A stretch of DNA of 37,039 bases from an uncultured Silvanigrella sp. (lineage in GTDB: Bacteria > Bdellovibrionota_B > Oligoflexia > Silvanigrellales > Silvanigrellaceae), in NCBI GenBank assembly GCA_903933385.1, contig CAIZJW010000043.1, positions 1 through 37,039 on the forward strand, written 5' to 3'. The first letter of the stretch is position 1. Each line of letters begins with the position of its first letter. The position numbers and the translations under genes were made by a program. The notes under the pieces were generated by a model, which worked only from the letters and a program-made list of their open reading frames with translations, was not told the origin of the DNA and did no database searches. Below, in pieces: positions 1 to 37,039 of the stretch.

Positions 1-878
1 CTCCGACACCACCTCCAGCAGCAGCGCGAGCTCCGACGCCACCTCCAGCCGCAGCGCGAGCTCCGACGCCACCTCCAGCAGAAGCGCGAGCTCCGACACC
101 ACCTCCAGCAGCAGCGCGAGCTCCGACACCACCTCCAGCAGTATCACCTCAGCCTCCGCAATTTGATTTGGGGAAAATCGCTGATGCAGGGGAAGACACT
201 GTCGACTTCTCTAGCAAGGCAAGCTCCAAGAGCGGGTTGAAGGGTCCCGTTGGGACGACAACGAGCGAGCCGAGTTCGTCAGCAAAATGGAACGAACCTC
301 AAATAACAATGGATTTGAGCTTTTTTCAGACTGCGGCTTCTGGAAAAAATGAAGTTGTTGCAAATCCGAGCTTCGATTCCACCGACACTCAGTTCGGCGG
401 TGAGGAAACAACGGCAGGAATGCTCCAGCAGCTCGAAGTTGAGAAGCCTACGTCAGCTTCCAGAGCTTCAGCATCGGCTGAAAAAAGCCCGCGAGCAGTT
501 GAACCTTCTCCTTGGAATGCTGACCCAATGACGTTGGAAGATGTTATGGTTTCGACGCGGGTTGCGCCAGCCGGTGGCACATCTCGTCAGGAAATTGAGA
601 AAATAGTTGAAGATGCGGTTGCCGTGGCTGTTACAAAAGCTGTGCGTCAGGCTCTCAATGAAACGATCCCCGATCTGCGTCAGGGTTTGGTGAACGAGGT
701 AAGTCAGAGGGCTGTTGATCAACTCAGCGCAGAATTGCATTCCATAAAGAAAACTCTTCGCGAAAACATGCTCGTTGAAATACGCGATGTGAGTGCTCAA
801 TGGCTGCGACGCGAAACCCCCAATCTTGCTAAAGATGTCATTCGGGAGGAGATCCGCAAGGTCATCGAGGGGATTTAA
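1..878 (+). CDS. Pro/Ala-repeat protein with PopZ-like C-terminal helices (5' end outside window)
   Basis: The reading frame is open from base 3 to the TAA at 876-878, so the true start lies left of the window; the first visible start-like codon (TTG 168) is internal. The visible N-terminal part is a decapeptide, PTPPPAAARA, repeated four times with small changes and then broken off. A low-complexity Ser/Glu-rich linker follows. The last ~95 residues are predicted helical. They contain two related stretches, an upstream one with IPDLRQGLVNEV and the C-terminal WLRRETPNLAKDVIREEI. The last resembles the C-terminal oligomerisation region of PopZ/DUF2497 polar organisers (WL....P.L....I.EEI), and similar tails end some deltaproteobacterial receiver-domain proteins. 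A polar scaffold role is inference. The missing N-terminus could hold a receiver or other domain. Confidence 0.7.
   Translation, partial: PTPPPAAARAPTPPPAAARAPTPPPAEARAPTPPPAAARAPTPPPAVSPQPPQFDLGKIADAGEDTVDFSSKASSKSGLKGPVGTTTSEPSSSAKWNEPQITMDLSFFQTAASGKNEVVANPSFDSTDTQFGGEETTAGMLQQLEVEKPTSASRASASAEKSPRAVEPSPWNADPMTLEDVMVSTRVAPAGGTSRQEIEKIVEDAVAVAVTKAVRQALNETIPDLRQGLVNEVSQRAVDQLSAELHSIKKTLRENMLVEIRDVSAQWLRRETPNLAKDVIREEIRKVIEGI
3..136 (+). repeat. 30-bp in-frame tandem repeat encoding PTPPPAAARA
   Basis: Four and a half copies of a 30-base unit (period boundaries at about 3, 33, 63, 93 and 123) run directly head to tail with no spacers. Copies differ by only a few bases, such as ACA/ACG Thr codons, GCA/GCC Ala codons and one GCA to GAA change. 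Each encodes a ten-residue Pro/Ala unit with one Arg. The array continues to the left edge, so its full copy number is unknown. The near identity at DNA level suggests recent expansion or ongoing slippage and recombination. Confidence 0.9.
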
Positions 879-914
879 ATTTGCGTCGGGAAAAATTTTT
901 GCTGCGAAAAATGT

Positions 915-1823
915 TCAATCTAAAGTTCTAATGAGTGATAAAACAAGTTGTGCGGGTATGTTTGCTTGCGTCAAAAGACTTGTTCCAGCCTGAACCAAAA
1001 TATTAGCTTTCGTTAAATTGGAAACTTCCGTTGCGTAGTCAACATCACGAATTCGGCTTTGAGCTGCTGATAGGTTTTCACTGGCAACATCGATTGCATC
1101 CAATGCGCGTGACATTCGGGCTGAAATCGATCCGAAATCGGCTCTGAAGCCTGAAATCTTTTCTATCGCATCGACGAATGTTTCTCCAACATTGGCAATC
1201 TCAATTCCGAAAACGCTTTCAACATCGTCTAAAGAGATTCCCTCACCCGTGATGAGAGTTTTCAGTGATTGGATTCCGAGGTTTTCTGCGGTTGCGACAA
1301 TGTCCCTGAATCCGCTCAGAACTGCGAGCCCAGGGTCGTTATCTTGAGAGTCACCAGAGCGTGCTCCAATTCTGAATTGAAGAGACTCGGCACGGTCCGA
1401 CTCTCCTGCCGGGTTTGTGAGAAGACTGACACCGTTGAATTGAGTATTCGATGCAATTCGGTCGATTTCGTCACGCAGTGTTTCGTATTCAACAAAAATA
1501 AATTTACGTTCTTTGTCTGAGAGAGTTGGGCTTGAGGCTTGAGTTGCAAGCTCGCGCATTCTGTTCGCAATGTTACCCACTTCATTCAGTGCAGAATCTG
1601 CTGTTTCAACGAGACTGACAGCATCGTTGGCCGAGCGCTTCTGTGATGCAAACTCTCTGAGTTTTTGGCTCATGCCGTCGGAAAGGGCTCTGTCTCCAGG
1701 CTGTGGTTGGCCGCGTGTGAAGACAACACCACTCGAAAGCTTCTCCAGGCTGTTGTTGGCCTCGTCAGTTGCCCGACGAAGATTTCCTTCAACCTTTGAA
1801 GATCCGGTAATTCGCAACCCCAT
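915..1823 (-). CDS. fliC: flagellin
   Basis: This 302-residue protein has both conserved flagellin ends. The N-terminal D0/D1 region starts MGLRI and contains SLEKLSSG, NDAVSLVETADSALNEV and a RMRELA segment. The C-terminal D1/D0 region has RIRDVDYATEVSNLTKANIL and ends QLVLSLIRTLD. The central variable region is short, so the filament surface domain is small. The stretch after SSG (FTRGQPQPGDRALSDG) is diverged from the usual AADDAAGLAIS. The ATG at 1823 is preceded by GGGAGG at good spacing. It lies 35 bases after the stop of the chemoreceptor-like gene on the same strand, so the two are probably co-transcribed. It is exported by the flagellar type III apparatus and polymerises into the filament. 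The family call is firm; whether it is the main or a minor flagellin is not visible. Confidence 0.92.
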   Translation of the reverse strand: MGLRITGSSKVEGNLRRATDEANNSLEKLSSGVVFTRGQPQPGDRALSDGMSQKLREFASQKRSANDAVSLVETADSALNEVGNIANRMRELATQASSPTLSDKERKFIFVEYETLRDEIDRIASNTQFNGVSLLTNPAGESDRAESLQFRIGARSGDSQDNDPGLAVLSGFRDIVATAENLGIQSLKTLITGEGISLDDVESVFGIEIANVGETFVDAIEKISGFRADFGSISARMSRALDAIDVASENLSAAQSRIRDVDYATEVSNLTKANILVQAGTSLLTQANIPAQLVLSLIRTLD

Positions 1824-1858
1824 GGTTACTGCCTCCCTGCAGTCGCGCAGGGTTTGTG

Positions 1859-3340
1859 TTAGCTCACCTTGCGCACGTCATGGGGGTTATCGACCAGGTT
1901 CATAATCTCTTGAGCACATTGTTCTAACTGTTCAGTGATTTCAATTGCATAGTTATCTTTTGAAACCGGTGAGCGGTCGAGGCCATTGGCTCCGTGGGTC
2001 GCCACAAGGGATGCGGAGTCGGCATCGGCACGTGTCGAAGCTAAGAATGCATTCGCCTTTAACAATAGATCACTTGCCTGCATGAGCTGAGACTCGCTGC
2101 TTTGCTGTTCAACTATGATAGTTTCCGCTCTGTTTATTTCTGACTGCAGTTCTTTTTCGATGTTGTTTAAAGAGACATAAAGTCCACTTAAATGGTTTTC
2201 TTCCAGGGAATGTGATTCGAGACACGACTGGGCTGATTCACGCAAGAGGCGAGAGGTTTTGGCCACCAGGCGTCCATGGTTGAGTGTCGATTGGCATACG
2301 TTCCTGCCTGTGCAGAGTTGGTCTTCAATTCCAAGGAACAGTCTAGAAATATGAGAGACGTGCTCGCGGACTCGATGTAGCTTTCGCTCTGTCTCTTCGG
2401 CAGAAGTTGTGGTCGATTGCATGTCATTGTAGCTGATGTCTAGGGCTGTCATTGCGGTCCTGCTCTCAACATCGAGCGATTCAATTTTGTCGAACATGTC
2501 ACGAGTTGCGGAAGATGAACGTTCTGCGAGCTTTCTGATGTCATCGGCAACAACAGCAAAACCCTTTCCTTGCTCACCCGCACGCGCTGCCTCGATACTT
2601 GCATTGAGTGCGAGAAGATTCGTTTGCTCTGAAATGTCATCAATGACATCCACAATAGAGACTATTGAAGTGACTTTTTCCTGCAATTGTACAAGCTGAT
2701 TTCGCACCGATCCGATTGAGGAAAAACTATTTGCCACACAATTTTTAAGAGAGTTGATGGCATCTCTTGTTTTTTGTGAGTCGCCATGAAGGTGCTCTTG
2801 GAGATCTTGAGCTCGACCCACAAAGGTCGACCACGTGGTCAGCAAATCGTTGAGAGTCCTGGTTTCATCTTCCAAATGAATTGCATCATTGGATAGACCT
2901 TCCGCAAGTCGAGCGAGACTGCGGCCTTTATCGCCTTGCTTGCGAGAATTTTTGAGTGAATTAGAGCAGCGCATGGCCGCATTGTGCGCCTGTCCCTGAG
3001 CATTGAGCAGGGATATCATTTGTGCCGTGAGGGAATCTGCAAGCTTTCCGTAGTTTTGTTCGGCTGCAGAAACAAACTTAAGAGATTCATCTGTCTTTCC
3101 GCGAGCCGACTCAATTCCTTCTAAAACAATCCTCAGAACAGTAGCGATGTCCTCCATGGATTGCTTCATGGGCGCGGGGGTCATTGCACTACTTCGAGCT
3201 TGGTGTTCGCTCTGCGCCTGCGCAAGCCGTTGCACTTGTATTGCAATTTCCCGGAGGATCAGCTCAACAGCCAAAGGAAGCCCTGAGTCTCCCTGAAGTC
3301 TATTTGCAATTATGGCGTTATTCTGCTGATTCACTTCCAC
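1859..3340 (-). CDS. soluble methyl-accepting chemotaxis-type signalling protein
   Basis: This is a 493-residue protein. Residues ~230-275 form the highly conserved MCP signalling tip ([20 protein letters not shown], then [23 protein letters not shown]), which binds CheA and CheW. Long helical, coiled-coil-like segments flank it on both sides. I see no membrane span or signal peptide and no recognisable ligand-binding domain, so it should be a cytoplasmic receptor or adaptor. The C-terminus lacks an NWETF-type CheR/CheB tether. The start is GTG 3340, with GGAGG seven bases upstream. It lies between the MshEN-domain gene (74 bases upstream) and flagellin (35 bases downstream), which ties it to motility. 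The input it senses is unknown. Confidence 0.9.
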
Positions 3341-3414
3341 GTCTGCCTCCGTGACCGGAATTCTCTGACTCTCATGGAAGATCGGAATTCAGGCTCCACT
3401 CTAAAGGCCTCTCG

Positions 3415-4458
3415 TCACTCCGGACGACACTGGGCAATTTTTTTCATAAGACCACGCAGAAGTTGGGGAGCTTCTGAGGCTGAGTTTGGGTTGTCGATAT
3501 TGATTTCTTGAGACGCACCTTTCCAAACAACCAAAATACTTCCTGAAGGCTGAATCTGAAGATTGACCTCAAACTCCGAAAGGCGCTCATTTGCCATGGA
3601 TACTGCCTCAATTCTGTTGCGTGCCAAAGAAAGTCTTAGGCCAAGAACATTGAGAGCTGCGACTAATTCGGGTTCCACCTGTGCGGCAGAAATTTCAAGG
3701 CCAGGAGCAGTGTTGCTCTTTGAGCTTTTTGCTGAGTCATTCGATTTGTCAATGTGCAGTGCCGCTGGTTGTTGAGTTGTACTTGTTCCAGCGGGGGTAC
3801 TTAGCTCTTCAGAATTGTGGGTTTTCAAAGCGGCACGGACTTCTGGGGTGGGGTTCGCAGAGTTTTTGGGTGCTTTCTTTTGTGGCTTTGCCTTGAGTTT
3901 TTTAAAAACTTCATCGTCCAGCAATGGTTGCGAATCATCCACAAAGTGCGCGGGCCCCAGGTTAAGACTTCCCGAAACTCCCACGGCACCACGTGACGCC
4001 TCTAGGAGTCCCGAAAGCTTCAAACGCCCTGGCTCAACGCCATAAAGCCGACACAGTCCACTAGAGAGCTGTTGAACAGTTGCGATCACTGGAACAATTC
4101 TTTTGTCGAGAAAGAATTGAAGTTGGCTGATGACACCCTTATCTGTGGGGTCTTCCATCAACACGTAAACCTCGCCATTTTCATCAGCAATTGGCAAAAC
4201 GCAGTAATGAAGGGCAATGTCAGCGGGAATGATGGCACGGAGTGAATCGTCGATTTCGTCGATAACCTTGTCCGTCGCCGCCGCAAAACCATAATAGCGC
4301 TGCAGGAGTTCTTTGATTTCCCCGGGCGTTGCCACATTCAGCGACCTGAGAATTCGAACAGGGTTTTCCTTGAGTTGTCGGGAAGTGCGCCGCAACGCGG
4401 CAAGCTCGGTGGACGACAGATGCCCATCCTGATACATCAATTGGAGCAAATCGTGCAT
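3415..4458 (-). CDS. MshEN (GspE N-terminal) domain protein without ATPase
   Basis: Residues ~15-145 of this 347-residue protein match the N-terminal domain of type II secretion/type IV pilus ATPases (GspE_N/MshEN). They include LRAIIPADIALHYCVLPI, a VLMEDPTD strand-turn and a hydrophobic finish at SGLCRLYGV. No Walker A or B ATPase domain follows. Instead there is a Ser/Pro/Lys-rich linker (~165-255) and a small C-terminal domain (~255-347) that I do not recognise. Some MshEN domains bind cyclic di-GMP, but the RLG..L...G signature is not clearly preserved, so binding is uncertain. ATG 4458 has GGAG six bases upstream. It is first in the probable operon with the chemoreceptor-like and flagellin genes, which suggests a regulatory role in motility (inference). 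Confidence 0.75.
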   Translation of the reverse strand: MHDLLQLMYQDGHLSSTELAALRRTSRQLKENPVRILRSLNVATPGEIKELLQRYYGFAAATDKVIDEIDDSLRAIIPADIALHYCVLPIADENGEVYVLMEDPTDKGVISQLQFFLDKRIVPVIATVQQLSSGLCRLYGVEPGRLKLSGLLEASRGAVGVSGSLNLGPAHFVDDSQPLLDDEVFKKLKAKPQKKAPKNSANPTPEVRAALKTHNSEELSTPAGTSTTQQPAALHIDKSNDSAKSSKSNTAPGLEISAAQVEPELVAALNVLGLRLSLARNRIEAVSMANERLSEFEVNLQIQPSGSILVVWKGASQEINIDNPNSASEAPQLLRGLMKKIAQCRPE

Positions 4459-4629
4459 GGCAACTCCATCCTCGCCTTTTTTGGGCGTCTGATATGCCTA
4501 TAATAGCCAGCATTGCAGGGTGGTGTTGGGCAAGAGTTTGCGGCTGTACCGATGGATTGACGTGCAACCTGAAAATCCTGTGGTAATATGGGGTTGTGAT
4601 TGTCTCCAAGGAGTGAGGGACCTTTAATT

Positions 4630-5223
4630 ATGAGTAAGGCAGACCTAGCGGCCGAGCGAAAGTCGCAAATTATTAATGCTACAATCGACTGTATCGCGCG
4701 CTACGGATACAACAATTTTTCTATGCAAGATGTGGCTCGAATTGCTGACGTATCCAAGGGCATTATTCATTATTACTTCCTTAATAAAGAAGATCTGATG
4801 ATGGCGGTCCTAGAACGTGTTGCAGGCGACATTGAAAGTTTGTTGGCTGGCATTACCGAGAAAACTCAAGACCCCTCAGAACAGCTCCGCCAAATGATTC
4901 GCGTCTGTTTCGATATTGTTCGGCAAAAACGTGAATACTATTGCATCAACATGGATTTCTGGACTCAAATTAATCAAAAAGAAAAAGTGAGATTGGCGGT
5001 TGCCAAACACTATGCGAAATTTCGCGGCACCACAGCAGCAATTGTTCAGGCTGGTGTCGATTCTGGTGTATTCAAACCCATCGACTCTGCGCATGCTGCC
5101 AGCGTAATTATCGCAATTGTCGATGGTATTTCGCTTCAGTGGCTCTTTGAAGAAAGCTCTTTTCCGTACGATGATCTGATAAAAACGAGCGAAGAAATTG
5201 TTTTCCGTTTCTTGTTAAAGTGA
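4630..5223 (+). CDS. TetR/AcrR-family transcriptional regulator
   Basis: This 197-residue protein has a canonical TetR N-terminal helix-turn-helix at ~10-56, including NFSMQDVARIADVSKGIIHY followed by YFLNKEDL. This style is close to BetI-like members. The C-terminal ligand domain is helical and of normal length. An upstream in-frame TTG (4600) is open, but ATG 4630 is preferred because GAGGGA lies nine bases upstream. It is divergent from the MshEN gene across 171 bases. The TPR gene follows after 40 bases and the CrtC-like gene 21 bases after that, so it probably heads a three-gene operon and may control it. The ligand cannot be told from sequence. Confidence 0.9.
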   Translation: MSKADLAAERKSQIINATIDCIARYGYNNFSMQDVARIADVSKGIIHYYFLNKEDLMMAVLERVAGDIESLLAGITEKTQDPSEQLRQMIRVCFDIVRQKREYYCINMDFWTQINQKEKVRLAVAKHYAKFRGTTAAIVQAGVDSGVFKPIDSAHAASVIIAIVDGISLQWLFEESSFPYDDLIKTSEEIVFRFLLK

Positions 5224-5263
5224 AATTAATTGCAAATCTCAGCACAGAACGAGGCTTCCAGGG

Positions 5264-6427
5264 ATGGACACCGTTTTGAATCTCAGTGCATTGGATGATG
5301 AGTTTATTCCTCCCCCGCAGAGTCAGGAGGAATATCGATTTCTTGTTTCTTTGGTTTCATCCATCACCGATTTTCCTCGGATGAGCCACCAGGAACAGGA
5401 TATCCTGATGCGAAGCCTGGAAACCTATGAATGTTATCGGCAACTCGATCAGCTTTTGCGTTGGCGTGTTGCGAGGCCAGAAAGAACTCACACCCAGCAG
5501 TTGGCCGACTATTTTTGGTTGATGCGAGTGCATCATACTGGTCTCGATTCGTTTGACTCTTTCATTGATGTTGCCAAAACTTCTGTCAAAGCTCTTCAGA
5601 TTCCATTTTCATCTGTTCGCTTGAAAATAATGGATGAAATCCTTGGAGCGGAAAATTTTCGCGAACACCTCCTTCTCTTGCGGGCAATTGTTGATGATTT
5701 GGAAGATGTCTCGCAAAAAGTGCTGGCACTCGAGCGGCTTGCTCTGATTTGTGAGAAGAAGCTTTTTCTCGAAGGCGAAGTTGAGCCTATCTATTTTCAG
5801 ATTCTCAAAATTGCACCTCACAATGAAAAGGCTCGGAAGTTCAGGAAGCTTCAGCATGTGCACAACATGGAGTGGGCTGAAGCAGCTGAGCAACTTAAGG
5901 TTCTGGCAGAACACACAGAAAATCTGCAAGAGAGAGCACGGCATAAGCATGAGCTTGCGCAGCTTCATTTGTACAATTTGAATCAGCCCGGTGCCGCCTT
6001 GGAAATTCTGCGGCCCATGGCAATCCAGTTCCCTGAAACCAGGCATACTCTGATTGAAGCATTTGAGCGCTTGGAATTGCACGAGGAACTTCTGTCTGCA
6101 TTGCTCTCCTTTGAAAGAACTTCTCGCAGTCCAGACGAAGCTGCCCAATTCAAATCAAGGCGTGGCAATGGTTTGTTAAAGTTGGGCAGAGCGCAAGAGG
6201 CTGCAAAGGTTTTTCGAGAAGCGCTACAGCTGCAACCAAGCTCACTCTTGATTCATGAATCACTTGTTTCTGCGCTCTTAGAAACAGGTGCGACTGCTCA
6301 ACTGTGCGATCAGCTTGAGAGTTTAAATGATGTTGTTCAACTTGATTCGAGCAAGAAAATGCTCGCGGAGTTGGTTGAGCGCGCGCGGAAAGTCATTGAG
6401 ATACACGACACCACCTCAAAGCTTTGA
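5264..6427 (+). CDS. TPR-like helical repeat protein
   Basis: This 387-residue soluble protein has no signal peptide or membrane span. It is almost entirely helical. TPR-type units are best seen in the C-terminal half: a unit with NQPGAALEILRPMAIQFPE, and one with GNGLLKLGRAQEAAKVFREA followed by LQLQPSSLLIHESL. The N-terminal ~170 residues are helical but not clear TPRs. TPR proteins usually serve as protein-protein scaffolds. The start ATG 5264 has GAGG nine bases upstream. It sits between the TetR regulator and the CrtC-like gene with short gaps, so it probably works in the same process, which is unknown. Confidence 0.7.
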   Translation: MDTVLNLSALDDEFIPPPQSQEEYRFLVSLVSSITDFPRMSHQEQDILMRSLETYECYRQLDQLLRWRVARPERTHTQQLADYFWLMRVHHTGLDSFDSFIDVAKTSVKALQIPFSSVRLKIMDEILGAENFREHLLLLRAIVDDLEDVSQKVLALERLALICEKKLFLEGEVEPIYFQILKIAPHNEKARKFRKLQHVHNMEWAEAAEQLKVLAEHTENLQERARHKHELAQLHLYNLNQPGAALEILRPMAIQFPETRHTLIEAFERLELHEELLSALLSFERTSRSPDEAAQFKSRRGNGLLKLGRAQEAAKVFREALQLQPSSLLIHESLVSALLETGATAQLCDQLESLNDVVQLDSSKKMLAELVERARKVIEIHDTTSKL

Positions 6428-6448
6428 TCTTCGCAAGGTGAAACTGCA

Positions 6449-7801
6449 ATGAAAGCTACTCTAAACAAACAGTTTTTGGACGAAGTTCAACAAGAGAATT
6501 TAGCTTGGCGCTGGCCCGCTTATGAAAGTTGGTTTGCTCGAGATGATCTCTACAAGATCCCTGGGGTTTCTCAGGGCGGAGGAAGCGCGCCCTTTTGGTG
6601 GAGCGCAGTGCCGAGCAAGATTTTAAATCGTTATCAGTCTGCGGCATTTATCGAATGGCGGTACTTTTCTATCTTGAGCCCAGAATTTCACGGAATTTGT
6701 GGCTTTTCTCTCTTCAATCCTGAGCATCATTTCCCACAATTTGCCGAAGGTGGGTTGATCGCTATCGTTGCTGGAGCACTTGAAGGTGCTGTTGAGCGAC
6801 TTCGAAATGACTCTCATCACCGTGCTGGTGAAGAGCTGGAACGAATTCAGGAATTTTGTTTCATGCATGTGTTTCCAATGGAGTCGGTTATTTTTCATGG
6901 TCCGAACCGACAAAATGTGAGCGCGAGTCATGAGGGTGTAGAACTCAAGATTGACATGCTCGACATGCAAACAGCTGACATCCACATTGAAATGGAAGGT
7001 GGCATCAGCGTGCGTTTTCGTCATCAGGCGGTTCCAGGAAGTCCAGTGCTGCCACCAGTAACAGCAACTGATTTCCGCACTGTCCCAGGAGCTCATTGGA
7101 CTATTTTCAATCCTTCGCCGGTTGCTCAAGTTTCAGGCACGATGGTTGTGCGTCCTGGTTTGTTGCAGATGAGCGAAAGGGCTCCAAATGTGCACAATCC
7201 AAATTTCATTTCCCCCCCTCTCGCGGAGAGGCTTTACAACGGCTACGTCAAAGTGCAGTTGAACGATGCTGCTGGTTATTATGAGCACAGCTACGGCATG
7301 AATCCAATGCCGCTCCATGGTTGGGATTTTCTTTTCGTACCTTCTCCCGCCAACAAGTCGGGATTGGTTCTACAAACCTACCGCGGCAGCGCGCAGGCTT
7401 CTTATCTTGAGGTTCTGTGGCAGCAAGAAGATATGAGCTGGAAAACCCTTCACGTGCCATATGATAAGTGCACTATTGATTGGGCTGAGACGAGTTGGCA
7501 TCCAGGTCTTCGCGTTCATGTTCCGCGCAAGCGCATCATTAAGGCGTCGATCGAGGGTTTCAAAATTGAAATTACAAATCAAATATTTGGTGAAATTCCA
7601 TTCATAAGAGCCCATTCGCCTGTCGTGAGGCATTTTTTCATTTCAGAGGAAATTTCAAGCACGAGCTGGACGGTGACAGATTCTCAAGGGCATCGTTGTG
7701 TCGATGTGAAAGATGCACTGTCGGGCGGTGAAACTGCGCGCGGACGATGGTACTACAACTTAAATGGTATTTTCGATCTCAGTGCTTCGAAGCCGTTTTA
7801 A
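6449..7801 (+). CDS. CrtC/AttH-like lipocalin-fold protein (tentative)
   Basis: The protein is 450 residues, with no signal peptide or membrane span, rich in aromatic residues and predicted beta strands. Residues ~275-283 read AGYYEHSYG, followed by a WDF..VPSP segment. This resembles the GY.(D/E)H.(W/Y)G signature of the CrtC/AttH/hydroxyneurosporene-synthase-like double-lipocalin family, some members of which hydrate carotenoids or modify lipids. An N-terminal FSLFNPE stretch (~86-92) also fits that fold. The match is by motif only, and a function outside carotenoids is likely because no carotenoid genes are nearby. AAGGTG precedes ATG 6449. It is last in the operon with the TetR and TPR genes. 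Its end overlaps the convergent GT9 gene by 23 bases. Confidence 0.45.
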   Translation: MKATLNKQFLDEVQQENLAWRWPAYESWFARDDLYKIPGVSQGGGSAPFWWSAVPSKILNRYQSAAFIEWRYFSILSPEFHGICGFSLFNPEHHFPQFAEGGLIAIVAGALEGAVERLRNDSHHRAGEELERIQEFCFMHVFPMESVIFHGPNRQNVSASHEGVELKIDMLDMQTADIHIEMEGGISVRFRHQAVPGSPVLPPVTATDFRTVPGAHWTIFNPSPVAQVSGTMVVRPGLLQMSERAPNVHNPNFISPPLAERLYNGYVKVQLNDAAGYYEHSYGMNPMPLHGWDFLFVPSPANKSGLVLQTYRGSAQASYLEVLWQQEDMSWKTLHVPYDKCTIDWAETSWHPGLRVHVPRKRIIKASIEGFKIEITNQIFGEIPFIRAHSPVVRHFFISEEISSTSWTVTDSQGHRCVDVKDALSGGETARGRWYYNLNGIFDLSASKPF

Positions 7802-8945
7802 GTTGCAGGACTCCAGCAAACACTTCATCCACGGTGAGTTGTTGGAGGCATTCATGTGTTTTTTTCCGGCAAACATTCGATTCGCAGCGCAGACACCCCT
7901 CTGATCTTTGCAGCGCAATATGTTTGTTTTTATCTGGATGAGTCCAGGGAGCTGGCGTCGTTGGACCATGAATTTGAACGGTTTTAGCTCCACCCGCAAC
8001 GGCAACATGCGACAAACCATTTGAATTACCAATCCACAAATGAGCGCGTCCTGATAGCTCAGCCACTTCAGGCAGGGTGAATAAGGGAGGAATAATTGAA
8101 AAACTCTTGGGAATAGATTGCTGACTCATCTCCTTCTGAAGCAACTCGTGGGCAGAATTCACCAAATCTAATTCTCCGGGACCCCAGAGCCATACGATGT
8201 GCCAATTGAATTCTTTAGCGAGTCGAAGTGCAAGCGTCACATAAGCCTGTGCGGGCCAGCGTCGAAGCAGACGGCGGTGAGTTGGGCTGAGTAAAACGAA
8301 TGTTTTTCCTTGCAGTTGTTCTTGATCGAACCAGAGATCGATCCGGTTTTTAGTTTCACAATTGCTGGGAATCCATGAGTCGAGCCAATGTGCGGGAGGG
8401 TTCTCACATTTTTCCGCACCGAGGAGTGGCTTCAATAGCGCAAGTCTTGCCTTTGCCGCATACAGCGACGACCAGTTTTTAGTTTCGCACAACCATGTAT
8501 AGGCCCAGTCGCGATTCCATCGGGTTTTAAGCCCAAAGCGTTGTGATGCTCCACTCCAGCGAGCAAGAATTGCCGTGCGCGGGGTGCAGATACTATCCAC
8601 AATAAGATCAAATTTCTCAGCTCGAATCTGTCGCAGAAAATTTATTTCTGCCCTGACGTGTTTCAAGAAGTCGAGCGCATGGCCTAAGGGTGACCTCACG
8701 ATATTTCGCCAAGGTTTACCCTTCCAGACAGGATGATACCTGACCTCGTTGAGTGCGGGGTGACCCGTAAGCAGTTGTCGGCCCATAGGATGAGAAAGCC
8801 ATGAGATGTGGGCGCTCGGAAAACTCTGGCGCAAAGCGAAGGAAAGCGAAGAGCCGAGGAGAATGTCTCCCAATTGGCGCGGAAGAATAATCAGAATTCG
8901 CGCCGGTTGCTGTGCATCAATTGCCAATTGATGAGCCCTTTTCAT
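7779..8945 (-). CDS. glycosyltransferase family 9 (heptosyltransferase-like)
   Basis: This 388-residue protein belongs to the GT9/ADP-heptose:LPS heptosyltransferase family. The N-terminal Rossmann domain opens ARILIILPRQLGDILLGSSL, and a mid-protein KTFVLLSPTHRRLLRRWPAQ begins the second domain. The C-terminal nucleotide-sugar site reads WIGNSNGLSHVAVAGGAKTV, then IHGPTTPAPW and a C..C, C, C cysteine set that is common in the family. The usual DSG of the donor site is NSNG here. It probably adds a sugar to the lipopolysaccharide core at the inner membrane. The start ATG 8945 overlaps the stop of the acyltransferase gene as ATGA, so translation is coupled. An in-frame start 75 bases upstream is rejected for that reason. 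Confidence 0.88.
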   Translation of the reverse strand: MKRAHQLAIDAQQPARILIILPRQLGDILLGSSLSFALRQSFPSAHISWLSHPMGRQLLTGHPALNEVRYHPVWKGKPWRNIVRSPLGHALDFLKHVRAEINFLRQIRAEKFDLIVDSICTPRTAILARWSGASQRFGLKTRWNRDWAYTWLCETKNWSSLYAAKARLALLKPLLGAEKCENPPAHWLDSWIPSNCETKNRIDLWFDQEQLQGKTFVLLSPTHRRLLRRWPAQAYVTLALRLAKEFNWHIVWLWGPGELDLVNSAHELLQKEMSQQSIPKSFSIIPPLFTLPEVAELSGRAHLWIGNSNGLSHVAVAGGAKTVQIHGPTTPAPWTHPDKNKHIALQRSEGCLRCESNVCRKKTHECLQQLTVDEVFAGVLQLKTASKH

Positions 8946-9874
8946 GAAGTTTGTAGAGTGGAACTGGCCTGAGCGACCTGAGTTGGCTGGCGCGACCACT
9001 TTTTGTAGTCCCAGCACCACTGCCAGGGTGATAATTGAATGACGCTTTCAAGCCATTTTGCATAGGAGCGAAGTATTTCCTGGGCGGGCTCCTCCGAGAG
9101 ACGCTCTTCCTGGAGCCATTGGCCCTCAAAAGTATAGCATCCGGGCCAAAGACGGCGAGACGTCATACAGATAAATTCGCTTTTCGAGCGGAGCGCAACT
9201 TCAATTCCGCCTTCAGGAAAAGCAGCTGGAGTTCCAAAAAAATCGACAAAACGGCCTGCCGATGCGGGTTTTTGATCGACAAGAAGGGCCAGTGCTCGAC
9301 CTTGTTTGAAGGCTTGAAGCATGGCTCGAACCAGATCTTTCCTGTTAGTAAAGATGACTTCAATTTTTCGCTTTGCGCGGTACCAAGCGAGAAGTTTAGT
9401 TGCACCCGAGTTCTTACTTGGCTTGGCCAATGCCATGATGGGTGTTGAGGGGGCTACGTGTTTTATGAGTGTCAGGGCTAGGGCGTCGGCCGTGACCTCA
9501 ATGTTGCCAAAGTGTGCAGCCAAAACTGCAATGCCGAGTGAATTTTCGTGCGCATATATTGATGCACTTTCAAGCTCCGCGCGCGTTTCAGGATTGTCCC
9601 GGAGAAGCAAACCTCCGATGGGCCAGAATACGAAATCTTCAACAACGACAAGAACGTAGTGAAAAAGTACAGCACTGGTTCCTAAAATCGCCCCGAGGCC
9701 AGTAGCGCCAGTTTTGCTGCGTAAATTCGAACGAGCGACGCGCGCGGGAAAAAGAGGGGTCAGAGCAATGATTGTGGTGAGCAAGAAAAAGACAACATAA
9801 AACGGCACCAGGAGTGCGTTGATTGACAAGTTGATTGCAAGACGAAGCAAACTGAAGCCTGTCGAAATCGCCAC
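8942..9874 (-). CDS. LpxL/HtrB-like lipid A acyltransferase
   Basis: The protein is 310 residues long. A hydrophobic N-terminal segment (~15-42) anchors it to the inner membrane. The catalytic HX4(D/E) motif is HFGNIE (H121, E126), followed by the substrate-pocket strand ALALLVDQKP and a FFGTPAAFPEGG loop. These are typical of lysophospholipid and lipid A late acyltransferases (LpxL/LpxM/HtrB), which add a secondary acyl chain to lipid A. The start is GTG 9874, with GAGGA nine bases upstream and 12 bases after the lipA stop. It is coupled to the downstream GT9 gene by ATGA. The neighbour supports an LPS role. Which acyl chain it adds cannot be told. Confidence 0.85.
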   Translation of the reverse strand: MAISTGFSLLRLAINLSINALLVPFYVVFFLLTTIIALTPLFPARVARSNLRSKTGATGLGAILGTSAVLFHYVLVVVEDFVFWPIGGLLLRDNPETRAELESASIYAHENSLGIAVLAAHFGNIEVTADALALTLIKHVAPSTPIMALAKPSKNSGATKLLAWYRAKRKIEVIFTNRKDLVRAMLQAFKQGRALALLVDQKPASAGRFVDFFGTPAAFPEGGIEVALRSKSEFICMTSRRLWPGCYTFEGQWLQEERLSEEPAQEILRSYAKWLESVIQLSPWQWCWDYKKWSRQPTQVAQASSTLQTS

Positions 9875-9886
9875 GAGCTGGTGTCC

Positions 9887-10903
9887 TCAGATTTTTTTTG
9901 ATGACTCTATGTTCGAACGTCCTACCCTTGCTCTTTCCGGGAAGAGGTGAGCAGCCTTGTAACTACTGCGCACGAGTGGGCCTGAAGCCACGCCTTTGAA
10001 GCCAAGCGCTTCGGCGATATGTTGCCAATGTTTGAATTCATCAGGATGGACAAAACGTTTTATGTTGAGGTGTTTATTTGATGGCTGAAGATATTGACCA
10101 ATTGTAACAATATCGACTCCAACTTCGCGCATGTCTCGGAGGCTTTGCTCAATTTCAGCGGCTTCTTCGCCAAGGCCCAGCATGAGTGCGCTTTTTGTAA
10201 AGCTCTGCGGACGCATTTTGCGCGCATTCTCGAGAACACGGAGACTCTGGTCGTATTTTGCCCGAGCATCACGAACGCGCGGAGAAAGACGGCGCACGGT
10301 TTCAAGATTGTGGGCAAAGACATCAATGCCATTGCCAGCGAAAAGAACTGTGTGAAGTGGCTCTTCGCGGCCTTGAAAGTCGCCCGCAAGAATTTCAAGA
10401 ATGAGGCCTGGGTTCTCTAACTGAATCGCTTCAACTGTGCGTGCGATGTGTGCTGCGCCTCCGTCTGGGAGATCATCGCGATCAACCATTGTTATGACGG
10501 CGTAGTCGAGCTTCATTTTTTTGATGTTCATGGCCGTATTCATGGGTTCATTGGCATCAAGCAACCCTGCCGGATTGCCGGTTTTGACAGCGCAAAATCG
10601 GCATCCGCGGGTGCAGGTGTCGCCAAGAATCATGAACGTTGCAGTTCCGCTGTTCCAGCATTCGGAAATGTTCGGACAGCGTGCTTCTTCGCAAACGGTG
10701 AAGAGTCGCCCTTCACGCAGAGTGCGTTTGATTTCGTAGAGGCGCTCGCCTTTGACTTGCTCAGACTTCAGCCATTTGGGCTTCAGGGGCTTACCCGTGC
10801 GAGGATTAATTTCCGGAGTGACACTCAGAGCCGTGAGTTCCGCATGGGTGAGTTCTTCCTTTGAGGATTTTTCTTCAGCCTGGTGGTTGTTTTCAAGGCT
10901 CAT
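9887..10903 (-). CDS. lipA: lipoyl synthase LipA
   Basis: Lipoyl synthase is a radical SAM enzyme that inserts two sulfurs into octanoyl groups on lipoyl carrier proteins. Both iron-sulfur cluster motifs are complete: auxiliary CEEARCPNISEC (C71, C76, C82) and radical SAM CTRGCRFC (C97, C101, C104). The C-terminal RSSYKA supplies the serine ligand of the auxiliary cluster. DYAVITMVDRDDLPDGGAAH and LMLGLGE are also diagnostic. At 338 residues it has a somewhat long N-terminal extension. ATG 10903 is chosen because AGGAG lies nine bases upstream; earlier in-frame starts lack a site. It heads the operon with the acyltransferase and GT9 genes, a pairing with no obvious metabolic link. Confidence 0.97.
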   Translation of the reverse strand: MSLENNHQAEEKSSKEELTHAELTALSVTPEINPRTGKPLKPKWLKSEQVKGERLYEIKRTLREGRLFTVCEEARCPNISECWNSGTATFMILGDTCTRGCRFCAVKTGNPAGLLDANEPMNTAMNIKKMKLDYAVITMVDRDDLPDGGAAHIARTVEAIQLENPGLILEILAGDFQGREEPLHTVLFAGNGIDVFAHNLETVRRLSPRVRDARAKYDQSLRVLENARKMRPQSFTKSALMLGLGEEAAEIEQSLRDMREVGVDIVTIGQYLQPSNKHLNIKRFVHPDEFKHWQHIAEALGFKGVASGPLVRSSYKAAHLFPERARVGRSNIESSKKI

Positions 10904-10974
10904 GTTATGCATCTCCTGCTCTTGGCAGCTGTCTAACAGCCCCTGTGTCCACCCGCAAGACAAGGATGCAAAGC

Positions 10975-12009
10975 ATGGCTCGAATACCTACGTTGGAATT
11001 GCAAATAGCCAATATGAAAAGGCTTTTGAGGATGATGTGCGATAGGGTTCATGCGAGCTTGTTAGTTGTAGAACAACATCTTCACATTCCGAATCCAGAA
11101 GCTCTGGTTAAAGTCGTTGCTCTCGATAGCGAAGTTGATCGCATGGAAATTGAGTTGGACGAAGCTGTTTTGCAAATTTTTGCGACCCAGCAGCCACGCG
11201 CTCAAGAACTGCGTTTGGTTTATGCAACCGCTAAAATTGCGCATCATATCGAGCGAATGGGTGATGCTGTTGAAAGTTTGGCTCGGCAGCTAGCCGGCGC
11301 TGAAATTAGTGAAAGCCGTGAATTATTACTCGAGATGATCACTCATGTGAAAGATCTTTTCGCGCGATCATATTCGGCGATGTTCGAAGAAGACCTTACG
11401 AGAATTCAGGAGATCTTTGACCTCGATGACGCGGTTGATGAATGCCAGCGTGCGATTGTCTTCATTGCCAAAGACATCTTTCTTTGTGCGCCGCGCGATC
11501 CTCAAGCTGTTGAACGAGGTTTAAAGCTCATAAATATCGCATCAAAGCTGGAAAAAGTCGCAGATCTTTGTTGCAACTGGGCAGAACAAACCGACTTCGC
11601 TGCACATGGTTTTTCTCGCAGAGTTTTGAAGAAACGCCGACTCAGACTCGTGCTTCTCGATGAATCTGGAGGGCGATTAGCGGCATCAAGCGCAGCGCTT
11701 CTGACCAAAGATCTCTCGAACGCCGTCGATGTAACAGTTGCAACAAAGCATGCCTTGGCATCAGATGTGTCTAATGCTTCTCACTCTTTTCCAGTTGTGC
11801 GTTTCGAACAGGTGTCTTGGTCTCGCTGTTTTTTGCTTGTGAATCTTGGAACGCCACTCTCCTTTGATGAGCGCGAAACGATTCCAAACAAAACAATGGT
11901 CATTGAATGGGATTTTTCAGATGAGTCGCTTGAGCAGGCTGAAATTAATGTGAGGGAGAGGTTGTCAGGCCTGCTCAGCATTCTGGCGCGCTCCGATGTT
12001 TCCATCTGA
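10975..12009 (+). CDS. PhoU-domain protein with degenerate LMW phosphatase-like C-terminus
   Basis: Residues ~5-215 carry the two PhoU helical repeats. The first has ALDSEVDRMEIELDEAVLQI and IAHHIERMGDAVESLA; the second has FDLDDAVDECQRAI and IASKLEKVADLCCNWAEQT. PhoU usually restrains the PhoR kinase and the Pst transporter under phosphate excess. The extra ~105 C-terminal residues begin RRLRLVLLDESGGRLAASSA and end TMVIEWDFSDE...VRERLSGLL. This layout recalls low-molecular-weight phosphatase/arsenate reductase domains (V.F.C.GNS.RS ... W..PDP), but the catalytic cysteine position is Leu. The start ATG 10975 has AAGG nine bases upstream; an upstream open stretch lacks a ribosome site. It is divergent from lipA. 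No pst or phoBR genes are visible nearby. Confidence 0.82.
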   Translation: MARIPTLELQIANMKRLLRMMCDRVHASLLVVEQHLHIPNPEALVKVVALDSEVDRMEIELDEAVLQIFATQQPRAQELRLVYATAKIAHHIERMGDAVESLARQLAGAEISESRELLLEMITHVKDLFARSYSAMFEEDLTRIQEIFDLDDAVDECQRAIVFIAKDIFLCAPRDPQAVERGLKLINIASKLEKVADLCCNWAEQTDFAAHGFSRRVLKKRRLRLVLLDESGGRLAASSAALLTKDLSNAVDVTVATKHALASDVSNASHSFPVVRFEQVSWSRCFLLVNLGTPLSFDERETIPNKTMVIEWDFSDESLEQAEINVRERLSGLLSILARSDVSI

Positions 12010-12074
12010 AATCTGGGCTAATCTGTTCCTTGCGGTCGGCACACCAGCCAGTTGCATTTTCGTCAGGATGTTAG

Positions 12075-12986
12075 ATGACTATCAGTGTGATTAGTGTTTC
12101 GAATTTATTGAATAAATTCATGACTTCAACTCTCTCCCTCGCGGCCGTTTCTCAGGCGAGTGTTGCTCTCGCTTCCACACCCTTAACCGCAGATTTGTGG
12201 GCTCCATTGGGAGTCACAGCTATCCTCTTAGGTGGAGGTCGGGGCCATGTCACCGACTTCTCGGCAGCCGATAACAACCCCGCTGGAATCGCGCTTCAAA
12301 AAACTTACACAGTGAGTGGTGAGTTGGGTTGGAGTGGACAAAAAGCTCGTCAGGCTGAGGCAGCTGCGTGTGACTCAGCAACGTCTGAATTAGCTGCCTG
12401 CATAAAATTTAGGCAAACTCAGTCAATCACCGGAGCGAAAGATAGGCGCTATACGGTTGGCTTCGCTGAATCGCTTCAGCAAATGGGAGGAATGATTCTT
12501 GGCGTTGGGGGGGATTACGTTCAGTTTGCGAAAGAACGCTCCTCTGGAGCTATTTCTGCGCCGAGCACGAGCATTGGTCAGAGGCTTCGCGTTGGACTCC
12601 TCTATCCTCTCTCAGAAGGGGTTTTCATTGGGGCAAACAGCGATGGCTTGTACGACTCCACCGGAACAGAAGCTGCCCATGGAGCTGGTTTGAGCGTCGT
12701 GAGCGGAAAATATTTTCTATTCAACGGCGACCTCAATTTTGGCCCGGAACAACTCAAGAATGCTGTTTTTGGAGTCACCGTCTTTCCCCGCGACTTTCTT
12801 GACCTTGCGGTGAGTTATGGATACGACCCGCGCGAGTCCAGACATAAAACGGCCGCCGGAGTTGTTGTGAAGTCTCAGCAGGCTCGGCTACTCTATTCGG
12901 TGGTGCGCTCTGATAGCGTATCCTCGAAGTGGGTCCAACGCGTCGGAATTGGTATTTTCATGGCCGGTGACACTGGCTCGAGGTAG
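12075..12986 (+). CDS. putative outer-membrane beta-barrel protein
   Basis: This 303-residue protein has an N-terminal signal-peptide-like segment ending near VALA-STP (~residues 16-34). The rest consists of alternating amphipathic strands rich in Gly, Ser and aromatic residues, such as TYTVSGELGWSG, MILGVGGDYVQF, GLLYPLSEGVFIGAN and FLDLAVSYGYDP. An early DNNPAGIALQKTY motif is like those in FadL/PorV-type outer-membrane proteins. It ends without the usual terminal Phe, so the barrel call is tentative. AGGA lies eight bases before ATG 12075; a second in-frame ATG at 12120 would shorten the signal. It follows the PhoU gene by 65 bases and precedes the zinc-ribbon gene by 6. Confidence 0.55.
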   Translation: MTISVISVSNLLNKFMTSTLSLAAVSQASVALASTPLTADLWAPLGVTAILLGGGRGHVTDFSAADNNPAGIALQKTYTVSGELGWSGQKARQAEAAACDSATSELAACIKFRQTQSITGAKDRRYTVGFAESLQQMGGMILGVGGDYVQFAKERSSGAISAPSTSIGQRLRVGLLYPLSEGVFIGANSDGLYDSTGTEAAHGAGLSVVSGKYFLFNGDLNFGPEQLKNAVFGVTVFPRDFLDLAVSYGYDPRESRHKTAAGVVVKSQQARLLYSVVRSDSVSSKWVQRVGIGIFMAGDTGSR

Positions 12987-12992
12987 TTTTTC

Positions 12993-13640
12993 ATGAGTTT
13001 TTCATCGCAAGGCAACTCATTTTTGGCTGGCAACAAAAAGAGCAACACTGTCGTCGGACGTGATGTTGTTTGCTATTGCGGGCGCTGCAAGTTGAACCTG
13101 GGGCATACAGTTGTCACTGCAACCTCAAAAGCTCAACCAGACAGAGTTTTGTGCAATACCTGTAAATCAGAGCACACATTTCGTGGTACAAAGTCAGTCA
13201 GTGAACCAAAGAATAATGCTAAGGGAGTCGACGTTATGGCAGAACGTGATGAAGAAGTGGATCTCGATCTTGATTCAGGTGGCAAGGCACTGTTAGGCGA
13301 AGCCGCAACCAAGAAACGCAGCAAGGCCAAGCCTAAAGCAAAGAAAACCAAGGATGAATCTGAGAGCAAATCGAGCGCAAAGGGTGCTCTTAGTTTGCCT
13401 TTGAGCATGTTGAGCGCGAGTTCTGAAGACAAACAACTCTTCAGCGACAAAAGGGCAGCTTTGAAGGCATCAAAGGTCACACCAAAAGACTACAACATCA
13501 AAACCCACTTTGGAGTTGGAGATGTTGTGAACCATAAAACGTTTGGCCTTGGCTTCGTGATGGCAGACGGTGGTTTGAACAAGGTTGAAATTTTGTTTGA
13601 AGTGGGCCGCAAGCTTCTTATTACAGTTCCAAAGGCCTAA
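12993..13640 (+). CDS. zinc-ribbon plus Tudor-like (UvrD C-terminal-type) protein
   Basis: This is a 215-residue cytoplasmic protein. Residues ~27-57 hold a zinc-ribbon-like set (CYCGRC, then CNTC). A Lys/Ser/Glu-rich disordered stretch follows (~75-150), with KKRSKAKPKAKK. The C-terminal ~50 residues (HFGVGDVVNHKTFGLGFVMA, then KVEILFEVGRKLLI) closely resemble the small Tudor/SH3-like domain at the end of UvrD/PcrA helicases (F..GD.V.H..FG.G.V...F...G.K.L), which contacts RNA polymerase. A role at the transcription apparatus or nucleic acid is therefore plausible but inferred. The ribosome site GAGG overlaps the stop of the preceding gene, so translation is probably coupled. Its end overlaps the convergent HExxH gene by 20 bases. 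Confidence 0.7.
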   Translation: MSFSSQGNSFLAGNKKSNTVVGRDVVCYCGRCKLNLGHTVVTATSKAQPDRVLCNTCKSEHTFRGTKSVSEPKNNAKGVDVMAERDEEVDLDLDSGGKALLGEAATKKRSKAKPKAKKTKDESESKSSAKGALSLPLSMLSASSEDKQLFSDKRAALKASKVTPKDYNIKTHFGVGDVVNHKTFGLGFVMADGGLNKVEILFEVGRKLLITVPKA

Positions 13641-14343
13641 CATCTTCTCGGTTGAGGAGCTCTTTTTCGTTTTCTGAAGAGGCACTCAACTGTGGGTCGT
13701 TTTTGTCGTTCTGGGCTGCTGGATAAAAGTAGTCCATGACACGCCAGATAGAAGCCAATTCTTCTTGCGACAGTCCGAAGCGCTTCGCATTCCTGATTTC
13801 GTGCATGTACGCGTCGCGCTCGGCTTTCCAAGTTCCATCGTTTTCGAACAGCTCCTTTGCGCTTGGTGCGAATCGGGGAAATGCTCGGCCAATGATGCGG
13901 CGTGATTCAATTTGCCATCGGGTGATGTGATCTTCCGCAACCACCATGAAAAATGATTGCGGCACATGAACTTCTATTTCATGTGCAAGAGTAGAGCCGA
14001 GAACCGACCAACTTGTAAATGCAGCAGGCCCAACAGTGACTCTCTTCTGAGGGAGCACAAGACCACCTGTGGTGAGCCCACGATCGCCCAGGCTATAGTC
14101 AAAGGTTGGCCCATCTACGGTGGGTGGAGTTTTGATTGAAAAAAGAACCATTGCAGTGTCGATGGATTCTTGATCTTGGGGTGGTTGTTCCTGGGGAACA
14201 ATAACTTCCACCTCGCTCATTGCTTGCTCGTATTCCCGCAATGCTAAAGCTTCCTGCCAGCCTTGCAGAGCAATCAAAAGTCCAACCATTCCGGCCAATA
14301 TGACCAGACTCATGGGTAACTTTTGAAGGAATCGAGAGAACAT
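13621..14343 (-). CDS. membrane-anchored putative HExxH metallopeptidase
   Basis: The protein is 240 residues long. One N-terminal membrane span (~8-28, LPMSLVILAGMVGLLIAL) is followed by an acidic/Pro linker and a soluble, probably periplasmic domain. A zinc-binding HExxH is present in STLAHEIEVH (H121, E122, H126), and a downstream WKAERDAYMHEI (E175 or E182) could give the third ligand, as in gluzincins. I cannot name the family, so peptidase activity is inference from the motif. ATG 14343 with GGAG upstream is preferred over an in-frame start 36 bases earlier. It is divergent from ubiX. The stop lies inside the 3' end of the zinc-ribbon gene. Confidence 0.6.
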   Translation of the reverse strand: MFSRFLQKLPMSLVILAGMVGLLIALQGWQEALALREYEQAMSEVEVIVPQEQPPQDQESIDTAMVLFSIKTPPTVDGPTFDYSLGDRGLTTGGLVLPQKRVTVGPAAFTSWSVLGSTLAHEIEVHVPQSFFMVVAEDHITRWQIESRRIIGRAFPRFAPSAKELFENDGTWKAERDAYMHEIRNAKRFGLSQEELASIWRVMDYFYPAAQNDKNDPQLSASSENEKELLNREDVRPLEL

Positions 14344-14513
14344 CTTTGTTTTCTCCAGTCTTGGATTGAAAGTGCACAAAATGTGCTCTCCCTACAACCC
14401 CGCTCCTAGAAAGAACCGTGCCATAGAAACCGACCCATCTTTTAGGGTTATTTCCCCTGATTTTCCAGTCTTTTCCCGTTTACATGTGTGTCCAGCGAAT
14501 GAATGAAGTTCGG

Positions 14514-14542
14514 TTGTTGTCGAATTGTTGGACAGCTATAGA
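14514..14542 (+). promoter_or_regulatory. predicted sigma70-type promoter for ubiX
   Basis: A -35-like TTGTTG (14514-14519) and a -10-like TATAGA (14537-14542) are 17 bases apart. Transcription would begin near 14549, upstream of the ATG at 14603 but downstream of the in-frame TTG at 14525. This supports the ATG as the ubiX start. It is a motif match only. Confidence 0.45.
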
Positions 14543-14602
14543 ATTTTGGCTTGTGTTTTCGGTGATTACGTTGGAAACCAAAACTCTTGGCGGGGGTTAA
14601 AG

Positions 14603-15289
14603 ATGGTCGACGTTGTTGAACTCAATCGTGAGAGAGTTGTGCTCGGTGTCACTGGCGCCAGCGGTTCAATTTATGCTGAACTTCTTCTCCAGCAATTGCT
14701 GCAGGCAAACATACGCACCTACCTTGTGGCGACTGATACCGCCAAGAAAGTCATTGCGACAGAATTGGGTGATCAATCACTTTTGTCTGCAGTGCTAGGC
14801 TCGGGACTTCAAGCCCGATTCGAATCGAATGAATCTGTTCTGAATGCGGCGCATCGGCTCGAAATCGATGCTTCAAATCTGGGGCAGCTCAAAGTGTTTT
14901 TTAACGATGATTTTTATGCGCCTATTGCAAGTGGTTCTGAAGGAGCTACTCATATGGTCGTTGCTCCATGCAGCATGGGCAGTATGGCCCGAATCGCACA
15001 CGGGATGAGCACGTGTCTCCTAGAGCGCTGTGCGGATGTAATGCTGAAGGAACGGCGCCCGCTCGTGATTTCACCCCGCGAAACACCTCTCAGTGCTGTT
15101 CATCTGCAAAATATGTTGACGCTGGTGCAATCGGGCGCGGCATTGGTGCCTGCGATGCCGGCTTTCTACAATCGGCCGCAAACCGTTGAGCAAATTGCTA
15201 TGTTTGTTGTTGAAAGGTTGCTTGATCAACTCAAGATTGAATCAATCAAGAACTTCAAATCGGTTCGCTGGAATATTCGACGTCTGTGA
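14603..15289 (+). CDS. ubiX: UbiX-family flavin prenyltransferase
   Basis: UbiX joins a dimethylallyl group to FMN to make prenylated FMN, the cofactor of UbiD decarboxylases (ubiquinone and aromatic acid metabolism). Diagnostic segments are VLGVTGASGSIYAELLLQQL (flavin site), MVVAPCSMGSMARIAHG, LKERRPLVISPRETPLSAVH and PAMPAFYNRP. At 228 residues it is slightly longer than usual. ATG 14603 is preferred over an upstream TTG because the family begins close to VVLGVTGAS and a GGGGG lies about eight bases upstream. No ubiD is in the window. Its TGA directly abuts the stop of the convergent CNNM gene. Confidence 0.95.
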   Translation: MVDVVELNRERVVLGVTGASGSIYAELLLQQLLQANIRTYLVATDTAKKVIATELGDQSLLSAVLGSGLQARFESNESVLNAAHRLEIDASNLGQLKVFFNDDFYAPIASGSEGATHMVVAPCSMGSMARIAHGMSTCLLERCADVMLKERRPLVISPRETPLSAVHLQNMLTLVQSGAALVPAMPAFYNRPQTVEQIAMFVVERLLDQLKIESIKNFKSVRWNIRRL

Positions 15290-16600
15290 TTAGCTCACTT
15301 TGCTAATCAAAACTTTATCGACGCGATTGCCATCCATATCTACAACTTCGAAGCGTAAACCATCACGTTCGAAGGAATCTGCAGGGCGAGGAATCTTTCC
15401 GAGTTCGCTCAGAATGAAGCCAGCAATGGTATGAAAGTTTCCGCTGTCTTCTCCATGGAGCGTTTTGAGAGATAATTTCAGCCGAAGATCTTCAACCGTC
15501 ACAAGCCCATCAACAAGCCAAGAACCATCTTTTCGTAGGATAATGTCGGTCTCTTTGTCATCGAGAGTGTCAGCGAAATCGCCCACAATTGCCCGGAGAA
15601 TATCAGTGAGAGTAACAACTCCCTGAATGTTGCCGTATTCATCAACCACAAATGCAAAGTGGGTTGCGGAGTTTCGGAATAAATCGACACTCCGCGACGC
15701 ATCTGCCGATTCTGGAAGATACAAAGCTTGTTCAAGTGATAGCGTTAAATCAAAGGGCTGCCCAAGTAACTGGCGGCTCAGAATGTCTTTGACGTGAATG
15801 ACACCTACAACATTGTCGAGAGAGCCCTTCACCACTGGAAAATGTGAATGGCGCGCTTCAACGATTTTGCGGCGATTGCGTTCTGCATGATCGTCGATAT
15901 CGAGCCAAATAACTTCCGGACGGGTGGTCATGAAAGAGCTGATGCGTGCTTTACTGAAGTCGAGGACTCCTTCAACCATGCGCTGTTCTGTTTCATCAAA
16001 GCCTCCTGTTTGAGCGCTTTGTTGCACGAGAGATTTGATTTCGTCGCCTGAAATTGCATTTGATGGTTTGAAATTCTTGATACCCATCAGAGAGGAGACG
16101 AGATCAGTTGCAGCGGAAAGAATTCTCACCACAGGTGAGCTCAGCTTTGAAATCAGCAACACAGGCCGCGCAACCCAGCGGGCAACTTGTTCGGGAGCAT
16201 GCAGAGCAAATCTTTTAGGAATAAGTTCGCCAAAAACCACAGTAAAAAATGTGATGAATAAAATAACCAAAGTGGCCGAGAGGCTTTGGGCTATGGCCTC
16301 TGGAATGTTGGCAGAGATAAAAGTCGGTGTGAGGCGTGAAACCAGGGTGGCGCCAGAAAAAACTCCTGAAGCGAAGCCAATAAGAGTGATGCCAATCTGT
16401 ATTGTAGAGAGAAGTTCTGAAGGCCTCTCCGAGAGTTGAAGAGCTGCTTGCGCACCCGCGTCACCATCATCTGCAAGTTTCTTCAGATACGATTTACGAG
16501 AAGAAATGATCGCAATTTCTGACATTGCAAAAAGCCCATTGAAGCCAATCATCACCGCCAAAAGGGTTAACTCAAATCCCAACAAACTCTCCGGGTCCAT
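15290..16600 (-). CDS. CNNM/CBS-domain membrane protein (CorC/TlyC 'hemolysin' family)
   Basis: The domain order is that of the family: an N-terminal CNNM (DUF21) membrane domain with about four spans (residues ~1-180), then a CBS pair (~205-345), then a C-terminal CorC_HlyC transporter-associated domain (~355-436). The CNNM part includes FAMSEIAIISSRKSYLKKLA, IQIGITLIGFASGVF and VVFGELIPKRFAL. The CBS pair includes SHFPVVKGSLDNVVGVIHVK and FVVDEYGNIQGVVTLTDIL. Members are implicated in Mg2+/Co2+ efflux or homeostasis, with nucleotide binding at the CBS pair; the hemolysin name is historical. ATG 16600 follows GGAG. Its upstream region overlaps the putative tRNA-Leu promoter on the other strand. 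Confidence 0.93.
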   Translation of the reverse strand: MDPESLLGFELTLLAVMIGFNGLFAMSEIAIISSRKSYLKKLADDGDAGAQAALQLSERPSELLSTIQIGITLIGFASGVFSGATLVSRLTPTFISANIPEAIAQSLSATLVILFITFFTVVFGELIPKRFALHAPEQVARWVARPVLLISKLSSPVVRILSAATDLVSSLMGIKNFKPSNAISGDEIKSLVQQSAQTGGFDETEQRMVEGVLDFSKARISSFMTTRPEVIWLDIDDHAERNRRKIVEARHSHFPVVKGSLDNVVGVIHVKDILSRQLLGQPFDLTLSLEQALYLPESADASRSVDLFRNSATHFAFVVDEYGNIQGVVTLTDILRAIVGDFADTLDDKETDIILRKDGSWLVDGLVTVEDLRLKLSLKTLHGEDSGNFHTIAGFILSELGKIPRPADSFERDGLRFEVVDMDGNRVDKVLISKVS

Positions 16601-16613
16601 GTCTTCTCCACTC

Positions 16614-16642
16614 TTGACTTCCAGATTCCGCTATCATACCAA
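16614..16642 (+). promoter_or_regulatory. possible promoter of tRNA-Leu
   Basis: TTGACT (16614-16619) is followed after 17 bases by TACCAA (16637-16642), which ends 11 bases before the mature tRNA. The -10 is weak. A better -10-like TATCAT (16632-16637) would leave only 12 bases of spacer. The region also lies just upstream of the divergent CNNM gene. Confidence 0.3.
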
Positions 16643-16653
16643 AGCCATGCCGT

Positions 16654-16738
16654 GCGCAGATGGCGAAATTGGTAGACGCACTCGTTTCAGGTGCGAGCGC
16701 CGCAAGGCATGAGAGTTCGAGTCTCTCTCTGCGCACCA
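16654..16738 (+). tRNA. tRNA-Leu (anticodon CAG)
   Basis: The 7-bp acceptor stem GCGCAGA pairs with TCTGCGC (16728-16734), followed by discriminator A and an encoded CCA (16736-16738). The D-loop has AAATTGGTAGACGC. The anticodon stem CTCGT/GCGAG encloses loop TTCAGGT, with CAG at 16688-16690. A long variable arm (CGCCGCAAGGCAT) marks a class II tRNA. The T arm is GAGAG-TTCGAGT-CTCTC. A T-rich tract directly after CCA may aid termination. Confidence 0.97.
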
Positions 16739-16907
16739 TCTTTTTTCTTCTTTCCCAGAAATTCCATCAAAACCAAAGTGTTTTTTGTGATTTTAACACT
16801 CGAGATGTGGCAGTTTTTGCCTTCTTGTTCAAATTGCCGTCGGGCAATTGACCCAAAGTAAGCTGCAGTCAGTCTGATTTTCAATTTATGCTCTCGAGGA
16901 GGCCGTG

Positions 16908-17879
16908 ATGCGCCTCTTAGCGAGGTACCTCATGCAAAAAGCAAAAATTCCTTTCGTTGCAGTGCTTCTGGCGGGAACATCCCTCTCGGTGTCTGCACGA
17001 GCAATGCAGGTCGAGCAAAGTCAGCACGAGATCGTTGGTGGAGAAGTTGTAAGTGATCTTAGTAGCTTCGAGTACAAACATACCGTTCGACTCCTCGTTA
17101 AAGGCGTTCTCGATGGAAAAAATATCCCTGATTCAATTAAGGGCTTGAAAATGAGTTGGCGCTGCTCGGGAGCTCTTTTGAGTAAAACCGTAGTTCTTTC
17201 TGCAGCGCATTGTTTTCCTCGCAGTATTGGAATCAAAGACCCTGAGACTGGAGAAATAGTACGGGGCGAGATGACAGGATTGAGCGCAGAGGCCTTTTTT
17301 AAAACAGACACTCGTGCTGACCGGCCCTGGGGAGTTAAGAGTCAAAAGATCGTAATTCACGAAGAATTTCGTGATGATTGGGTGTCCCGCGTCGGAAATG
17401 TATGGAATCCGTCGGAGTCCATACATGACATCGCGCTTGTGAAGCTTTCCGAAGAGGCATCTACCGACAAGGCACCCGTGGGATTGCTCTCAAAGCAAGA
17501 GGTGCAATTGTCTGCTGGCGAAGATGCCGTGCTGGCGGGATACGGACGTGACATTAGCGATGATCAAGTTGCCATTCCAAGGCTGCGTAGAGTTTCTGTT
17601 CCGATGCGCGAAGCGCTCCGTAATGCAACAGAGTGGTATGTTGGGCGTGGTGACCTGCTCAAGGCAGGAAAAGTTGATCGCCCTGGTGGTGGCTGTGTTG
17701 GCGACTCGGGGGGGCCTGTGTTCGTCAAACGATCGGGTGGAGTGAGATTAGCTGGCGTCATTGTTCGCGGACCTGACGAGCAGAATGGTGGCTGTCAGGC
17801 ATCAGTCACGATCGTTACAGCGGTTCCTGCTTACAGCTCATGGATTTCACAACGCATGGAAGAACTGGCACGTCCTTAA
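16908..17879 (+). CDS. secreted trypsin-fold (S1) serine protease
   Basis: A signal peptide (~1-32, hydrophobic core IPFVAVLLAGTSLSV ending at ARA) is followed by a short propeptide and the classic activation site IVGGE. The catalytic triad is complete: His in LSAAHC (H101), Asp in HDIALVKL (D174) and Ser in GDSGGP (S267). The position six before the serine, Asp in trypsin, appears to be Gly (PGGGCVGDSGG), so Lys/Arg specificity is not expected. Length is 323 residues. ATG 16908 has GAGGAGG five bases upstream; the adjacent GTG 16905 is too close. It is exported to the periplasm or outside and may digest extracellular protein (inference). A strong terminator follows at 17911. Confidence 0.93.
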   Translation: MRLLARYLMQKAKIPFVAVLLAGTSLSVSARAMQVEQSQHEIVGGEVVSDLSSFEYKHTVRLLVKGVLDGKNIPDSIKGLKMSWRCSGALLSKTVVLSAAHCFPRSIGIKDPETGEIVRGEMTGLSAEAFFKTDTRADRPWGVKSQKIVIHEEFRDDWVSRVGNVWNPSESIHDIALVKLSEEASTDKAPVGLLSKQEVQLSAGEDAVLAGYGRDISDDQVAIPRLRRVSVPMREALRNATEWYVGRGDLLKAGKVDRPGGGCVGDSGGPVFVKRSGGVRLAGVIVRGPDEQNGGCQASVTIVTAVPAYSSWISQRMEELARP

Positions 17880-17910
17880 TTGGATAATTCTAGAGAAAAG
17901 AATCAAACAC

Positions 17911-17950
17911 AACAGCCAACGCTCGCTCTTAGCGGGCGTTGGCTGTTTTT
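17911..17950 (+). terminator. intrinsic terminator after the S1 protease gene
   Basis: AACAGCCAACGC (17911-17922) pairs perfectly with GCGTTGGCTGTT (17936-17947). An inner CGCT/AGCG extends the stem to a 3-base loop, and a T run ends the element. The stop codon and last codons of the convergent eight-cysteine gene lie inside this hairpin. Confidence 0.9.
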
Positions 17951-18288
17951 ATGCACGCGTCGAGTGTGGCGGATGTGGTCCAGCCACATTGTCCATTCGA
18001 TTGCTTTTCGCATCGAGCGGCTTTGTAACATGCGTACTCTTCACGCCATTGGCATGTTGTTATAACCGACTCGCCCGCAGCTGCGCAGATTTGTCCACTG
18101 CATCCTGTACGCGCACAGCCTTCACCGGTGAAAGATTCTGTCTTGGACACTTCTGATGTGGCTTGAGCTGCCGTGGCATCTACTCGTGGGCTGACAGAGC
18201 CTTTGCTTCCTCCACAGGCGCATGAGGCGGTCATTGCTACGAACAGAATCAAAAAAGAGGGGAGTTTCAGTGAACTCGATTTAACCAC
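17929..18288 (-). CDS. eight-cysteine-cluster lipoprotein
   Basis: This 119-residue protein begins with a signal peptide (LPSFLILFVAMTAS) followed by Cys23 and Cys25, suggesting lipidation at Cys23, though the lipobox TASC is imperfect. A Ser/Ala linker leads to a C-terminal domain with regularly spaced cysteines: CARTGCSGQIC, TTCQWREEYACYKAARC, then GQCGW and DACI. This matches the eight-cysteine-cluster domain known from predicted secreted proteins; its function is not established, and disulfide pairing in the periplasm is expected. GTG 18288 is chosen because AAGGAG lies six bases upstream; the open frame extends to 18453 without support. It is divergent from the LtaS-like gene. Confidence 0.82.
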   Translation of the reverse strand: MVKSSSLKLPSFLILFVAMTASCACGGSKGSVSPRVDATAAQATSEVSKTESFTGEGCARTGCSGQICAAAGESVITTCQWREEYACYKAARCEKQSNGQCGWTTSATLDACIKTANAR

Positions 18289-18328
18289 GGACTTCTCCTT
18301 ATGGAATTGGAGTCGATCAATGTCCATG

Positions 18329-18358
18329 ATATTACTCGACGGTTGATCTTTGTTCCAA
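18329..18358 (-). promoter_or_regulatory. possible promoter of the eight-cysteine lipoprotein
   Basis: On the minus strand TTGGAA (18358-18353) and TAATAT (18334-18329) are separated by 18 bases. They are followed by a leader of about 35 bases to the GTG start at 18288. Both boxes match the sigma70 consensus at 4 of 6 positions, so the call is weak. Confidence 0.3.
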
Positions 18359-18391
18359 TAGGCCAATTTTGTTTTCTGGTGAGGTTTTTTG

Positions 18392-20317
18392 ATGTCAGCC
18401 TTGACTCGCCGAGTCTTTCCAAGAGGATTCTTGTTAAGGATTTTTGGGCTCATGGTGGCCTATGCACTTGCTCGCATTTTCTTTTTTCAATTCAATAAAA
18501 ACACCCTTGGCATTCATTCGACTCATGAGTTGTTCCAAGCTTTTGCTCTCGGCTTTCGTTTCGATGCCTGGGTTGTTGCGGCAACAATGCTGCCAATGTT
18601 TTTTCTGGAAATCGCTGCTTGGAAAAGAAAATCTATAATTCTTTTGCGCTTTACTTCTGGTTTTTCAGCATTCATTTTCACATTGCACTCAGTTTTTTTG
18701 TTTTTCGAAATTTCTGATTGTGAATACTTCCGATTCACCGGAAGGCGCACAACTTTGGGAATTCTGAATGTATCTTCGGATGCCTTTCAGCAGGGTTTTC
18801 AATTGCTCACAAATTTCTGGCATGTTCCCGTGTTAACTCTATCACTTGTCATGGGATTGCTCATTGTTTGGCAAAAAACCAGAACATTTGAGGCTTCTGA
18901 CGAATTGTCTTTGGGAAAGGCTCGTCTTTTTTTCACAACTCTTGCTGGTATTGTGGTTGGAGTGTTGGCACTGCGTGGTGGTTTGCAAACAAAGCCTATT
19001 GCACCTGCGCATGCAATGCAGCTCGGCGATTCGCAGCTGGCTGCCTTAGCTCTCAGCACATCGTTTCAGCTAACGCACAGCGCTGAAAATCAGAATCTTC
19101 CTAGGATCAATTTTTTTGAAAGCGATGCTGCAGCTCAAAAAATACTTGAACTGCCGCACGGTCGATTCGCTCCCGTGTCTCTCAATGGTTACAATGTAGT
19201 TGTTTTGGTGGTCGAAAGTCTCAGCCAGGAATACATGGGATATCAAGGGATGACAGCAAATTATGCTCCCTTCATTACGGAGCTAGCCAGCAGAAGTTTG
19301 TCGTTTGAGCGAGCTCATGCAAACGGCAGGCAATCGATTGAGGCATTGCCATCGATGCTTGCGAGTGTGCCATCCTTGATTGGTGAACCCTTCATTACGT
19401 CGCAATATGGAGCTGTTCGTTTATCATCTTTGGGACATACACTCACGAAGCTCGGTTACACCACGGCTTTCTTTCATGGTGCGAAAAATGGCTCAATGCA
19501 CATCGACTCCATGGCTAAACTGTTTGGCTTCAATCAGTATTATGGCCGATTTGAATATCCCTTGGGAGACAAAGATTTTGATGGGAGTTGGGGAATTTTC
19601 GACGAGCCTTTTTTGAATTTTTCAGTTGAAAAAATGAGCGAATTTAAGGAACCATTTGCTGCTGGAATATTCACATTGTCGAGTCACAACCCATTTCGAG
19701 TGCCTGAACATTTAAAAGAGTCACTGCCAGCCGGTCGTCAACCGTTTCATCGCAGCCTTGCGTATGCAGATTATTCTGTTCGTAAATTCTTTGAAGAAGC
19801 AGAAAAAAAACCTTGGTACAAGAAAACACTTTTTGTGATTACAGGCGACCACACAGCAGAATTAGAGTCAGATTTGTTCAAAAAAGAGCAAAGCATTTTC
19901 CGGGTTCCAATTTTGTTTTTCGATCCGTCTGGACGTTTGCAAGCCAAGCAATCCAAGCGACTCGTTCATCACGCCGACATCTTTCCTACTCTCGTTGATT
20001 TGCTTGGAATCGATTCGCAGGCAATTGATTTGCAACAGTTACCCTTTGGTCAAAGTGTTTTTCTTCCCGATCAATATGCTCGGATTGCAAACCGTTCGGG
20101 TGATTGGTTCTGGTATCAAGAAGGAAGCACTGTTGTGAGTTTGCCAAAAGACGGAAGTGCAGAAGTAGAGATTATTGATATGCAGGAAAATAGCCTGAGT
20201 GTTGGAAACAAGCGTTTCCCGCGAGCGGACGAAAATGAATCCATCGTTTTGCGTGCAAAGGCTTATTTGCAGTTATTCAACAATGGTATGCTGACCAACA
20301 GTTTTGTTAGGCAATAA
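18392..20317 (+). CDS. LTA synthase-like membrane sulfatase (phosphoglycerol transferase family)
   Basis: The protein is 641 residues. About five membrane spans fill residues ~12-200, and a periplasmic alkaline-phosphatase/sulfatase-fold domain occupies ~265-570. Metal and catalytic sites are recognisable: Glu in VVLVVESLS (E275), the nucleophile position in NGRQSIEALPSM (a Ser, S315), WGIFDE, His in TLSSHNPF and the Asp-His pair in ITGDHTAE. In Gram-positive LtaS the nucleophile is Thr; Gram-negative relatives include OpgB, which puts phosphoglycerol on periplasmic glucans. The substrate here is unknown, possibly an envelope glycan or lipid. ATG 18392 has GAGG about eight bases upstream. It is divergent from the eight-cysteine lipoprotein, with 103 bases between starts. 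Confidence 0.87.
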   Translation: MSALTRRVFPRGFLLRIFGLMVAYALARIFFFQFNKNTLGIHSTHELFQAFALGFRFDAWVVAATMLPMFFLEIAAWKRKSIILLRFTSGFSAFIFTLHSVFLFFEISDCEYFRFTGRRTTLGILNVSSDAFQQGFQLLTNFWHVPVLTLSLVMGLLIVWQKTRTFEASDELSLGKARLFFTTLAGIVVGVLALRGGLQTKPIAPAHAMQLGDSQLAALALSTSFQLTHSAENQNLPRINFFESDAAAQKILELPHGRFAPVSLNGYNVVVLVVESLSQEYMGYQGMTANYAPFITELASRSLSFERAHANGRQSIEALPSMLASVPSLIGEPFITSQYGAVRLSSLGHTLTKLGYTTAFFHGAKNGSMHIDSMAKLFGFNQYYGRFEYPLGDKDFDGSWGIFDEPFLNFSVEKMSEFKEPFAAGIFTLSSHNPFRVPEHLKESLPAGRQPFHRSLAYADYSVRKFFEEAEKKPWYKKTLFVITGDHTAELESDLFKKEQSIFRVPILFFDPSGRLQAKQSKRLVHHADIFPTLVDLLGIDSQAIDLQQLPFGQSVFLPDQYARIANRSGDWFWYQEGSTVVSLPKDGSAEVEIIDMQENSLSVGNKRFPRADENESIVLRAKAYLQLFNNGMLTNSFVRQ

Positions 20318-20327
20318 AAAGCTGCAT

Positions 20328-20960
20328 TTACTGCGCGCCGAGCACAACTGGCCCTGTGAGTTCAGAGTCGCTGGCTTCAAAGGCGATGCCTACATTACTG
20401 CCAGCATTGATTCCCAATGCTGAAAGAGCGGCCTGTGAAAGTGCAATTCCCCCATCGTTCGTTATTGGAGGTCCCCATTCCACCGCACGGACAACAATGG
20501 CCCGCGTCACTTTTCCTGGTGCAATTAAAATGAGTTTTCTGTTTGCGAAAAACTTCATTCCGAGTTCGGGTCGATTTCCATAATCCCAACGCATTGCGCA
20601 ATAGTAGGGATCCTGGGTGCGCACCAAATCTTCGGCAGTCAGTGTCGTAAGTTGAGCTTGTCCGATTCTGGCGGGCTGCAGTGGAAATGGTTGCGCTCTT
20701 GTGAAGATCCATTGAAGATTTCGGTACTGCCCTTTGATGCCTAAGCTTTCTGGAATCTTGAAGCCAGATTTCTCAATGCCGCCATTATGGGATGCAAGCA
20801 CTTCAGTGGCGTAGAGACTTTGCGGGCCATTGGCAACGCCTTCCGGAGTGGTGAGTTTGCATGCTGGAATGAAGCCAACAAATGTGCCCACTAACAATCC
20901 ACTCATCCAATAACGATGGTTGAGTTCACGAAAGCGACGATAATAAGTGCCTTTATTCAT
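20328..20960 (-). CDS. putative lipoprotein with RlpA-like double-psi beta-barrel
   Basis: The 210-residue protein has a hydrophobic N-terminus ending in a lipobox-like FIPAC (Cys34). The C-terminal ~90 residues (AMRWDYG ... LILIAPGKVTRAIVVRAVEW, then GPPITNDGGIALSQAALSAL and GINAGSNVGIAF) follow the pattern of RlpA/expansin double-psi barrels (strand, V.DRGP, G..IDLS.AAA..LG, G...V). However, the catalytic-type DRGP aspartate is replaced (VEWGP). It may bind envelope glycan without cleaving it; this is inference. ATG 20960 has GGAGG nine bases upstream; a start 63 bases earlier is not supported. It lies 155 bases after pfk on the same strand, and its end faces the LtaS-like gene with 10 bases between. 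Confidence 0.55.
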   Translation of the reverse strand: MNKGTYYRRFRELNHRYWMSGLLVGTFVGFIPACKLTTPEGVANGPQSLYATEVLASHNGGIEKSGFKIPESLGIKGQYRNLQWIFTRAQPFPLQPARIGQAQLTTLTAEDLVRTQDPYYCAMRWDYGNRPELGMKFFANRKLILIAPGKVTRAIVVRAVEWGPPITNDGGIALSQAALSALGINAGSNVGIAFEASDSELTGPVVLGAQ

Positions 20961-21115
20961 GGGCTCCGACCTCCCCAGCGAACACAGCTGGCCGCGCGCC
21001 CTCATGAGCAAAAAACCTGCCAAAAGACGAGAGTCTATATTTAGAATAAACAGCTGAATTTAATGGATTAATGTCAGGGCGTAAGATTGGGGTTTGGAAT
21101 TGAGGTGTCGAATGT

Positions 21116-22480
21116 TCAGTCAGGTGTCGTAAAATGAGCAGGTTGCCCAGTGGCACCTAAAACACTCAGCCAAAGTGGGCTGTTGACGTCGAACTCCTTG
21201 CGGCCACGTGTGACGAGTTTCAGGGGAACATTTGTGAACTGTTCATGGCAGTATCCAACCATCATTCCCGTTTTTCCTGCCATCGCTGCATGTACGGCAT
21301 TTTGTCCAAGTGTAGCGCAGAAGACAGAATCTTCGGCTGAGGTCGTTTGAGCTCGGAGCATGTAGCTTGGGTCAATGTATTTTAAAGTAGTTTCAATGTT
21401 TCTACGTTTGAATTCAGCAGGAACTATTTCTTTTAGATAGCGTCCAATATCTTTGAGTTTCACATTTCCGCTTGCATCCGTTTCTTTTCCTGCATCGGGA
21501 AATAACTTTTGTCCCGCACCTTCTGCCACAGCAATAGTTGCGTAACCTTTTTCCACAACTCGCCGAGCAAGAACAGAGAGAAACCCGTTCTCTCCTTCAA
21601 GTTTTAATTCAATTTCAGGAATCAGAACAAAATCGATGTCATTGACGGCTGCCGCGGCATTGGCCGTTAATGCTCCGGATTGTCGGCCCATGATCTTTAC
21701 CAATCCAATCCCATTGACTGCACCACGAGCCTCGGCCTGCGCGCATCGCAGAGCTTCAACAGCTTTGCCGACTGCAGTCTCAAAACCGAAGCTTTTTGAA
21801 ACCCAGAGAATGTCATTGTCGATTGTTTTAGGAATTCCGATGACGGCTATGGGCAAATTGCGGCGTGCTATTTCTTCTGTAATTGCATTTGCGCCGGCAA
21901 GTGTGCCGTCACCGCCAATTGTAAAGAGTATGTTCACATCACGAAGCACGAGCGCATCAACAATCGCGGGTGGATTAGAATGCCCGCGCGCACTGCCCAA
22001 AAATGAACCAGCCTCAAAATCTATATTTTGCACGGAACGGGTGTCGAGACGACGCCATGGAAATTTGAACCGCTTCGATTCAGCATCGTGTGCGAAACCA
22101 TAGTAACCATAGGGAACGCCAAAAATATTTCTCACTTGATAGCGGTCGTGCAGCATGGTCACCATGCTCTGCACAACGTTATTCAAGCCGGGTGCCAGCC
22201 CCCCACAAGTCACAATGGCAACGCGAGTGTTTGCCGGGTCCCAAAATATTTTTTCGCGCGGACCGGCAAGTTCAAGCGACGGTGGGGTCGAATTTTTTTC
22301 TGAAGGATCTGCAGATTTTTGAATTCTGTTGCGCAGGGTAATGTCGACCAGAATGCGATCGAGATTGTCATCAAGGAACTGATGCGCTGAAAACGAACCT
22401 GCCAACGGAGAGGGACGCGTCGCTGCGCCGTAACGTGTGGTGAGTGCGTCGACGAAAAAATCGGCAGGTGAAAATTCCAT
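21116..22480 (-). CDS. 6-phosphofructokinase (long, plant/group-II-like ATP type)
   Basis: Phosphofructokinase phosphorylates fructose 6-phosphate to the 1,6-bisphosphate in glycolysis. Signature segments are RVAIVTCGGLAPGLNNVVQS, GSFLGSARG, IGGDGTLAGA (189-198), IGIPKTIDND (214-223) and KIMGRQSGALTA. Gly at the third position after GGD-type metal contact (GGDG) points to ATP rather than pyrophosphate as donor, while Lys in PKTIDND is the form shared by pyrophosphate and plant-type enzymes. At 454 residues it has an ~80-residue N-terminal extension absent from E. coli PfkA. GGAG precedes ATG 22480. It follows rph by 26 bases. Donor choice remains the main uncertainty. Confidence 0.92.
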   Translation of the reverse strand: MEFSPADFFVDALTTRYGAATRPSPLAGSFSAHQFLDDNLDRILVDITLRNRIQKSADPSEKNSTPPSLELAGPREKIFWDPANTRVAIVTCGGLAPGLNNVVQSMVTMLHDRYQVRNIFGVPYGYYGFAHDAESKRFKFPWRRLDTRSVQNIDFEAGSFLGSARGHSNPPAIVDALVLRDVNILFTIGGDGTLAGANAITEEIARRNLPIAVIGIPKTIDNDILWVSKSFGFETAVGKAVEALRCAQAEARGAVNGIGLVKIMGRQSGALTANAAAAVNDIDFVLIPEIELKLEGENGFLSVLARRVVEKGYATIAVAEGAGQKLFPDAGKETDASGNVKLKDIGRYLKEIVPAEFKRRNIETTLKYIDPSYMLRAQTTSAEDSVFCATLGQNAVHAAMAGKTGMMVGYCHEQFTNVPLKLVTRGRKEFDVNSPLWLSVLGATGQPAHFTTPD

Positions 22481-22506
22481 TCAGCAGGGCTCCGTGCGTC
22501 TTGTGT

Positions 22507-23223
22507 TCACACAGAGGCTACATTTTGTTCCTCGAAGATGTCCACAAGTGCAGCCTGGGCCATGTCGAGAAGTTCGTTGAGTTGGGCGCGTGAAAAAGCC
22601 TTCTTTTCAGCTGTTCCCTGAACTTCTAGCAAGAGTCCAGTGCTTGTTTGAACAACATTCATGTCCACATCAGCTTTTTGATCTTCGGGGTAGTCGAGGT
22701 CAACTAACAATGTTCCTTCAACAATACCGACCGAAACCGCAGCAACCGCTTCTCGGATAGGGTTTGTCTTGATTTTATTCATTTTGAGTAGTTTTTCGAT
22801 TGCGATTCGCAGTGCGACATATGCACCTGTGATGGCAGCAGTGCGGGTTCCGCCGTCTGCCTGAAGGACATCACAGTCAACCGTAATCGTGCGCTCTCCG
22901 AGTTGTTTAAGGTCAACAACAGCACGCAGGCTGCGGCCTATCAATCTTTGGATTTCTTGGGTGCGGCCCGAGACATTTTGCCTCTCACGGCGCGATCGGT
23001 CCGCTGTAGAGCCCGGGAGAAGAGAATATTCCGCGGTCAGCCATCCTTGTCCGCGTGTTCCTCGCATCCAGTTTGGAACCGATTCCTCAACGGAAGCCGT
23101 GCACATGACCCGAGTCTCACCATACTCAACAAGGACTGATCCAAGCGGAACGTTGGTAAAGTTTGGTGTGATTTTAATTGGGCGGGTTTGCGCAGATGTG
23201 CGGCCATGCGAACGCGACAACAT
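22507..23223 (-). CDS. rph: ribonuclease PH
   Basis: RNase PH trims tRNA 3' ends by phosphorolysis. The 238-residue protein is typical in length. It shows [76 protein letters not shown] and [18 protein letters not shown], which cover the phosphate and RNA sites. ATG 23223 is chosen because GAGG lies six bases upstream; in-frame ATG and TTG codons further up lack a site and extend past the family's usual start. It is followed by the phosphofructokinase gene. A nested inverted repeat lies in its leader at 23277-23316. Confidence 0.96.
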
Positions 23224-23276
23224 AGAGGACCTCATTGGCAAAAATGCTTTGAACGGGGTCTCTTAGCGTGCCTGAT

Positions 23277-23316
23277 GACGCGTGACAAGTCACATAGGAG
23301 CAGCATCGCACGCGTC
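23277..23316 (-). repeat. inverted repeat in the rph leader
   Basis: GACGCGTG (23277-23284) is the exact reverse complement of CACGCGTC (23309-23316), with 24 bases between. A smaller GTGACAAGTCAC (23282-23293) overlaps the left arm. It lies between the upstream unknown gene and rph, with no T run on the transcribed strand. It could be an RNA hairpin or a protein site. Confidence 0.5.
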
Positions 23317-23333
23317 TGTTGAACTTCGGCCAC

Positions 23334-23876
23334 TTACTGCAAGACAACTGCAGTTGCTCTGAAGTCTTTTGGCAATGCCCGTTCCGGGAGAATGTGCACG
23401 CTTGGGTGCGAATTCCCATGAATCCATTCTCTCACCCCTTGTCCGAGCTCATTCTCAATGAATCGAACAATCCTTCTTGCAAGCCAATGAACGCCACGGT
23501 CATCCCATTCGAGTTCATCGAGACTGAGTCCTCTCACAGCACTGGTGGCAAGCTTTCGTCCGCGTCGAAAGAAGCTGACTTCTGGTGTGTTGAGAGCGCC
23601 ACATGCAAAAACACATTCATACCGAGATTCCGTCGTTCGGCAGGTAATTTGGTAGCCCGAGTGGGTGCGGCTAAAGAGGAGCCAAAGCCCTGAAATGAAG
23701 ACGCTCGACCATGCGTGCGCGCCGTACATGCTTTGAAATGAGGTATTGGAAATATAGGCAACCAAGTGGCTAGGCCGACCAAGGCTGTCGTAAGCTGTTT
23801 TTAGTTCTGTATTTGTGAGCAGGTCAGAGCCAAGCTCGTTCGTCCAAGGGACAACAGAGAGATCGGCGAGTCTCAT
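23334..23876 (-). CDS. conserved-looking protein of unknown function
   Basis: I do not recognise this 180-residue protein. It has no signal peptide and no certain membrane span; AWSSVFISGLWLLFS (~55-69) is only moderately hydrophobic. It looks like a mixed alpha/beta fold, with an Arg-rich middle (FFRRGRKL) and an acidic helix (LSLDELEWDD). AAGGAG lies seven bases before ATG 23876, a strong start. A dyad with arms GGCGCA and TGCGCC (23894-23910) sits just upstream of that ribosome site. It may be transcribed with rph, which begins 110 bases downstream. Confidence 0.6.
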   Translation of the reverse strand: MRLADLSVVPWTNELGSDLLTNTELKTAYDSLGRPSHLVAYISNTSFQSMYGAHAWSSVFISGLWLLFSRTHSGYQITCRTTESRYECVFACGALNTPEVSFFRRGRKLATSAVRGLSLDELEWDDRGVHWLARRIVRFIENELGQGVREWIHGNSHPSVHILPERALPKDFRATAVVLQ

Positions 23877-23893
23877 GGGAGCACTCCTTCATT

Positions 23894-23910
23894 GGCGCAT
23901 ATATTGCGCC
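23894..23910. repeat. perfect dyad GGCGCA-TATAT-TGCGCC
   Basis: Six-base arms enclose a 5-base AT core, immediately upstream of the AAGGAG of the 180-residue gene. It could be a repressor site or a 5' RNA hairpin. I do not recognise the motif. Confidence 0.4.
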
Positions 23911-24001
23911 TCATGCGTGGATTAACACCGCACCAAGACCCTGTCGTGACTACCGGCGGCAGACATTTGACGGCCGATTTATTGACCTATTTAATGCTTA
24001 A

Positions 24002-25105
24002 TTATTGAGCAGAAACTGCAAGGCGCCATCCGTGATTGTCTTGGCCTCGACCAAATTGGAGATCGATAAGGGTCTTTTTCAAATTCATGCTGACTTTACC
24101 AATCGCGCCGCCGTTAATTTCAATGCGTTTGTTGCCGTCGACAAGTTCAATCACGGGGGAAATGACGGCAGCTGTGCCACACCCAAAAACCTCGGTGAGC
24201 TTTCCGCTTTCGATGTCCTGGAGGACTTCTGAAATATCGAGTCGAGTTTCTTCCATGGTATAGCCCAAATCTCGCGCCAACTGGATAATTGAACTGCGGG
24301 TGATCCCTGGCAAAATACTTCCGGTGAGTGCAGGTGTGCGAATGACATTGTCGTAAACAAACATAATGTTCATGGCACCAACTTCTTCGACGTATGTTCG
24401 TTTCAGACCGTCGAGCCATAGAACTTGTTCAGCACCCGCGGCGCGCGCTCGCTGAAGCGCTGGCAATGCTGCAGCATAATTACCTCCACATTTTGCCTCT
24501 CCGCATCCTCCTGGCACCGCCCGCACATGCTCGCGTTCAATAAAAACCGACACGCCTGTTTCGCGTTTATAATAGTTTTTGGCTGGGCTCACGATGATGA
24601 AAAATCGGTATGCCAGCGAAGCTCTATAGGAAACTCCTGTGTCCATCCCAATCAGTGTCGGGCGGATGTAGAGGGAGCCAGGATTGGGCAGAATCCAGTC
24701 TTGCTCAACTGATACGAGCTCCTGGACACAGCGCAGAAAAAGTTCCTCAGGGACGGGCTGCATTCCTAAACGGACTGCGGAATTGGCAAAACGGCGAGCA
24801 TTCTGTTCCGGACGAAACAGAAGTATTTCACCGTTTCCCTGCGCATTTCGATAGGCTTTCATCCCTTCAAACACTTCCTGGCCATAGTGGAAGACCACGG
24901 AGTCGGGGCTCAGCTCAAAATTGGCATATGGGATAATTTCGGGAGTTTGCCATCCCCCTTTCTGGGGAATGTAGTCGCACACTAACATATGGTCGGTTTG
25001 AGTCCGTCCGAATGGAATTTCATCCTGCAGGGAGGGAGGATTTTTACGCTTATGGCGAGGCAAAAGGTTTTTAAGGACACGTAATTGTCCGTTAGATTGA
25101 GGCAT
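24002..25105 (-). CDS. ilvE: branched-chain amino acid aminotransferase
   Basis: IlvE moves the amino group between glutamate and the branched-chain 2-oxo acids, using PLP, in the last step of Ile, Leu and Val synthesis. The 367-residue protein is the class II (eukaryote-like) type, with VFHYGQEVFEGMKAYR, RFANSAVRLGM, SLYIRPTLIG, the PLP lysine in GEAKCGGNYAAAL (K205), QVLWLDGLKRTYVEEVGAMN and TEVFGCGTAAVISPV. ATG 25105 has AAGGAG eight bases upstream, so the open frame to 25210 is not used. It appears to be a single-gene unit, divergent from tRNA-Gln. Confidence 0.97.
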   Translation of the reverse strand: MPQSNGQLRVLKNLLPRHKRKNPPSLQDEIPFGRTQTDHMLVCDYIPQKGGWQTPEIIPYANFELSPDSVVFHYGQEVFEGMKAYRNAQGNGEILLFRPEQNARRFANSAVRLGMQPVPEELFLRCVQELVSVEQDWILPNPGSLYIRPTLIGMDTGVSYRASLAYRFFIIVSPAKNYYKRETGVSVFIEREHVRAVPGGCGEAKCGGNYAAALPALQRARAAGAEQVLWLDGLKRTYVEEVGAMNIMFVYDNVIRTPALTGSILPGITRSSIIQLARDLGYTMEETRLDISEVLQDIESGKLTEVFGCGTAAVISPVIELVDGNKRIEINGGAIGKVSMNLKKTLIDLQFGRGQDNHGWRLAVSAQ

Positions 25106-25225
25106 TATTGTCTCTCCTTGCGCCAGTTCCGGCGTGATTGCTCCCGGATGCCGGAGGGCGTTCGGGTCTCGGAACTCGGCGTAGAATAGGCCGTGAAAAT
25201 CAGGAAGCAAGTCCCCCCTGTGGGC

Positions 25226-25255
25226 TTGACAACTGCTTGGCCCGTTTCATATAGA
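25226..25255 (+). promoter_or_regulatory. strong sigma70-type promoter of tRNA-Gln
   Basis: A perfect -35 TTGACA (25226-25231) and a -10 TATAGA (25250-25255) are separated by 18 bases. The -10 ends ten bases before the mature tRNA 5' end, ideal for a stable-RNA gene. Confidence 0.8.
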
Positions 25256-25265
25256 GGGTCTGCGT

Positions 25266-25340
25266 TGGGGCATCGACAAGTGGTAAGTCAACGGTTTTTG
25301 ATACCGTCATTCCTAGGTTCGAATCCTAGTGCCCCAGCCA
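25266..25340 (+). tRNA. tRNA-Gln (anticodon TTG)
   Basis: Acceptor TGGGGCA pairs with TGCCCCA (25330-25336), followed by discriminator G and an encoded CCA (25338-25340). The D-loop has AAGTGGTAAG. Anticodon stem ACGGT/ACCGT encloses TTTTGAT, with TTG at 25298-25300. The T arm is CCTAG-GTTCGAAT-CCTAG-like. The first base U opposite A in the acceptor is typical of bacterial tRNA-Gln. Confidence 0.97.
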
Positions 25341-25356
25341 CTCTTCTTAAGAAGAG

Positions 25357-25390
25357 AAAAGCCGCTCCTTGTGGGCGGCTTTTCTGTTTT
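25357..25390 (+). terminator. intrinsic terminator after tRNA-Gln (probably bidirectional)
   Basis: AAAAGCCGC (25357-25365) pairs with GCGGCTTTT (25375-25383) around a 9-base loop, followed by CTGTTTT. A perfect 16-base palindrome (25341-25356) lies between CCA and the stem. Read from the other strand the stem also ends in a T run, so it may stop transcripts from the DUF1400-like gene too. Confidence 0.88.
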
Positions 25391-25406
25391 CCCCAAATTT
25401 ATTTTC

Positions 25407-25967
25407 TCAAAGAATTGCTGGACCGAAGGCGCCACCCAATTCGTCCTTGAGCTTTATGAGCTGATTAACTTCAATATCCATATCGACTGGCAAATGACCT
25501 AAGACTTCCATGGGCGAGAGCTTGTTGTCGTCTGCGAGCGCAAGAATGATGGCCGATCGAACCGCTTGAACAGCGGCGGGTTTTGAACTGTGCGGATGAA
25601 TAGCCTCGCCTAATCGGGTTAAGAGAGCGATTCCAATTTGCGAATTCAGAATTTTGTCCATTTGAACGAGGTCAAGTTCGTAAACCTTACTCAGTTGGTT
25701 GCGCACAAGTGCGGTGTCTAGTTTTCCAGCCCGCAGAAGCGCTGCCACTTCTTCGCTTTCACGTCCGCTTTTCACAAATGACTCTACTTGTTCAACGGTG
25801 ACTGAGCGTGAGAAAACTCCAACAATAAAAGTAATTCTTTTGGATGAGGGTGACATTTGAGGTGAGGAAGCAATGCTCGCTTCCTGCGATTTTCTATTGC
25901 ACGCGTTCATTGAACCGGAAAATATGGCAAGGGAGCAGACAACTGGAACGAGAGAGAGCTTCAACAT
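25407..25967 (-). CDS. lipoprotein with DUF1400-like domain
   Basis: The 186-residue protein starts with a signal peptide ending in a lipobox-like SMNAC. The rest (~50-175) follows the DUF1400 pattern: a strand KRITFIVGVFSRSVTVEQVE, a FVKSGRESEEVAALL helix, QIGIALLTRLGEAIHP and AVRSAIILALADDNKLSPME. DUF1400 is best known as an N-terminal domain on cyanobacterial alpha/beta hydrolases; here it stands alone, with no hydrolase. Its function is not known to me. ATG 25967 has GAGG six bases upstream and lies eight bases after the stop of the LRR-like lipoprotein gene, so the two form an operon. Confidence 0.7.
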   Translation of the reverse strand: MLKLSLVPVVCSLAIFSGSMNACNRKSQEASIASSPQMSPSSKRITFIVGVFSRSVTVEQVESFVKSGRESEEVAALLRAGKLDTALVRNQLSKVYELDLVQMDKILNSQIGIALLTRLGEAIHPHSSKPAAVQAVRSAIILALADDNKLSPMEVLGHLPVDMDIEVNQLIKLKDELGGAFGPAIL

Positions 25968-25975
25968 AGAACACC

Positions 25976-26515
25976 TCATTCGATGCAAGTTACTTTTGGA
26001 TATTTGATGCTGTCACATTTGAGCCCTTTGTCTTTCACCAAAGTCTTCAGATTTGGTAAACTTGCGAGCAATCCATTGAGCTGATCCTGAGTAAAATTGT
26101 TGCCAGGCATGCTGAGAGTCACAATTTTTTTAAAAACCAGTAGGGGTGATATGTCAGTGAGCCCTTCGTTGTTGAGATAAACAATTTGCATATTTTTTTC
26201 AGCCCAGTTTGCCGTAGAATTCAGATTGTGCACCGGACCATAAAAATCTCTGATTGACTTGATTAAGGAATCCACTGTCTTTGACTCAGCTGGAGTCACC
26301 TCCTCTTTCGTCAACCATTGGACCGAGGTTAATCCGATTCTGAATGATTTCGTTTCCGAGACGAGTGATTCTTCTGGCGCAGCAGTGGGGCTAGCCACTG
26401 ATTGTTCACTGCCCGGAGATGAATGGTGTTTGCAGCCTGCAAAGACAGACATCAGAAGAACTGACATCACGGCCGGCACGAAATGTTTCGAGATCAAGAA
26501 TTGTTTAAAGTTCAT
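25976..26515 (-). CDS. lipoprotein with short leucine-rich-repeat-like region
   Basis: The 179-residue protein has a signal peptide with lipobox VFAGC, followed by a Ser/Pro/Glu-rich linker. The C-terminal half has LRR-like strands (MQIVYLNNEGLTDISPLLVF, IVTLSMPGNNFT, LLASLPNLKTLV) like the few-repeat internalin type, ending with two cysteines that could form a disulfide. It is probably a periplasmic or surface-facing binding protein; the partner is unknown. AAGGGG lies eight bases before ATG 26515. It heads the operon with the DUF1400-like lipoprotein and is divergent from the FHA operon across 174 bases. Confidence 0.72.
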   Translation of the reverse strand: MNFKQFLISKHFVPAVMSVLLMSVFAGCKHHSSPGSEQSVASPTAAPEESLVSETKSFRIGLTSVQWLTKEEVTPAESKTVDSLIKSIRDFYGPVHNLNSTANWAEKNMQIVYLNNEGLTDISPLLVFKKIVTLSMPGNNFTQDQLNGLLASLPNLKTLVKDKGLKCDSIKYPKVTCIE

Positions 26516-26689
26516 CGTTTATCCCCTTTTGCTCGACCCATCCATGTCGGAATCTTTGACGTAATTCATGAGTTTTTTTGTTTTTATCAGAAATTATTGA
26601 TGCTTGACGGTTGTGCCTCTCTTTCAAAATTGAATTGCGATAATCTTTTTTCAATCAAATCATCTTTAATCTTGATTCGGGGATTCAAC

Positions 26690-27472
26690 GTGGGTGAACA
26701 ACATCAATGTCCTTTTGTTTCCAGGGAGGCTTGGAAAAAGGGCTCCGGCTCTGGCCATCCTGCGGTCCACGTTCTGAGTGTCGGGCAAAATCCGAGTCTT
26801 TGCCCATCAAATCAAACAACAGGCTGGTTACTTGGTTTGGGTGGAGCGCATGCTGGTGAAGATCTGCGCGTCACAGTGGGCGAAACTTACGTGGGCTCAG
26901 GTTGGGATTCCGACATTGTTCTTACGACACCCGAAGTGAGTCGACGTCATGGCAAATTCACTTCCGCCGGAGGTGTGACACTCCTTGAAGACAATGGCAG
27001 TGCAACCGGAGTTGCGGTGAATGGTGAATTCATCCGTGAGCCTCGCATGATTCAGCATGGCGACAGAATTAAGTTCGGGGTGGGTGATTTTTTGTTCTAT
27101 TCCGCAGATGAAACAACGTCAGATAAAGCGTTAGACGACGAAAATTTGAAGATCTTTAAAAAGTGCGCATCTCCAACGATGGCATGGCTTATTTGTCGCA
27201 GTGGAGATTGCTCTGGAATGGATTTTCGCCTGCTGAAAGGTCTCAACAGAGTCGGTGCGCTTCCCGGTCTAGAGATTGTTCTACCCGACCAGAATCTCAA
27301 TTCGATTCACATGACAATTGAATGCTCCGACGATCGAATTTATCTGCGTCCAGGATTTGCAACGTTGCGATTACTTCGGGCTGGTTCGATAGTCGAGCGC
27401 CCGGGAAGTTTGCGCGATAAAGATGTACTTAGGATTGGTGCACTCGAATTGTTTTTGAGGTGTATTCATTGA
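26690..27472 (+). CDS. double FHA-domain protein
   Basis: The protein is 260 residues, cytoplasmic, without signal or span. FHA-1 (~45-137) has VGSGWDSDIVLTTPEVSRRH and EDNGSATGVAVNG: the SxxH and NG phosphothreonine-binding positions are kept, while the usual GR is GS. FHA-2 (~165-258) has the fold pattern (NRVGALPGLEIVLPD, NSIHMTIE, LRDKDVLRIGALELF) but lacks the second-loop NG, so it is probably degenerate. The frame is open to 26483, but that would cross the divergent gene; GTG 26690 with CGGGGA upstream is chosen, with moderate confidence. It is first of three FHA genes, and its stop overlaps the next start. No Ser/Thr kinase gene is in the window. Confidence 0.82.
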   Translation: MGEQHQCPFVSREAWKKGSGSGHPAVHVLSVGQNPSLCPSNQTTGWLLGLGGAHAGEDLRVTVGETYVGSGWDSDIVLTTPEVSRRHGKFTSAGGVTLLEDNGSATGVAVNGEFIREPRMIQHGDRIKFGVGDFLFYSADETTSDKALDDENLKIFKKCASPTMAWLICRSGDCSGMDFRLLKGLNRVGALPGLEIVLPDQNLNSIHMTIECSDDRIYLRPGFATLRLLRAGSIVERPGSLRDKDVLRIGALELFLRCIH

Positions 27473-28995
27473 AGTTGAAAATCATTTCAATCATTTCCTT
27501 CCTGGGTGCGCTGAATCCAATGATTGCAAAGTCAGAGGAGCCAGGCTCGTCGGTTGCCGCAGACGCACAAACTTCGATTCAGAGAAAGATATCAATTCGA
27601 GCTTACGAGATTTTTCAGGAGAGGAAGTTGAGAATTCATCTGATTCTCGACGAATCAGATGGTTCTGGCAGATATTTACTCAACACTCTTGATGCTAAGT
27701 CTTTCAGACTACAGCCTGAAGAAGCCAGCGAGCCGCCCATTGAGCCAACTTCACTCAGTACTTTTGCAAACCGATCGCCTGCAGCGTACAGAGAAACTGC
27801 GGTTGTTTTTGAGGCAAATAAAGAGTTCTCCGAGCGGCAATTTGATTCAATTCGTTCAGCCGTTGCTGGATTTTTAGGTGGTTTTCGCTCCGATGTTCTC
27901 TCAGTGAGAGCGACAACGGAAGAAAAAGAAAGTCGCCTGGCGTGGATTGCTCCTGGTCAATCCGAGAATCCTCGTGCCGTTCAGAAATCAATCCTTGAGA
28001 GCCCCTCTCTGGATGGAAAGGCAGGAGTCGCTGCAGGTGTTTGCGCCGCAATGAAAGAATTGGAGTCTGAGAGTCCTCCAATGTCGCCAGCGCAAAGGAG
28101 TCTTATCCTGATCTCCAGGGCAGCTGGTGATGGCAGTTCCGGATGGTCGGAAGCTCGAAAATGTCTTGCACAGGCAATTCAATCAAGCGTTAGAATTTTC
28201 TGGGTACGAATTCGCGACTTGGAATCACAACAAGTTGGGAAATTTGATTCTGTCATTGAGGGGGTTGTTGATAAAAGTGGCGGATTTGTTGGCAAACTCA
28301 CTGCGACTTCCGACCCAGTTGGAGCATTGAGTAATCTGCGTTCCTACCTAGACGATGAGTACATTCTCGAGTTCGATTTCACACAATATCGGCCATATTC
28401 AGATATTTTGAAATTTTCCGTCAGCGCGAATTACCATGGGAATATATATCGAAGTGCCGAGCATAAATATGAGGGTTTTGTGGCCAAGCCACGGCCTGAG
28501 GAATTAGAGCGTGTCGAGCAGGCAAGAGAATCTGCACGAATCAAGGAACGTCAGGCATATTATTTTATCTCTGCAGTTTTATTACTCTCATCTTTTTTTA
28601 TCGTTTATTTTCTGCGCAGAAATACTGCTGGATGCAAAAAATGCGGCTTCAGGGTGTCGAACAGTTTTCAGGATTGTCCCTTCCGAAACGCCAAATGCCA
28701 CGGACGTATGAGTGTCATACAGGGCCCAGGCTTGGGAAGTGAGTTTCCGCTGTTTTCTGGAGAGAACTCATTTGGCAGCAGTCGCTCAAACACAATCCGT
28801 TGGAAAGCAAACGGCTTAGCGCGGAAGCATGGGACAATTGTCATCACAAAGCGCAAGGCACTGTTCTCACCGGCGCGTGGAAGTCAGACAAGAGTCAATG
28901 GCGTAATGGCGACAGAGCCGCGCTTGCTTTCTTCTGGTAGCATTTTGAGAATCGGTGATGTGGTTTGCCGGGTCGACTTTAAAGAGGGTGCATGA
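27469..28995 (+). CDS. membrane protein: periplasmic vWA-like domain, TM, zinc ribbon, FHA
   Basis: The 508-residue protein has a signal peptide (~1-20). The periplasmic part (~25-360) contains a vWA-like core: a strand ETAVVFEANKEFS where DxSxS would be, and QRSLILISRAAGDGSSGWSE where the T-D metal loop would be. The MIDAS residues are therefore missing. One span (~363-382) is followed by a cytoplasmic zinc ribbon (CKKC, C, C; ~389-410) and a C-terminal FHA domain (~415-500; SFGSSRSNTIRWKANGLARK, then RGSQTRVNG). TTG 27469 is chosen: GAGG lies eight bases upstream and the codon overlaps the previous TGA as TTGA. Its stop overlaps the next ATG. It may act as a sensor or assembly platform (inference). 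Confidence 0.75.
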   Translation: MKLKIISIISFLGALNPMIAKSEEPGSSVAADAQTSIQRKISIRAYEIFQERKLRIHLILDESDGSGRYLLNTLDAKSFRLQPEEASEPPIEPTSLSTFANRSPAAYRETAVVFEANKEFSERQFDSIRSAVAGFLGGFRSDVLSVRATTEEKESRLAWIAPGQSENPRAVQKSILESPSLDGKAGVAAGVCAAMKELESESPPMSPAQRSLILISRAAGDGSSGWSEARKCLAQAIQSSVRIFWVRIRDLESQQVGKFDSVIEGVVDKSGGFVGKLTATSDPVGALSNLRSYLDDEYILEFDFTQYRPYSDILKFSVSANYHGNIYRSAEHKYEGFVAKPRPEELERVEQARESARIKERQAYYFISAVLLLSSFFIVYFLRRNTAGCKKCGFRVSNSFQDCPFRNAKCHGRMSVIQGPGLGSEFPLFSGENSFGSSRSNTIRWKANGLARKHGTIVITKRKALFSPARGSQTRVNGVMATEPRLLSSGSILRIGDVVCRVDFKEGA

Positions 28996-30197
28996 AAAGT
29001 CGTTTTGTCATCCGATTTGTTGCGGGCCCGTTGCACGACAAATCTTTTGAGTTGGGCGAGGGCGATAGCCGCACCATAGGCAAAGGTGAATTATCCTCAA
29101 TTCGCCTCGACGACGATGCTCTGGTGAGTCGGACTCATGCTCGAATCACGCTCGAACGTGGAACTCTGTGGATTGAAGACCTTGGAAGCCGCAATGGTAC
29201 ATTCATCAACGGGAAGATGATCGAAAAAAAGACAATGGTCCGTGCTGGTGACAAAGTGACTCTGGGGCAATTGAGTAGTTTTCAATGTTCACCGTGGAAC
29301 GCTCTTGAGCCGTCTCGATTTGCAAGTGCAGTGCTCACCCAAGTTACGAACATAGCAGCTCGCATGAAACGCAGGCCGAAAGCGTCTATTTGGCCGCAGT
29401 TCCTCATCTTGCAGCTGATTGTCTCCGTGGTCGTTGGTGCCGCTTGGTGGGGAGGAAAAAAATTTCGCATGCGCGCCGTGGAAAGTCAGCCCACGACACA
29501 GGAGTCAAGCGGCGTCTCTGCTGAAGTCATTCGAAGGCAACAAGACAGAAAGGTAGTTTCAATTCCCGACGTTCCGCGCAACTTTATTTGGGATGAGATT
29601 GTTGCTGTTTCCAGAAGGTTCGGTGACGCCCCACCATCTGTGATGGATGTTCAATTTCAGAAAAAGGTAGAGAGCTGGATAGAGCGCTTTACCCGTGGTG
29701 ATGCTCATAAAAAGCTATTTGAGCGCAAGGAGAAGTATTGGCCAACAATTCTCTCGGCACTCTCACAAGAGGGGTTGCCTGCAGAACTTGGATACTTGGT
29801 CTGGATTGAATCAGAGTTCAATCTTAACGCTCAAAGTCATGCGGGTGCGCTTGGATTGTGGCAGTTCATGCCGGGAACAGCCCGTGATTTTGGATTGCAG
29901 GTCGATGCTCAGCAGAAAATTGATGAAAGAATTGATGCTGTGAAAAGTTCAAAGGCTGCGGCGCAATATCTTTCGATGCTGCTCAAACAATTTGGCACCG
30001 ACCGGTATATGTTGGCAATTGCATCCTACAATGCCGGACAAAACAAAATTCAGCGCAAGACGATTGCTGCTCAGATCCGCCGCGCTCCCAAACCAGACTT
30101 CTGGGCGCTGCGAGATCAGCTTCCACAAGAGACCATTGACTACGTCCCAAAATTTCTCGCAGCAATTATCATCAATCGCAATCCTGAGCGTTGGTGA
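28992..30197 (+). CDS. FHA-TM-lytic transglycosylase fusion (MltD-like)
   Basis: The 401-residue protein has three parts. The FHA domain (~5-95) carries RTIGKGELSSIRLDDDALVS, SRTH and GSRNGT, with the full phosphothreonine-binding set apart from GK for GR. One span (~135-153, FLILQLIVSVVVGAAWWGG) follows. The periplasmic SLT domain (~245-395) has catalytic Glu273 in WIESEFNLNA, then AGALGLWQFMPGTA, a DERIDAVKSSKAAAQYL segment and ASYNAG, which matches MltD-type lytic transglycosylases that cut glycan strands with 1,6-anhydro products. No LysM domain is present. ATG 28992 overlaps the preceding stop as ATGA. Putting a phosphopeptide reader in the cytoplasm and a wall enzyme outside on one chain is unusual. 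Its 3' end overlaps the Rsm22 gene by 26 bases. Confidence 0.9.
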   Translation: MKSRFVIRFVAGPLHDKSFELGEGDSRTIGKGELSSIRLDDDALVSRTHARITLERGTLWIEDLGSRNGTFINGKMIEKKTMVRAGDKVTLGQLSSFQCSPWNALEPSRFASAVLTQVTNIAARMKRRPKASIWPQFLILQLIVSVVVGAAWWGGKKFRMRAVESQPTTQESSGVSAEVIRRQQDRKVVSIPDVPRNFIWDEIVAVSRRFGDAPPSVMDVQFQKKVESWIERFTRGDAHKKLFERKEKYWPTILSALSQEGLPAELGYLVWIESEFNLNAQSHAGALGLWQFMPGTARDFGLQVDAQQKIDERIDAVKSSKAAAQYLSMLLKQFGTDRYMLAIASYNAGQNKIQRKTIAAQIRRAPKPDFWALRDQLPQETIDYVPKFLAAIIINRNPERW

Positions 30198-31158
30198 TCT
30201 CAACGACGAATGAATCGCGTTGCCACGATTTGAAACTTGATTTGTGATTGCGTTCTTGAAGGGATGCTTCATTCACTCCTTCTTTGCTGCATATGAGAAG
30301 TTTGGCGTGTCCTTTGTAAAAACGAGGTCGGCCAAGCGCACGTTTCACTAATTTCGGCGCGATAGATGGCTCGAGTGCAGATTTTCTTTGCAGCACAAGA
30401 AAGCTGACCGGTAAGCTGCGCAAGTCGATTTTCATCTCCTTCGAAAAATTCATCCACTCTGAACTTTGAAAGACCTCCGATGGCGCTGGAGCAAAGAAGT
30501 GGCACCAATCGCGGCCTTCTTCTTGCAAACCGCAATTTCCTTGATGCGGGCACGGAGCAATAACTTCGAATTTTGAGAGGAGGCGCTGGCGGAGAGAAAT
30601 GAGTCGTCGCGAGCAAAAAGGCGTGCCTGGCTCTATCCAAACAATTGCCGCAGCGCTCTCAATATTCTCAGAGAGAGTTTGGAACTGGTCATCGTTCAGT
30701 TCGGTTAAAACGTGGCTAATGAGCACAAGGTCGGTTTCTTGGATTTGCAGCTGTTCTGGTGAGAGTGGAACAATGCGCGCCTGGGGCCGCAAATGACGAA
30801 CCTTTTTCTCACTGAATTGTCTGGCGTGGAGGGATCTGTCGGAAAGGATGATCTCCTGCGGCTCACTTGTCTCGAATCCGAGCAAGAAGGCCTCAGAGGC
30901 AACCCCTGAACCGCAGCCCCAGTCGACCCAACGCGAGGCATTCGGAGGGGGAACCCAATTTTTGAGAGCAAGTTCTCTGACGACAGCCTCCCATTTCCAG
31001 AGGATTCGTCTTGCAAAGGTCGAATCGTAGAGTTCCAATAGGCTGTTATCTGACCAGTAATCTGAAACGCCCGAGCGTTCCGGAGCGTCGAGGAAAAGTT
31101 GTCTGAGTTGCTCAAGATCTTTGACTTCAGCGCGACTTTTTGGAACACCCGCTTTCAT
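30172..31158 (-). CDS. Rsm22-family SAM-dependent methyltransferase
   Basis: The 328-residue protein has a Rossmann SAM site (WVDWGCGSGVASEAFLLG, then IILSDRS), a DLVLISHVLTEL segment and WIEPGTPFCSRRL. A cysteine set CPHQGNCGL..., followed by DWCHFF, is typical of the Rsm22 family, linked to mitochondrial small-subunit assembly and bacterial homologues; those cysteines bind an iron-sulfur cluster or metal in relatives. The C-terminal GRPRFYKGHAKLLICSKEGV is also family-like. ATG 31158 has AGAGGG five bases upstream; an in-frame start at 31215 would run into the divergent gene. It probably acts on the ribosome, but the bacterial substrate is not known to me. Confidence 0.82.
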   Translation of the reverse strand: MKAGVPKSRAEVKDLEQLRQLFLDAPERSGVSDYWSDNSLLELYDSTFARRILWKWEAVVRELALKNWVPPPNASRWVDWGCGSGVASEAFLLGFETSEPQEIILSDRSLHARQFSEKKVRHLRPQARIVPLSPEQLQIQETDLVLISHVLTELNDDQFQTLSENIESAAAIVWIEPGTPFCSRRLISLRQRLLSKFEVIAPCPHQGNCGLQEEGRDWCHFFAPAPSEVFQSSEWMNFSKEMKIDLRSLPVSFLVLQRKSALEPSIAPKLVKRALGRPRFYKGHAKLLICSKEGVNEASLQERNHKSSFKSWQRDSFVVEITNAQDCD

Positions 31159-31208
31159 TGTGCCCTCTGAGCCTTCTCGGCTCTCTTCAATCAGTTCGGG
31201 AAACCACC

Positions 31209-32162
31209 ATGACACAACTTACCTTCAAGCAAAAGGCCGAAAAGCATTGGACCCCAGAACGCATTGGAAAGGTCACGGGTGGAAAGAAATTTCTCATTGA
31301 TCCGCTGAAAGGGGCTGAACTACTTCGGGCACTGGGGCTTCTTAATGCGGATGCAAGCATGCCTGCTGATGCTGTGCGGAAGTATTCTCAAATCAATCAC
31401 ATGGTGGCTCTGCTCGCACCAACCCTCACAGAGTTGTCGGAACGCTTTTCTGTGGTGAGAATTCTCGATTGTGGCTGCGGAAATTCTTATCTCACTTTTC
31501 TACTGGCATGGTGTTTTAAAAACGTATGGCATCGAAATGCCCTGATCACAGGTATCGACACTCGCTCCGATGTGATTCAAAAGTCTCAGGCGAGGGCAAA
31601 TGAATTAGGCTTGGCTGACTCGCTTCGCTTTGAAAAAATTTCAGTGCTCGACTACTTTGCACGCAAGGCCGCATTGGCTTCTCCGGAAGAAAGAAAAAGC
31701 TCCCGAAACCATGTGATAGTAGCTCTCCATGCATGTGACACTGCAACAGATGATTCCCTTGCGCTTGCTTTTGCTGAAAAAGCCGACGCCATTGCCGTAG
31801 CTCCTTGCTGCCAGGCAGAACTCGCTGGCAGATGGCGAAAGTTGTCTGCCGAACATTTCAAGAGTGCTTTTTCTGTGCTCCTGAATTCGCCCGAGTTGCG
31901 ACGTGATTCTTGTAGCACTTTTACTGATGCAATGCGGGTTTTGTTGATCCGTGGGCAGGGCTATGAGGCAACTACGACAGAATTTGTGCCATCCAATCAC
32001 ACTCCAAAGAATCGCTTGATAGTAGCTACACGTCGCGGAAACTATCAAGAGTCTGCTTTGCGTGAATATGTTGAACTCAAAAAAACTCTCGGTGCCGGAA
32101 TTGGACTCGACGAACGCTTGTTAGATGAAGCGTCGGAAATTATTCGTCAATTACAAGTGTAA
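31209..32162 (+). CDS. SAM-dependent methyltransferase (Methyltransf_32/METTL25-like)
   Basis: The 317-residue protein has SAM motif I in ILDCGCGNSYLTFLLAW, an acidic GIDTRSDVIQKSQARANELG, and VALHACDTATDDSLALAF followed by AIAVAPCCQAEL. The HACD and PCC motifs are hallmarks of the Methyltransf_32 group (GSTCD, METTL25 and bacterial relatives), whose bacterial substrate is not established. ATG 31209 is chosen over an upstream frame to 31140 because the family begins near TFKQKAEKHW and the upstream part crosses the divergent gene; the ribosome site (GGGA) is weak. It is divergent from the Rsm22 gene with 50 bases between. Its stop is 7 bases from the convergent MsrBA gene. Confidence 0.83.
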   Translation: MTQLTFKQKAEKHWTPERIGKVTGGKKFLIDPLKGAELLRALGLLNADASMPADAVRKYSQINHMVALLAPTLTELSERFSVVRILDCGCGNSYLTFLLAWCFKNVWHRNALITGIDTRSDVIQKSQARANELGLADSLRFEKISVLDYFARKAALASPEERKSSRNHVIVALHACDTATDDSLALAFAEKADAIAVAPCCQAELAGRWRKLSAEHFKSAFSVLLNSPELRRDSCSTFTDAMRVLLIRGQGYEATTTEFVPSNHTPKNRLIVATRRGNYQESALREYVELKKTLGAGIGLDERLLDEASEIIRQLQV

Positions 32163-32169
32163 TTCGGTT

Positions 32170-33030
32170 TCAGAAAATTTTACGATAAATGTGGCAATAC
32201 GGTGTTTTGGCTTCATGAAAATAATATTTTTGGTGGTAGTCTTCTGCGGGCCAAAAATGTGCATTAGGTCGAATTTGTGTTGCGACTTTGAAGCCTTTTT
32301 CTTTGAGAGTCTCAATAACTTTCTCGGCAACTCTACGCTCGTCAGTAGAACTCAGAAAAAGCGCTGATAAGTATTGAGGTCCGATGTCGGGACCTTGACC
32401 ATTGGTTTGGCTGAAGTCGTGTGTTTCAAAAAAGAGTTTACATAAATGCTCGTAGCTGACCTGAGTGGGGTTGTAGGTCACTTCACAGCATTCTAGGTGT
32501 CCGGTTGAGCCAGCACAGACTTGCTTGTAGCTCGGGTTTTCAATGTGACCACCAGCAAAACCAACACGAGTTGCGAGCACCCCAGGCACTTTTGCAAAAT
32601 GAAATTCTGTTCCCCAAAAACACCCGGAAGCAAAAAGTGCTATCGAGGTTGGTTGGCTTTCAGAAGCCTTGAAAACGAGACTGATTGAGTTCACGCAATG
32701 GCGCAGATTTTTGCTCGTAAACCCCTCTCCCTCGAAGATGTGGCCAAGGTGTCCACCGCATGAGTTACAAACAATCTCCGTGCGGCGACCGTCGGGGTCA
32801 GGAATACGCTTCACGCTTCCGCTGATCTCATCATCGAAGCTTGGCCATCCGCAGTGTGATGGAAATTTGTCTTGCGAGCGATAGAGCGGAGAATCGCAGC
32901 GCTTACAATGGTAATGGCCGGGAGAATTTGTGTTGCAATACTCACCGGTGAATGGTTGCTCTGTTCCTTTTTTATCGATAACCCAAGATTCAAATGAAGA
33001 GAGTGGCCTAAAATTTTTGCTGTTATTCAT
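32170..33030 (-). CDS. msrAB: bifunctional methionine sulfoxide reductase B/A
   Basis: The protein repairs oxidised methionine, R form by the N-terminal MsrB and S form by the C-terminal MsrA. MsrB (~1-125) keeps the zinc cysteines (C42, C45, C88, C91), GWPSF, and catalytic C112 in LRHCVNS; Cys60 could be the resolving residue. MsrA (~128-286) has catalytic C137 in GCFWGTE, YAGGH-like GFAGGH, GHLECCEV and FWPAEDYHQKYY. There is no signal peptide, so it acts in the cytoplasm. ATG 33030 overlaps the stop of the cyclase gene (ATGA), so translation is coupled. The B-then-A order is the less common fusion order, but is known. Confidence 0.96.
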   Translation of the reverse strand: MNNSKNFRPLSSFESWVIDKKGTEQPFTGEYCNTNSPGHYHCKRCDSPLYRSQDKFPSHCGWPSFDDEISGSVKRIPDPDGRRTEIVCNSCGGHLGHIFEGEGFTSKNLRHCVNSISLVFKASESQPTSIALFASGCFWGTEFHFAKVPGVLATRVGFAGGHIENPSYKQVCAGSTGHLECCEVTYNPTQVSYEHLCKLFFETHDFSQTNGQGPDIGPQYLSALFLSSTDERRVAEKVIETLKEKGFKVATQIRPNAHFWPAEDYHQKYYFHEAKTPYCHIYRKIF

Positions 33031-35534
33031 GATGCTCTCAATCGCTCCCCTTGCTTTTCATCTGGGACAACAACTTCATAAATCGTGACCATTGAAATGC
33101 GTCCCTTTACTTGAACAGAATCAAGCATATTTAAATTAAATTCCTTGCTTTCTGCAGGGGACATATGCTGCAAAACATCCTCACTTACAATGATGTTGGC
33201 GACATATTTTTTTGTTAGGTTTTCCAGCCTAGACGCCAGATTGACGGCATCTGACATAACAGTCCCTGCGAGCCTTTCAGCATGGCCTACGATCCCCAAA
33301 ACCATGGGACCATGATGAACTCCAATTCCCACTCTAATTTCCTGATTAATCAGACCAAGCCAACGATCATTAAACGAACGTAGGGCAATTTGAATGTCAA
33401 TCGCACAGCGCACGGCGTGCACGGGAGACTCAGGAAATAAAGCCATAATTGCGTCACCGATATATTTATCGATGAAACCACCGTGGTGTTTAATCACTGG
33501 TGCAATTTGAGTGAGAAAGCCATTGATAAATTCAAAGTTCTGCGAAGGTGTCATTCCCTCTGAGATTTGAGTGAAGTTGCGAATGTCAGCAAACATTACG
33601 GCCATTCTTAACTCAACATGGTCTCCTAAATTAAAGTCAATCAGACTTTCTGATTTCAGGAGCCGAAGAAAATCATGTGGCACAAAACGGAGTGAGGCTT
33701 GATGCATTTTTTCAAGGTTTGATGCGGACTCTTGATTTTCCAGATTGACCGCGAGTGCGCTTGCCATTGTGGAAATGATATGTTCTTCTTCCTCACTCAA
33801 ATTTTCTTGTAAAACCGGCTCAAACCTGAGCATTCCTTTGTAAGAAATACTTCCGTTGAGCGGGATGTAAAGCGTTCGATGAGAAAGTGCGATGTGATTT
33901 TGTATTTGTTCTGTCGCCCATTTTTTATGCTCAATGTATTCAACATTCGATTCAGCAGCAGACGGCAATGTCTCTCGGATACATTTCACAGTTGATTCCA
34001 CAGCCTCAAGGGGAGTGACTGCTCTTTGCAAATTCAAAATTCCCGAAAACAAAAGTTCAAGCCGCTCTTTCATGCTCTTGCCATACTTGAGAGTTGAAGT
34101 CGTTCTAATGCCAAGGAAAAATGCCATCACTGCGGTTTGGCTCGGGAGGAAAAGAAGATCTTCCCATTTCAGGACCTTCATCGTTGGATTTACCAATTCA
34201 CGCAGGTTAGACATTCCGAAAATCATCAATGGAATTCCGGCACAGGAAATTCGAATGAAATAGCTTGGACTCCCAAAGTCATCGCTTGCCTGACTAAAGT
34301 TTGAATGTCCTAGTCCTCCAAGTGATTCTGACTTGCCAAAGCGGCTGTATATTCCAAAAAAGAGTGCGGCGAGAGCGAAGCCACTGCCGAGTGAATCACG
34401 CCACTGATGAGATTTTAGAAGGAAGGTCATCGGCGGTTGCTTTGAAATCGCAAAGGCAACGATGAAAAATATGGCAGCCATGGCTGAGACAAGTATTGTC
34501 GCTTGCGGGCTCCAGGAAACGCCTGAGGAAACGCAGTAAGCATATCGAACAAGCAGAGTGAGTACAATTCCCTCGAGTAAAATGCACAACGCGCTCATCA
34601 TTGAGTGAGCATGGGACGAAATAAAAGACGATTGCTGTAAGGTGATGATGCAAAGTGCATAGCATACAAGTGCGACTGAGTAATCTGCCAGTGTATTGAG
34701 AGTTTTCTCATTCTTAAAAACAAAACGAAATGCGATGACAAAGATAGGCATCAGCAGTGAAATGAGGTTCCAAAGTACGTTCGCTGACAAGGTGAGTTGA
34801 TCGAGCGAAAGTATTTCATGCATGTATTGGTTTTCAGCTAAAACGAGAGGCCATCGAGGCGGGCCGATTTCTTGTCCAGGACCAACCGCAATGTAATATT
34901 CAATTCGGTTGCTTTCGGGCATGGCTTTCATGGCTTCGAAACGCGATTGCGTGAAGCACGAGAGTTTATCGGGTTCGATTCGAGGGTCGAAATCATCTCC
35001 CCCCGGATTTTTTGCCTCACATTCAAAAGATCCCAATGACACCAATTGGGCTTGAGAGGGCCACTCTTTATTTGCATTTGATGTTCTCGCCGAAAGCCAA
35101 AGCTTTTCATGCTCTGAAAGAGAGTATGAGAATGCTAGGAGTGTTGGGCGTTCGTTCATAGAATCAAGGCGGCTTCTGAGGTCAATAGAGAGGGGGAATT
35201 GAGTTCTTACTTTACGCGTGTTGCGTCCATCTCCCAGGTCTATCCTGAGTTCTTTGCAAGAATCTAGTTCAGAATAAAAAGTCGGACAATTGAACGCCTG
35301 CAGAGTCCATTCCCTGAGTGGCAGTGCTTTTTTTTGCAGAACGAGCGAGTTGAGTCGTTCAGAGGCATCGAAATACCTGGAGACAACGCCAAATGCTGCG
35401 GCTAGAGATAGCATTCCGAGAAGCCACAATATTCCAAGCACCGAGCTGTAAGAACGCTTCGGACGCTCTTGCTCTTGCTCTGGCTCTGGCTCAAAGCCAA
35501 GGTGCAATGAATGTGGCAAATCTTCCGCTTCCAT
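33027..35534 (-). CDS. class III adenylate/guanylate cyclase with 7TM sensor
   Basis: The 835-residue protein begins with a Glu/Pro/Gln repeat tract (~15-25), then a span (~33-52), an extracytoplasmic domain (~55-250), about six or seven further spans (~253-475) in the style of 7TMR receptors, a GAF-like region (~505-600) and the cyclase domain (~640-825). Catalytic residues are in place: metal Asp650 (FADIRNFT) and Asp694 (YIGDAIMALF), substrate Lys690 region, and the SDAVNLASRLE block (Asp762, Asn765, Arg769). Whether it makes cAMP or cGMP cannot be read with certainty. The linker FVPHDFL is typical. ATG 35534 is used. It overlaps the msrBA start and follows the 479-residue gene by 57 bases. 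Confidence 0.93.
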   Translation of the reverse strand: MEAEDLPHSLHLGFEPEPEQEQERPKRSYSSVLGILWLLGMLSLAAAFGVVSRYFDASERLNSLVLQKKALPLREWTLQAFNCPTFYSELDSCKELRIDLGDGRNTRKVRTQFPLSIDLRSRLDSMNERPTLLAFSYSLSEHEKLWLSARTSNANKEWPSQAQLVSLGSFECEAKNPGGDDFDPRIEPDKLSCFTQSRFEAMKAMPESNRIEYYIAVGPGQEIGPPRWPLVLAENQYMHEILSLDQLTLSANVLWNLISLLMPIFVIAFRFVFKNEKTLNTLADYSVALVCYALCIITLQQSSFISSHAHSMMSALCILLEGIVLTLLVRYAYCVSSGVSWSPQATILVSAMAAIFFIVAFAISKQPPMTFLLKSHQWRDSLGSGFALAALFFGIYSRFGKSESLGGLGHSNFSQASDDFGSPSYFIRISCAGIPLMIFGMSNLRELVNPTMKVLKWEDLLFLPSQTAVMAFFLGIRTTSTLKYGKSMKERLELLFSGILNLQRAVTPLEAVESTVKCIRETLPSAAESNVEYIEHKKWATEQIQNHIALSHRTLYIPLNGSISYKGMLRFEPVLQENLSEEEEHIISTMASALAVNLENQESASNLEKMHQASLRFVPHDFLRLLKSESLIDFNLGDHVELRMAVMFADIRNFTQISEGMTPSQNFEFINGFLTQIAPVIKHHGGFIDKYIGDAIMALFPESPVHAVRCAIDIQIALRSFNDRWLGLINQEIRVGIGVHHGPMVLGIVGHAERLAGTVMSDAVNLASRLENLTKKYVANIIVSEDVLQHMSPAESKEFNLNMLDSVQVKGRISMVTIYEVVVPDEKQGERLRAS

Positions 35535-35591
35535 CCCTGGAATGCCTTCTTTCTCTTGATTTAAAATGCAAGTAAAACCGCTTCGGGGTTG

Positions 35592-37039
35592 TTATCGGCA
35601 GGTGGCAGTTTTGTTGGGCTGAACAACTTGCCCACCCGTGCTTGGAATGACGGCGAGCCCGCCCGACACCGGAACGTCTTGAACAGAGCTCAGCATAAAT
35701 ATTGGGAAGAGCCCAAAGAGTGAGATTGTTGTTCCGCTGTCACCGCTTGAAAGGAAATAACGCGGCGATTCTTGAAGGAATCCTTCACCCGGAAACGTTG
35801 GTGCACCATATTTTGATTTTTCAGATTCCGGCAGCCAATTCGGGACTGCGGTCAAAAAATTCAGGTGAGCATAAAGGCCTGGCAGCGCTGAGGCGAAGTC
35901 TTTTGTTAAAGGAATCTGGCGTTCGGCTTTCTTTTCCGCAGATAGCGAGTCTGGATCAAGGGAGGCAAGACGGGATCCGGACTGAAAATCAATCGGATTT
36001 TTTCGTTTCAACGCATCCAGATAACCCAGATGTGCCAACTCAATAGAACAAAAAGCTGCGACGCCTTCGCCTTGTGCGTTACAAAATCCAAGCTGCATGT
36101 GACCAGTTCCCACGAGTTGAGCATTTAGCTCCTGAGGTGTTTTTCGGGTTCCGTCCGTATGTAATGTGTTCTGGCGTCCCAACACCAGGTCGAGAAAACT
36201 CATCGAAACGGGCCGACCTGTGTCGATAATCTCCTTGTTTGAAAGTTGTATCTGGCCATTGCTTGGGAGAACGTCAGAGGTCACGAAAGTAGCTTCCGCC
36301 CATTGCACGTTTTGAAGCAAGCCTGGGGCCTGCTTGAAGCCACTGTAGAGAAGCTGGCTACCGGCATTGACACACCTCGCTTTCAAGTAGCGAGCTGCGA
36401 CGTTCTTGTATCCTGAATAGTATTTTTGCGAAAAGCCCGTGCTTACAAGTTCTTTCGCCTTTTCGCTTAAATTATCAAAAATTCGCTCCACTTCTGCATT
36501 GGCACCGCCTCCTGTTCCGGCGAGTGAGGAAGAGTTTTTCAGAGTGCAGACAAGTTGCAGTTCCTCGTCGACCTTCTCAACTGACAAAATATCAAACGCT
36601 TCCGTGTATCTGCCATGATTAGCATTCATTTCATCCAAGCTCGATTTTATTTTTTTAATTTGAACCTTGTCAGTGCTCGACGAACTGTTGAAAATTTCGC
36701 CTTGTGTGATGTCGCGCAGTTGAGCAATAGGTAGAAGCAAACTTTCCTTGTGGATCTCCCGATATTTTTCCAGGCTCAAAAGCGAACTTGCAAATGCGAG
36801 GCGCAAGCTGGCGTTGACATTCATGTGGATGTCTGCGGCCTCTGAACTGTTCGCAGCTCCTGCAGGTGGGCAAGCTCCGAGAGCAATGTCTCTCTCAACG
36901 GGCTGACCTGATGAACCATCCAGACATTTCTGAGTCATATCATCAAAATCGAAACCACGGAATGAACAGCTGTTTTCTTCGAGCAACGTGTTGAAATAGG
37001 CAAATGCAAACTCGCTCATCGGGGGTTGCATAAGTTGCA
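35592..37039 (-). CDS. large protein of unknown function (5' end probably outside window)
   Basis: The frame is open to the right edge. An ATG at 37031 is the first visible start but has no ribosome site, so the start probably lies outside and the entry is drawn to the edge. At least 479 residues. I do not recognise a family. It is rich in Ser, Gly and Ala, with scattered cysteines (e.g. SCSFRG, CPPAG, ARCVN, FCNAQGEG, FCSIE, ending TATCR) that suggest disulfides in an exported protein. A signal peptide would be on the missing part. The C-terminal segment ISLFGLFPIFMLSSV is hydrophobic and may touch the membrane. It is transcribed towards the cyclase gene. Confidence 0.6.
   Translation of the reverse strand, partial: QLMQPPMSEFAFAYFNTLLEENSCSFRGFDFDDMTQKCLDGSSGQPVERDIALGACPPAGAANSSEAADIHMNVNASLRLAFASSLLSLEKYREIHKESLLLPIAQLRDITQGEIFNSSSSTDKVQIKKIKSSLDEMNANHGRYTEAFDILSVEKVDEELQLVCTLKNSSSLAGTGGGANAEVERIFDNLSEKAKELVSTGFSQKYYSGYKNVAARYLKARCVNAGSQLLYSGFKQAPGLLQNVQWAEATFVTSDVLPSNGQIQLSNKEIIDTGRPVSMSFLDLVLGRQNTLHTDGTRKTPQELNAQLVGTGHMQLGFCNAQGEGVAAFCSIELAHLGYLDALKRKNPIDFQSGSRLASLDPDSLSAEKKAERQIPLTKDFASALPGLYAHLNFLTAVPNWLPESEKSKYGAPTFPGEGFLQESPRYFLSSGDSGTTISLFGLFPIFMLSSVQDVPVSGGLAVIPSTGGQVVQPNKTATCR

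Follow-up and report, generated by a model that had tools for sequence, protein, structure and literature searches.

Pst-linked PhoU is a roughly single-domain protein, and the E/DxxxD metal motif is known from PhoU structures. PhoU fusions to Na/Pi cotransporters, TrkA-C and AbrB domains exist. To our knowledge, the relay of the phosphate signal by PhoU, which connects the Pst transporter with the PhoR kinase, is so far not fully understood. Here, we describe a long PhoU encoded on a contig of an uncultured Silvanigrella sp.; the window denotes the whole stretch of DNA that was analysed, 37,039 nucleotides in length. Like Pst-linked PhoU, the protein has two repeats, a six-helix model and the E/DxxxD acids, and it is the sole PhoU found beside PstB and a PhoR-like kinase. 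It differs from Pst-linked PhoU in carrying a C-terminal domain of ~130 residues, in being encoded next to lipA and not pst, and in scoring under the phoU_full cut-off. When the open-licence literature was searched by title and abstract opening, the matches listed included none on a fusion of PhoU to ArsC or LMWPTP, which does not prove that no such paper exists. The explanation that we favour, with a probability of about 0.55, is that of a family-specific PhoU whose C-terminal domain, catalytically dead and predicted to adopt the ArsC/LMW-phosphatase fold, acts as a non-catalytic interaction module.

The long phoU gene and its PhoU half

The open reading frame at 10975-12009 is a real gene, whose start Met is common to all 11 homologues in the alignment. 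A promoter and terminator scan gave nothing above chance. The features of the gene and of its PhoU half are as follows.

10975 to 12009, plus strand: phoU gene with C-terminal extension, 344 aa plus stop; a single ORF with ATG at 10975
10962 to 10966, plus strand: probable Shine-Dalgarno AAGGA, eight bases 5' of the ATG, read from the sequence without statistics
11035 to 11289, plus strand: PhoU domain 1 (PF01895), 53.3 bits, E 9.1e-14
11326 to 11589, plus strand: PhoU domain 2 (PF01895), 49.5 bits, E 1.4e-12

The two PhoU repeats claimed by an earlier note on this DNA were borne out, as both PF01895 domains lie above the Pfam cut-off (91.7 bits for the two-repeat PhoU, against a gathering score of 23.5, within the first 212 residues). 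The NCBIfam model phoU_full (TIGR02135) matched residues 8-211 with 94.6 bits, which is below its equivalog cut-off of 130.25. The whole-protein model has a predicted six-helix fold in this half, and solved PhoU structures occupied Foldseek ranks 1-10 (TM by target 0.68-0.78); the sequences of five solved PhoU structures also match the PhoU half. The acids of the E/DxxxD motifs (D51, D55, E93, D97, D151, D155, E193 and D197) are identical in 11/11 homologues, and with these residues kept the PhoU half retains the putative metal motifs. The ORF is the sole PhoU found in the window's genome, and each of the 11 fused genomes gave a single PhoU match at a limit of E 0.001.

Two further loci in the window were noted by eye. 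Three adjacent genes at 26483-30197 include FHA-like segments, the last of them being also lytic transglycosylase-like, and the frame at 32170-33030 on the minus strand reads as a methionine sulfoxide reductase fusion in which the B part precedes the A part.

Gene context and Pho partners

The neighbour on the 5' side of phoU is conserved in relatives.

9887 to 10963, minus strand: lipA-like gene (lipoyl synthase, named by eye), divergent from phoU

A lipA-like gene lies divergently next to phoU in six of the seven fused relatives examined, out of ten relatives; in the seventh (L117), lipA was seen by eye only, antisense of the long phoU frame. No PhoU was found in the pst stretches (12-19 kb) of any of the four fused genomes examined (G000, G001, G003 and G010). 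PstB scored above cut-off in 12 of the 14 family genomes, including all 11 that carry the fusion, and all 11 also have a full-length PhoR-like kinase; at 236-250 bits, these kinases fall short of the 334.2 bits set for the equivalog. Of the 14 genomes, one, the unfused G004, gave a match for a Pit-type transporter.

In the window's genus, the two pst permease genes are of unusual length (L123:7105-11422, minus strand; 574 and 863 aa). Each has one permease domain, toward the C-terminus, and the same layout recurs at L126:9742-14047; among the ORFs listed near these genes, no PstS stood out by eye.

Distribution of the fused form

Our class sample consisted of 58 genomes, and the phylum sample of the same 58. 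A PhoU match was obtained in 29 of 56 related genomes, in 11 of them in the long form. A profile of the C-terminal domain matched 11/58 genomes of the class with E below 1e-43, all in the window's family (11/14), and none of the 44 class genomes outside that family, where three rows with E 0.1-0.41 were taken as chance. A single-sequence scan of genome contigs returned two close relatives. Within the family, G004 is unfused and has an ordinary PhoU, a frame of 227 residues directly after pstB, and no PhoU match was obtained in G005 (83% complete) or G013 (72% complete). We infer that the C-terminal domain was gained in an ancestor of the family.

The Pfam model LMWPc gave 32 rows in the 56 related genomes. 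No PhoU half was found near LMWPc in the 31 of 32 places with flanks, where two rows of E 8 arose at L070 only and the control, phoU of G004, was detected; the place left out of this flank scan is a G006 row of E 0.09. On plasmids, 38 records match PhoU, none across more than 80% of the query.

Other composite frames came up among the ArsC and LMWPc loci. At L068 (G043:C120, 1462-2319, minus strand) an ArsC frame continues, by eye, into a glyoxalase-like half, which makes it another ArsC fusion in the class. L047 (G000:C247, 151-1980) is a 642-residue frame with a C-terminal LMW phosphatase that has Cys-x5-Arg and with a front that is ATP-grasp ligase-like by eye; Pfam names the LMWPc part only. 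At L076 (G002:C174), LMWPc lies within a 627-residue frame.

The C-terminal domain is under purifying selection

11617 to 12006, plus strand: predicted pseudo-ArsC/LMWPTP-like C-terminal domain including a basic linker, residues 215-344, supported by AlphaFold2 and structure comparison

The 11 homologues, the window included, align over their full length, and the C-terminal identity of the ten relatives to the window is 29-72%. In the seven closer pairs of the nine tested, C-terminal dN was 0.09-0.44 against a dS of 0.96 to saturated. The window and L001 gave a dN of 0.225 and a dS of 1.54 in this part, and four pairs inside another genus of the family gave dN 0.09-0.19 and dS 0.96-1.6; because several other pairs are saturated at synonymous sites, only the direction of selection is safe. 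The C-terminal domain is under purifying selection. Conservation in 11 genomes together with this selection indicates that the domain reflects neither frame noise nor decay, and dN versus dS rules out a pseudogene.

The domain diverges faster than the PhoU half in 9/9 pairs tested; between the window and two genus relatives, C-terminal identity is 71% and 54%, that of the PhoU half 88%. Such rapid evolution would suit a structural filler, a domain whose sole effect is to stabilise PhoU or make it dimerise, with no part in signalling. Against this stand the residues that are invariant in 11/11 homologues (Asp229, Phe272-Pro273, Arg276, Trp282, Leu291-Gly292 and Trp312), which suggest a specific site, and we regard the filler as quite unlikely.

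Predicted fold of the C-terminal domain

Searches of Pfam, NCBIfam and PHROGs gave no credible match for the C-terminal ~130 residues. The Pfam model LMWPc, which matches two other places in the window's genome (Pfam genome scan), produced no row for any of the 11 members at a limit of E 10, HMMER filters removing most rows above 0.1. Rows for Rax2 (3 members, best E 0.014) and NDC10_II (1 member, 0.038) in the 11 C-terminal domains were taken as chance. A PDB sequence search with the C-terminal profile returned three weak rows, the best with E 0.017 (pseudouridylate synthase), which were taken as unrelated.

We modelled the full-length protein and the C-terminal part alone with AlphaFold2, in both cases from the same three sequences (window, L001 and L002). 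The best full-length model had a mean pLDDT of 74.4, the five models spanning 74 to 59, and the C-terminal part alone reached pLDDT 79.6 and pTM 0.76, with five models at 80 to 76. The latter is an alpha/beta domain, with its elements in the order strand, helix, strand, short strand, strand, short helix, strand, long helix.

With the full model, the arsenate reductase Cg_ArsC1' (3t38) took Foldseek rank 11 (E 2e-3), the first after the ten PhoU rows. With the C-terminal model, ArsC held ranks 1 and 2 (E 6.8e-3; TM 0.63 and 0.59), followed by catalase C-terminal domains (E 7.3e-3, TM 0.37), and no match reached E 0.001. VIA-align was run on the 1000 chains ranked highest by Foldseek, and the best 50 entries were considered. 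ArsC and LMWPTP filled ranks 1-20 of these 50, with Z 11.5-9.2 and 101-122 of 130 residues aligned; because several were solved repeatedly, the 20 entries represent only about ten proteins. The best was 3t38 (Z 11.5, 119 residues aligned). After rank 20 came Ssu72 (8.9), IIB-mannitol (8.6) and the first dehydrogenase (8.4). Receiver rows had Z 8.2 and below, and Pfam receiver rows in the 11 members were nil.

The window domain thus shares its predicted fold with thioredoxin-coupled ArsC (3t38, and pI258 ArsC with Z up to 10.6), but has neither the Cys nucleophile, the P-loop Arg nor the redox Cys pair of these enzymes. It likewise resembles LMW protein tyrosine phosphatases in predicted fold (YfkJ 4etm, Z 10.4; MPtpA 1u2p, Z 9.6), but has no Cys-x5-Arg, and its profile similarity to them is within shuffle range. 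The PTS IIB mannitol permease domain (1vkr) has a similar topology over 92 residues with a lower Z. That domain is phosphorylated on a Cys, and the title of 1vrv names C384; this Cys is without a counterpart in the 5/11 C-terminal domains that are Cys-free.

The earlier note had assigned the ArsC/LMWPTP fold to this region and had named a different predicted fold as what would refute it. Comparison of the three-sequence model with solved folds returned no such fold, and the predicted ArsC/LMWPTP assignment holds at this level. A different Rossmann-like fold, be it receiver-like, PTS IIB-like or other, could have converged on the ArsC shape or been mis-modelled as such. Sequence profiles indeed give no confident ArsC link, IIB-mannitol and receivers follow ArsC/LMWPTP in Z, catalase domains come right after ArsC in Foldseek, and the Asp with which strand 1 ends is reminiscent of receivers. 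The block of ArsC/LMWPTP entries at the head of the VIA-align list and the length over which they align speak against this possibility, as does the place of 3t38 in the search with the full-length model, and we consider a different fold unlikely.

Sequence ancestry

Profile comparison by hhalign gave a probability of 1.6% with ArsC and 0.2% with LMWPTP. In 200 column shuffles, the ArsC score was reached by 5 (local) or 4 (global), that of LMWPTP by 75 (local) or 179 (global), and the ArsC hhalign score of 18.7 compares with 13.6 in a reversed control, slightly above chance. When the members were scored against the ArsC HMM with 200 sequence shuffles each, L009 reached 10.1 bits, above all 200, as 1/11 members, and the score of the window was reached by 68/200 of its own shuffles. 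By these shuffles, the ArsC signal is faint and an LMWPTP signal is absent. Proof of ArsC descent was thus not obtained by hhalign or by HMM scoring with shuffles; the C-terminal domain may descend from ArsC, a derivation to which the sequences lend weak support.

The active-site position

11659 to 11679, plus strand: site of the catalytic P-loop, residues 229-235, where Cys is replaced by Asp229 and Arg by Leu235; the pairing of the Arg is uncertain by about one residue

Where the aligned range begins, the numbering of the S. aureus (pI258) and B. subtilis ArsC lags a constant 5 behind that of the model, so that ArsC Cys10 falls on model residue 15, which is Asp229, if strand 1 is gap-free. 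A global alignment forced between the domain profile and an ArsC profile headed by the genome's own ArsC also set Asp229 opposite the Cys, without a gap, and the strand and helix limits of the C-terminal model place Asp229 at the nucleophile position as well. With realigned ArsC profile settings a gap shifts one residue around Asp229, and the global LMWPTP alignment runs elsewhere. The catalytic Cys position had been said to be Leu; that assignment has to be corrected, since the position is held by Asp229, present in 11/11 homologues, and Leu228 is the residue before it.

The P-loop Arg position is occupied by Leu (2), Val (4), Ile (3) or Gln (2) across the 11 homologues. Gly-Gly is found at 232-233 in 10/11, and Arg234, one residue before the P-loop Arg position, in the window only. 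The homologues that retain the Cys-X5-Arg loop, for which a search had been proposed, did not appear among the 11, none of which has Cys-x5-Arg anywhere in the C-terminal domain. Cys residues are scarce (one in the window, at most two per domain, none in 5/11), and there is no ArsC redox Cys pair. The loss of catalysis that the earlier note had read from the window alone is thus borne out, as far as sequence can tell, across the homologues: by known chemistry, a domain without Cys-x5-Arg would be unable to act as an LMW phosphatase or as a thioredoxin-coupled arsenate reductase, and the C-terminal domain is, judged by its residues, catalytically dead.

A stand-alone ArsC with Cys-x5-Arg intact was seen elsewhere in the window's genome (L048, G000:C312), adjoining, by eye, an ACR3-like arsenite pump gene. 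With this separate intact ArsC in the genome, arsenate is probably reduced elsewhere than by the PhoU fusion.

A dead domain could still sense a ligand, be it phosphate, arsenate or a phosphorylated partner, and report its binding to PhoU, as had been proposed before. The predicted ArsC/LMWPTP fold and the fusion to a phosphate regulator would agree with such a function, and the Gly-Gly of the loop could free backbone amides. However, the oxyanion-coordinating Arg is replaced in 11/11, Arg234 being a feature of the window only, and the invariant Asp at the nucleophile position should repel an oxyanion. With no phosphate-coordinating Arg and with an acid in the pocket throughout, oxyanion sensing is unlikely; the proposal is weakened, and a sensor appears quite improbable to us. 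Asp229 lies at the tip of strand 1 and is followed by Gly-Gly, and it might conceivably be an aspartyl phospho-acceptor or a cation site, that is, a receiver-like switch on PhoU. This we hold to be very unlikely; if true, the PhoR-like kinase or a small phosphodonor would set the state of PhoU through phosphorylation.

Discussion

As the catalytic residues are missing, the C-terminal domain is probably not an enzyme but a module for regulation or docking, in line with the interaction module that we favour. No other PhoU having been found in the cell, the PhoU half most likely continues to connect PstSCAB with the PhoR-like kinase. The C-terminal domain may help this PhoU to find or hold its partners, be they PstB, the kinase or a second PhoU, and such help with docking may matter because phoU lies outside the pst operon. 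We infer both roles, docking or regulation by the C-terminal domain and coupling of PstSCAB to the kinase by the PhoU half.

In the fused protein, one polypeptide joins a phosphate regulator to a fold that handles arsenate, a toxic phosphate mimic, at a site that looks chemically incapable. Most genomes of the family offer a natural combination of PhoU with a dead ArsC-like domain, present as the sole PhoU found and encoded outside pst, from which the extra domain could be removed and the effect on signalling measured.
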